Below are positions 1 to 64,000 of a stretch of DNA of 64,000 nucleotides, piece by piece. A program made the translations under genes and the position numbers. The stretch is from Isoetes taiwanensis (Eukaryota; Streptophyta; Lycopodiopsida; Isoetales; Isoetaceae). The notes under the pieces were generated by a model. That model had not been told where the DNA came from and did no database searches. It saw only the letters and a program-made list of their open reading frames with translations. The stretch spans positions 36,130,826-36,194,825 of the forward strand of contig JAJEKV010000001.1 in the NCBI GenBank assembly GCA_021234155.1, given 5' to 3'. Position 1 is the first letter of the stretch. Each line of letters opens with the position of its first letter.

Positions 1-524
1 TGTCTCCAGCCACGAAGAATGCTGCCACAAACGCCCTTTTTGGCAAGACATATGCCGCAGAGCCTCCACGCCTCCAGCGACACCATCTGGCCGCCTAGCA
101 TAGCCTCAATCTCCCCCAGCGCATCCGCGCGCCCATCAGGCGCCCGCCATGCTCGGGCCAGCCCTGCCACGAATCTCAGCCACGAAACCATTGCACAGAC
201 CAAAAAAAAAAACACCTAACCCTAACCCCCATTTCTCTCCCCACCATTGCCAAAACCTTACTAACCCATTCATTTGGGAACCTTATGCCAAGGCGTATTC
301 GGCTCACAAATTCAGCCGGCTTATTCGGCTTACAGTTTAGCATCAATAGAATAGGCAGGTCGAATACCACCTGTGCCGGTTTTTTTCGCCGGCGAACAAC
401 ACACAAGATGCAGGCCGAATACCACGCTAGGGTATTCGGCTCAAAGATTACTGGAATCGAGGCCAGAATCGGGTGCCAATATTTCCTTCGCTAACCTTAA
501 GGGCAGGTGAACCCCATATCTATC
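1..524. other. Non-coding spacer
   Basis: I see no gene here. Short open frames overlap on both strands without domain features. A 10-bp inverted repeat (GCCGAATACC / GGTATTCGGC, 414-440) with a 7-nt spacer could form a hairpin, and the motif TATTCGGCT recurs several times between 295 and 440. A short C-rich stretch at 214-229 resembles telomere repeat but is not the plant CCCTAAA unit. Confidence 0.5.
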
Positions 525-746
525 TAAGGGTACCTTCGCACCGCCCGTTAAGTTTGGATTGGGTTAGGATTTTAACAATTGTTAGATTCACACCACAAGT
601 TAGGTTAGTGTTCCGTTAAGTTACATATTTAGTATTCCGTTAATTTTTTTAACCTAAAATCCCTAACCCCAACAAGCTTCAGACCACTTTACGTTAAGTT
701 AACAAATTTAACGTAAGCCTAACCCAAAAATAAAAATAAACTGAAA

Positions 747-776
747 ATTAAAGTGACCTCGGGAGGTCACTTTAAT
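747..776. repeat. Perfect 14-bp stem hairpin
   Basis: ATTAAAGTGACCTC and its exact reverse complement are separated by only two G residues, giving a 30-nt near-perfect palindrome. It sits in the left subterminal part of the candidate Harbinger-like element, followed by the tandem duplication. No U-tract follows, so it is not a terminator. Confidence 0.8.
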
Positions 777-843
777 GCAGGTTATCTAACGGCCACATTC
801 CTGATTGTCGAGCTGATCGCGGAGGTCAGGTATCGATGCAAAT

Positions 844-1045
844 TTGTAGCCGACCAGCCCCAAATTCGGACCTCGCCAAAACTGACACCTTTCTGAGTTC
901 CAAAGCTCTCTTCATAGAGAGTCGGATGTGCAGAGTGAAGCAAAGTTGGAGCCGACTCAGTCCCAAATTTCGACCTCGGCCAAATCTGACACCTTTCTAA
1001 GTTCCAAAGCTGTCTTCTAACCATAGGAGAGTCGGATGTCCAGAG
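844..1045. repeat. Imperfect tandem duplication, ~95 bp x2
   Basis: Copy 1 (844-935) and copy 2 (946-1045) share blocks such as CTGACACCTTTCT, AGTTCCAAAGCT and GAGAGTCGGATGT, with scattered substitutions and a few-base insertion in copy 2. No coding function is recognised. Confidence 0.75.
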
Positions 1046-1470
1046 ATAAGTATTTTTGCTGTGGGCTTCCACTATTTTTTGCATTTCAAACAAGCTGCTG
1101 TCTCTGAGCTCTAAAACATGGCAGCTGAACATCAAAGTGGCAGCCATATGGGTGCCATAAAAAGGGGCAGATACACTCATAAGCAACTATCTGAGAGTGA
1201 ACACAAGTCTGATATTGCAGTGCAGTGCTTTGAAAACATGCACATGGCATCAAGTCAGATAAAATTACAATTTTGCATAGCTTGAAGGTTTGTGGCTCTA
1301 CCAGGGCTAGAGAGCAGGGTGTGTGATTTTATGGGCAAATTTTTGCCAGTAGTTTGCAATTTGAAATTGTTGTTGAGAACACTTTGCTGGATATTTACAT
1401 AAAATGTGGTTGCTTGAATGAGGTATGTGGAATTTTTTGACAATTTGCCATATCGAATTCTAGTGTCTTG
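1046..1470. other. Spacer without recognised gene
   Basis: Minus-strand open frames overlap here but show no domain, signal peptide or splice structure that I recognise. Confidence 0.4.
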
Positions 1471-1560
1471 GAATCCCATCGATCCGAGACATCGGATCGC
1501 CATTCTAGAATGGGACGAGCATGCATGTCTTGCATGCATGCGGGCGGCGCATGCCCGTTC

Positions 1561-1737
1561 TGTTGGAATGTTGGAGCATGTGTAATGGGCACACATGAAG
1601 AATGACTCAGTGGAAGAGTGCCGAAAGCCCATCAAAGGGCCGGTAGCTCAGTGGTAGAGTATTTGGCTTGCAAGCAAGAGGTCCTGGGTTCGATCCCCAG
1701 CCTGTCCACCCAATCATAGGAGGCTCATTTCTCAACA
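1561..1737 (+). repeat. 5' LTR of the deleted Copia element
   Basis: The LTR begins TGTTGGAATG and ends CTCAACA directly before the primer-binding site. Its 3' half contains a 72-nt tRNA-like sequence. No second full LTR remains in the window to compare. Confidence 0.75.
1637..1708 (+). tRNA. tRNA-Ala(TGC)-like sequence inside an LTR, probably not a functional tRNA
   Basis: The 72-nt cloverleaf has a D arm GCTC/GAGT, anticodon loop CTTGCAA (anticodon TGC at 1669-1671), T arm CTGGG-TTCGATC-CCCAG and a discriminator A. Internal pol III promoter boxes are recognisable: A box TAGCTCAGTGG (1644-1654) and B box GGTTCGATCCC (1687-1697). Defects are a C-T mismatch and a G-T pair in the acceptor stem and a G-G mismatch closing the anticodon stem. 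Because it lies wholly inside the LTR and 30 nt before the primer site, it is better read as a tRNA-derived LTR component than as a translation tRNA gene. Confidence 0.6.
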
Positions 1738-1750
1738 TGGTATCAGAGCT
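1738..1750 (+). other. Primer-binding site (initiator Met-tRNA type)
   Basis: TGGTATCAGAGCT directly follows the LTR. This is the standard plant Ty1/Copia primer-binding motif, complementary to the 3' end of initiator methionine tRNA. Confidence 0.85.
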
Positions 1751-1763
1751 AAGGTGACTCAGG

Positions 1764-1872
1764 ATGTCTACCAGGTTCGGTGCCAATTTGCTAGCAACTG
1801 TTGAAGTGTTTAAAGGTGACACTGGTTTTCAAATTTGGAAAGAAGGAATTGAATCTGTTTTAAAGTTCTGGG
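1764..1872 (+). pseudogene. Copia gag N-terminal fragment
   Basis: From the ATG at 1764 the frame gives a Copia-gag-like start including the segment FKGDTGFQIWKEGIESVLKF. This matches the conserved 'F.G.N/G..W' N-terminal block of plant Copia gag. After roughly 36 codons the frame runs into the residual 3' LTR end, so no capsid or pol region is present. Confidence 0.7.
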
Positions 1873-2342
1873 TCATTTCTCAACACGTTCTGATTGGGAG
1901 TTCGCTATTTTAGGCGCGTTTCTGCATCAACGTCTCATCGGCGCTTCCTCTTCTCTCTCAGCAGTACCTCTTTCTCTTTGATTTGTTCCAGGCAGGGGAG
2001 GGGCTTCTTCCTGCTTGGTTTGACCAATTTGGCGTTGCTTTTGTTACTATCCTTTTCCGGCCTTTAGCCTTCATCCTGCGACCTTCGTCCTCGATTCTAG
2101 TTTGTTAAGGAAGTTCTTTGGTATTCGGGCGGTTTGTTGGTTTCATGCGAGTTCCATTCTAGAATCCCATCGATCCGAGACATCGGATCGCCATTCTAGA
2201 ATGGGACGAGCATGCATGTCTTGCATGCATGCGGGTGGCGCATGCCCGTTCTGGTTGGGAGTTCGCTATTTTAGGCGCGTTTCTGCATCAACGTCTCATC
2301 GGCGCTTCCTCTTCTCTCTCAGCAGTACCTCTTTCTCTTTGA

Positions 2343-2786
2343 ACCCATCCTCCCCCCCTTCTTTGTTTATTATATTTGTCGCATGGCACGCGCGTAATCA
2401 GCCCCTCCACTCTGGGAGGTTTGTTTTGTTTCATTTTTTTGGTGTTGGTGATGTGCAGGTACAAGTTGGCGAGCGGCATCTGTTTCGACTTCTCCATTCG
2501 TGGGTTTTGGGAGCGATTTCTCTGCCTTGCGTTTGTCTAAGCCCCTTGCCGAAGGTTTATCACTAGGGTTTTTCCTCGAAAACCTGAAAGGGCGGGGTTT
2601 TTTAATCCCGGTGATAAGCTTTCGGCAGGTACACCAGCCGAACATCTGTTAGCATTGTATTTTTTGGGGTCCAAATGATATAATTGGATTTTCCCTTTAT
2701 TTTTCGTGGGTAGTTCGCATGTGTGCGGCTACCCACTATCCACCATTGTAGAAAATCTGCTGAGATGAATGAGAAGCCTATCTATC
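2343..2786. other. Spacer, pyrimidine-rich, no gene supported
   Basis: An open plus-strand frame crosses this stretch, but its translation is low in recognisable structure and it begins inside the duplicated repeat. I see no splice pattern or domain that would support it. Confidence 0.4.
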
Positions 2787-2825
2787 CGGGCGGTTTGTTG
2801 GTTTCATGCGAGTCCCATTCTAGAA

Positions 2826-3575
2826 TGTGATGATCTTGGGACATGGATATGTTGGTGAAGGTCATTTTGCTCTAAAGTTCTTTGAGAATATGCAGTTCGA
2901 AGACATAAAGGCAGATAAAGTGATATTTTTGAGTATCCTGAAAGCATGTGGAAACACAGGTTCTCTATAGCGGGGAAGGTATATTCATGAGCAAATTGTT
3001 GAAAGGTAACTTCAATTCGATGTTTCTGTGAGTATTACAATCATAGATATGTATGTTACATGTGGCAGCTTGCTGGAGGCACATGAAATCTTCTATAAAT
3101 TGCTAGATCAGAATGTTGTCTCCAGGAATACGATGATTTGCAGGATATGCACAAGATAACAAAGGCTTCCTTGTATTAGAATGCTTTAAACTCATGAGAA
3201 GCCAGGATATAGTTCCAAGCAAGGTCACATTTTTTAGCATCTTGAAAGCATTGTCTAGCATGGGCACAGATGCCATATATTAGGGAAGATGCATCCATGA
3301 ACATATACTCAGTTATGGGCTTTGTGAAGGGATAAAGCGAAACAAAGTCTCATTTCCCAGCCTTCTGAATAGCATGGCAGTAGCGCAGCAATATATCAGG
3401 GGAGATGCCCTCATGAATATATAATTTTCGTTAAACTTCAATCTGACATCGTTCTTGCAAGTAGTATGATGGACATGTATATAAAGTAGGAAGATCTTGA
3501 AATCTGCCTAATCAAGATCTGCACAATGCTTTGAGGAGATGCAACATAATGCCATTGAGCCTGACAGCCTGGAAA
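2826..3575 (+). pseudogene. PPR (PLS-type) protein pseudogene
   Basis: Conceptual translation shows consecutive pentatricopeptide repeats: 'GHGYVGEGHFALKFFENM', 'ADKVIFLSILKACG', 'GRYIHEQIVE', 'IIDMYVTCGSLLEAHEIF', 'FKLMRSQDIVPSKVTFFSIL', 'GRCIHEHILSYGL' and 'FEEMQHNAIEPDS'. The order and wording (motif spacing, ILKAC, GR.IHE, DMY..CG.L..A) are those of plant organellar RNA-editing/processing PPR proteins with long and short repeats. Stop codons and frameshifts interrupt almost every repeat, no start codon or targeting peptide is present, and no E/DYW domain is visible. It is therefore a decayed internal fragment carried between the two candidate Harbinger-like ends. Confidence 0.85.
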
Positions 3576-5119
3576 AACGAACAGTATAGGAGAATGTACA
3601 ATATCCCAGTAGAAAAAATGGCTTCCCAGATTCAACAACAACTTGCACACCTCTAAAAAATGAGGCGATTAAATACCTTCTGTTAAACGTTATACCAGTC
3701 ATCATTTTATTCCTTCTGTAGTCACATACTTTAACCATGCTATTGTTATACAAGCCAGCAAACACAATAGTTTTATGTTGTTGGCCCTTGTGCTGACCCG
3801 ACAACATCCTACAGTTGTGCATTGCAATATCTGCCACCATATAAACCCATTCTCTCTTAATTTTGGTCCCACTTTCCTCAAGGAGAAAAGCCTGTTAAGC
3901 AGCCTACTTATGGTAGGGCAGCCCATAACAAGGTACATTGCATGAATCATCCTTCATTTATGAAGAAAGTTTGGGGTTGGCACTAGTCTGACGAAAACAT
4001 ATAGAGACATATATGATATTGAGAGATTGAGAATTCCTTGGGGAAGTCCATCCCCAAGCCAAGTGTTCTCGAGAATGTTGCTTTCAATGGACTTCCAAAA
4101 ATATGCTGCACAGAATAATAGGCTTCAGAAGTGATGACCCATAGTTTGATATATGTGCAACAAGTTGAGACTGAAGAGAATTATCAAAGTTCCAATAAGC
4201 AATAAATGAGCAGAAATGCCACCAGATGAACATTCGTGGAGAAAGTGTGGCCAAAAGCCCATTAAAGGATCTCCTCATCCTAGGTAGTTAACGTAGCTCT
4301 TTAGTTTGCATGCTTCTTATAGTAATTAGGAAATTTTTTAGTTACTTACATGTCTTATCTTTGATTTTATCATAAATAATCGAATTGTGACCATACAGAG
4401 TCTGAATTTGTATTCTAAAGTAACAAGGCACTGATACTATGCTGCTTGCAGAGGTTACAAATGTAGTAGCATAAGGGGATGTCCAGCAAGAAAGCATGTT
4501 GAACGATCACTTGACGATCCCACAATGCTCACAATAACATAGGAAGGAGAGCATATTCATGCAAGTGCCCCAACTGCACCAAATAGTAATGTAATGATTG
4601 TACATAATTACGTAATGCAAAGCCAATACCACCTTCAAAGGCCAGTGGCAGTATGGTTGTAAATAATTATGAAGATGAACATGGTAATGCAAAATCAATT
4701 CCACCTCCCAGTAACAACACTGCAATGGTGCTGCAAACCTAGTATTCAGGAGCAGACATGCAGCATGGTCAATTTTCTATACCGTTTAAGGTGGAAGTGA
4801 AGGAAGAGCTTCTGTTCTCAAAGTTCGTTGTGTGCCTACCTTCGGATGAGCATATAGGTGAGCATCAATAGTCCAAAGAGTGAGCATCAATAGTCCAAAG
4901 GGAAGGATGTGATTAGAAAATCCATGGGACTATGACATTCTATCTTGCATATATGTATGAAATTCCTTGGGAACACTATTCTACGGTAAATTTAGAGCAA
5001 ATTTAGAGCAGAGAAGGTTACATCAAATCATGTAATATTCCAGTTATCTCTTTTTACTCCATGACCAAAATTTATTCGATATATGACCAAATTGACATCC
5101 AAATGGATGCATTCCATTA
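3576..5119. other. Spacer with small tandem duplication
   Basis: No gene is recognised; open frames on the minus strand are short and featureless. A 21-bp unit (GTGAGCATCAATAGTCCAAAG) written twice in tandem occurs at 4859-4900. Confidence 0.4.
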
Positions 5120-5260
5120 GTTACTAAAGGCTTAGCTTAATCAAAAGTGGAAGCATTATTCATTCTAGAAGGTTTAAAAAAAAAAAAATAGAATTTGTTA
5201 CTCAAAGGCTTAGCTTAATCAAAAGTGGAAGCATTATTCATTCTAGAAGGTTTAAAAAAA
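5120..5260. repeat. Direct duplication ~58 bp x2
   Basis: The block starting GTTACT(A/C)AAAGGCTTAGC and ending in GAAGGTTTAAAAAAA occurs at 5120-5177 and again at 5197-5260. An A-rich linker lies between the copies, and they are almost identical. Confidence 0.85.
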
Positions 5261-5599
5261 GCCAATAGAAAGAAAAACTTAACGGATGAATGTGCGAAGC
5301 CATTGCCGTTAGCATAAAGTTAGCACTAACTTAACCAAGGCATGTGCGAATGCATATTTATTTTGTCGTTAAGTTAAAAAAATATAACCTAATTTATTTT
5401 GTTGCGAAAAGATTTAAGTAGTTTCCGTTATTTTAAAGGCTTAACGGAAAATTAACTTAGTCTTGGTGCGAACATAAGCATCTCTTATAAGTTTAACTGG
5501 GCAGTTAAAAAAATTTAACTTAATCCTAACTTAACGACGGGTGCGAAGGTACCCTAAGCTATACAAGTGGTGGTACTACGAGGGAGTATACAAGTTCTG

Positions 5600-6250
5600 G
5601 ACCATCCAATGAAGCTTCTATAAAGAACCTCCAATGAAGATTCTATAACTAGATTCCTTTGGACTCTGTAAAGATTGCCCTGGATTCTCCAAGGTCTAAA
5701 GATTCTGCTAGAATCCCTTGGGTCCTCCAAGATTCTACGTGGATTCTCTTAAATTCCCGTAGATTCTTTAAATTCTCCAAGCTTCCATCAAGATTCCCTT
5801 AGATTCTCAAGCATTTTATGAAGATTCCCAAACATCCCCTTGAGATTCCCTTAGATTCCACTAAGATTCCTCGAACTTCCCTTAGATTTCCAAGATTCTA
5901 TGTAGATTCTCTAAGATTCCCTTAGATTCCTTAAGATTCTCTTGAGATTCCTCTAGCTTCTTAAAGATTATCCCAAACTTCCTCTACATTTTGTAAGATT
6001 GTATGTAGATTCTCCTAGATTCCTTTGGATTCTGTAAAGATTTCCCTAGATTCTCCAAGGTCCCATCAAGGTTCCTCTAGATTTTCAAGAATTTTATAAA
6101 TATTTTGCTAAATTCCCTTGGGTCCTCCAGGATTCTATGTAGATTCTCTTAAATTCCCTTAGATTCTCCAAATTCTTCAAGATTTCATCAAGATTTCCTT
6201 AGGTTCTCAAGCATTTTACAAAGATTCCCTTAGATTCCCAAAGATTCCTT
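5600..6250. repeat. GATTC-rich degenerate minisatellite with higher-order repeat
   Basis: About 650 bp consist of variants of AAGATTCCCTTAGATTCTC. A higher-order period is visible. The block AGATTCCTTTGGAYTCTG occurs at 5651 and 6017 (366 bp apart), and CCCTTGGGTCCTCCARGATT occurs at 5715 and 6115 (400 bp apart). The ~34-bp difference comes from an indel near 6060-6100. No coding potential is seen. Confidence 0.85.
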
Positions 6251-6866
6251 TAGAATTCGATTACATTGGCTCCAACTGCGATGGAACGATGCCAATGCAC
6301 CACTCCTTGGAAAGTTCTCGATGAGAGGAATTTAATGGCGTGGACTCCACCTTCATCCGACCCCTCCACTCCAAGTTACAGCAATTTGAAGACGGTTAAG
6401 AAAAGGAAGCTTCTTAAAAAGTCAATACATTAATTGTCTCAATTAACATTAAAAAAATGCACCTTCCTTGCACCTTCTTATAACATTTCAACGGATGAGA
6501 ATCTTGCCCCGTTTTTTCTAATCAACGACCGAGATTGCTGGCCCTAATTTTTTCATGCACATGGATGACCCATGCATGGGCCCATGCCTACGTGGCAACA
6601 TCGTAGCCGTTGACCAAGTAATTTAACGGCTATGATCAATATTACATATGAATGGGCATTATATCACGAGAGGCACGTTATACCTATAAATTTATTAGTG
6701 ATAATTGCTATAGAAAAGATTCCTCTAGAATATTCACTAACGAGTCTTCTTTGTTTTGTGGACACATAGCATTTTAGGGTTATCCATTTGTACCAGCCAT
6801 TTTTTACACTTCATATTTATTACTCATTTGAATAATGTAGTTTAGAGAATGTTTCTAACCCTTTTT
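6251..6866. other. Spacer without gene
   Basis: An AT-rich stretch with short palindromic words (for example CCCATGCATGGG near 6570) and an inverted GCCGTTGACC/TTTAACGGC pair. It resembles non-coding ends of DNA elements, but I cannot define borders. Confidence 0.35.
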
Positions 6867-7565
6867 AAGAATAGAATAGAATAGGTTTTTAGCGTCCACG
6901 GAGACCAATTGGCCTATGGGACCCAAACAAAAAGAGAGCAGCAAGCGTATTACTGACAGGATTAAAAAACCCCTGCCCCGAAGGGTTTTCGAGGGAAAAA
7001 CCTTAGCAGTAATAAGCATGCTGGCACACTGTACAATTGCAAAGGACAGTTCAAGACCGTCCCGTAGAACACAAACGAGTCCGTGCATCCATAACCTCCT
7101 GGAGGTATGACGCCGTAGTCAATAACTGATGCAACGGCTAGTCAGACACTAGTAGTCGAACATACCTCTCTCGGATATGGGCAAATGCCGGGCAGATCTG
7201 GAGGGTATGGCATTCATCCTCAATCGCACCCTGGTGGCAACACTGGCAAAGCCTTTGCTCTCGTGCTTCCCGAGCCCCCAACGCCCTGTTTCAATGCGGA
7301 GGCGATGTGCACCCGTGCGGATGGAAGCTATAAGTCTGCGCTTCTTCATGGGCAGCTGGGTGTACAAGTACTGGTGTGGGCCTCTTGTGAGCCTAGGATT
7401 GACTTGCTGCTGATAGTGTGCCAGCTTAACGTGCGTCAGAGCCTTTGCATCCCAGAGCTTGCGCAATCTTTGGGGAGTGTGGGGAGTGATCGATAGAGGG
7501 CCATGATTTAAAAATATAGCATATTCTTTGTCTATGGCTGCAGACTTTTGGGATTTGAGGGACAT
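6867..7565 (-). mobile_element. LINE-B 3' end fragment (5'-truncated), (TTCTA)n tail
   Basis: Read on the minus strand, it encodes the C-terminus of a LINE ORF2. It contains 'KKRRLIASIRTGAHRLRIET' then a CCHC-like tail region ('RLRMN...HLPISERG'), similar in position to the terminal zinc finger of L1/CR1-like ORF2. The element ends at the low-coordinate side in a short AATAG repeat (6867-6884; TTCTA on the element strand), which acts as its 3' tail. Over its 3' ~230 bp it is nearly identical to the LINE at 38677-39965. Frameshifts are present and the 5' end is truncated near 7565. Confidence 0.8.
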
Positions 7566-8585
7566 CTAAGGACAGGTAGACGGTATGGATTTAATGGAGT
7601 CTGGGAGGAAGGTGGAGATGTGTGCTACACAATTTGCTGCCCTCTGAACTTTGAAGCATGTGCAAAATATCAAAAAGCAAAAGTAGGTTGCTGTGATGGA
7701 CCAAATGAAGGCTTACGGGAGATTTATGATATAGAACACTATTTTCTCTATTGCATTCATCATTGGGAAACTCTTTTTGCGATAATAGAAAATTAGTTAA
7801 GTATTTCTAAAAGACATCACGGTTTCACTAAGGACTCTTAACAGAATTCATCGTTTCTGGCCGTTGATTTCACGGAAGCAATATCTTTGTACTATGAAAT
7901 ATATGTGCATAAAAGAAGAGATATCCAACATCTTTTGTATCTCGAAATCACACACTACATCATGCTAAGAGAATCTTTGGATCTGTAGCAAGTTTGCAAA
8001 GAATTTGAACTTTTCTAATGTTGATAGTCATCTGCATGCACTCACAAAGGCCACCATGACCTTATGCCAGTCATGTAGAACATGAAGTCAAGTACAACCG
8101 GCATCTTCTAAAAGACTATATTCTTCTAAGCCATTTCTAAAAAGAGCTGTTGAGCATCCTTAAATGTCCTATGTTTGCATGCATAACAGGGAATAAGATG
8201 ATATCTAAAAGATACAAACCTTTTGGCAAATCATCATTCAACATAATTCCTGCCATAATCAGTGCCAGAGCTTTCTGCTCATGAAGCTTATAGTTAATTG
8301 ACCTGTAAATGTAATCAAAGGCCCAATGATGTTTGCATCAAACCTGCTACTATGACATGATAATAATAGAAACAATAGCCAAACATTTCATGTTCATAAA
8401 TTCCTGTAAAGACAGCGAAGTAAGAACATTATAGCAAGGAAGAAGAAAGTAAGACATTCACATTACGTTCGTCGTTTCAAAAGCGAAGAGGCAAAACTTT
8501 CACACAGATGTCCCGCAGATAAAAGGCAACTGATTCTTTGAACTGAAGCTATGCACAGTTCGAAACAGAGAAGCCGGTAGGCAGT
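7566..8585. other. Spacer without recognised gene
   Basis: Only short open frames occur. I see no domain, tRNA or obvious repeat in this kilobase. Confidence 0.35.
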
Positions 8586-9340
8586 GGAAGCAAACCTCAA
8601 CTCCAATTTGAGCTTAATCGAGGTGTGTAATAGCTGTATTTAGTTTTTCGGTAAACTTTGCCAATCCTGGCTTAACTTCCTCAGGATCAAATCTATCTAG
8701 TCGAGCAGCCTCTAAAGCCAGGATAAAAGTCACAAAATTGGCACGGATTAAAGCAAATCCTTCACTCACAAAACACTGCATCTTACTGCTTCTCCATCAT
8801 ATATTGACAGGATCCTGGCTTAAGTTCTGCTATGGTGGGAAGCGCCGTATTCCTACTCCGGGAAGTGGTAAACCCGAACATATGTCCGGGTTAACCACTG
8901 TCATGTCCGAGTTAACCACACTTTTGTCCGGGTTAACCACTTTTTTTTGGCTGGGCTAACCACGCGGTGAACTGAGCGTGGGACTGTGTTTTGGCATGCT
9001 AATCTTTGAATAGAGCTTGCAATCAGCTTATTGAACGGTTCAATCCGGTTCAAACACCATTGGAATCATCTTGGCAGCCCCTAAAAACCTCATTCTATCA
9101 AAAGAGCAAGAGATTTGAGTATGGATCAAGCAAGATCAGTGAAAAAACATGCAGAAACCGTTGTCTTTTGAGCTTGAAACTGAGCAGCAGTGGTAAACCC
9201 GGACATGTGTCCGGGTTTACCACTTCCCGGAGTAGGAATACGGCACTCCCTATGGTGGAGGCATATCCAGGTAAAATTCCCATTTGACCACTTAAAGCAG
9301 CAAGTATTACCATGTCCGCGTCCATTTCGACCTGATGAAT
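8586..9340 (-). pseudogene. Mitochondrial ATP synthase F1 delta' subunit pseudogene
   Basis: On the minus strand, after a CATCAG acceptor-like site near 9330, the translation contains 'VEMDADMVILAALSGQMGIL', 'PGYASTIAELKPG', and then in another frame 'SEGFALIRANF', 'RLDRFDPEEVKPGLAKFTEK' and 'AQIGVEV'. Order and wording match the plant mitochondrial delta' (bacterial epsilon-like) subunit of F1-ATPase, which couples the c-ring to the catalytic head. An in-frame stop, at least one frameshift and the MITE insertion at 8839-9249 kill it. The retained intron border suggests a DNA-level copy rather than a retrocopy. The presequence exon is not found. Confidence 0.8.
8839..9249. mobile_element. MULE-like MITE, 411 bp, 9-bp target duplication
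   Basis: Long terminal inverted repeats start GAAG-CGCCGTATTCCTACTCC on the left, and the right end is the matching inverse (…GGAGTAGGAATACGGCACTCC). Next to each end lies a nested palindrome around AAACCCGRACATRTGTCCGG. The flanking direct repeat CTATGGTGG (8830-8838 and 9250-9258) is 9 bp, the size made by Mutator-like elements. Removing the element and one duplication restores an in-frame codon run (…YAS-TIAELK…) in the delta' pseudogene. No open reading frame of its own is seen. Confidence 0.85.
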
Positions 9341-9354
9341 CAAAACATGAACAT

Positions 9355-9428
9355 GAATGCAGAACATGAAGACTTTATTCTTTATTCTTTATTTCCACAA
9401 AATGCAGAACATGAAGATTTTATTCTTT
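9355..9428. repeat. Short direct duplication
   Basis: AATGCAGAACATGAAGA followed by a T-rich TTTATTCTTTA run is written at about 9355 and again at about 9401. Confidence 0.7.
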
Positions 9429-9775
9429 AGTGAAGACCAAAACAGCTCAGAGGTTTTTAATGGCAAAGACACGTTATATCAAGATTTTTTTAAACCAATC
9501 AAAGGTAAATCAAATGAGCAATTCAAATATGTGCTGAAGAGTACTACGCTCATTGATTTATCAAGCAACAGATTGGTGGGAAACATTCCTCAACCGAAAT
9601 GGGCAAAGCCATCAAAAGGGCATGTCGAAAAGTGGAAAGCCACCAACGGCCTGCCTCAGAAAATACAAAGAAAACAAAATTGATCATGCTGATGATGAAC
9701 GGCATGGGTCTACTAGCCAGGAATCAGAGAAGGACAAGTTGCTCTTCGGCTTCGTGGTCCGGCATGCAATCTCGA
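9424..9775 (+). pseudogene. LRR receptor-like protein fragment
   Basis: The translation includes one clear plant extracellular leucine-rich repeat, 'LKSTTLIDLSSNRLVGNIPQ' (LxxxxxIDLSSNxLxGxIP). An acidic juxtamembrane-like stretch follows in another frame ('HADDERHGSTSQESEKDKLL' and then 'FGFVV', like the start of a transmembrane helix). This is the usual C-terminal order of LRR receptor-like proteins. The frame switch and absence of upstream repeats make it a remnant. Confidence is moderate because only one LRR is visible. Confidence 0.5.
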
Positions 9776-10429
9776 GTTCTTAGCCGAGCATATTCTTCTG
9801 AGATGGCCAGCTGTAGCATGCAGTTCAGAGTCTTGCGAGGAGATCTACAACTTTATTCGCAAAGGCCTTAGACAAGCAAGATTGCTAAATGAAAATGCTC
9901 TGTTAGGAAGAGATCGCCATGGATACGATGTTAAACAGGGGGCTGACCGCCAGTTACAGCTATTTTGGAGCAATCACCAGCATATCTTAGGCATATGCTG
10001 GCATATACTTGGATATGCCACAAACCCACATAAATGAGGGTTTGTCCCCTAGGGGCAACCCAAAAACCCTTTTTTCTGTAACATCTAACTAAGTTCACAT
10101 GCAAATTAACCATGTAGCTACGGCTGTCATGCCAACATACAGGATGAAAACACTTTAACATGAGTTATAATCATATTTAAATATGCATTTGCTATCTAAG
10201 AATATAAGACGCTTAAAGCATGCTGTGGAAGCATGAACTCCGATGCGACCAAGGCCGGGAGCTGCACTTTAGCAAATGAACTGGAAATCCCCATTTCTTG
10301 TGGCGGACCAAACCAAGCAGCTAGAGACTCTAAATAGCCACCCAAAATATCACATTAAAACTAATTTGCCATAATAATTTACTATACAAGAATTTGGCAC
10401 TGGGGGAGCCAGCGTCACATGCACCTGAG
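9776..10429. other. Spacer without recognised gene
   Basis: No domain is seen. A cluster of GGCATATGCTGGCATATAC-type words near 9990-10020 forms a small imperfect direct repeat. Confidence 0.35.
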
Positions 10430-10479
10430 AGTCAAACCCAAATGCAACCGCCCACTTTATTGGCTCCCTAAATTGACTA

Positions 10480-11070
10480 ATTGCTTGAGTGAATCGTCTG
10501 GATTCGCTTAAGTGAATCATGAGGATTCGCTCAAGTGAATCCTCCTGATGACATGGCATCCACGTCTGCTCTATGGAGGATTCGCTTAAGCGAATCCTCG
10601 GCCCTGATTAACCAAAAATCTTCAAAAAATCTCCAAAATTTAATGCATTGATTTCGCATGCTTGGGAGGATTCACTTGAGTGAATTCTCCTATGAGGATT
10701 CGCTTGAGGGAATCCTCCATCCTAAATTCAAAATGTTCACATGTGCATAAAAAATCCCCTTTATTAATTATTGGGAGGATTCACTCAAGTGAATCCTCAC
10801 AGGAGGATTCGCTTAAGTGAATCCTCCCAAGTAAATTCAAAATGCTCACATGCCTGAAAAAAACCACCTTTATTAATTATTGAAGATTGACGTATTCGTT
10901 TGCTTGAGGGGGGTTAATCCCCCCCTCATAAAGACGCATTTGAAGGCCACTCCAGCGGCGGATTCACTCAAGTGAATCCCTCGCTCATCAGGACGCATCT
11001 TCTTCCCCTTGCTTGAGTCTCTGTCACTGGCAATAGTAGAACGATTCGTTTAAGCGAACCCTTCTACAAG
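10480..11070. repeat. Array of near-palindromes around GGATTCRCTYRAGTGAATCC
   Basis: At least eight copies of a 20-24-bp near-palindrome are scattered through 590 bp (about 10500, 10533, 10577, 10665, 10693, 10773, 10803 and 10962, plus a weaker one at 11043). One copy is perfect (GGATTCGCTTAAGCGAATCC within 10578-10601). Two larger units also repeat: AAATTCAAAATG(T/C)TCACATG…CTTTATTAATTATTG at about 10724 and 10833. Spacing is irregular, so it is not a CRISPR-like array. Function unknown. Confidence 0.85.
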
Positions 11071-12540
11071 GAGGGCAAGGCCAAAGATGTTATATATAGA
11101 AGACCTTCGGTCTCTACACATTCATATTCATTGCAGAATCTCGGCTTTCAGGAAGTGCCCTTAAGAACACAAAGGTGCTCTCTCTCCCTCCCTCCCTCCC
11201 TCCCTCCCCTGGTTTTCCACATGCACGCAAAATTTGCCTCTCTCGTGCTATACGGTGAGAGATAAAAAAATCTACGTATTTTATAAGAGCTGCAAGAGAG
11301 ATTATTTTCTCTCGTGCCTTAACCCTCTTAGTTAGCAAATTTTTTTGATGGACGTAGGCGGGCAGGCGCGGGCAGGCACGGGCAGCTTTTGCCTTCTATG
11401 CTATGGCCGGCTATGGCGCACTACCCATAGCTATGGCTATGGGTTTAAGGTTTTTTTCTGTTGTTCTATGGCTATGGCTTAAGGGGTTTCCATGGTTCTA
11501 TGGCGTAATGCTTCTTTTGTTCTTGCAAATCTCATGTCAAAGACCATTGCTGCGATTCCGATGCTGTTATTTTCTACATATCCTTCTTTTTTCTGATTTC
11601 TAGTTTAGATCACTATGTCGGATTTTTTCTTCTTTTTTTAGATTTCTGCTTTAGCATAAGGGTTAGAAATGGCAGCCCCTTTTGCAACAGGCAGAGGGTT
11701 TTACAGCAGGTACTGGATTTCTTCTGGAGCAGGGGATTTTGCATCAAGTAGGAGATTTCATTTGAAGCATCATGTCTGCAAAAAATTGTGTCTGATTTGC
11801 CTTGTATAAACTGCATTATGAGCTTCGATCCCATATCTTTGCATGAATACCCTTCAATTCTTTCAAATTCCTTCTAAAGAATGTGTTTCATGCAAAAAAA
11901 CCCATTTCTGGCAGAAAGAATCATGTTTTGGGTTGTAAATTCAGGCTGCCAAGGGCTTTGTAACACCTGCGCCCTTTGGGTCTTCACAGGCTCAGGGAAG
12001 TAATGAAAGAACCTGGCCACGATCCTTTCAGATAATCTGCATTTTTCCACATGAATTTTTTCAGAGAAACAACTACAGAACTGCAGGGAACATGGTCTTA
12101 TCTTGGTGGGCATGGCTTTGCCTTGGCAAACAAGCACGAAACAAGATTTAATCTAGATTTTTAGTTAACCAGAGAAAATTCTGTTCTTTATTTATATCAT
12201 TTTTTTGAAACACCCTGCAGAAGAAGAAGAATGCTATGTTGAATCGGATTCGAATCAAAATCCAATTTGCTTCTCGGATCCGCTTTGATCTGGCTCGACA
12301 TGCCTACTCTGCCCTGCCCTATTCAATCAATAAAGAAAGGGAAAAAAGGCTTAACTGGTATGGGCTAATGCGAAATGGCCCACGAGCCAGTTAAGCTAAA
12401 AATCCTCTCTTAGACACGAAAAGGTGAGAGTGGGTTTTTCCCACTCTCACCTCTCTCTCGATCTCTCACGTCTCTCTCACACACTCTCGCAACAAAATTT
12501 GGAGCATGTGGGAGAGCGCTCTTTCTCCCTCCCTCCCTCC
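11071..12540. other. Spacer with simple repeats
   Basis: No gene is recognised. A TATATATA box-like word lies at about 11091. CCCT microsatellites occur at about 11181-11209 and 12522-12550, CTCTCTCA-rich stretches around 12440-12490, and GCTATGG-type repeats at about 11400-11480. A 10-bp inverted pair GCTTAACTGG/CCAGTTAAGC encloses about 30 nt near 12350-12395. Confidence 0.4.
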
Positions 12541-12659
12541 CTTCCCCCCGTGTGCAATTTAGGCCCTAGTGCAGACGCTAATGTGCCAAAATAGGGTTAC
12601 ACAAAAAACTAAGCCTTCTAACAAAGCAATTCGTGGGACCAAACATGATCCCAAAAAAG

Positions 12660-13367
12660 CTTATGATACAGCATCGGATGAAGCCGAATTCTCTTATTCC
12701 ACGAAGAATCGTCTACAAGAAAGGAGATTTCCCTGGCAACATCTGGAAGGAGCTTTCTCTACTCAGACAAGAGGCAGCAATAAAAGAGGAGAAGTGGCTT
12801 TAGACATAGATAATTCTAACTGAGGAGATAAGAAAACTGGGGGAGGAAAACCATACTCTGAAAGATGATCTCTTAATAATGAAGACAGAAATGGAAGATT
12901 TCAAGGAGGAACTAGGGCAACTGAAGACAAAACCTGTAGAAGACAATGAACTAGAAGCTCTAAAGGCAGAATATGAATCTTATATGGAAGAGCAAGATAG
13001 GAGGCAGCGATCATTAAATATGAGAATTCTAGGCTTACCAGAAGTTGCAAACGAGAATACAAAAGTCTTAACTGAAAATTCATTTGCAGAACACTTGAAG
13101 ATTGAGAATGTTAGTATATCAAATGCCTTCAGAATTGGCAAGGACACAGGAACCAGACATGTTGTGGTTCGCTTTCATAATAGAAATGATAGGTTTGAAG
13201 TCTTGAAGAATAGAAGCAAACTAAAAGACCAACACATCTGGATCAATGAAGATCTAACGAAAGAGCAGCTAATCACCAAAAAACAAGAACTTGCAAAATA
13301 CAAGGAGGCCAAGCTGAACAATCACAAAGTATACTGGAAACAGGAAAAAGTCATAATAGAAGAATAG
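12660..13367 (+). pseudogene. LINE-A ORF1 (L1 ORF1p / Transposase_22-like)
   Basis: The N-terminal part is a coiled coil ('LTEEIRKLGEENHTLKDDLL', then 'EMEDFKEELGQL'). An RRM-like core follows ('RRQRSLNMRILGLPE', 'NAFRIGKDTGTRHVVVRFHN') and a C-terminal domain ('RSKLKDQHIWINEDLTKEQL'). This order matches the trimeric RNA-binding ORF1p of animal-type L1 elements. The last ~160 codons (12879-13367) are open; upstream the same frame has two stops close together near 12800. In cells this protein would coat the element RNA. Plant L1 elements more often have a zinc-knuckle ORF1, so this type is notable. Confidence 0.75.
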
Positions 13368-13387
13368 GAAGTGTTGGAGACCTCGAT

Positions 13388-14290
13388 TGCAATATGGAAT
13401 ATTAACAAGCTGACCGTAGATAAAGTTCTAGAAATGGAGGATCTGCTAGTACACAGATATGATCTGTTTTATTGAAACAAAGGAACATGAGCTATTTGAA
13501 CTGCCCGAGACTGAGAATTTTAAAAAAAATCTATTCTGTAAAAAATAAAAGGTTTAGAGATGGTGATTGCGGTAATGGTGGAATTGCTTGCTATGTGAAA
13601 ACAGAATTTAAAAGTCTTGTGTTGGGCATCAAAAAGGATATAAATAACTACTTTATCTGGCTAAGAATGCAGGGAAGTAAAGCGGAACTATACATGGCGA
13701 TCTGCTATTTTGCACCAGGGCACAAACAAGCATATGCTAATAGTACAGATGCTACCAACGATGATCCTTTCTTCTGTTTAGAGCAAGACATCATGCTGTA
13801 TCAGGAAAAAGGAGAAGTTATTGTGACGGGTGACTTTAATAGTAGGACTGCCAGCAATCAAGCATCCGTATATACTGGAGAAAAGGATATGCTATGGTTG
13901 GAATATCTAGACATGAATGAACTGGATAAATGTGGCTGGAGAAGACATTCCTGCGATACTAATATGATAAAGGCCGGAAGACATTTGCTGAACTTGTGTA
14001 GCAGCGCTAACATGTTTATCTGTAATGGTATCTCAAAATTCCCATCATTTGGCAGGTGTACATGTAGAGGATGGAGCGTGGTAGACTATTTGATATGTGG
14101 CGATTCTGCAATAGAACATATCAGGAAGTTTGTAGTGATGGAGGAGCGAATGGAATCAGACCATGCACCTATGCTCATAAATATACCAATTCCAGATCAG
14201 AAGGAATTAGATAAGAAGAAAATACCAATTGGCATGTGGCTTATAGCAAAAAGGAAGCTATATACAAAAAGCGGACTGCAGACAAACTAG
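13388..14290 (+). pseudogene. LINE-A ORF2: endonuclease domain
   Basis: Endonuclease/exonuclease/phosphatase-fold motifs appear in order. 'FIETKEHE' (Glu-containing motif, near 13470, in a shifted frame), 'VTGDFNSRT' (13829-13846), 'SVVDYLICG', and 'SDHAPM' (about 14155) correspond to the AP-endonuclease active site that nicks target DNA to prime reverse transcription. There is a frameshift at about 13470-13560 and the frame ends near 14290, where the next piece continues in another frame. Confidence 0.8.
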
Positions 14291-15845
14291 TCAACAATAT
14301 ATGGCCAGAGGATGTTAATGAGTTAAACCAACTTATCTCCAAGATTATATTGGAGTCTGCCACACAATGCTTTGTACCACAGAGATGTATAAAGGGCCTT
14401 AAATATAACTCTTGGTATGATACCGAATGCAAAGAAATGAAGAAAAAAGTACATTCGGCATGCCAATCACAAAGGGTTGATCTATAAAAGGAATATATAA
14501 AGATTGTCAGAAGAAAAAAGTGCAAGTATTTTAAAGTGCGGCAAGAAACGCTATTCAAGGAGTATCTAAAAGAGCCCAAGAGATTCTGGAGCAGATTGAA
14601 AAATGCCAAACCTGCACTAATTCCGCTTACTGCTCAAGAGCTGTGGCACCATGTTGATCAATTATATCACATCAAAGAGATGGTAGAAGAAAGAAAGGGT
14701 TTATCTGATTTGTTTTTCTCCGAAGAAGGAAATAATGTCAGAGATGAAATTCAGGCTGGATTTAGATGCAAAAAATCAACAATAGATCATCTGGTTACTT
14801 TGAAAACCATAATGGACTCAGTAAAGGGGAAGAAAAAACCAGTATACATTCTATTTGTTGATTTTAAAAAAGCAATTGACAAAGTGCCTCGGACTAAGCT
14901 CTGGAAAAGGATGGAGCACCTACAGATACTAGAAAACTTGAGAGAAGTGGTACTTATTCTCTACGAAAAAGTACTAGTGCAGCTACTGCAGAAGCATCAG
15001 AGAGAATCTTAAGCAATATTGGCATAAAACAGAGTTGTCCACTGTCGCCAACTTTATTTGGGTTGTTCATAGATAGTTTGAAAGAATGGATCAGAGTACA
15101 TGGGGAAGAAGGTAAGAACATCCAGGGGTATGTGATCAGGTTATTGATGTATGCAGATAATGCGGTGATCTTTGCCCGTGCTCAGGCGCATATGCAGAAA
15201 TATCTTGACGCATTATCCATGTTCTGTGCTCAAACAGATATGCAGGTAAACCTAGATAAAACAAAAGTCATGGTCGTAGAGGCCCTTATTTCCAGCTTCA
15301 ATATAATGGAGAATATGTACAGAAGTGTGACTCTTACAAATACTTAGGGCTGATCATTCACAGAAATCATAGATGGAATACATGTATATCACAAAGGATT
15401 GAAAGATGTCTGAAAGCTTTATATGCGCTGCAAAGTCTTTGTAGAAGGGTCCATTTATGGTCGTGGCCTTTGAAGGTAAAATTTTATTAATCTATAGTTC
15501 TGTACGGCAGTGAGGTATGGGGGCCTATATTGCCCAAAGGACTATGGGAAGATATTGAATAGGTATTCAAGAAGTTTGTGCGACTGGAATTGGGAGTAAA
15601 AGCACAAGTTCCATATCCTATGATGCTAGCAGAAAATGGTCTTATGCCGATGGAGGGAGAAGCCATGGTGAGGTGCATTAGATACTTGAAGAAGATACAG
15701 CAACAAGACATTACTACTGGCTTCCACACCATGCAATGCAGACCAGCATTGAGCAAGGGTGGTTTCAAGATGCTAAGGAATGGCTGGATAGATGGAATAT
15801 ATCTTTTGAAGATGCAATGATTTATGACGGGGATATCACAAAACT
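14236..15845 (+). pseudogene. LINE-A ORF2: reverse transcriptase region, internally deleted
   Basis: After a linker ('RFWSRLKNAKP') the palm motifs appear: 'EIQAGFRCKKSTIDHLVTLK' (14745), 'ILFVDFKKAID' (14850), 'GIKQSCPLSPTLFGLFIDSL' (~15022) and 'LLMYADNAVIF' (15141-15173). The catalytic YADD is YADN. The RT finger region expected before QAGFR is missing, so a deletion lies around 14735. Frames change at about 14490, 15012, 15350 and 15560. The element is interrupted at 15845 by the nested L1. Confidence 0.8.
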
Positions 15846-18440
15846 GCAAGAAGAACTGCATGCTAGTTAAGCTGGATTTCAGACGGGCCTATGATACAAT
15901 TAATTGGAAGTTCCTCTATATGGCAATGGCACAGCTTGGCTTCTCTGATGGAGTGATAGGGAAAGTGCATAGTCTTAATGATGCTGGTTGCTCTGCAGTC
16001 ATGGTCAATGGATCCCCTACCAAGTTCTTTGAATGCAAAAAAGGGGTAAGACAGGGATGCCCTCTGGCTCCCTATCTGTTCTTAATTGTTGCAGAAATGG
16101 TAACCAGGGCCACACTCAATATGGTAGCTACAAAAGAGATCCAGGGCCTCCAACTTCCACAAGGTATGGGAGACTTTGTCATCATGCAATATGTCGATGA
16201 CACATTTGCATTCTGCGAGAATGATGGATCAAGTCTTCCTAATTTCCTAAGTATGCTACAACTCTTTGGGAGTGCTACGGTGTCCTCTGAATAAGAATAG
16301 AGCACCATTGTCATGCAAACCGATCGGGGATGAGTCGCATGGCATCAAAGTTTCTTGGACACAAATCTGCCACAAAACTTCTAGGGTTGCCTCACGGTCA
16401 TCAATATGAATTTACGGACTATGGGACTCAATTGTAAACAGGATGAAGAGGAAGATACAGATGTACTCTAAATCTCTCTCTTTAGCAGGGCGTGTGGGTA
16501 TAATTAACAGTGTGATTGCCAGCACACACATCTACTTTTCCTCGGTAATCATAGCTGATAAGGCATCATATAGGAAACTGGAAACTGCTATGAGGGAATA
16601 CATCTGGCAGGGAGCAAGAATGGTCTCCTGGGATAATTTGACCTTGCCAAAGAAGGAAGGAGGATTAGGATGTAAAGACCTATTTTCCCAAGCTCAGGCT
16701 CTGGCTGCTAAAATAGTCTGGAGATCCCTGACTTCTGAAAGTCCATCACCTGCTCTCAAACTTGTGAAATACTGGTTAGGGACCACAACCATAGTAGGTG
16801 CCCCTTCTCTTCCTCATCAACTCCCGGACTCAGCATTTTACCAGATTAAACCCTCCCCTGGCACATCCAAAATTCTGAGACGTATTCTCTCAGCCTGGAA
16901 TTTGGTCTCTCCATGCTTCCGAGCAAGGGAGTTGGACTCGGTCAATGACAGTCATGGTTTCTTCTGGCATCAGGATTTGGTAAATGAGGATGAAGGTTGT
17001 TTGGCCCTCAAGCACCCCCTCAAATACAAGGAGTGGTGCCTGGCTGGGCTACACACCATAGGCTCCCTCAGGAATAATGAGACTTGGAGAGAATGGGGGG
17101 AGCTAACTACTCGGTTAATACGATCTGAGAGACCAACAGAAAAATCTATTCCTTAGTCACCAGGCACCCCAGGGGTAATGATAACTGTCTTCATAATTGG
17201 ATCTCTGATGGTAAGGGATATAAGGTCTCTGTGATTTATAGTTTGTTACTTGACAAGAGTCAACTCAAAGTTTGCAGAACATGGAATTGTCAACATAATA
17301 CAGCTGTACAGATTATCAGACAGGGGTGGAAGCTTCAGTGTGCAAATAAGGTCATCTTCTTTAGATGGCTGCTACTTAATCAAAGCCTCAAAACCAATAG
17401 CTATAGGGCCCAATTTGACACTAACATATCTGGCATGTGCCCCTTAGGCTGTGGTCAGGTTGAAACGAGCCCCCACGTCTTCACCTGCCCTTGGTTAGCT
17501 CCATTCTGGCAATGGATTAGACCCCTGTTACAACAAGTTCCCACTGATGATGCCTCCTTGCTGCAGTTTCTCAACAATACATCATCCTTCAAGGGCACTC
17601 TCAAAACTCTAGCCTGTTGGGCTATTTGGAAACATAGGAACACAGTGGCCATTGAAGGACTGGCCCCGAGCCTAACTGAACTTAAAGCCTCTTTTCAGAT
17701 CCTCCTAACTGAGGCAGCCATGGCACATAGGGCAAACAAGGGTCTAAAATATGATCATAAAATGGGATTCCCCAGGAACCTTCAATGGTTTCTTTCAATT
17801 TTTGCAATTCTATTTAATGATTTGGATATTGTTCTTGACAGAATTTCTGCTGAAACGACACTATCTTGAGGGGGACATGAGCGCTTAGTGGATCCGCCTT
17901 ACAGCTCCACTTTCCAACCAAGAAGTCATTGATGCTCTGTTTTGGGTCAAGGCCTGAAGTTATCATTTGTATAACCTTTGAGAGGCTGGCGTGACGAAGA
18001 CATCTGGAGGTTTAATCGGGGAAATCAAACCATACTTTCGGGCCAAAAAGAAAATCCATGAAGAGGCCCGTGACTCTGGATTATGCACCTCTTTGGATTC
18101 CCGGTTATGGTCCAAATGAGCTAGATGACATGATGTTCATCTACACAGATGAGGCCTTTGCAATTATATCACTGGAGGGAGTGCCGGATATACTGTAAAC
18201 AGCCGATGGAACAGTAGTCTCTGTTTTGAGTAGATATGCTTCTGAACTTTAAGTTTAAAGTGCTTTCTATTTTGAACTCTGTTTAATGCCCTCCATGAAG
18301 GGTCTATGATAGCGAATAGCTATCCACTTTTTCCCAGGAGTAGTACTTCCTACTCAGGGTTTTTTGTATGATCATGTAATTTTCCTATACAGTAATACAA
18401 TCTCTGCCGTTTCCTCAAAAAAAAAAAAAAAAATATATAT
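15846..18440 (+). mobile_element. Nested plant L1 LINE, 5'-truncated, with poly(A) and 13-bp target duplication
   Basis: The insertion is flanked by ATATCACAAAACT at 15833-15845 and 18441-18453. It starts abruptly inside the RT ('MLVKLDFRRAYDTINW'). It continues with 'KKGVRQGCPLAPYLF' and an intact 'QYVDD' (16190-16201), then a C-terminal zf-RVT-type region ('KVIFFRWLLLNQSLKTNSYR' … 'CPLGCG' … 'SPHVFTCPW'), and stops at 17867. A ~550-bp 3' UTR ends in 17 A residues (18417-18433) plus a TA run. Frameshifts at about 16290-16440 and 17156-17230 inactivate it. No RNase H domain is seen. Confidence 0.9.
15866..17869 (+). pseudogene. L1 ORF2 C-terminal part (RT palm, thumb, zf-RVT)
   Basis: Three open segments (15866-16294, 16443-17156 and 17231-17869) together encode the second half of a plant L1 ORF2 in changing frames. 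Motifs are 'FRRAYD' (RT block with first catalytic Asp), 'GVRQGCPLAP', 'YVDD', 'SLAGRVGIINSVIASTHIY' and 'ARMVSWDNLTLPKKEGGLG' (thumb/linker). The zinc-binding C...C...H...C module follows at about 17440-17500. Before truncation this enzyme would have reverse transcribed its own mRNA at nicked DNA. Confidence 0.8.
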
Positions 18441-18453
18441 ATATCACAAAACT

Positions 18454-18586
18454 AGTCAAACAAAAGATGACTAAAAAGCTATGGCTAAATCCACCTACCA
18501 AGATGAACACCTATCGGCAGATTATGAATCCAAAGCTTACACAGGTTGTACATTTACAAATGCTTATCTCGATTAGCAAAAGGCAT
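18454..18586 (+). pseudogene. LINE-A ORF2 segment between the two insertions
   Basis: The frame runs 'LVKQKMTKKLWLNPPTK' and 'NPKLTQVVHLQMLISISKR' up to the GCAT target site of the DNA transposon. It aligns with the LINE-B segment around 'LAHYQQQVNPRLT' (minus strand ~7370), which identifies it as the ORF2 region just before the C-terminal zinc finger. Confidence 0.75.
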
Positions 18587-18614
18587 GGGCATAAGCACGT
18601 TAGGGTATACCCAT
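18587..18614 (+). repeat. Left terminal inverted repeat of the 11-kb transposon
   Basis: It starts GGGCATAAGCAC and includes the small palindrome GGGTATACCC near its inner end. It is identical to the right TIR at 27 of 28 positions. Confidence 0.9.
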
Positions 18615-18759
18615 TTCGAGACATTCTAAAGTACCTACCTAAAGTACTTTTAAAAATGGACTCTAGTCTCCCAAAACAAATTCAAACTTTAGTCGAGAAT
18701 TTAATGCGGGTGACTGAATTCAATGGCCGCTCATTCAATACGTCTAGTTGGTAGCTACC

Positions 18760-18952
18760 TCGATCAAACTTCCCCCGCCCTTCACCTCAACGAGATCTCC
18801 TCTGGCATTCACTATCGATCAACACCATTGCAGAACTCTCTATTTTGTCTCCGGCAAAGGCATGATTTTCAAATCGACACACTTTATATGAGCATTTCCA
18901 ACTCTCTGTCGGTCTTGTCTCCGCCACTAACGTTTCTGTCTCCGTTAAAGGT
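18760..18952 (+). promoter_or_regulatory. Possible 5' non-coding exon of the RING/FCP1-like gene
   Basis: A C/T-rich transcribed-looking stretch ends in AAAG followed by GTATGA (donor-like, 18952/18953). The next strong acceptor that opens the coding frame is TTGCAG at 19760. The stretch could be the leader exon. Direct evidence is only the donor-like motif, so it is tentative. Confidence 0.3.
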
Positions 18953-19761
18953 ATGATGTTTAAATAACATACTTCCATAGCTTCTCATTTGTTGGTTCTC
19001 TAACCTTGATTGACTGGTGCAACAGAACTCTGCCGATTTTAGTTCGATTGTTTGTCCAAAGAAGACTAGGAGCTGTCAGAAGGACTTTAGGATCGTTTTC
19101 TTCTGGTAATTCCTCCTTAAAAATCGTGTCTCATTGAAGAGCATCGATGGATGTCATTCTAAACTTATTCTTAGATCACATAAAATCATATTGTAGTCCA
19201 TTTCTATACAGATTTATAGTTTACCATTCTTATCCTTTTGACGTAAAATCCTAAAACCTCATCCTTCTTTGCCCAAGTTCTACCTAGTTCAAGCAGATAA
19301 TAAGATTAATTGCTTGAAGAGACTATGTTAAGTCACACGGTAAGATGAGATGAAATTATGGAAAGTTACATTACATGGATTTTGTCCATTTCTCATCTTC
19401 AAAGCAATTGGTTAGGAAGCTTTCTCTATAAGTTTAGTTAGATTTTAAGGCTGAAGGGATCCAAGTGAGGATTCAGCAAACCTCATCGTTTATGATTGCG
19501 ATGAACGGATTACTATAATACTATCTCAAATACAAATTATTGTATGGGCAGAATGAGAACTGCACAAGCTAGCTTTTAACAATTGTATAGAGGCTTCATT
19601 CAGTAGTATAGTCCTTTATGAAATATATTCAAATGCCAATACAACTTAGATCCCAGTAATTGGTATTTTGCAGATCTTAATAAAAGCACAAAAAGGCTTG
19701 TTATATGAGAATTTTGATTCTGACAATTTGCTTAATATTGTTTCAAGATCCACGTTGCAGC

Positions 19762-22700
19762 ATGAAGAAAGTTCATGAAGTTACGATGTCTCCTCGACAA
19801 CCCAAAAAAGCAAAAGTTTCATGTGTTACTCCAAAGAAAGCAAAATCTTGTGGTTTAGAGAAACTTTTAGTGACTTGTAAGGAAGAAGGCCGATTATGTA
19901 GTTCACAGGAAGCTGATCTTATTTCTATCAATGAAGTGAAAAACTGTTTGCAGCCAAAAATGATGATTAACACATGGGGCGCTGCTCCAAAAGATGGCAA
20001 ACATGGGTTTAATATCTCCCGCCTTAAAAGGTCTTCAAAATTTGAATTCTTGCAGATTTATAAGAAGGTCTTCCATAAAGTAGAAGTGACCAAAGTCTTG
20101 ATGTACATGGCGAGGTGTTATGCAGCATGGCAACATGGTATTAATGTTGATTGGAATAGTGTTGAAGAATTTGCACAAGATTGGGCTAGGAAGAGACATG
20201 GCGAAGGACCAAAACAAGAAGAAGATGAGCTACCAAAGAAGAAAGAAGATGCTTTGAGTGTGCCATCACATTATGCACTTGATTTCATAGAAGTGCTTGA
20301 AAAGCAATTGGGTATTTTGAAAACTAGTGCTGGAAATGAAGAGACTACTATTGAATATGAATATTGAATATGCAAAGGCAAATTCCAAGTATATTGAGGA
20401 GCAAGTTGTACATTTAAGATCTAAAATTGAAAAGGTAAAAGCTGAACTTGATATGAAAAAGAAAGAGCTTGAATTGCAGTGCAAGCTTGTGGAAAAACGG
20501 AACCTTGGGAACTCTAGATGGTGCATTGCGAAAGCTTCAATGCAATGAAGAGGATGCTGCAAAGAGGGAATTGGAGAATGGAGTGGAAAAGATGAGTTTG
20601 CAAGAAGTTGGAATGACTTATATGCTAAATGCTAGCTTAGAAAGTATTGCTGCCAATCAAGAGAATATAACAGAATTGGAAGATGAAGCAAGATTGAAGG
20701 AAGAAGCTTATATGAAAGAGAAGGCCATATTTGATGAAACAGCAAGTCGAACGAAAAGGATTCAATCTTTTCTTCATGCAATAAAAGAGGAAGGTTGCAC
20801 ATTTGTGATGCCAAATCTGATGCCTCCAATTCCTAAAGAGCATTTCGCTATAGTGAAGGTTGAAGTAGAAAGATGTGCATTTTGCGGATTTGGTTACAAG
20901 GATCTTCAATATGCAGCTTTGATATCTCCATGCATGCATTCATTTCACATTGCATGTGCAGTTCACGCATTCAAATTTTCGATCTATTGTTGCCTTTGCA
21001 ATCAAGACGTTAGCAAAGATTGGCTTCGTAGCATTGGCGTGATGCCACTTACTACAGGTACGCTTATTTATGTCTCATTAATTATAATTAGGATCATTGA
21101 TCCATGTCCTTTTGCAGCAATGTTTCTTGCCTTACTTATTATACCATAAGTGCTTAACTAGGTACTCAAAACTAGTATATACATATATAATTCTATCTGT
21201 TTGTGCACTTGGATGATGGGAGCAAAGGGTGTCGTTGAATGTTGCACACTTGGCTTAACATTGAGGCATGTATATGCATATTGTATACATGCATAAATTG
21301 ATTGATATGATCAGCTAGCATAGTGTTGAGTATTTCTAGTACCTTAAAGTTTGGTTGGTAGTACCCTGAATCCCCAATTAGCTTCTTTATTCCTCAAGTA
21401 TCTCAACTAGTACAAAAATGATTGCATAAGTACTTAATGTATCTTGTCTAGTATTCAAGTAGCTAAGTTTATTGAGATGCATATTTGAGTAATTTCTTAA
21501 TACTTCAAATACACAGTTTTGTAGAATAAGTCTGTAAGTACTCTATGTTATCTTCTAGTAAAAATGAATACCTATTTTAGCAGAACTAACTGTTTGTATA
21601 TTTCTGCTAGAATCAGTACATGTCTTACTAGGTTGATGCGCAGATGAGTACATATCATAGCATAACTACTCCTTGTATATTTCTGGTACAATGAGTACAT
21701 GTCTTCATGCACAAATACTCAATTTACTAACACCTAATATGAGTACTAGTTAATTTTTTGAGGATTGCTTTGCATCTTGAATTTTGTCTTGAATTTTGTG
21801 ACAGGGGATGATGTTGATGTTAAGGAAAGCTTGGCAATGGAAGTAGCAACTCCATCAAAGGAAAGGATTGCATGGGTTGTTGATTCGGAGGATGATTGGA
21901 TGAACAAGCTAGAAAAGCAAGAGAAAGCATTGAGCAGCAAAGGCTCTTCGAAAAGCTCCAAGACTGCTTTGAGACCTTTAGATAATGTGGAAGATAAAGC
22001 TGGTAGTGTACAAGAGGAACTTATTAAATCCTATGGAAGTCCTATTTTACATTCTTTGAACATGTTGGAACACAAGAACCTTCAAGATGAATGCATAGAA
22101 CCTGATAGTCTGGATATGCTAGAGCATAAACATGGGACCATACATGAAAGCATGGATTATGCCCAAACTTCTCCACTCAAAGAGCGAGATGAATATATAG
22201 AATTGTCCGAAGATTGCCAGGATACTCCAAAAGATTTGAATAAAATGGTTCAACCGTTATCTAGAAGCCCCAAGGCACTTGAGAAAGATATTCTGGGTGA
22301 AAAAAAACCTGCAGCAACTACAAAAGTAAAAAGAAGACTTGGTGTCAAAGGTGAATACATTCTCTCCCTTCTCTCTATACTTCCCATTCTTCTACCAGTA
22401 TTTTATGATGGTGTTATTTTTAGAGTTTGATAAAGTGCAAGACGTTGAAATGGGTAAATCCAAACCAAGAATAGCCAGTTCCAAAGGACAAGATACAGGT
22501 GAGGCCAATAAGCATTTGACATCTATTGCCTATCGCTAAAAAGGTATGTTCCTTGGTAGGTGTTATTGGTTGCAGTAAATTGAACTTAGATGGGAGGTGC
22601 AAAGCCAAAGAAAACCAAACTTCACCAGAAAAGAAGAACCTTATGTAAGTCGGAATGCCATTGATGTTCTATTATTGCATAAATTATAAGTAAACTTTGG

Positions 22701-23591
22701 TTGAAGTCATATGTATTGGAATGAGGTTTAGAACTGGCCGGGAGTAATAGATACGTCTCTATTTTCAGTTTCTATTCAAGTCTCATTTATGAACTGCAGG
22801 ACAATCCCCTCATTAAGATCACAAAGTAGGAAGCAAGGACTTGGATGCAGCCCTACCAAACAACCTACATCAGTAGCAAGGTACTTCATTTTTTTGTGTT
22901 CTAGTTTTCTGTGGCTATAATGACAGTCATGTGTAACATGTGTAACAGGATGCAAAAGAAGCTCCTAATAATGGATGTCAATAGAATCTTCGTAAAGAGG
23001 TTTGAACTAAATGAAAAACTACCAAGGCGACATCCACGCTCAGCTAGTTATCAGATTGGCAAATTCAATATCGTGGTAAGGCCATGCCACGTACAATTTG
23101 TGAAGGAATGTATGAAGCACTTTGCGGTGGCAATTTGGTCAACTATGTCCAAAGGAAACCTAACTACGATGCTTAATGAACTCTTTCCTCAAGATGTGCA
23201 AAGTAGATTTGAATTTATATGGGATCAAGAGCATTGCGAGGCTACTGATCTTGATCATCCATACATGCCAGGGAGAAAAATATTTCTCAAAGACATGCAA
23301 ACAGTATGGTCAACAACATCCTACAATTCATCTAATAGTCTTTTGATGGACGATGCTGAGTACAAGTGTTTGAGGAATCCAAAGGGATCGTACATCATAC
23401 CACGTTCATTTAGTCCACAGTCAGAAGCTGGAACTATCATGCACTTGACAGATGAATTGCTTCCCTACCTTCTAAAGGTTGCTAATGCCATAAATGTCTG
23501 TACACATGTGATGCGGACACCAATGACAAAGAGTTCTATGAAGGAGACAGCAGCTGTAAAGAAACTACTTCAAAATAGTGCACTACTTTGA
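19762..23591 (+). CDS. Coiled coil - RING-H2 - FCP1/NIF-like phosphatase gene carried by the transposon (frameshifted)
   Basis: Predicted exons are 19761-21057, 21805-22350, 22424-22498, 22590-22644, 22800-22880 and 22949-23591. All have GT/AG borders and compatible phases, giving about 900 residues. In order: an unrecognised N-terminal domain, a long coiled coil (20330-20780), a RING-H2 finger (CAFC…CMHSFHIAC…CCLC, 20874-21000), a charged linker, and a FCP1/NIF-type HAD domain with 'LLIMDVNRIF' (22962), 'AIWSTMSKGNL', 'KIFLKDMQTVW' and 'SNSLLMDDAEYK' (23335). RING-H2 proteins are usually ubiquitin ligases, and FCP1-like domains dephosphorylate RNA polymerase II tail or similar substrates. 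The expected DxD is DVN. Frameshifts at about 20345-20365 and 20500 interrupt the coiled coil. A further frame (23578-23757) may be a frameshifted C-terminal extension. It may be captured host sequence or a true element gene. Confidence 0.75.
20874..21000 (+). other. RING-H2 zinc-finger coding segment
   Basis: Spacing is C-x2-C-x14-C-x1-H-x2-H-x2-C-x10-C-x2-C, which fits the RING-H2 consensus exactly. The preceding coiled coil could mediate dimerisation of an E3 ligase. Confidence 0.75.
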
Positions 23592-24968
23592 CATGGTTGT
23601 ACATGTTAATTTAAACGGACCAGAGGGTATAGAAAAACAAAATGCATTACTGTGGTGCCATAATGCAAAACGCTTTTTTGAGGAAGAGTTTTTAAGTCAT
23701 AAGTTTTGGAATAGAAGCTGCATGATCATGTATGGGATATTACATATGGTATTGAAATAGGAATTCAAGTTTTTGCAAATATACGTTTGATTCATGTACA
23801 GCGATAACAGAAAATATTATGTTTTTGTGGAAGCTAAGATAAGGTTGAGTTGGTACTTAAGAAATTCAGAGAAATGTTTTAAATGGATAAGGGTCACATA
23901 CATATGCTCTGAACAATCAAACATGTGCTTTTACAGCGATACAAGCAGGTAATAGGTGCACATGGGTCATACTTGCATGTAGGCTTGTCAAAATTCAGTT
24001 ACGTGCTGGTGTACAAGCTATTGTGGTGCCCTTAAATAAGATAATATCTATTCTAATTCATTGCTTGAAAGGCCTTATTGTTATTATTGTATGCTAGTGT
24101 ACAACAGATATCAGAAATAGATAGATTATGGCATATTCCAGGTGATGTGCTTCCAAAATTATAGTGTATGCATTGAAACCAGCTATGTAACTTAGTTGTA
24201 AATGCAACTGTGGTGAGCAGTTTCGTGCTAGATAACACCCCAAATCCAATGCAGCGGATGTTGGTATCTTAATATTGGATAATTCAAGATTTAAAGCGAC
24301 GGAAAGGTTTAAAGCTTTGCTACTGTCACTAATCACACTCGTAAAGGCAAGCATATTGCACATTCAACAGTTCTGAGAGCCCAATCTCAACACTTTGGGG
24401 AATTGAATCCCAACGTGTAAAAATGGTGGAGAAATCATACCTGTTTCTGGAATTGAACAACAGCCCAATACCTCAATTCATCAAACAAAGCCCAATACCT
24501 CAATTCATCAAACAAAATGAAATGTATGTGTGTGAAAACTTACTGCAAATTCTGATTTCAAAATCTGATGTCCTGCTAAATATGCCTTCTTGAACCTGCA
24601 TATTCGAATTTGAACAAGTTTAAATCCAGCTTGCCTGAGCTATTGCTATAGGTTCTTGCCTGGGCAAACATTTAATGACAGATTACATTAATGACATAGC
24701 CACTCAATGCTCTATTGAGCAAAAGTAAGAATCTTGAGTGACATTATGGCAAATATAGACATAATGTAAAGTTAAAGTGATATTATAGCAGCAGAATAGT
24801 ACTTTAGTTACAAAATGGCGTCATGCATGACTATGATTGCATAACCTCAAAATGGAGTCATGTTTGATTACATACCCTCAAAATGGTACACACATAGTAT
24901 CATAAATTAAGGCCAGTTGAGTGAGCAGAAAATTAAAACAGTTCAATAGTACAAAATACAAGGATGGG
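23592..24968. other. Convergent intergenic region of the transposon
   Basis: Between the ends of the two convergent genes there is AT-rich sequence with no further gene that I recognise. A 26-bp block (AGCCCAATACCTCAATTCAT-CAAACA) is tandemly duplicated at about 24467-24518. Confidence 0.5.
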
Positions 24969-27900
24969 TTAGACGAGCTTTTCCAAAATTTTGTCCTCGT
25001 CGGCTGCTCCAAGTAGGTAAACAGTCTTGTTGCCTTTAACCTTGTGACCTTGGGGCATGTCAACAATTATATGGACCACCTGCTCAGCATAAACAATTGC
25101 ATCAGAGGCCATCTCCACCAAAGATATAACTTGTTGTCCCTGAAGGTGCTTTTCGATTTCCCTTATATCTCGTGAAATATTTCCCTTCGAGCACCTCTTC
25201 ACCCTTAAAAAATGAATTGCCATGTGTATCTATCATATCCTTCTCAAGCACGTGCTTGGGCATGGAGCATAGCACAAGCCAAAATATGTCATCATCTTCA
25301 TTATCAACAGGGGCTTCAACTGCAAATATGCCACCGACGTCTATAATATCAACAAGAGGTGTGTTTTCGTCAACTTCATTACACTCAATATGCTCACGAA
25401 GCTTGTAACTATCTCTTCCATGTTTAGGCTCCAGTATATGTGCAGACCAGCCACCTATTTGTTCCAAATTTTCACATTTAGAAATGTCACCATACATGCA
25501 GAAAGTACAAAAGCAGGCAAATTGTCTGGTTACAATCTTAGTTGGATCTTCCTTATTGATCCCATGGATACTATGAATTTTCCTTGTGCCATCCACCCTT
25601 TTACACTCCCAAGCCTCTGAACGATTGACATCAGCAACTTTCACTTCCCAAAAGTATCTTGCCACATCTCTTGAATGACTCGGAAATGTTGCTGCTGCAC
25701 TTGTAGAAAAGTTATCTGTAAGCCACCTGGTACAATCATGAGCATTGGGCTTAATCTCACTGTTCACTTTCAATTCCTCTCTTGCCATCTTATCCTTCAC
25801 CTTGGCTCCTTGGCCGTCATGTTCTCCCTTACCATGACCTGACCCAAAGAAGCTCCATTCCATTGGAATTCCTGTCATATTGAAATAGCGAGCAACAAAA
25901 TAAATTGGACGACGTGCTTTGAAATGTGCTGCAGCTCCGTCAGACCATACCCAATGTTCATTCATCTCAAATCCTTGTTCTTGAACCCATTTATAGTGTA
26001 ACATTAAACAATGTTGCACGAACGCAGTGTCATGGTCTTTGTCATCTGAAATATAAAAATGGGTCTCCTTAATTGGTTCACTAGACGCTGTTTCACGTCT
26101 ATATGTGATGTGGACAAATATCGTAACTTGTTCATTATTGAAATAACCACTTTGAATCTCATTTTGTGGCTTGAACGTGTAGTTCTCAGCGAAGTCAACT
26201 ATTGAAACAATGACTCCAGGCGAGAAATTCTTCACACACTCCCTAAATTGCTTGTCTTCCCAACGTGCAGTGAAGTTGTGACTGAAAAGTCTTGAACATG
26301 TCGGTAGAAGAAACTTACTAACTCTCCTGGTGGCGTTGCTTTCTTGACAAGTTTCTTCCTAGACTTCGGATGGCCATCTTCATCGTTTCCAATTTTCACA
26401 TCCTCGTAAGTATCCCATTCTAGAAGTGGACTGGTTTTATCTAATTCCTTGGGACAAAATTTGATTTTCTTAGCTCCACAATTAGAACAGGTTCCAAGTA
26501 AGCAACTTTGTTTGTGCCATTCAGTCTCTCCCTCTTTTGGGCACACAGCCATCTCCCAAATCTCGTGTAGCCTTGAAAATGTTTTATGGGCTGCATTGCA
26601 ACTTTGCATTCCCTCTTTCCAATTACAAATATCACAATAACATTTACAATCTTTATGAATCATGGAATTTGTCCTCATTGCATTCAAGGACATTCTTAAT
26701 AGGTCCAATTGAACATGGCGCACGCAACAACAAGTATTCCGCTCCTTCAATTTCTTCACATAAAAGGGCTTCCATTTCTCAAACAATCTTTGCCCAACCT
26801 CAAGATCAGGATATGCTTCCTTGAATTTCAAGTAAGCTTCAGCCTGTAACAAAATTCAAAAGCCAACACAAGTAGCATTTCAATTGCCATATGCTAAGAA
26901 ACAAAGGTACTCAATAAATCTAGAAATGCCCTGCTTATTCAATTGCAGTATTCTGACTGTTTCTGCACCAGCAACTAAAAAGACATGCAGGTTCAATTTA
27001 GTAAATAGTACAAAGGAATAGCTAATGATGTTCACTACGACTAAAGTAAGATAGATACATAAATCGTTTACGATCTCAATCTATTGGTTTACATTCTATC
27101 TCTGATTCATACCAGAATTTTCTTCTCGCTGATTTTACCTTGTATACCACCCCATGCATTATTGCCAATAAACAACAGGCCACCTCCTCTACTTTGGTCT
27201 GTTATAGTAATTTAAGAAGTATTTTGTGTATTTAGCCATTTAAAATAACCCAGCAAGTACCTCATGTAATTTGACCCTTTTAAAGTATAAGAAGTATCTT
27301 GTGTACTTAACCTTTTAAAGTAATCCAGCAAGTACCTCGTGTAGCTTGAGCCTTTTAAGTAATCCAGGAGGTACCTTATGTACTTTGAGACTTTCAAAGT
27401 ATCCAAGAAGTACATCATGTATTTTCAGCCTTTTAATGTAATTTAGTAAGTGCCTCGTGTACTTTGACCCTTCCAAAGTAAATCATGGCCCCAAAGTACT
27501 CTCAAGCTTCCAAACAGTACTTATGAACCTTTGACGTACATGCTAGATAATATTCTGAAAAATGAGGTGTTCATCTAAAAGATGCATACTAGGCAGTACT
27601 GCAGTAATTTCTATCTTGACCACTATAAGTGCCTCTATTCGCAGCAACTAAAGGCTTCATGCAAACGAGCCTAGAACTCAAAGGATTTTATCTGCCGCTA
27701 ACATAAACTAGGAGTGTCTTATGAGCTAAAATAACAATGCTAGGCATCAGTGCTAAGCTAAACTACAAATAGCACTTTGGAACTAAATTGAAGATGTATT
27801 AGTCACTGCTACCAATGGTTGGGCTAACAAGCATCACATGCATGAGCTCACAAGCAAACATAAAATCAAGGGTGAGAAAGGTTTTGCTTACTTGTGAGAC

Positions 27901-29380
27901 TTCAAGATAATGTGTTGGATGCATGATGACATTGTCTTTTCCTCTTCCAAGCTTTTTCCTACGCATATCCTTTCTATTTGGTGAAACTCTAGTGTTCTCC
28001 TTCCAAAATCGTTCAATGCAATCTACGACTTCTTTTGACAACATATTACTGCGTGGCAGCCTTGATCCATTAGCCCAAAGTCCCATCTGCATCTCAATTT
28101 TCTTTTTTCTTTCAAATGCCGGCTTCATATTTCTTTTATTAATGCCTAGTAATTTTGCCGTAGATCTTGCCTTTGTCCTCCTATTTGATGGCACATCTGA
28201 CCCTGATACCACCATGGCTAAAACAACATTTTTTGCTGCAAGTTGGTCGTGACTATGGCTACCCTTTACTGCTTGAAGGGAGCTTCTCAAATTGCTCATC
28301 ACTTGTAAGAGACTTTCACCTCCAAGGATAACCTCAGGGTTATATGCTTTCGTCATTAGTGGATGACGAACAAATTTACTCAGAATCTCTTGCTGGATCT
28401 CCTTATCCAAATGACCTGCTTGTTGTTGAAAATTCTGCACTAAGCTTTGTACTAGGCGGTTTACATACCTTTGCTTACTTGGGCCTTCTTTACTTGGGCC
28501 TTTCATATCACCACTTCACAAGATGAGTAATAAGATTGTCCTTCACCGGTTAAATCAACCTTGCCATTTCTTATTCCAAACCTAGTGCTAATAAAAGAAT
28601 TCGTAACATGAAAAATAGTCATGATTAAGATAGAAAAAGCAGATAGTCTGATAAAAGTAAAAGCCAATCCAATCCTTGATTTGCTTATGCTTGGAAGACA
28701 TGTTATGGTTTCACAAGTTTACTAATTATATACATGAAATTACAAATAAGCCAGAAACTACCTTGTTCTTATTCCCTCAGTTTTGCCTTTGTTCCTGCTT
28801 TTTGGAGAGCCAGAAAGAAGGGCTCAACCTTGTCTTGGCAATTGCAAAAATCGTTCACCTTGTTCTTCGTTTGTAAACTTTAGAAAGAGCACTACTCTTG
28901 GATACCAGCCCAGTCCCTAAAATATCAGCAAGACAAAATAATGAAAATATACTAATACGGACACAGTATGCAATCTAAAATGATGATGTTGTTTTAGAAA
29001 GCATGTGGATGATTGTGCCAAAGAGGAAACTAAATTACAAAGGAAATGTTTGCCATGTACCATTATAGTGGCAGATGCATGTACTACAGAAGTCTTGCAA
29101 CACCTTAAATTAACCCTCAAAATCCACCATTTGACTGCAAGTATATAAAATATTTCTAGACTGCCCTACTGAAGCTTTTTGCTACTAAGAATAAAGATCG
29201 TCAAAGTTTGAACTAGCTTATTCAGAGGCCAGCTTACCTCGATATATCAAAACCATCTGTGATTGAGTAGTGACAATGAAGATCCTGTTTGTCTAATTTT
29301 GCCCTCAGAAGCTTCGTCACACTGCTCCCCTCTTCTGATAGATTATTCCTTTCTATGCTAAGGTTCATAGGACGATTCAT
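24969..29380 (-). pseudogene. DDD/E transposase gene, Sola-like, three exons, two frameshifts
   Basis: Exon 1 is 29380-29238 (ATG to a GTAAGC donor). Exon 2 is about 28516-27892, with the N-terminal/DNA-binding half ('FWKENTRVSPNRKDMRRKKL' … 'HPTHYLEVSQ'). Exon 3 is 26843-24969 and joins in phase ('…EVSQ-AEAYLKF…'). Exon 3 holds a Cys-rich block ('ERNTCCCVRH', 'CKCYCDICNW', 'CSNC') and then a catalytic core. Candidate acidic residues are Asp in 'IVDFAENY' (26194-26196), Asp in 'WSDGAAAHFK' (25939-25941) and Asp in 'GKGEHDGQGAK' (25816-25818). A 1-nt frameshift near 26280 separates 'HVQDFS' from 'HNFTARWED', and a second lies near 25150-25200. The transposase would bind the TIRs and cut and paste the element. 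A small extra exon between 28516 and 29238 cannot be excluded. Confidence 0.8.
27210..27480. repeat. Intronic minisatellite (~55-65 bp units)
   Basis: About five degenerate units carry AGTACCTCRTGTA-like and CCTTTTAAAGTAATCCAG-like words. They lie between exons 2 and 3 of the transposase gene. The AGTAC word is also frequent in the first intron of the plus-strand gene (21150-21740). Confidence 0.7.
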
Positions 29381-29636
29381 AATCCATATTCAAAACTAGT
29401 GCATAGTGACAGTTAACATCATCCATCGCCTATTTTCTCGCCAAACTGTGGAGATCGATTGAGCTCCTCAATCCTGGTCTATGAATCTCTATCTGCGTTC
29501 GAATTCGAGTTTACCCGCCAATCCCGACTGGAACAATTAATTCTTTGACTAGTCTACAGTAAATTCAAACCCACGAAAAAGTACCCCCCCTCGAATAGAT
29601 TTTTGGGTAGTTTTATAGTAGCTATTCGATAAAATT

Positions 29637-29664
29637 ATGGGTACACCCTAACGTGCTTATGCCC
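29637..29664 (-). repeat. Right terminal inverted repeat of the 11-kb transposon
   Basis: Reverse complement of the left TIR with a single A/G difference inside the GGGTRTACCC core. It is followed directly by the GCAT duplication and resumed LINE-A coding sequence. Confidence 0.9.
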
Positions 29665-29668
29665 GCAT

Positions 29669-29961
29669 ACTATATGTCGGATGCGTCTCAGCTCGCATAG
29701 ACTGGGTATTGAAGTAGGAAGGTGGAAGAAAATCCCTCGAGAGCTGCACACATGTAAGGTATATGGTACTGGAGATGTTGAAGACGAAGATCATGTACTG
29801 ATACACTGTCCTGCATATGCGATGATCAGAGCCAGATATGGTATCGAAGCAAAAACTTTAACACAACTATTTGCTTTAAATGCCAATGCAATTGGATCTT
29901 TTATCATAGAAGTAGTGCAATATATAGAGACATATAAAGATCTTTTTCAGATTCTTAGATG
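29669..29961 (+). pseudogene. LINE-A ORF2 C-terminus with CCHC-type finger
   Basis: The open frame 'HTICRMRLSSHRLGIEVGRW' continues to a zinc-binding region ('CKVYGTGDVEDEDHVLIHCP') and 'AYAMIRARYGI', then stops at 29959. Similar C-terminal tails (…ECP.Y..IR.RY) end many LINE ORF2 proteins. It resumes exactly after the GCAT duplication of the DNA transposon. One of the expected finger cysteines (CxxC) appears changed to C-x-V/Y. Confidence 0.85.
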
Positions 29962-30047
29962 AACATGAGAGTGAAGCTGATTGGAGAGAGGAGTCTGTGG
30001 AAGCCCGTGATATGGACTTCCCAGAATACATGTTGTAACTATTAAGT

Positions 30048-31807
<1,760 letters not shown>

Positions 31808-32026
31808 GGCTTGTCTCTTTTCCTTGATTTCACAGTCACCCTCGAAAATGGCAGCTTCAACATCCATGGTCTTGATCGGATCATAGATGACCAACGTTCT
31901 GTTGCCATAACTGGTGGCACTGGTATGTACGAATTTGCTATTGGAGTGGTCAAAATCACAACCTTCTCTGCTGTCGGACCCAACTTCATCTTGCTTTATC
32001 AAGCTCGTATGATTAAGTTGCCTTGA
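31808..32026 (+). pseudogene. Dirigent-domain fragment
   Basis: The 71-residue open frame contains 'FTVTLENGSFNIHGLDRI' and 'SVAITGGTGMYEFAIGVVKI'. These match the C-terminal beta-barrel strands of plant dirigent proteins (the GGTGxY..A.G motif). Dirigent proteins are secreted and guide phenoxy-radical coupling in lignan/lignin formation. The signal peptide and N-terminal half are absent, so this is a fragment or last exon of a broken gene. Confidence 0.6.
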
Positions 32027-33199
32027 TATGCATGACATTTCAAGTGAATAAATTTGTGGTGTTGCTAAAAATACCATCTATCTATCTATAAAAGTATATG
32101 AGTTACTTATTTTGTGTTATTTTGCTTTGTGATCTTGTTCTTTTCACATTGGGGACAATCGACTATGTTTAAAACTGCAAATCCTAATTAATATTTCTTT
32201 GAAATCATAGTAGAGCTAATTATAAGTTGAATTCATGTCATTTTCTAAAGATTATTCCACCAACTCCATGATGGCACAAATCTGTTCCACTGTCACCATA
32301 CTGCTATAAAGAAGGCATTTAACTAATAAAGCAATCAAAAGTATAAAGGAAATTCTTGGTATATTAGCTTGGTAATATGATTTATTTGTAAATGCTACTT
32401 ACTTGGTTTATACTTGTTAATATTGGCTTTCTTCCATGATATTTCGATGGTTTATGTCTAGCTTTCCATTTGGTTTTCTCAATGTAGAGGGGGAGGCAGA
32501 GGAAGAGGAGGAACTTTAACATAAACTGAAGATCTAGTTAAATTAAAATGAATAACAACCATTGACATTAAATAAGTACCCTTGACCCCTATTATTTTGG
32601 TGCATAGAAGGCGTCCCGATGGCTGGCTCGGACCATGAAATGGAAATTTAGAGCGATTTGAGGCCGTAACCCTGAAAGTACACAAGCAGTATATGTGCCG
32701 GTACATATTATTATTTTCGCAATGGTTGGACTAGTTCCCTTCGTATCTATATATGCTTGTTAATATGATCGTCCCATGATTTAGTAGTGTATTTGATTGG
32801 ACGTACTAATATGTACATCTAGAGTACGCACACGCTCATATTTTTTGTGAGACTTTCCAATGGTTACAACCAGGAACTTGTTATTTTTCAATATATGTTG
32901 CTATCGCAACAAAGGATTGCCCTTGCAAGCAAGTTAACACAAGTTCATTTTTTATAAAGACTTGGGCACCAAAATTCGAGAGATGGCATTCATGTTAAGT
33001 TACCATGTGCTAAAAATTTCACTGAGCAAATCTATATCCTTATGAAGCAATCTATGCAAAAGATAACAGTACTGCTCATATAATTTAGGAGGACGTGGTA
33101 CTGTTGATTATATCTTGAAAATCGAGGAAAAAAGTGTGTACTGAATTAACAACCAAGAATGAACGAAATGAGATAGGGTAAATGATTTGGAAGAGGAGT

Positions 33200-33563
33200 A
33201 AAGAGAAAAGAGAAAAGAGAAAAGAGAAAAGAGAAAAGAGAAAAGAGAAAAGAGAAAAAGAAAGGAGAAAGGAGAAAGAAGAAAGAAGAAAGAAGAAAGA
33301 AGAAAGAAGAAAGAAGAAAGAAGAAAGAAGAAAGAAGAAAGAAGAAAGAAGAAAGAAGAAAGAAGAAAGAAGAAAGAAGAAAGAAAGGAGAAAGGAGAAA
33401 GGAGAAAGGAGAAAGAATAGAATAGAATAGAATAGAATAGAATAGAATAGAATAGAATAGAATAGAAAGAAGAAAGAAGAAAGAAGAAAGAAGAAAGAAG
33501 AAAGAAGAAAGAAGAAAGAAGAAAGAAGAAAGAAAGGAGAAAGGAGAAAGGAGAAAGGAAAAA
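33200..33563. repeat. Compound polypurine microsatellite with (AATAG)10 core
   Basis: On the plus strand 33200-33417 is all purine, made of 7-nt units (GAGAAAA, then GAAGAAA, then GGAGAAA-like). Ten AATAG units follow (T residues every 5 nt from 33418 to 33463), then another 100 nt of all-purine GAAGAAA/GGAGAAA units to 33563. Open frames here are low-complexity artefacts. Confidence 0.95.
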
Positions 33564-34774
33564 CCAAAAGAGAAACATAGTATTTTCTGCTCTACACAAA
33601 GAACTACAGATGTACACGTTATGTATAGCAAATCGGTTATAAATCTGAACATACTGATATCTGCTCAGAATCCAGGCTTTTAAAGTGACTATAAGAAACA
33701 ATATCATAAGGAATGCCCTACATTATTGCAATCTAAAAGTTGATTGAGTTGATAAATTAAGAGAGAAAATTGGAAAATAAGGCAACAGCTTATTACCAAA
33801 ATAGAGAAAATTTGAATTGTGTTTGAGACATTTGTGATAGGAAATTGAAAGTGACAATTACATCTGCAAGAAATTGAATTCTAGATTGCATTTGAATGGG
33901 AACATTTTTGTTCATCGTTAACATTATTAAGTTATGTATGTTTGATGTATTAATTGGCATAGAAAGCTAGAAGAAACAAAGTCAATCTTTCACAGACCCT
34001 TCAATATACTTTCATGTTCCAAACAAGAGGTTCTGGACCTTCAAACTCTAGAACATCCCCGAGCTCAAGTCCGAAGGCAGTCTTATTTTAGCCCACTTAT
34101 CACTCAGACAATTGGGGCTCCTCTTAGGCTTCACATCAAAACTAATTCCTCATGAACCATTAATGGTAAATGTCTCGCCCTTCTTTGGCATTCCTAAACA
34201 TCACATTGCTCCAGCCTTTGGATATGATATAAAAAAATAAAATAACTTAAATAATGCAAACGAAAAGAAGTAATATTTGAGTCCAGTTTAACAGTCCTAG
34301 ATTATAATTTTGCCTCAGAAGCTTGCAACAATCTCAACCATCCGAATCTCATATGAGCAAGAAATCCAAATTAAAGATGCTAAAGCATATTCTAAAACCT
34401 CAAAGTCCATCCCTAGGTTTGCTCTGCAGGAAACCCAAAAAAGAAAACCAATAAAGTGGGAACAGTAGCTTTCATTTTTAAATCATTTTATCGTGCTAAA
34501 TTTGAGCTAGATGCTATGGTGTTCTGTATTTAACCGAATATACAAGTGCCTTGACAGGCCAAGATGCAAATTAAACGACCATCAAGCAAATTCTTTCATA
34601 AGTAGATGGAAATGCTCTAATATGTTCAAACATTATCTATTCCCTTGGCAACAACGAACTCATCTCCATATCTAAATACCATTGCTGCACCACACATCTT
34701 ATCCCATATCCTATCCCCACTGAATGCATTTTTGTTGGTTCTAAAGATCTACAACTGAGCTAATTCCATACACA
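33564..34774. other. Spacer without recognised gene
   Basis: AT-rich sequence with no domain-supported frame. It lies inside the candidate Helitron. Confidence 0.4.
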
Positions 34775-35850
34775 CTCCTCATAGCAGCATGCTACTTTCC
34801 ACATGCCGAGAGCAACTTCTATCACACTCATTTGGATGTGGATCGATTGGAGCCCTATGTCGATCTATATGATGACATACAGCAGCACAAACAATTGGGC
34901 AGGGTTATGTTGCTTGGCGACTTTAATGCACGCACAGGAGCCGAGCAGGTTCCAAAATTTGATCCCCTGGCAGAGGACGTCTTGCAGTTGAACCCCGCAG
35001 AGGTGGCTTGGTCAAGGATATCGGATAGCGACCATATTTCGCGCTATGGCAGGCAGTTGTTGTTGCTAGGTAGTATCTTTGACCTGGTTATTTGTAATGG
35101 GCTGGCACAATGGCCATCTTCCAGTTGCTACACTTGTAGACAGGAGAACCAAGGAGGCGGTTCCAGTGTGGTGGATTATCTGCTGGTTGAGGAACGAGAT
35201 CTGCACCTGGTTACTCATTTTTCCATCGGGACAGACACTCGGGACGAGGAAGTAGATTCGGACCACCGGCCTTTGTTCATGCATCTCCATTGGGAGGCTT
35301 CCCGTGCACCTGCTGCTTCAACACACCGGGTGCCCCAGCTGCGCCTGGACTATGACCATGCAGGAACCTATGCCCAGCTGCTTGAGCACGATCTGGCGGG
35401 ACTGCTGCAACTCCCCACACTTCAAGAGCAATCTGCTGAGCTGACTCGCCTGCTTCTGGCGGCTGCTGAAAGATGCTTTGGGAGAGGCCGTTCACGGCGA
35501 ACCACAGGCACTACCACCTTTCCCCGCAACAAATGGTTTGATGATGAGTGTCGGGAGCTCAAACGCACACTCCAGCAAGTCACTGATCCCATCTCCCGCC
35601 CACAGGCCATCAGTCAATACCGCTCCTTTCTCAAGAACAAGAAGGCCAGATACCTTGCAGAGCATCAGCAACAGATGTTTGGTCTCCTGAACCGGCACCC
35701 CAGGACATTCTGGAGAAGGGTCTTGAGCAAGCCTGCACAACACACAGGGACACATCACCTCGGAGCAATGGGTACAGTACTTGCAACAGCTGTATGACCC
35801 GCTCGGGGGCCGGGCACCAGTCCCTCCACATATAGGCATGGCTCTGGTTA
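34775..35850 (+). pseudogene. LINE-B ORF2 endonuclease fragment (both ends missing)
   Basis: A long open frame (34832-35797) starts within the endonuclease fold. It shows 'RVMLLGDFNART' (about 34904), 'SSVVDYLLVEE' and 'VDSDHRPLFMHLHW' (about 35251), then the endonuclease-RT linker ('LTRLLLAAAERCFG', 'KNKKARYLAEHQQQMFGLLN'). It stops before the RT palm, near 35850. The upstream 'AACYFPHAESNFY' is also LINE-like. LINE insertions usually lose their 5' end; loss of the 3' half points to later deletion or transport by another element. The preserved frame suggests a fairly young source. Confidence 0.85.
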
Positions 35851-36346
35851 TCACACTCTTTCAACAAAGACAATGGCATATTTATGTCAGGACATATGGA
35901 TGGAGAAAAAGCCATGTCTACTTCAAACAATAAGATAGGCCTTTGAGCATCAGAAGCTTTTGCTTCAGGCAACATCTCCGAGCCAGTCAAATGAGCTCTC
36001 TTTCTTAGTTTAGAGCTTTGGATCATCTGCAATACATAATCAAGGTATGAGGCTTCCATATTTATTCATATTCTAACTCTTATGTCTTGTAGGACTATTC
36101 GTTTTAGCTGCAACATACCCTCAATGTTTTTTGCTACTCTTTCCTTATGACCAGTGAACTTCTTGCACTTCCTCTCATTATTTTTCCACGAGGGCATGGT
36201 TTATTTTCTGTATATTGCTCCCCAAACAAATTTTTTGTTTGATCCTTTGTATGGGTGGTATTTATAATATTTTCTTTGACCCTGCATCAAATCCTAATCC
36301 TTTTCTTCTTTCAAATTTTGTTACAGGAAAATGGCAAGTGAAACCT
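35851..36346. other. Spacer with an unidentified exon-like stretch
   Basis: On the minus strand (about 36050-35865) a frame after ATTGCAG reads 'MIQSSKLRKRAHLTGSEMLP' and continues about 40 residues. It looks exon-like but I cannot identify it. The rest is AT-rich. Confidence 0.25.
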
Positions 36347-36525
36347 ACATATCAGTTTGGAGTTTGGGTTGTCCATTTCATTTCTTGAAGGTTTTTATAT
36401 TGTAGAGATTGATGTGTTAAGTGAGTAGCACCCTTCCATATCAGTTTGGGTTGTCCATCATTTAATTTCTTGAAGGTTTTTATATTGTAGAGATTGATGT
36501 ATTAAGTGAGTAGCACCCTTCCATA
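36347..36525. repeat. Tandem duplication ~85 bp x2
   Basis: The block ATATCAGTTTGG…TTAAGTGAGTAGCACCCTTCC occurs at 36347-36439 and 36440-36523. The copies differ by a few indels. Confidence 0.85.
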
Positions 36526-36951
36526 TGATTCTTTGACATCAAATAGTGTTTTGCGGTAAGGGTTTCAAAAGTGGTGCGAAGAAGACCATGATAAAAGAAT
36601 GGAATGATTATATTGTTCAGCGGCCTTTTTTTTGCGTGCATATAGAAAGGAAAAATTTGTTATTGAGGTGCCCTTTTTATATTCTCTCGCTAGCCTTTTT
36701 AGTTTCAAAATTTTAGTATTGCCCACCAATATACATCCGCTCTGAGAGATCCAAGCAAACACCAACGTAAATCTTAGATATGGTAGGCGGCAAATGATTT
36801 TGATCCTTTACATGGTAGACAACGCACATAGTTGGGCAATAAATTGCATTTTGTTGCCTTTGAAACTGGTGCATGCAAATGGTGTAACTTTTCCTTACTT
36901 CTACCTTTCCAGTTCTGTAGCAGTTGAGGTATACCCATATCACTTTTGAAG

Positions 36952-37225
36952 TCCTGCAAGACTATGTAAATGTTTTTCTGATGATGATATGCAGGTGACC
37001 TTTGTGGACATGTTTTTTCTACTTTTACTATACGCCTTTCGGTTCTCTACCATACGGTTTTTGAAATCCTACAAGATTATGTAGATGTTTTGTGATAATG
37101 CACAAGTGATCTTTGTGAACATGTTTTTCTTATACGCTTTTCGGTTCTCTAGCATACATGCCATTTTCTCCGATCTTGCAAGATTAGTAAATGTTGTTAT
37201 AATACACATGTGATCTTTGTGGACA
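36952..37225. repeat. Degenerate tandem repeat ~110 bp x3
   Basis: Three units start TCCTGCAAGA-like and contain GATCTTTGTGGACATGTTTT and CGCTTTTCGGTTCTCTA. They begin near 36952, 37068 and 37172; the last is partial. Confidence 0.8.
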
Positions 37226-37717
37226 GGTTGTTTGGGTTAGAACATTTAGCAGGAGTTAAAGGACATACATATTTGTTGCTGTAACTATATGTATTTTCAA
37301 ATGGGTTAATAAATCCACAAGCCATATATTGTACATGATATTCAAATCCGTAAGCCATATACTGTACATGATATTATTAATCATATCATCAACAAGAAGA
37401 ATTAGATAACATGAACAAGCTTTAAGCAAACGACTATATTAAGTGAAACATAGCAAACCATACAAACATGCATGATGTTTTTAGCTAGATGATGATAATG
37501 AAACCTTTTAGCCACCAGTTGAGTTGTAGATGCATAATGTTCATGCAGATATACGCACATTAGTATTTACCTCATGCAAGTTTTTGATCGTTTAATAATT
37601 GTTTCCAACTCTAGCGCATCACTTTAAATAACACATCTTTCCTACTCGGCATCGTCAAAACTTGGTCTTTATATATTCACACATTTTATTAACTTTTGAG
37701 CTTATGCTCGACAAAGA

Positions 37718-37745
37718 GCCCAGCAACGCTGGGCACTTTTTCTAG
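37718..37745 (+). other. Helitron-type 3' terminus (hairpin + CTAG)
   Basis: A perfect 7-bp stem with AAC loop, a 7-nt spacer and CTAG followed by T. This is the diagnostic 3' structure of plant Helitrons. Confidence 0.65.
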
Positions 37746-38411
37746 TAATTACATAGTTACAAATTATTAAAATGGAAATGGCATGCAAACACATCCATCA
37801 ACACACTAAATGCGAATCTGTGTTGGTGGAAAGAAGCATTTCTATTTTGAATATCTCCTTTTCTGTGATTCTTTCCCTTCAGCAGAGCTTTATATTGAAA
37901 CATCTAAGGGTTGGCACAGTAGGTTTTGTCTCCTTCATCGGCTGCACCTATGATAGGTCAAAATGTTAGCCCCTCTTATACTACAAAGTGGTCAGACTTC
38001 CAAATTTAGAGCTAGATGGCTTAAAAAAAGGGGGTGAGACTGGAAACCAACAATAGTATGGAGTACCAATAATGTGTGCATGCTCCAGCCAGTACAAAGC
38101 CTGCACTATGACACCTCCCTGTTCAAAGATTACACATTAAAAAAAAGGAAACCAGAGCACAAACTTTGGGCATACCTTCAAGCTTTATGCCAACTGTTGC
38201 AATTTAGGCCTTCTAGAGAAGGTTCATCCACTGGCAAACCATTTTGCCTTGATGGCCCATGCCGTGCAAATAATGGATAGGTACTCCTACCAGGCCGGAC
38301 ATCCACCAGCTGACTTAGTCTCAACATATTAGGAATGGCAACAAGAAATGCCCATGTAAATTATGAAAGAAGTGGACATGATAACTAAGAAACTTGCAAC
38401 AATAATGCTCA
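37746..38411. other. Spacer without recognised gene
   Basis: No supported coding region or repeat. Confidence 0.4.
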
Positions 38412-38506
38412 CCTATTGCCACTGCAACGACATCTCCCTCAAAGATAGCATCATCCCGTAGATTATTCAACCTTTGCAACTCCCTTATACTCAAACTGCA
38501 GATACA
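38412..38506 (-). pseudogene. Exon-like fragment, possibly LysM domain
   Basis: Minus-strand frame 'LSIRELQRLNNLRDDAIFEG' continues 'DVVAVAIG' to a GTGAGC donor. The pattern (xSIxELxRxNNLxxDxIxxGxxLxI) resembles the second half of a LysM peptidoglycan/chitin-binding motif. Only one motif half is visible, so identification is weak. Confidence 0.3.
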
Positions 38507-38676
38507 GAAATGGTATACCTTCAATTCAAGGAGTCGTGTTCCAAATGGCCAATATCTTACATCTATGACAATTTTCTCATACCCATTCTCATAAGCAATG
38601 TCAGCAAGGGCTTAGACAACAAATGCCCCTTTGTGTCTATTGACTTATATTTGTCACTTGGATCCTAGAACTATAT

Positions 38677-39965
38677 GAATAGAATAGAATAGGTTTTTAG
38701 CGTCCACGGAGACCAATTGACCTATGGGACCCAAACAAAGAGAGAGCAGCAAGCATATTACTGACAGGATTAAAAAACCCCCGCCCCGAAGGGTTTTCGA
38801 GGGAAAAACCTTAGCAGTAATAAGCATGCTGGCACACTGTACAATTGCATAGGATAGTTCAAGACCGCCCCGTAGGACACAATGGCGTCCAGTGCATCCA
38901 TAACCTCACGGAGGTATGACCCCAACAAACCCCTTCGACGCCAGTAGTCAATAAGCGATGCAACGGTGGCGGGCACTAGTAGTCGAACATACCTCTCTCG
39001 GATATGGGCAAATCTTAGGGCAGTTACGGAGGGTATGACATTCATCCTCAATCGCACCGGTGGCAACACCGGCAAAAGCCTTTGCTCTCGTGCTTCCGGA
39101 GCCCAACGCCTGTTTCAATCGCGGCGATGTGCACCCGTCGCGAATGGAAGCTATAAGTCAAGCTTCTTCATGGCATTGGTGGGTGTACAAATCTTGGTGC
39201 GGGCCTCTTGTGAGCCTAGGATTGACTTCTTTGGCGATAGTGTGCCGCCTTAAGCGTCGCGTCGAGCCTCGCATCGAGCTTTGCGAAGGAAAGTAGCATC
39301 TAGGTACGGTTTAAGTGCCTTACGATCTTTCTTTGTCGACACGGGCGATCTGTTTTGCTGCCGCGCCCGGTGAGAACCACCGAGCTTGCTTGTCTTTCAA
39401 TGAGGATTTCAGGCGTTGGGGACCCATCGCCGTGGCCAAAGCAAGATGGGGCAAGCGTGTATCAGCCATAGCGACCACCTTTTGGAAGTAAGCGATATGG
39501 CGTTCCAATGCAGACCGTTGAAGGGTAGAAAGCCTGTCTCTCTGGGTAGGATCAGTGCGGGCTGTGGACTTCACCCGGGGCCCGTGCCAAGAAGGCCTTC
39601 TGCACCTGCTCGAGGTCATTCCATGTGTTGAGGGAGATGACCGGACCCCACACTTCTGCCCCATACAACAGGACCGGCTCAACCAAGGCCCGAAACAAAT
39701 GTGACTGGTGGCCCCAGACATACAACTCTGCCTTGTGGCTGTTGTTCTGCATGGCATATAGTGCTTTCCAACCCACCATGACCCGCAACCTGATAGCCGC
39801 ATCCCAATGGGTGGTAGTTGAGAACTCAATCCCCAAGTACTTGTAGGTTGGAGCCACCTCTACCTCTTGCCCCTGGTAAGTGAAGGTGGGAAGCCTTGGC
39901 TGATGGGACGATGCAACTAGCAGCACCCTAGTTTTGGCCAAGTTCACTCGCATGCACAAGGCCTC
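38677..39965 (-). mobile_element. LINE-B fragment, 5'-truncated, (TTCTA)n tail
   Basis: On the minus strand from 39959 the translation gives the end of RT ('MCMRVNLAKTRVLLVAS', 'TYKYLGIEF') and the thumb/linker ('LVEPVLLYGAEVWGP', 'WNDLEQVQKAFLAR'). After frameshifts comes the C-terminal finger region ('RLRMNVIPS', 'RFAHIRERYVRLLV') and 3' UTR. The tail is a short AATAG repeat on the plus strand (38677-38692). Its 3' part is close to the copy at 6867-7565. At least two frameshifts are present. Confidence 0.85.
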
Positions 39966-41669
39966 TAAAAATTAACTTGCAGTCATAATCATGATAGAAA
40001 CATGTATAAGGGTGGTTTTTAATACATGCAAGCCATAATGTCAATAAAAACTAGATGACTTTCAGGGTTTTCTAATATCACTACTAGTTTGATCATAGTT
40101 CTTATACTAATTCTATGTTTCTTAAAGATAGTACTGGTTTACGAGATGATTTTTAAGCATACATTATCAATATTATAATTAAAGATGATTTTACATACTA
40201 GTTATCACTGTCATATACATATTTTTAACCCAATTTTAATCCTCCCAAGTTTTTGTTATTAGTTCAAAAACCACGTTTGATTTTGAAAGTGCGTTATGGT
40301 TTTTGGCACATGCTTATTTACTATGCTTGTTAGCAGTCTACTATATTGATTTATGTTGTTGTTTTTTTTAATATACTTGTTTCAATCCTTAAAGCCGTTA
40401 CGTTTTTTATGCATAATTTTTTACAATAACTAGTATTTCCAACTATTATATCTAATTGTGCACTACTTTTAGAGCATGATTCATATTTGTAATTATAAAT
40501 TGCGTTATGTACATTGACTTATTTAGTGGTTGCATGGTGTGGTCTATGTTTTCTATCTTGTTTTCTACCTAAGTGTGCATTTGTACTTCTTTCTTGCCAA
40601 TGTATTCTGAGTGGTATACTATTCAGTATCCATACAATATGCACATTTTGTCTGAAAGAGGATTTGGATTATTTAAAATGTTTATCATGCATGCTTTAGG
40701 TATTCCCTTGTATATTTACAGTGGTGAGGAGCTCTAGAGGTATGGTGTAGAGCATCATTGTCAAGGGTTCTCTTATAGAAACAATGACAAATCCTTCAGC
40801 TACTAATAATGTATCATTCTAGCTAAAGTTGAGGGTATAACTCACTTGTGATAAGGGATATTAATGTCCTAATGTAAAACTCTAAATAATGTCAAGCATG
40901 TTCCTAACACTTTTATTCCTTACAATAAACAATGTTCAATTTTAGATGTATGGATATGGAAATAATGTGGTAAATCAATGATACATTTCTCCATCCTCAT
41001 TTCCATCTAACCTTATTTTAGAAGCCCGTACCACTTAGCCAAGCTGAAATTTTAAAATTTCAAGAAAGTACAAGATCCTTTTTTAATCCATTGTTAATCT
41101 TAGCAGTTCTTATTTATCCTCTCGGATCCAGTTAGACCGCCAAGAAATCATCTGCCTCCCATGATTTTTTTTTTTAACATTGTTTCACTCGACCAATTGA
41201 TAACGACCTATATTTTAGCCAGCACAAGTTTCAACATTTATATGATATTTCTCACGAAATCACTAGTCCAAATAGTCATGAGTGTTCATTCATCAAAAAA
41301 ATTTCATTGTGTCAAATATTCATGATGGTGCATCATGAATATATTAACTCTGTCAAACCATTAGAAATACAAGCAATTCAATGTAGTGGCGACAACTCAC
41401 AAGTTTTTTTTTCAAACATGAGAAATATGAGCCGTTTAATATAGTGGCGACACAATTGACATTCAAGAACATTATTGATGAAGCAATGGTAACAAGTATT
41501 GAAATTCAATGTCATTCAAACGGTAGCTCATCTCCCAAGGAACATCTCCGAAGAGAGAAAAAATGGCCATCCACCGCAAGGATGTGTCAAACCTTAAATT
41601 TTCCCCTTTTTCAGCGTAGGGGCACGAGGGGAAATGAAGTGTTCATCCAGGTTAAGCTACTCTAGCAAG
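39966..41669. other. AT-rich spacer, nothing recognised
   Basis: No open frame with domain support, no RNA gene and no clear repeat border was found in this 1.7 kb. Confidence 0.5.
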
Positions 41670-41957
41670 CTTCGAATGTGGTTTTAAATTTGCACATGAA
41701 TTTGTAGCATCCAATTTACTCTAAGGACCAGGGGGGGCATTTGTTCTCCTCCTCTTCGAACCCTAGATGAAACCCTGTAAGCAAGCTTTCGGGCACTTCA
41801 GAGCTAGGGAGAGCTGCCAAAACCTAAGCCCTACATATTTCGTAGGGTTTACGTATTGGGGCACCAATACTGTTCCATATGCTAATCCCACCGTTCAAGC
41901 GGAATGTGGTTTTGAGTTCGCGCATGAGTCCGTAGCATCCAATTTACTCTAATGACC
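41670..41957. repeat. Direct repeat ~60 bp x2, 230 bp apart
   Basis: CGGAATGTGGTTTTGAGTT-like sequence followed by GTAGCATCCAATTTACTCTA and GGACCA/GACCA occurs at about 41670-41731 and 41899-41958. Confidence 0.75.
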
Positions 41958-42155
41958 AACTAATATGACCAATGAGCAATCCGAGCTTTTGATGGATCTT
42001 CTACTCCGCAAACATGTGTCATAGGGTAATTCTATCCTTCTAGATGCAATCACGCAATCGAACCATTGTTCTGTACCTTACAGCATGCCCAATCACACGA
42101 TGTCTAGCTTGTTACGAGGCATCGCGACGGGGCAAGTATGGAACCCGGTGCCAGG

Positions 42156-42186
42156 GGAGGAGGAGGAGGAGGAGGAAGAAGAGAAT
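42156..42186. repeat. (GAG)n microsatellite
   Basis: A run of GAG/GGA triplets about 30 bp long. Confidence 0.85.
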
Positions 42187-42399
42187 ATTCCTTTTGAATC
42201 TTCGTATCGTTGAAATTGTGATGGAAAAACTATGCAAGAATACAAAAATACAAGTTGGACAACTACATCTTGTTGTACACATGTTGTCATTTGACTTTAA
42301 ATGCTTTTTGAAAGCTTGTCTCTAAGGGATACCATTTGGTAAATGAGCAAGTTGAAAAATAACCATGTACAAGGTTTGGTACGGTCGTTAATATTATGT

Positions 42400-42612
42400 A
42401 TGGCGGCATGGAATGTGGGAAGCGGATTCGGGGGCCCCGCTGACCGGCGGGAGCCGGGAGCTGGTCTGGAATCCGCGACCCACTTCCAGGCCGCCACAAC
42501 ATGGCAACTGGGAGGTCTGCTTGATTCTTACCTGCAGGTGACCGCTTGAGCGGAATTGCTGTGCCGCTTTCCATTCCGAAGGTGGAATCGTCGACCCAGT
42601 TGCCATGTTGTT
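42400..42612. repeat. GC-rich island with 17-bp inverted repeat
   Basis: In an otherwise AT-rich neighbourhood about 210 bp are strongly GC-rich. ACAACATGGCAACTGGG (about 42495) and its exact inverse CCCAGTTGCCATGTTGT (about 42596) enclose about 85 bp. GGAATGTGGGAAGCGG near 42412 has a partial inverse CCGCTTTCCATTCC near 42571, so nested pairing is possible. No gene product is recognised. Confidence 0.6.
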
Positions 42613-42745
42613 TGCTATAGGACAAAAAATGATGGTAGAGAAACAAATACCTATAGCCTACTTGTTATTTTTGTGAAGATATTTCTTAGCATAGAAAAAA
42701 CGGAACTATTGCAATGTTGGTGCATGGTGCCGATGGCATCAAAAC

Positions 42746-42846
42746 ACTTCATGTAGTTTAAACAATGTACATTTGGAGCACCCCCTTAAGGATTTTTCAT
42801 GTAGTTTAAACAATGTACATTTGGAGCACCCCCTTAAGGATTTTTC
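42746..42846. repeat. 48-50-bp tandem duplication
   Basis: The unit CATGTAGTTTAAACAATGTA…CCCCTTAAGGATTTTT occurs twice back to back. Shortly after, GGCTTTTGGCTTTGGCGCC also occurs twice (about 42940-42978). Confidence 0.9.
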
Positions 42847-43499
42847 TTGTAAGCAATATCCCCTTATGATTTTTCTCGTTAAGGAGTTTTCTATGAAGAA
42901 AATATCGTGGCACAGAAATTATAACCGAAGCATTTGGGGCTTTTGGCTTTGGCGCCGGGGCTTTTGGCTTTGGCGCCTAAACGGTCGCCTATGCTCGATC
43001 TTGCATCTTTGATGTGTCGGAACACTATGGTTCGTGGCTATACAGCCAGATGGTTTATGCACGAGAGATAAGTCGGGTGCTCACGAAAAAAAGGATTAGA
43101 AGGCATTGGATATGCCCAAAAATAAGCCCGATGAGCATTGGTCTACTTCAAGAATCGGTACTCTGAGAATCAGGTATTTCAAAATAGCTTTAATTTGCCC
43201 TGAGTTGTATAAAGCTTTGAATACATAGTTTCTACCTGCAAAAATGGCCTGAGCTTGTTGCTTGTAAAAAGGGCTTGTGCATGTTGCCTTAATCGAAATG
43301 CAAAGGAGGCATTTGCAAAATCGTTTTTGCAAAAGAGGCATTTATAAAATCGTTTTATGTGCTCAACAGATGTACTTGGCCTCATCTTTGTATATAGATT
43401 TCAAGGCGCGAGATTGTTATTTGGGTTTTCTCTACTCTTTGTTGGCGCCTAAACGGCCTGCAGCATTACATTTGTTCCTTAGCAAAAAATACAAGGATC

Positions 43500-44060
43500 A
43501 AGTGCAGGATCATAATATGGGTGTTTGGATCTTTGTGTTTTGAACTGTTGGCATCATTGGGATTTAGTAGCTAGTTCTACAATGTCTAGAGAGATCTTCC
43601 AACAAAGAAATTTGAAAAATACTATTATGCAAGGACCAAATGGTGATGATTCAAAACAAAATGCTGTGATAGATGAGCTTCCAAACAGGTTTGCTCATTT
43701 ATATTTTTATGTATTGCTTGTGAATCTAATTCAAAGAAATAGACTGCTTTGTTGCTTATAGAAAACTGTGGTCTCTGTCTAATGCAGCAAATCTAAAGCC
43801 ATCAAGTGCTGCTAGGCTTGGCATCATAGCCACCTTAAATTTGGATCTATCAAATTAGTTCCCAGGTAAATTTCAGATTCTCTTACACCTCATTTATTTA
43901 AGAGTTGTACTACTTGCCTTCTGCTTCAACTTTTCAAGCTAATTTTATTTGTTTCAGAGCACTTCGTGTTATCCCTGGTATTGTTGGTGCTGCTTCTATC
44001 CTGCTTGGATTAGGGACACTTGTAAGATCTAAGAAAGCAGAACCAGTTGGAGACCAATAA
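43500..44060 (+). pseudogene. Exon fragments of an unidentified gene
   Basis: Three exon-like pieces with GT/AG borders are visible. They are about 43560-43688 (ending AACAG/GTTTGC), 43793-43868 and 43958-44060. The last reads 'ALRVIPGIVGAASILLGLGT' then 'LVRSKKAEPVGDQ' and a stop, so it encodes a C-terminal hydrophobic helix with a short basic/acidic tail. I do not recognise the family. The middle piece contains stops in the most likely frame. It is followed by unrelated gene fragments on the same strand. Confidence 0.35.
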
Positions 44061-44314
44061 GGTAGCTAAGTAATATATCAGATTTATAACTGTGTTGTAA
44101 AAATAAACTTGTTTGTATGGTATTAGCTTTCTCACTAGAGCATGATATTTGAACCAAAGCTTTCTGCAGATGGGAGAAAGCACCCTTTTGTATGGCTCAC
44201 TAAGTGGATTGAATAAAGAATGTTCTTTTGGGTTCTTATTTTGGCTGTAAATATCATGGGCATTGCAAATCATTCTTATAGTCAATATTGTTTATGCTAT
44301 TTCAACTGTTTTAG

Positions 44315-44740
44315 GGTTTGTCTGCTGGTCTGCTGAGGCAAGCAACATACATGACTGCGAGACTTGGATCATTTAGGTAACATTATTAATATTGATTTTT
44401 TATTGACATACTTAAAGCATGGACTCAATTTTCATGAGGCATCTAGCGTTTTGAATAATTAGCTTTCTAAGGAATTTAAAGCAGAAACACTTTGCACGAA
44501 TATATCAAGTCTGCTCATAGCTGACAGATAAGCTGCTTTTAATGTATAGCCGAGCATTTGGCAGTTAGAAATGTTTTTGGAGTAACAGAAAATTGTGGAA
44601 CTCCTTGCAGGCTCTTGACAGCTAAGGCCACTGCAGCAAATGATGGCAAACCACTGCCTTTGTACCAGAAGGCAATTTGTGGTCTGACAGCTGGAGCAAT
44701 TGGTGCTAGTGTTGGAAGCCCAGCGGATTTAGCGCTTATC
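44315..44740 (+). pseudogene. Mitochondrial dicarboxylate/2-oxoglutarate carrier, two truncated exons
   Basis: Exon 44315-44376 reads 'GLSAGLLRQATYMTARLGSF' between TTTTAG and GTAACA. Exon 44611-44740 continues in phase with 'RLLTAKATAANDGKPLPLYQ' and 'KAICGLTAGAIGASVGSPAD', then breaks off after 'LALI', where the family continues 'RMQ'. These are the second-repeat segments (PxD/ExxR-like carrier signature region 'GSPADLALI') of the plant inner-membrane dicarboxylate/tricarboxylate carrier. The intron is retained, so copying was at DNA level. The rest of the gene is absent. Confidence 0.8.
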
Positions 44741-44750
44741 CCTGTTCCGT

Positions 44751-44800
44751 GCATTAGTTGGCTCTGCGCATGTTTGCATTAGTTGGCTCTGCGCGTGTTT
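44751..44800. repeat. 25-bp tandem duplication at fragment junction
   Basis: GCATTAGTTGGCTCTGCGC followed by RTGTTT is written twice, exactly between the carrier and sigma-factor fragments. Confidence 0.85.
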
Positions 44801-44828
44801 GCATTGCATCATGTTATTTGTCAATGCA

Positions 44829-45692
44829 GGATCTCCTTAAATTGGAGAGAATGAAGGTTGAATTCATTGATAAAATGGGCAAGAGTTGCAGGGACCATTG
44901 AGCGAACTGTTCTTCAGCAGAAATTATGGGCAGGGAAGAAATGTAAGGACAAGATGGTTAGTTGTAACCTTGGTTTAGTTGCAACCATTGCTAAGAAGTT
45001 TCAAGGAAATGGGTTGTCAAATCAAGATCTTCTTCAGGTTGGCTTTCCTCTTCGTTTCTTAATCAAACTTGTTTATCTAAAAAGCTTTTTGATTGATAAA
45101 AGATTATGACCCCAATACTATCATTTGCATCATGTTAGTTTCTATGGCGTAGAATGCTTTAATTTTAGAAATCACGCCTTGCTTTGTCTGATATGGTCCA
45201 CGGAAGGACATCGAACTAATTAAGCATATGATTGTTTCTACCTATGCAGTTAATGGCTTGAGTTTATGAATTGGTCAAAGCCAATTTGGTCTCTTGACAG
45301 ACCTATTGGTGATGGCACTACAGCCTTTACGGTAAGCTTGTATTCTGCTTGATTCAACTGCTATTAAACAGATGCTGATAGCCTTAACATTGCAGGAGAT
45401 ACTTGCAGATGAGACTACTGAGAAAGTTACCAGTGCATTGTGGCTAAAAGAAGATGTGGACAAAGTTTTGCATACTTTAAAACCACAGGAGCGAGAGACT
45501 ATACGGCATCGATTTGGTCTGGCTGGTGGCAGGTCTAAGACTCTTGAAGAAGTGGGTTACATGTACAATGTGACTAGAAATCGCATACGACAAATTGAAA
45601 ACAATGCAATGCGCAAATTAAGACAATCAAAACAAACTAATTGTCTGCGCTATCACGTGTTCCTAACTACTAGGCGAAGGACCTCAATGTAG
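44829..45692 (+). pseudogene. Plastid RNA polymerase sigma factor, partial exons
   Basis: Exon piece 44829-45037 gives region 1.2-2.1 ('WARVAGTIERTVLQQKLWAG' then 'MVSCNLGLVATIAKKFQ') with one frameshift and ends at CAG/GTTGGC. A short piece near 45285-45331 gives 'SLDRPIGDGTTAFT'. The last, 45396-45692, gives 'EILADETTEKVTSALWLKED' and region 4 with the -35-binding helix-turn-helix ('KTLEEVGYMYNVTRNRIRQI'). Nuclear-encoded sigma factors direct the plastid-encoded polymerase to promoters. Regions 2.2-2.4 and 3.0 (core binding, -10 recognition) are missing, so it cannot work as a sigma factor. Confidence 0.8.
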
Positions 45693-46454
45693 TTTGATAA
45701 CAAAATTCAATGGAAAAAAAAATTGAGCATCTTGGTCTTCTGCACTCTTCCCTTTTGTAATCAAAATACTAAATTTGGATTAAAAAAAAGGAAAAATAGA
45801 ATAAAAATGCTCAAAACCATATGCTGAAATATACCAATTAATTAGGAGATATCACAATTTAGAACCATGTAAAAAAATCATGAACCCTCAAATTTTATTA
45901 CGCTAATACATGAAGGTTGAATACTATGGTCTTTTATCGTATTACCAAACTTGCCACGTGAAGCACAGTAAGGCTGATATCATGAAAAAAAAACACACTA
46001 GTTTTTCACATTATCGTGGAAGCAAAATCATACTGGTATATCTAAACCAAGCATAGTTTTATTGATAATTAGTCACTATAAAATACCATAATAATTATAC
46101 ACTAAAATAACAAAGACGATTAATCGTTGTAAGATATCATACTAATTACGCGCGTAAATTTACAATGTCAATAAACCAAGGATAATAGATATGATCAAAT
46201 ATCATTCCGATAAATGTGATAAATTAAGTAGTAGCACATATCATATATTCAAGTTGTCACAAAAACTAGCTATAAATTATCATCTTTCAATACCATGTGA
46301 AGAAACACTATTCGTATGTCATGTTACTAAACTGCATTGATGAACTATATGGTATAACTAGACATGATTTGTAAACTTTTTGGCCCACATACCGGTATTG
46401 ATTTTAGGAGGAGGTTTTTACTACAAAATCATTAGAAAAAGATCATACTAATTC
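45693..46454. other. AT-rich spacer
   Basis: Very AT-rich sequence with no coding or structural feature that I can support. Confidence 0.5.
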
Positions 46455-47285
46455 AATTTTGGGGGCCTTGTGATGCCAGTGAATTGGCAAAAAGTGTCAA
46501 GAGCATCCAGGTGACGCTGCATGTCCTCTGGAGTGTAGGCCATGAGGTTGACATCGTCAGCATATATGAGTTGCCGGATTGTGTGATGCATGAGATGCGC
46601 CCGCACCTCCATGCTCGAGAGAGCCAATCTTCCAACCGATCAATGTATAGGCCAAAGAGTGTGGGGAGAGGGGCAACCCCGACGACTCCAATGCTACCGA
46701 TTACGGTTGTGCGCTGATGTGATCTGGCCCGAGCATGCCTCAGATGACCTATATCTTGCATTACGCAAGTCCGGGGGTTCCCTACCGCCGCATACCGTCC
46801 CCGAGCTTGTTGCGGGAATCGTGGTCGAACGCTTTTGCAAAATCAACGAAACAACAAGCGAGTTCTCACGGTGATTCTCGCTATCCTCAATCAATGTGCG
46901 CAGAGTGAAGATATGATCAATGGTGGAATGTCCGGGCCGGAAACCTGCCGTGTAAGAGCTTCGCACCTCCGTTTCCTCTCGCCCATATTGTCGGCCCGCC
47001 GCTCAAGGATGCCGACCAACGATTTTGCAAAAGAGAGTGACCATAATAGTACGGTAGTTGGTCGGGCATTGAGGGTCCCCTCGCTTTGTAGATGGGCACT
47101 ACTCGCTAGTGGTCCATTGCGTAGGGAAACCTTCTCGCCAATGCTTTATTGAACAATGCCGTGAGGGCGAGGCACCGGTGGAGGCCCAAACCCATTTTTT
47201 GAAGTTACGCACGCATGCCATCTAAATCACGCCTTCCCATTAGCTAGACGCTGTAGGCCCATGATAACATCCCCTTCTGTGGCGT
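46455..47285 (-). mobile_element. LINE-B RT fragment
   Basis: The minus strand encodes RT palm blocks in changing frames: 'VVPIYKARG', 'AGFRPGHSTIDHIFTLRTLI' (46900-46960), and 'PLPTLFGLYIDRLEDWL' (about 46680). The YxDD region follows but is disrupted. Both ends of the element are missing. It is close in sequence to the RT fragment at 55060-56040 ('AGFRSRHSTINYIFTLRTLV'). Confidence 0.8.
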
Positions 47286-47800
47286 CCTAGCTTGAGCTCT
47301 TGTTGATGAAAGCACCCAAGTATCCAGCACCAGCTGCAGCAGAGTCCGCAGGAAAGAACCCAGGCTCGCGTCTTTTGCCATCTCCATTGTAAGTATTAGT
47401 AATCGTCGTTGTAACTATTGCTGATAAAGTATGTCTGCATTGCAAGTCATTTAATGGGCCGATGATTTGATATGAAACAGCTTCACAAATGAATTTTTGC
47501 ATTCAGCTGCATTTGGCATCTCAGGCACTGCAGATTGGTTTAATGCGCAATCACCTGTCTGCAAAGAAATGTCCTTTACTTCAGAGTCATACAGTGGATT
47601 GACAAAGTCTTCATGTCAGATTTCAACAAACTTCTTCAATGGACATTGGTGATTTTGCTTCTCCCGTTATTAGGAACCTGTTTGACAACTTAGCCCCATT
47701 CAACTGGGCAATCAAGCTCCCAAGTTGCATTTCAGGATCAGAAACCAACTCAGTCATTATTCTTGCGCTTTGAAGCTGTTCTTCAGTTCAGTGAGCTTGC
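47286..47800 (+). pseudogene. Unidentified exon-like fragments
   Basis: A plus-strand frame 'KAPKYPAPAAAESAGKNPGS' ends at a GTAAGT donor (about 47391). A matching acceptor CATTCAG near 47509 opens 'LHLASQALQIGLMRNHLSAK', which soon meets a stop. I do not recognise the protein. It may be another captured piece. Confidence 0.25.
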
Positions 47801-48440
47801 TCGTGTTTATCTTTGTAATGGTTCAAGCTCTTCTTGATGCCTTAGAGCAAGAAGTTTCAACATATGTGATGGATCTTCTATTAAATTGTCAGCACTAACC
47901 TCTATTCCATCATCAACAGTAATAGAAGAAATGTTCTTGGTTGCATCTGAAACCGCTATAGGCGAAGCGCCATGCTTGTTGCCTTGCAAAGAGCTAGATA
48001 GAGTCCCAACAATTATTGCTTGTTCATTAGCAGTCCCTGTGGATGGAGTCTTAACAACTTCTGCTTGTCCATTAGCTGTGCATGCAGAAGCTTCAAGAAA
48101 TGCATTTAAGTAAATGTTATCTACATGTGACTAATTGACTAAAAACAGAAACACCAGTTCCTATGCAGTCATGGCAAGTGCACGCTTGCATGGAATAGTC
48201 ATGCACAAGAAGTCCTTCCCATATTTGCATACTGTTTTTGGATGTAGAATTTCGTTTAGCTTCCATTAATTCATTGAAGGAATAAGTTCCAGTGCTATCT
48301 CCAGAGGAGGATAAACAATATTGAGACTCCACAGATAAACAAGTTAACTCTTCTTTGTTAATCAAGAGCAAAATTTGGAGGCAGACCAGGCCTGTTATGC
48401 TTAATAGGCAAGACAGATAAAACAAAGATTCTAGAGATTC
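47800..48440 (-). other. Unidentified exon-like open frames (minus)
   Basis: Two minus-strand frames look coding in composition: about 48110-47808 ('NGQAEVVKTPSTGTANEQAI' … 'ISSITVDDGIEVSADNLIED') and 48400-48120 ('SSSGDSTGTYSFNELMEAKR' … 'MQACTCHDCIGTG'). They are Ser/Thr/acidic-rich with no domain I can name, and the joining splice sites are uncertain. Confidence 0.3.
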
Positions 48441-49555
48441 CAAACTTCATGCTTAACACATAAAAATCACTTGATAGTGGGCTTGTCAAGAGGTGTGGAA
48501 GAAACTAATGAGGAAATATTATTAAAGCCTTTAGAAGATCCTTCATTTGAGTAAATGTGTAGCTGGATGATATTAATTGAAGGGAATGGAAGCAAGAACC
48601 TTCTAAAGTATTCTGTAACTGATATCATTGAGGTAATTAGACATGAATCTTCCGAGCATTTTGACAAATGTAACTGGCATGTGAAACGATTCTAAAAACA
48701 GAGAAGGCAATGCATATCGTCTTGAGATAGTCTTGCAGAGTCATGGCTGCGGGAAACAAAAAAAAAGGGAGAATGAAAAATGAAACCCTGCCTAAACACC
48801 AATCTACTACAGCATCAATATTGGCATTAGCACCTCACCTGCACTTTCATGCTTGCTCTGCTTCAACTTAGCAAGCTCCACTTGGGTCTGCACAAACAGT
48901 TAGCATGAGTGTTACGTCAATATTGCCTTGTTGCAGAAATACAGACATAGCATCCAGCATCTTCCTACATGTAGCCAATAGCACAGCTGAATAGAACACC
49001 TAAGAAGGAATCGAGTCTTGCCAAAGATTTAAGGAATCACATGCATGCATCCTATGGTCTTGCTCAAGATTAGAAGAATTTCCACTTGGGTCTGCACAAA
49101 CAATTAACATGAGCATTACGTCAATAATCCCTTGTTGCAGAAATAGAGACATAGCATCTAGCATCTTCCTACATGTAGCCAATAGCACGGTTATCCTAAA
49201 TAGATCAATATCATGCCAGCAAAAAAATAGAGCCAGTCAAGGCAAAGCTTATAATGAGCTTTAGAGAGCTTATCTTTGTTAATCAAGCACAAAATTTGGA
49301 GGCAGACCAGGTTAACACATAAGGATCACTTGATAGTGGGCTTGTCAAGAGGTGTGGAAGAAACTAATGAGGAAATATTATTAAAGCCTTTAGAAGATCC
49401 TTCATTTGAGTAAATGTGTAGCTGGATGATATTAATTGAAGGGAATGGAAGCAAGAACCTTCTAAAGTATTCTGTAACTGATATCATTGAGGTAATTAGG
49501 CATGTATGTTCCGAGCATTTTGAAAAATGTAACTGGCATGTGAAACGATGGCATT
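48350..49555. repeat. Interspersed segmental duplications
   Basis: Segment 48458-48690 is nearly identical to 49315-49552. The preceding block TTTGTTAATCAAG(A/C)(G/A)CAAAATTTGGAGGCAGACC is shared at about 48354 and 49272. A second pair, about 48873-48985 and 49079-49191 (TTGGGTCTGCACAAACA… TACATGTAGCCAATAGCAC), lies between them. The divergence is a few percent by eye. Confidence 0.85.
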
Positions 49556-50233
49556 CACAGAATCCTTAGTTCAGCTTTTTTGTCCTTACTATCCAATGGT
49601 AACTTCTATCCAATGCTTTTAAATTTACCTAAATGTGCTTATCTGCATCTTCAAAATCTTATATCTTACGGGAAAACATTTCCATCAACCCCAAATTCTA
49701 ACGAAAAAATGACTTGCTTGGAAGACCTACCGAATATTTGTTTAATCACTGCAACTATGCTTGAACATGCAATTTGGCATGCGCAATTACGTCTCCCAAG
49801 GTTCTGCATTCCTTCCAGAGAGCCTGTGCAACAAAAATAGAGTACAAATGAGAAGAAGAAAATGATTGAATCCGGAAATTAAACTTCACGTAATCTAGAG
49901 TTATGCAATTTTTAGCAACAAACCGGATTAGATCTAAAACCTAAAGCTTCATTGCAGTCTAAAAAAGAAGCAATCGTGGATAGAAGAGAGAAATCAGTTG
50001 CAATGTATATAGAGAAGCGGCATGTCTAGAATTTGTTTGCACTGAAAAGAAACACAGAGGAAAAGAAGCAAGTTGAATTCATTACAAACAGCTGGAAGCA
50101 GGTATTCACCACAAATAGCATAGATATAGGTATTCTGGCTCATATAGATATAGATATAGCGATTGATGTCGAGGCGGGAGCCTCATCTGTAGATTTGGTT
50201 CGACAGGGCAGGGCATTCACGTCGTTCTGACAT

Positions 50234-50374
50234 GCATTAACCTAGTGAGCTAGTGTGGACAAAATAATAACTAATTATTTAACGGCTTAGAATGAAAGTT
50301 TTCATACAACAAAATCAACGGCCGAGATGCTATGCACACACTACATTTTGCTTTTATTACTATATATAGATAGA
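50234..50374 (-). mobile_element. Candidate Helitron 5' terminus (minus orientation)
   Basis: Read on the minus strand from 50374: TCTATCTATATATAGTAATA follows a flanking A. Further in lies the word CATCTCGGCCGTTGATTTTG, of a kind common in plant Helitron ends. I could not find the matching 3' hairpin plus CTAG downstream on the minus strand, so the extent is unknown. Confidence 0.3.
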
Positions 50375-50619
50375 TGGTGGTTAAAAGCTTGAACAATTGT
50401 AGACACTAGACATGAACAATTGTAGTTACTTAGGTTTGTATAAATTGGTTACTTTTGATATGATATGTCTTATGCGGTGTGTTTATTTGCACCAAATAAT
50501 ATATTGCAAATTGGTCTGTATACATTATTGCCAAAAACGCGTATGGAATGAATTGCATATGGAAACAAGGTACAATTAAAAGAAATTTCAATAAGAGGAT
50601 TTATATTTATAAATCATAT

Positions 50620-51070
50620 ATAAAGGGGAAGGGGGTAATGTTGCCAGAAAGGGGTATGAACATTGGTTGTGAGGAAATGAGTATGAGAAAATGGGTATTA
50701 AATTAAAGGGATATTAAACTATTAAGATCACAAACAGGGGATGGTTGAGAAGAGCGGTATGAATGGAGTAAGGAATATTAAACTACAAAATCATAAATGA
50801 GGAATTGTTGAGAAAAGTGGTATGAACATTAGTTGCAAGAAATGGGGTTCGAATATTGCATATGTCGAAATAAGGTACATGAAGAAATTTTCAAGTAGGA
50901 GACATTAAACTACAACAATCACAAAGGGGTAGGAACATTACTTGTGGGAAAAGGGGTATGAACATTGCATATGCAATGGGGGATATAAAAAAAGAAAAAA
51001 ATCAAATAAGGGGATATTAATCTACAAAATCACGAAGGGGGGATTATGGCCAAATGCCCTATTTCTTAAA
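50620..51070. repeat. Degenerate tandem repeat (GGGATATTAAACTAC units)
   Basis: At least five degenerate units share words such as GGGATATTAAACTACAAAAT, AAAGGGGTATGAACATT and TGTTGAGAAAAG. Spacing is irregular (about 70-120 bp). No coding role is seen. Confidence 0.75.
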
Positions 51071-52490
51071 ATCATGCCCATTCCACGAAAAGGGGGCCTT
51101 GAGGATTTTTTTACGCGGAATTTTAAGGAGGATATGGGCATCGTTTTTTATGTGGTTTCTTTTGTAGGTAAAAAGTTCTATATATTAGCACAACAATTTC
51201 AAATCGTACTTTCCTCTTGATGTTTGTTAAGGTTGCAACAATGTGCCTTTTGTGTTGAAAAGTGAATCTCCTTATAGACTATTGTATTTAACGCATTAGA
51301 GCATTTTTTGTGCATTTGTTTGGGTTACTATATCTACAAAACCATTACTTGAAACATCACTTGAAGCATTTGCTATGAACGTTACCCCTTGATTAAGATT
51401 CGGCTCATGAACTACAAAATTTTTGGAAATTGGTTGAACTTTCCCCACATTTGCTACCCTTGTTTGAGAAATATTCGCCAAAATTTTTACATCTCCTAAG
51501 TCTAGAAAAAAATTAGACACAACACTATCAGGGGTTGTGATACATTAGAGGATCCGCATAAAACAGATCAACAAATGAAGAACCTAATGATAAGAAATAC
51601 AATGCCAGAGCAGTTGCAATAGCATCTACGACACTATATTTGTATAAAGATGAATTTTGAGATTTGAGAATAATTTCATGGGTCCAGCAAGGCCGCCACC
51701 AATTCATGTCACAGGCGTTATGGCTTGGTCTAGACTCTAGATAATCTTGCGGCTCCCATGTCTTCTTGGGTCCACTTCAACCATTAAGAATTTGTATGTA
51801 TTAATCAGAAACGAAATAAGACTTTATTAACGTCCAAGGACCAAAAGTTTACAATGTCTTCATCTACAATAGGGAAATTTCATCTAAATTGGACAACATT
51901 GGCTTCATTAACCTCTAGGAAAGACTGCACTAGCCTATGAGACAGAATGTATTTCATCCACAGTTAGAAATAATAGCAATGCGATATAAGCCAATTGACT
52001 TTTGCATTTTTATGTCCAGATTATATGCCCAAAGTAAATTGAGATAGTGTTAGACAATCTGTTTGAGAAGCCATGATTAATCTTGAGTTTATATGAACCA
52101 ATAACATTTCCCCCCCAGATCCTATAAAGAGACAGAACAGTAATACATTTCTTTTTAGTTCTTAAGCCAATTTGGTTTCTGCTTCATTTTAAGAACAATC
52201 CAAAACAATCCTCCTGCCATTTCAAACCCAGTCACCCCGATCCATACATAGCCTTGGCTTAACTGATTAACAGAATTTAAGGTTGAGGCTACTATATCTA
52301 TTTTAAAGTATATCTTAAGCGCATTTGAACAATTTTCAATAATACAAAATACTAAATACGTTGACAAGGGCGTTACAAAAATTTATGAAAACTCAAGGTA
52401 TGTCGTGTTTATGAAAACTCAAGGGTATGTCGTGAAATGGTATTTTGTAAATCTATTCTATTCTACGATATTTTTTGACATGGTAGGATT
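51071..52490. other. Spacer without recognised gene
   Basis: Only short, featureless frames on both strands. Confidence 0.4.
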
Positions 52491-53143
52491 ATGGTGAAAA
52501 AAAATCGACGTCTCCTTTCTTCAAGCCAGTTTCTTTCTTTTGCTGCACTCATGGTCGCTCTGTGGAGATCGGCAATGGCTCTAACGATGGCTGCATGCAG
52601 GGAAACGGGGGCTAGCCAGCTGATTGCTGGCCCTAGAAAGATTCTAAGAAGTTGTCTTGCACGATTCAGGTACCTGTTTTCCATTCCTGCATTCTGATGC
52701 ATTAGGAAAAAATTGGATACAATGAGCCCTGTTAATCTGAGGAACTGCATAAGTCTGGTAGTCCAATGCTCTTGCAGTGACTTCGACGACCCATTTTTTT
52801 TTAATTGGTAATCTGGGATTGCTTTTGAGATGGACTATAGCTTTAAGCTGTCTAACAAGCACTCAGAAACATTTTTGCTGCTCAGGTCACGGTTGTTCAT
52901 TTGCGATGTTCTTTGAATAGGTCCCAACAAGAACAACCTCTCGCCTCTCAGTTTCAAGCACGACAACAACCGAACTTTGGTTATTACAGAAAATGGTGAG
53001 TTAATTGCTTTTTACTAGAAAATTATGGTGCTATTTAAGGTGATAGTCAGTTCTAAAGTCTTGACATCTTTATGCCATGTTTTCAGATGTTAGAGATCCG
53101 TGTGCAAGTAATGGGTGGTTTGATTGGTGGCATATCAATTATG
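52491..53143 (+). CDS. Possible small multi-exon gene with mitochondrial-type N-terminus
   Basis: An ATG at 52491 opens a basic, Ser/Ala/Leu-rich stretch ('MVKKNRRLLSSSQFLSFAAL' … 'RKILRSCLARFR') ending at TTCAG/GTACCT (52670). A second exon-like piece (about 52919-52995, 'SQQEQPLASQFQARQQPNFG') follows a TGAATAG acceptor and ends at AAATG/GTGAGT. A third lies at about 53088-53143. Frames of exons 2 and 3 do not join cleanly. A basic N-terminus without acidic residues is typical of mitochondrial targeting. No family is recognised. Confidence 0.25.
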
Positions 53144-55059
53144 TGAGGGATTATCTTTTTACATTAGCCAGTGCCATCAGATAACATAATAAACAATAAA
53201 GTTTTTGCTTTTTGTTTTCTTCAACATAAAGATTGGACAGGGAAGGAACAGATGTGAAAGCATATTTTGCATGGTCTCTACTTGATAATTGGGAACGGAA
53301 CCTTGGCTACACGATGTCCCTATCATGATGCTTCACATAATAGGGACATCGGTTCGGTTGCTTAATAGAACTTAAGATCCATATTATAGGTTCTAAGCTA
53401 TTTACTCTTAAAGACCTACATGTTTATTGGATCCCGGATTATTATGAGTTATACTACTGTGCCTTTGATTTCCGTTATCTTCCAACATGAAAGGCAATCA
53501 AAATCATTTCAGGCATATGACTTGGCAAGAAACACTTGCGCAGAATAGTATTTAATGTTTTCAACCAGGAAAAAGTTGTTCATGTAGCGATCGTAAGATA
53601 AAAAATTGTAGCTAGGAATTTTCTAGTCAATTGATGTTTAATTCTGCTGTATAAATGTGTAGATATGCTGATACAAGTGGAGAAAGAAAAGATGTGTATG
53701 AGTTTGTAAGTAGTTCCTGTGAGCAATTTTTGTCAATGTACTTATAGGTTCCGCTTGTTGTAAAATTCAGCGTAAGGCTGCAGGGAACTTCAAGGAGACA
53801 AAGTGTACTGTGGATGTTTTTACCTCGCAGTTGAGAATGCGTATAATTAAGGATGCACTCTAGTGGAAGTTTGATGGGTGACATGGCTGAGGCTGGAACT
53901 GGATATTATGTACTGGCAGCATGAATAAGGACGGTGGCCCATCATGGCAGTGTACGTTAGAGAATCTACAATCAGGCTTGAAAGGGTATCCAACTTTAGG
54001 GTATACTTTGGTATCTTCTTGCACAGGCAAGGACAGGTGTGCCTTTCTTCGTACTGTTCGCTTTCTCTTTGAAATTGCCAAGCTATATATGCGGAAAAAA
54101 CAGCTTTGAACGTAAGATTTCCATCTACTTTTCGTTAAGCTAGTTGTTATAGGAACCATTATGTCATGCCATTCATGAAGCAATCAAACCAGCATGATTA
54201 TACAGTTTCTGTAATGACTATTGGTCCAAAGATTTGTATCATCTGTCTGCATTGCTTTCGTGCTTTTCTGCATTTGCAGAGTATTCACATCCCCCAACAC
54301 TATTTTCCTGCTAGAAAATCATTAGAACCTGATCTGATAGTGAGGATGGGTTGGGTATTTGAAGCACCATGCTTGGCCCAGTCCTGGCAATTTTACAACA
54401 TGGCGCTTTTTCTCACGGCGAAGCTCTCGATGGCTGCATAAAGACTCAAGGTTATAGGTCTGTTCTTTCAATTTATATTTGTTATACAGTTGTAGTTTTC
54501 CGTTTGATGCCTATACGCTGTTCAAACTATCTCCTATAAATTTTTAAAATGGTCAGTACTATACGACACAGAATCTGTTTTCCAAAAGGCTACATGCACT
54601 GTATATTCATGCATACATGAAAGGTAATAAGATTTATGCTTTTAGAGGCTGGCAACTCTACTATGTCTAGCTTCACCTGTGACAACTTCAAATTAAGGCT
54701 GCTACGCAGCTGAATGATGCCTAAATGTCACGTGCATGTGATGGATTGCTCATGGCTGAACACCATACAGTACAACTTTATCTGCAAAATGCGGATGATC
54801 CTCCAGTCAAAGTGCACGAAATGCTGTGCAAATATTCCATGACAGATATGATGGACAATAACAATATGCTTGCACCGGAGCCTACACATGGCGTACATCA
54901 CCCTCCCATTGTGAAGGAGCATACCCCAATGAGCTGTAATAGGGCAGCATTCTCTGTGCCTCTCTGTATGCCACCCTTCCCATTTACTTAAACCCTTTGT
55001 GGCAGCCCTTCGCCAACCTCAGTTGTGATTGGATTGCGAGCATGGAGGGGATTACCTCA
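53144..55059. other. Spacer with short unassigned frames
   Basis: Frames near 53921-54109, 54166-54441 and 54725-54991 are open but show no domain, and their borders lack splice support. I do not call genes here. Confidence 0.35.
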
Positions 55060-56040
55060 CAGATGAGATGACCTGGCAAGAATTTTGCAAGCCCCCATGC
55101 CAAAGCAGCAAACGGACCAGCTGATTGAGCTACTAGGTACTGCAGCAGAAAGATGTTTTAGGAGAATCCACCCACGAAGGATCTTAGAGAAAGATGTTTT
55201 AGGAGAATCCACCTACGAAGGATCTCAGAGATCACGACCTTCCCATATAACTGGTGGTTTGATGCTGAATGTAAGGAACACAAACGCAGGCTCACCAGAT
55301 CGTGGATCCAGCTATGCGTCCAGAAGCCACAACACATTATTGTGCTTTCAAGGCAAAGAAAGTACGGTACATCGCAAAGCATCAAGGAAAAATGTTCTAC
55401 CTATTGAACAGTCATCCCATAATCTTTTGGCACAGGGTGCTTCGAAAGACTGTCCAACCTGTAGGGCACATCATTGTTGGTTGGACAGTAGGAGCAGTAC
55501 TTGTAGCAGCTCTATGATCCTTCGAGGACACGAACAGCCTACCCCGCAGAATGGTCCGATGTTAGAACTCACAGAGGATGATGTCCACCATAGCCTACAG
55601 CGTATGGCCAATGAGAGAGCATCAAACCTAGATGGTATACAAGCAGAATTGTTCAAGTGGGCGCACCCGCCTATAGTACTGGTCCTCACCACCATGTTCA
55701 GCAGGGCGCTACATGAAGGTTTTCCCCGACAATGGACCACAAGCAAGGTTGTTCCCATTTACAAGGCTGGAGATCCACACTGTCCAGCCAACTACTAGAC
55801 AATCATGGTCAGTTCAGTGTTTGCAAAGTTGCTAATCGGCATTCTCGAGCAGCTGTTGACTAGATGGGCAGAAGCAACAGCTGTGCGGGCCCTCACACAA
55901 GCAGGCTTTAGATCCCGACACTCAACCATTAACTATATCTTCACGTTGAGGACCTTGGTTGAAGACAACAGGAACCGCCGGCAGCACCTGTATTTTTGCT
56001 TCGTTGACTTCGCGAAGGCTGCTTTTAAATCACATGCTGA
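55060..56040 (+). mobile_element. LINE-B fragment (linker to RT palm)
   Basis: The translation gives the endonuclease-RT linker ('QLIELLGTAAERCFRRI'). After frameshifts it gives RT fingers ('MLELTEDDVHHSLQRMANER', 'LDGIQAELFKWA', 'WTTSKVVPIYKAGDPHCPAN') and palm ('ALTQAGFRSRHSTINYIFTL', 'YFCFVDFAKA'), breaking off near 56035. A 40-bp tandem duplication inside it (about 55150-55189 and 55191-55230, AGATGTTTTAGGAGAATCCA) disrupts the linker. Both ends of the LINE are missing. Confidence 0.85.
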
Positions 56041-57396
56041 TGCACTCCCTACCTTATCAGGTAACGATTGATTGTTCAGGCAATAATTGATTTGTAAGCT
56101 TTGAACCACCGTACTTTGAGGCAACTTTCTGCACCACATAGGACAGGAAACATAAACATGAATATGAAGCATCAAGAGCATCCAACAGCTTCAACAGCTT
56201 CAATAATATTTGATTTTAAGATGAAGACTAGCTTAAGGCATTTTCACAAAGCTTTTGATTGAAATTGTCACTCTTACGAAGCCTAATAATAAGATTAATA
56301 AATCAACTACAGAGTTAGGTGTGGAACTTTTGAGTTTATAAGTTTTACAAAAAGCTTATGACAAGGGACAAAGAAAATGCTCTAGAATATTCCTCTTATT
56401 AATGTGTTTTAGATCAGCACATAAATCAAAATTTGTTACATTCCCCTACAGATACAGAATTTACATTATGAATGACTTCCAGCAACATCCGGAGATGGCT
56501 GCATGTAGCTCTATGGATCAACATGACATTAAAACACACTCAATTCAATTGAATTCGATTCATTAATAAGTTGAGGTTATTAATGAATAGTCAAAGAGCA
56601 GAGGGAATGAGATGCATGCAACACATGAGAATGCGATACTGTGTCTGCCCTCTCATTGAGGGGAACTACTTCCTTGCAAGTCGTCACCCTGTGTTGTATA
56701 ATGCGCTATATCCTAATCGTTAATTCATTCCACCCATGCCCCCTCGATTGCCTGCACCGGCAAGCAAATGTGACCAATGATGATTCTTAATTGGGTTGTG
56801 TGGGATTGCGTTAGGCAAGGCGCCTGACACATGTACATGTGTGGGTATCTGCTGGATCTGCCATAGCTCTGGATCATAAATCTAACTGCAGAGCAGTCGG
56901 AACAACAATGACCCTATTGCATTGCATCATAAAGCACCTATATTTTGCATCATAAGCTTTTGGGAATTATGCCTAAGTAGCATGCTATAAAACTGTAATA
57001 TGTCTATGACAATGATTTACATTGCGATTTTGGCCTTAATAGGTGGTACCTTCAGGTGGTGACCAAGTTCGAAAAGAAAGCAATTGCGTGTTTCATGCTT
57101 GAAATCCATATGCTTAGATTAGAAACATATCCCACAATAGTAACTGTAGTTGTTTAATATAAATTTGACTAGTGGCAAATGAAATAAAAAAGATGAGTAT
57201 TAGCAGGAGAAAGATCCATGACTGATGTATGTCTTAATATTAATTAACGATTTTGAAAATTGAAATCTTCACGATTTTTAAAGATATTCAGTTCATAGCA
57301 AGTTGTTTATTTTACAGAATGCAATGTGTCAAATGTGTTCTATACATACATCCACACAAATTTGTTGTACTTCATAACAGTTTATTCTCTTTTCCA
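56041..57396. other. Spacer without recognised gene
   Basis: AT-rich sequence; nothing supported beyond short frames. Confidence 0.4.
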
Positions 57397-57742
57397 GGAA
57401 AAGAGCGAGGCATTGACTGTGGAACAAGAGATTTTGATGGATACAGTCTTTATTCTTCACAAGGCAGGTATATTGTTGTATGGAATTCTAGAAAGATCAT
57501 GAGGTGTATTGTTGTATGGAATTTTAGGAAGCTCATGACAGTGTAGAATAACAGTATAAATCATTGTTTGTTGTATAGAAATTTCTTTTAACATGTTTAT
57601 TTTCTTTTCTTTTCTTGTTGGCCAGTTTATCCGAAGTCCTATTAGCTCTGGAGTATCTCCATATGCTGGGAGTTATATACAGGGATTTAAAACTAGAAAA
57701 TGTTGCTAGAGAGGATGATCAAGAATGCAAGCTACACTTGTG
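57397..57742 (+). pseudogene. AGC-type protein kinase, two exon fragments
   Basis: The exon piece 57627-57742 encodes '[20 protein letters not shown]' followed by 'KLENV' and a decayed continuation. This is the alpha-E/catalytic-loop segment of plant AGC VIII kinases (phototropin/D6-kinase group), whose family pattern is YRDLKPEN; here Pro is Leu. An upstream piece 57397-57467, between CCAG and GTATAT ('SEALTVEQEILMDTVFILHK'), may be the preceding small-lobe exon. The activation loop and the rest are missing; a Copia element sits 190 bp downstream. Confidence 0.6.
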
Positions 57743-57934
57743 ATGTTGAGAGTCTTTCTGTATGCAAGAGGCGTTGCTTGCCCCTTCCCATCATTTCAGA
57801 TATGCAGATGTGATTATGAAATCTTGAAAGTGTGTAGGTACGTGGAAAAGTTTATTCTGTATTAGGAGTTGTAGTTTGTAGTTTTGAAAAAATTTCTAGA
57901 GTGCCATGCGACAGTCCTTAGCAGATGAAGTTTT

Positions 57935-58134
57935 TGTTAGCGAAGCTGCCTATATCAAGGCAGCGTGCCTTTATAAAAAGGCAACGAGAGCTCCTTATAG
58001 CTTTCACCCTTTTCCATGTGTGGACCTTTATGGTGCCTATATATTGTAACATATATTATACAATAAACGTGTCTTCTTTTGTGGTGCATTCCTCTCTCAG
58101 TTATGTTTTTCTTAGTAAACTAGTAAATTCAACA
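57935..58134 (+). repeat. Copia 5' LTR
   Basis: 200 bp with TG…CA ends. It contains a TATAAAAA word near 57973 and TATATATTGTAAC near 58040, consistent with promoter and polyadenylation zones. Confidence 0.95.
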
Positions 58135-58147
58135 TGGTATTAGAGCT
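58135..58147 (+). other. Primer-binding site
   Basis: TGGTATTAGAGCT directly follows the LTR, a one-base variant (C to T) of the Met-tRNA primer site seen at 1738. Confidence 0.9.
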
Positions 58148-59170
58148 TGCATCTGGTTCTAGAGCGGTTGTGAATTTTCGAGGGCTCACTGGGACGAAAA
58201 CTTTGTATGTTTTTTCTGGAGCTGGATATCCAGCCTGGAAGATCAAGATGGAGCTCGTCCTGCAAAGCGAAAAGCTTTTTGGAATTGTGACTAGAAATAA
58301 TCTTCTTCCGGTGCAGCCGGTTGATGCAATTACCGGTAATCTTGTTCAGAACGGTGCTGCATATGATGCTTGGATTAAGGATGTGGACGACTGAAATGAA
58401 AAAGATCAAACAGCTCGAGCATTGATTCTCTATGCACTCAAAGAATCTATTTTAATGGATGCTAAGGATTTTGTTACATCTAGTGAAGTATAGAAGTATT
58501 TGGAAAAACTTATATGAAGAAGACTATGCATGAAGTGCTTAGTCTCTGCAAGGATCTTACATCATTGCAGTATTGTTTGAATGATTCGTTTGACGAACAT
58601 GTGGATAAATTTAAAGCGCTTCTAGAAGCACTGTTTGCAGCTGGTGCTAGTATTCCGCATGATCAACATGTTGTCTATTTTCTGGAATCCATGCCGGAAG
58701 AGCTTCAGACTCTTACGACTGTGCTTGCCAATAAAAAATCTATGACATTAGATCGCGCTTGTGAATCACTAAAAGATGGGGTTTGAAAGTTGCACAGGCA
58801 AGCTCTACATGAAGATCAGGCTTTAATTGTTGATAGTAAGAAACGAGGTCGAGAAGCTGAAAAGGCGGCCTTTGTTACTGATACAAATGCTACTCGCAGT
58901 CGCAGTAGAAGCTGGCATCGTGGAGGTGATACACAGCAATTGGCTAGACTTGAGCAACCTAAGTCAGAGACTGTTTGTGCCTATTGCAAAAAGACGAATC
59001 ACATTGAAAGCGAATGTCATTATAAACGCTTTGTTAATGAGCATAAAGCTTTACTCCAGGCAATCCGAGATGAGCCTCATATTTCAGATGAACATGCAAG
59101 TGTTGCATGTGATGAAGCTTCTGAAGCCGGTTTTTCTACAGGAGCTATTATTTCCATGATTATTGATTAT
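58148..59170 (+). pseudogene. Copia gag with zinc knuckle
   Basis: The capsid-like part ('GYPAWKIKMELVLQSEKLFG' … 'LEALFAAGASIPHDQHVVYF' … 'LESMPEELQTL') is split by stops at 58392 and 58784 and a frame change. The nucleocapsid zinc knuckle CAYCKKTNHIESEC (about 58976-59017) has the C-x2-C-x4-H-x4-C spacing needed for RNA packaging. Confidence 0.85.
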
Positions 59171-60543
59171 GGTGCAACACAGCACATGACTTTTCATACG
59201 CATTGGTTGAGGAATTATCGCTCGCTTCAACTTAGGAAACGTGTTTCTTGGTGATAACACAACTCATGAGGTTAAAGGCATTGGAGATATTCTTGTTGAT
59301 ACTTCCAGTGGTGTGCAAGTCTTGTGTGGTGTCTTACATATGTCTGGTTTACGCCGGAACCTTATTTCTGTGTCTAGGCTTGTTGATCTTGGTCTATCCA
59401 TACAGTTTGATAGACGATTATGTAGCTTCATCCAAAATGGATGTGTACTTGGAGTTGCCCAGAGACAAGGTCGATTGTACGAGCTTAAATTGACTGATCA
59501 TTTTGTGAATCTTATGACTGCCAGTGGAGATGAATCAAGTACACTGTGGCATTGTCGTTTTTCACATGTCGACTTCCAATATTTATTGAATATGGCCTCT
59601 GATAGAACTGTGGATGGTGTATCATTGAGTAGCACTGCATCAATGGGTGTATGTGAGGCGTGTGCTGTTGGGAAGCAACATCGCCGTCCTTTCAATGAGA
59701 AAGGAAAACGTGCAACACAGCTTTTGGAGCTTGTGCATGCTGGTATATGTGGCCCATGTGCTTTGGGTGGTGCACGATATTTCATCTTGTTTGTGGTGAT
59801 TTTTCCCATAGAGTTTTTGTATATTTTATCTCTACGAAGTCTCAGGTCTTCACCAAATTCCAAGTGTTTAAGAATATGGTGGAGACTCAAATTGGTAAAG
59901 TGATCAAGAGATTACGTACTGACAATAGTGGGGAATTCACGTCTGCTCAATTCAAGTGTTTTGTGAAGAGCATGGTATAGCTTGTGAGCCTATCATCACT
60001 GATTCCCCTCAGCAAAATGGTATTGTTGAGTATCAAGAATTTTCGATAATCAATGTTGTTCGATGTATGCTTATTCATGCTGGCTTGGATGTGTCATTTT
60101 GGGCAGAAGCTGTGGCTACTGCTGTTTATGTGCAAAATCGAGCAGTAACTTCTTCTTTGAAAAGCGTAACTCCTTTGCAATTATGGACAGGAGTCAAACC
60201 AAACGTTCAAAATTTGCGAGTTAAAAATGGTTGTCTCGCCTATGTTCATACTTCAAAAGAGAAGAGAAAGAAGCTTGATTCAGTTGGCCTCAAAGCCATC
60301 TTCATAGGCTATGCTGTGGAGGCACAGGGATACCGATTTTATGATATTACTACGCGAAGAATCATTACTAGTCGTGATGCAGTGTTTGATGAGTCTATTA
60401 TGGCTGACATGGTCACTCATCGTCATGACTATAATGTTGTTCTTAGCGATTTTGAGATACTTGATAGCCTAATTCCTAATGTGGATATTGGGTCTTTACA
60501 TCCAAAAGTGGAAGATGTTGAGGCGTTTGTTGGAAAAGGATAG
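59150..60543 (+). pseudogene. Copia protease and integrase
   Basis: The protease motif is 'IIDYGATQHMT' where the family has D-S-G-A. The GAG-pre-integrase finger ('LWHCRFSHV' … 'CEACAVGKQH') is intact. In the integrase core the first catalytic Asp block reads 'LVHAGICGP' (Asp replaced by Gly), the second 'RLRTDNSGEF' is kept, and the third 'QQNGIVEYQ' keeps Glu. C-terminal conserved blocks ('LKAIFIGYAVEAQGYRFYD') follow. Frames switch near 59800 and 59960. Confidence 0.85.
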
Positions 60544-60750
60544 TTGCGAGTGCATCTTAGAAGTTTAAGACAAACTTCTAGAGATTGGTATGCCAAAGTG
60601 AACTCTTATTTTTCTGATGGATTTCTAAGTTTTACAGATTCCAATTTGTATATAAGATGCTCTCAAGAATATTTTATGGTGATTGCGCTTTATGTGGGTG
60701 ACATTATTTTGGTAATCAAGAGAAGATTCTATTCTGCATTTAGGTTTATT
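60544..60750 (+). pseudogene. Copia reverse transcriptase fragment
   Basis: Only the palm end remains: 'RQTSRDWYAKVNSYF' and 'FMVIALYVGDIILV', in which the catalytic YVDD is YVGD. RT fingers and RNase H are gone, consistent with an internal deletion on each side. Confidence 0.8.
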
Positions 60751-60936
60751 ATCAAATCACAGGGATATATATTAGAAAATTGTAGCACTCGGATTTTTTC
60801 CTTTGTGCCCACCAAAGGTTTTCTTCACCCGAGTGCGAGACCAAATTTGCAGGTGGGGAGATTATATATGAGTTGTGAGTTTGGACACGATATTTTCTAT
60901 ATCTTATTTGGTGAAAGACTAAAGTCGCAGGTGGGG

Positions 60937-61136
60937 TGTTAGCGAAGCTGCCCATATTAAGGCAGCGTGCCTTTATAAAAAGGCAACGAGAGCTCCTTAT
61001 AGCTTTCACCTTTTTCCATGTGTGGACCTTTGTGGTGCCTATATATTGTAACATATATTATACAATAAACGTGTCTTCTTTTGTGGTGCATTCCTCTCTC
61101 AGTTGTGTTTTTCTTAGTAAACTAGTAAATTCAACA
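60937..61136 (+). repeat. Copia 3' LTR
   Basis: Preceded by the purine-rich GCAGGTGGGG polypurine-tract-like primer (60927-60936). The same tract also appears at about 60849, upstream within the remnant. Confidence 0.95.
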
Positions 61137-61141
61137 GTTTT

Positions 61142-62763
61142 TACATGGGTAAGCTTGTCTTTCTCTATGCTTTTGCTTATGATCTTCTTATTGAAAATGT
61201 TACACAGATTTGTACAGTTTGTTGCTCTCAAATTGTTGTTTCTTCATGTTGAGTGTTTTGTTTTAGTCTTGGCAATACAAGTCAAAGTTTTCACCATGTG
61301 TATTATCTTAATGTATGGGGATCGAAGCAAGAGAACTCAAAGAGTTGGAGCCCACAATTGGTTTTCATGTTCAAAAGTGTCATGGTCAGTATGGTTCATG
61401 GCCTGTGTGTGGCTTACAGTCCTTCCTTCCTTTTCTGTTTTTTGTAGAATAATGTTGACATGACACATGCTCTCCTGTTTAACTTATCGTTGTGTTACAT
61501 AATAGAGTTGTAACCACATGATCTTCCAGCCTGTAGCCTGTTGTGTTACATAATAGAGTTGTATGGTTGCTTCTTATGAAAAGGTATTTTAACACAGTTT
61601 TTGACATCAGGGCAAACAAGGGAATTGTACATCTACATGCAATGTATCAAAAATTGAACTTGAAGTTAACGATGACTATTCGTCTTAAAATCTAATTCTT
61701 ATTAGTCATTGGGTATTCATCATAGGCAGCCATTATTTTGAGGTAATTTCTAGGGCCTTTCTGCTCCAAGCAAGTCATGCAAAGCTACAAAAATATAGAG
61801 GATACACCTGAGTTCTAGAGATGAGTTTTTCACAGGCTTGCGTATGCATTTTTCTAAACTATTCAATGGAAATTATATACATTGTAATCTATTTGTATTC
61901 AATACATATATTCAAACTGTTACATTCCGCAGCATCAATCTTAGTCTAAAAATGTATTGAAATTTATGCACATGCATGTTGCTTCACTTGCATATGAATA
62001 GAATCAAACATGAAAGAACTTTGACAAATCCAAGGGTGCCCTCTAGAATGAGCCTGACTTGCATGCAGAGATAAGATGGTCTTTGAATGCATGCAGATGG
62101 AAGTTGGGAACTGGTTATTTTAGTTTAATGCAACAATCTTGCCAAATTGATGTTGCTTGAGTTAAATTAAGCGAAAACGGAGTCCTGATTTTCTGCTATG
62201 CTATTCCTATCAGCTTGATGTGTTGGTTTCAGAGGCATCCTCAAATTTTACATTGTATGAGTAAATGTTTCCCTCTTCCATAGATGCAAATTGCCGGTAA
62301 AGTTTGCTCACCAAAGACAAAGTTCAAGTTCATAAAATTGGTGCAAATTGCCGGTAAAGTTCAAAACTTCAGTACATACTTCTTGTTTCTTGTTTGGAAT
62401 CTAGAGACGCAATCCATGAAAACTCCCGCTGTTGTGAACAAATTGGAGAACGGAGTATAGCCGTTTGTGCTGGGCGACTATGAAGATGGATTACGTGGCA
62501 AAATGACGTGTCCAGTTTGGATATCAATTAGGTGTGATACGTGTGATACCAAGAGGACGACCAAATTTTTAATTTTTTTTTGAGTTTTCCGGGTGACCAA
62601 AAATGCCACGTATTTTTTGGGTTCGGGCAAATTATTCCGTATAAAGATGATAAAGTTTTTCGGACAAGGGCGCGAAACTTTATGGCGATACTAATGGTTC
62701 AGATTTGGTGTTAGAGCCCACGTTAAAAGTGCTCTTCGTCTTCGTCTTCTATAGCAACTAGCG
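61142..62763. other. Spacer / upstream region of the NO VEIN-like gene
   Basis: No gene is recognised. Short duplications occur (GTTGTGTTACATAATAGAGT at about 61490 and 61540; GCAAATTGCCGGTAAAGTT at 62284 and 62342). The last ~200 bp are the likely promoter. Confidence 0.5.
62670..62677 (-). promoter_or_regulatory. E2F-like motif upstream of the NO VEIN-like gene
   Basis: GCGCGAAA (TTTCGCGC on the minus strand) fits the E2F consensus TTTSSCGC and lies 94 bp before the start codon. An 8-mer can occur by chance, so this is only suggestive of S-phase-linked control. Confidence 0.3.
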
Positions 62764-64000
62764 ATGGCGGCCCGTGTTTTCGTAGAAGAATTGAGGCTAA
62801 GGAAATTCGGAATCGGTAGCAGAGAAGACAGTCCAGTAGCCCACAAATTCCACGAAACCATTAGAAACTTGAGCGAAGGATTCCACGAAGCTATCAGAAA
62901 CCTCAGCGAAAACTTGTATCAAAAGGACATACACTTTCTCTTAGAAATTCTACAGGTAGCGAACAGATTTAACAGCGTTTGCATTTGTTGTTGAATAAGT
63001 TTTTACTGTAACTGTTGCGATGCAGAATGTGGAGGATAACTCGTATCCAAAAAGGGTTTCTCCATCGCTGGAGATCATTCTGACAGACAAGGATGTAACA
63101 GAAACTGGAGCGTCAGGGACGTTGCTATTCTTCAACAATGAGGTGGGTTTCTCGGAAAAAAATATCGAGGCACTCTGCAGTATTGGGCGATCCACCAAGA
63201 AGGGCAACAAGGCAGAGGGATATATTGGAGAGAAAGGTAATTGAATCGTCAAAATTTTTCAATCTTATTCATGTTATGAAGAATGGGTTGCTCATTGGCT
63301 GTTTAATTTTTGCAGGGATCGGATTCAAGAGCGTTTTCTTAGTATCTGGGCGCCCACATATCATAAGCAATGGGTTTAGGATCCGGTTTCACGACGAGCC
63401 GGATAACGAAGCTGGATTGGGCTATGTGGTGCCGGAATGGACCGAAAAGCCCACAGATCAAGACCTGGCTCTGCTGTATGGCAGCAGAAAGGTGCCCTCT
63501 ACAGTGGTGGTGCTGCCGCTACGGGACGGAAAACTCGAAAATGTGGCGAAGCAACTGGCTCAGATTTCGCCCGAGAGCCTGCTCTTCCTTTCCAAGCTTT
63601 CTAGACTCTGTATCCGAGACGATCTCCAGGCCAAAAGTACTGCCCTCTCTAGAACAGTGGAGGCAGCAGACGGCCACACAGGGAACCCTAAATCTTTCAC
63701 CGCACTTCTGCGCGTAGAAAGCTGTGGGCGTGCCACAGAAACCTCTTATTACATGTCTGTTCAGAAATTTAGTGTGCCCCATTCGAGCAAAATTGCAAGC
63801 AGATATGGAGTTGATGAATGGACCATTACACTTGCTTTTCCGTTCGAAGATGGTGTGTTGCCTTCACAGAATGGACACACATATGGAAATATTTTTTCGT
63901 TTCTGCCGACTGAAGTGCAAAGCCAGTTTCCATTCCTCATAAATGCGGATTTTATCTTAACTTCTTCCAGGGAAGCCATAGTATATGAGAATGTATGGAA
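62764..64000 (+). CDS. NO VEIN-like GHKL ATPase-domain protein (5' part; continues beyond window)
   Basis: Exons 62764-62955, 63026-63236 and 63316 to the window edge join in phase with GT/AG borders and have no stop. The start MAARVFVEELRLRKFGIG is preceded by an untranslated leader without a competing ATG in frame. GHKL/HSP90-type ATP-binding motifs are visible: an N-box-like 'LLEILQNVEDNSY' (across exons 1-2), 'FFNNEVGFSEKNIEALCSIG', and 'GYIGEKGIGFKSVFLVSG' (Gly-rich lid, exons 2-3). This arrangement is that of plant NO VEIN-type/sacsin-like nuclear proteins, which are linked in Arabidopsis to auxin-dependent vascular and cell-fate patterning. It is the only gene in the window that looks intact and its coding part is distinctly GC-richer. 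The 3' part lies outside. Confidence 0.85.

Follow-up and report, generated by a model that had tools for sequence, protein, structure and literature searches.

The 64,000-nucleotide stretch of Isoetes taiwanensis DNA analysed here (the window) contains a complete DNA transposon of 11,078 bp, spanning positions 18587-29664, whose exact ends can be read directly from the sequence. It is a fairly recent insertion and a member of a large, diverse group in the host genome. The element is very probably a cut-and-paste transposon with two convergent genes, in which a predicted transposase on the minus strand is accompanied on the plus strand by an accessory gene that combines a RING-like finger with a NIF domain and would act as a dedicated helper. 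The disruption of both reading frames and the recurrence of the second gene beside relatives are new with respect to the original prediction made for this DNA. The features of the element and its right flank are as follows.

18583-18586, unstranded: left GCAT target duplication, 4 bp, read directly
18587-18614, plus: left terminal inverted repeat, 28 bp, 27/28 paired, with a border common to two other copies
19684-20364, plus: accessory gene, N-terminal open stretch, no Pfam match
20457-21146, plus: accessory gene, open stretch with RING-H2-like finger (20874-20999); related stretch in a nested relative
21762-22430, plus: open stretch that follows the finger and precedes the NIF domain, no convincing Pfam match; probable accessory-gene exon
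22905-23591, plus: accessory gene, NIF/FCP1-type phosphatase-like stretch, domain from ~22956; 67.6% identical stretch in locus L043
25102-26358, minus: transposase, catalytic open stretch, from the alignment of relatives, with the fold predicted on relative L018
26232-26855, minus: transposase, Cys/His-rich stretch before the catalytic part, from open-frame analysis
27799-28515, minus: transposase, N-terminal open stretch; 67% identical stretch in L043, dN/dS 0.22
29637-29664, minus: right terminal inverted repeat, 28 bp, 27/28 paired with the left end
29665-29668, unstranded: right GCAT target duplication, 4 bp, read directly
29669-29959, plus: flank, remainder of the interrupted LINE frame, from joined-flank tblastn

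The original prediction described a complete transposon with exact borders, bounded by 28-bp inverted ends and GCAT repeats and inserted into a LINE whose frame is restored when the flanks are joined. All of this agrees with direct reading, in which 27 of the 28 end positions pair and GCAT is present on both sides. When the flanks are fused at one GCAT, the LINE frame remains open across the joint (...LISISKRH^TICRMRLSSHRLGIEVGRW...), and its tblastn alignment with the second LINE of the window (7496-7278, minus strand) crosses the joint, with 36% over 74 columns and an E value of 2e-11 that is common to the two pieces of the match. The two LINE copies lie on opposite strands (7496-7162 and 12810-18586), and the transposon interrupts one of them close to where the LINE coding part ends.

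The genome assembly, comprising 1,658,258,908 bases in 1,110 contigs, was searched at the DNA level with the left 118 bases of the element as the query. Three places were listed, namely the window copy and two further full copies with the same terminal bases.

C499: complete copy of 11,226 bp, with an AAAT duplication on both sides
C1051: complete copy of 19,038 bp carrying two inserts, with a TACA duplication on both sides

Identity to the window element, over columns with letters in both sequences, is 95.6% for C499 and 98.7% for C1051 without its inserts. Because these two copies end at the same bases, and do so with different 4-bp duplications, the borders of the window element are not a product of chance. 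Internal sequence running past the inverted ends, which the original prediction had named as evidence that would speak against it, is absent, as both of the two other full copies stop at the ends. The predicted duplication length of 4 bp is found in all four insertions read (the three copies and the nested relative described below). The transposase of the C1051 copy (L010) is interrupted by a further insert of ~0.9 kb, at which 11 bp appear to be duplicated.

C1051 also holds a nested, diverged relative of 7,357 bp (L012:297-7653), which is bounded by perfect 30-bp inverted repeats (GGGTGTAAATATGGTTCTGCTACCC...) and flanked by a TTTG duplication. Its transposase shares 44% over 181 columns with that of the window, and its second gene, convergent to the transposase, encodes a RING-like stretch followed by a NIF domain. 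These match the window counterparts at 27% over 74 columns (E 7e-6) and 31% over 183 columns (E 8e-21), respectively, and the two accessory genes do not match each other N-terminally. The pattern GGG[CT][AG]TAA...TACCC fits the ends of both families and, across the window and the loci (322,765 bases, with overlapping loci counted twice), matches only those ends, the pattern having been composed after the ends of both families were seen. The nested relative also includes a perfect 89-bp inverted repeat pair (L012:6771-6966), and the frame that contains its NIF domain (L012:3985-5115) has a weak aspartyl-protease-like match below the cut-off (PF13975, E 0.014).

The transposase is predicted to adopt an RNase H/integrase fold of the DDD/E type. 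The acidic residues are nearly invariant in the alignment of relatives, as D, D and a third residue that is E or D, and the corresponding minus-strand codons of the window are D at 26194-26196, D at 25939-25941, E at 25822-25824 and D at 25816-25818. In several relatives, the Cys/His-rich and catalytic stretches form one open frame. The model of relative L018 has the RNase H order of structural elements at middling confidence (pLDDT 65.6), and integrases rank on top in a structure comparison with this model. The DDD/E transposase of the original prediction therefore finds support, at the level of prediction, in both the conserved acidic residues and the fold. An initial three-sequence model had a pLDDT of 33.6 and was of no use. 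Foldseek searches with the transposase model returned nothing at E <= 0.001 from PDB and BFVD, PDB sequence searches gave only weak matches (E 0.25 and 0.52), and no relatives were confirmed in viral contigs or prokaryote genomes. There is likewise no convincing match for the group in Pfam (20 transposase rows) or NCBIfam, and annotations may overlook it for this reason. Positions 27213-27480, between the transposase stretches, hold tandem-like but degenerate repeats, spaced at 39-40 and 75 bp, that are probably intronic.

The accessory gene extends on the plus strand from ~19684 to 23591, with its putative exons visible as open stretches, and its parts comprise a coiled coil, the RING-like finger and the NIF/FCP1-type phosphatase-like domain. 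The spacing of the window finger fits RING-H2 by eye, one His being replaced by Asn in the nested relative, and the finger matches PF13639 below the cut-off (E 0.0016; 19.1 bits versus 27.3). As in FCP1- and UBLCP1-type phosphatases, the NIF domain matches PF03031 above the curated cut-off of 21.8 bits, both in the window (E 7.8e-12, 45.6 bits) and in the nested relative (78.2 bits), and also in L043 and L045. The best PDB sequence match for the domain of the nested relative is UBLCP1 (3shq, E 2.9e-5). The present domain differs from these phosphatases in being encoded by a transposon, downstream of a RING-like finger, and in one residue of the catalytic motif. Phosphatases of the NIF family have a catalytic D-x-D motif, and replacement of its second Asp by Asn should weaken catalysis in this enzyme class. 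The NIF domains of the window, the nested relative and L043 have D-x-N instead, as do 6 of 10 NIF loci, which are all those where the motif pattern was found; the first Asp and the later acidic pair are kept. Because Asn takes the place of the second Asp, binding to host proteins or a weak enzymatic activity seems more likely than the action of a normal phosphatase.

Four further 10-kb stretches round transposase matches (L043, L044, L045 and L046) were examined for the second gene. A NIF domain is present in two of the four, at 67.6% identity in L043 and 31% in L045. In its 10-kb stretch, L044 has a convergent ORF with coiled-coil (PF08647, E 6.9e-6) and RING-like (PF12678, E 2.1e-4; 21.9 bits versus 31) matches, both below the cut-off, and no NIF domain. 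L046 has neither a RING-like/coiled-coil second gene nor a NIF domain within 10 kb. Element ends were looked for in these four stretches and not found.

The same arrangement recurs across the genome. When the window NIF domain was compared with the assembly, at least 150 rows were obtained from 4,249 candidates, and 150 were scored. Among the 99 merged places listed for the window transposase as query, a NIF match lies within 20 kb of 28, and 26 of these pairs are convergent, where 0.35 would be expected. For the listed members of the window-like subfamily (at least 60% identity, with the window and C1051 copies included), the fraction is 19/22. A stricter comparison used all 150 NIF rows, which merge into 146 places, and 249 listed transposase places from two lists combined, the second contributing 150 of its 151 matches. 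Here, 38 of the 146 listed NIF places are at most 5 kb from a listed transposase, against 0.22 expected by chance, and 37 of these 38 pairs are convergent. The transposases that adjoin a convergent second gene are 40-80% identical. We read the second gene as a conserved partner gene of the transposon that is apparently a working part of it. The original prediction had spoken of cargo, and an incidental passenger does not fit a convergent partner gene that recurs in this manner beside many relatives.

Measures of selection point in the same direction for both genes. Between the window and L043, dN/dS is 0.14 for the transposase core (dS 0.88), 0.22 for its N-terminal exon (dS 0.87) and 0.15 for the cysteine-rich exon, the last at a dS of 2.2 that is near saturation. 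Other transposase pairs give 0.08 (dS 2.1), 0.11 and 0.10. For the NIF part, the one pair formed by the window and L043 gives 0.25 (dS 0.74), and this single comparison shows what appears to be purifying selection; the value for the window and C1051 is 0.52, on very few changes. Judged from these sequences, the transposase and NIF parts seem to have diverged to a similar degree, with both under constraint.

One might instead regard the element as an ordinary Sola-type transposon in which a fragment of a host gene rides as passive cargo. Captured genes are known in Sola, as illustrated in the available parts of the report on Fanzor1 in Sola2 elements (PMC3627910), and the missing second gene in the 10-kb stretch of L046 and missing NIF domain in L044 also speak for this view. 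However, passive cargo should vary by lineage and decay, whereas here the second gene recurs in the same orientation beside transposases of quite different sequence and its NIF part is constrained, and we consider this explanation unlikely. That the gene is domesticated or serves the host, and is simply carried along by the element, is very unlikely. Purifying selection alone is silent on whom a gene serves, but this gene is carried within mobile copies located at many different places, and the similar dS values of the transposase and NIF parts fit joint inheritance in one element.

More improbable still is a chance neighbourhood, in which the stretches coding for RING and NIF would be part of some unconnected host gene, or of an independent repeat, located near transposases by coincidence. 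This would accommodate the 108 of 146 listed NIF places that have no listed transposase within 5 kb, but in three copies the gene falls between the exact element ends, the nested relative contains it too, and nearly all close pairs among the listed places are convergent. The unpaired places, which also include 71 of the 99 listed transposase places with no listed NIF match within 20 kb, count neither for nor against pairing, since the counts cover listed matches only.

Under the favoured reading of a two-gene transposon with its own helper, the transposase would recognise ends of the GGG...TACCC type, excise the element and insert it into target DNA at positions staggered by 4 bp. Plant DNA transposons such as MuDR and CACTA encode a second protein in addition to the transposase, and in this respect they resemble the present element, although their target duplications have other lengths and their proteins are different. 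By analogy with these second genes, and because of its conservation and position, the RING-NIF protein may serve as a dedicated helper. It could engage host proteins, either ubiquitin or the RNA polymerase II CTD and chromatin, and thereby keep the element expressed, which we hold to be a serious possibility that falls somewhat short of probable. Direct help within the transposition complex is only slightly less likely.

In the window copy, compared with the other two copies, the transposase frame changes near 26286 and near 25107, and the accessory frame changes between ~20366 and 20510. With both of its genes disrupted in this way, the window copy is probably non-autonomous now, unless the frame changes are assembly errors. 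Separate lesions are present in C499 and C1051, and long open frames occur in some relatives. In C499, CHG sites account for 49% of the differences in the transposase half (13% expected) and 40% in the other half (10% expected); the values for C1051 are 29% versus 13% and 11% versus 10%. The excess in C499 suggests base-calling error at methylated cytosines. Because this accumulation of differences resembles such error, no single frame change is called a mutation here.

In terms of classification, the element is plausibly Sola-like by published descriptions, and it is not filed as Sola. Academ elements carry a helicase part in their protein, and no helicase family is present among the Pfam matches for eight window ORFs or 20 transposase rows. 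The excerpted literature describes Sola as long elements with a 4-bp duplication, inverted ends of 11-1124 bp and a DDD/E-type enzyme (PMC10741241) that is grouped with RNase H-like enzymes (PMC3985635). Plant examples come from Physcomitrella and Capsicum (PMC9033089), and Sola1-3 are groups defined by reference sequences (bivalve survey, PMC10294476; Repbase description, PMC4455052). The present group resembles these descriptions in its 4-bp duplications (GCAT, AAAT and TACA in the three copies, TTTG in the nested relative) and in its predicted DDD-type enzyme with an RNase H fold and E or D as third residue. It is also a large element with short inverted ends of 28 and 30 bp, a weak criterion given the wide reported range. 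The conserved RING-NIF partner gene sets it apart, being unmentioned in the portions of the Sola descriptions available. Sola2 elements with captured Fanzor1 genes similarly duplicate 4 bp of target and carry a gene in addition to the transposase; their extra regions vary between elements with near-identical 5′ parts, according to the accessible text (PMC3627910), whereas the window group keeps one type of gene across diverged relatives. No Fanzor-like match was found by Pfam in the window ORFs scanned. Ginger is described in excerpt as having an integrase of Gypsy type (PMC10741241), and scans of eight window ORFs with a limit of E <= 1, and of 20 transposase rows with a limit of E <= 0.1, detected no integrase family, with the predicted fold of the window group being integrase-like despite the absence of such a match. 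For Mutator (MULE) elements, the same source gives a target duplication of 7-12 bp, in contrast with the 4 bp seen in 4/4 insertions here.

The combination of a RING-like finger with an FCP1-type phosphatase-like domain suggests that the transposon has a direct handle on host transcription or protein turnover. The available portions of the open-licence literature yielded no report of a link between NIF domains and transposons. Tentatively, and with more doubt than belief, the group could represent a clade or perhaps a superfamily, so far lacking a Pfam model, with a fixed two-gene system, in which an RNase H transposase is joined by a RING-NIF protein assembled from parts of the host machinery for RNA polymerase II CTD dephosphorylation and for ubiquitin. 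Through effects on host transcription or on ubiquitin pathways, such a protein would sustain expression of the element or assist transposition, which might have helped the group to a very high copy number. The exact ends, the copies that are up to 98.7% alike and the nested relative open end recognition, dependence on the helper and evasion of silencing to experimental tests. Elsewhere in the window, a tRNA-Ala gene with anticodon tgc is located at 1637-1710, and long low-complexity stretches at 30042-30362 and 33085-33722 appear as repetitive open frames.
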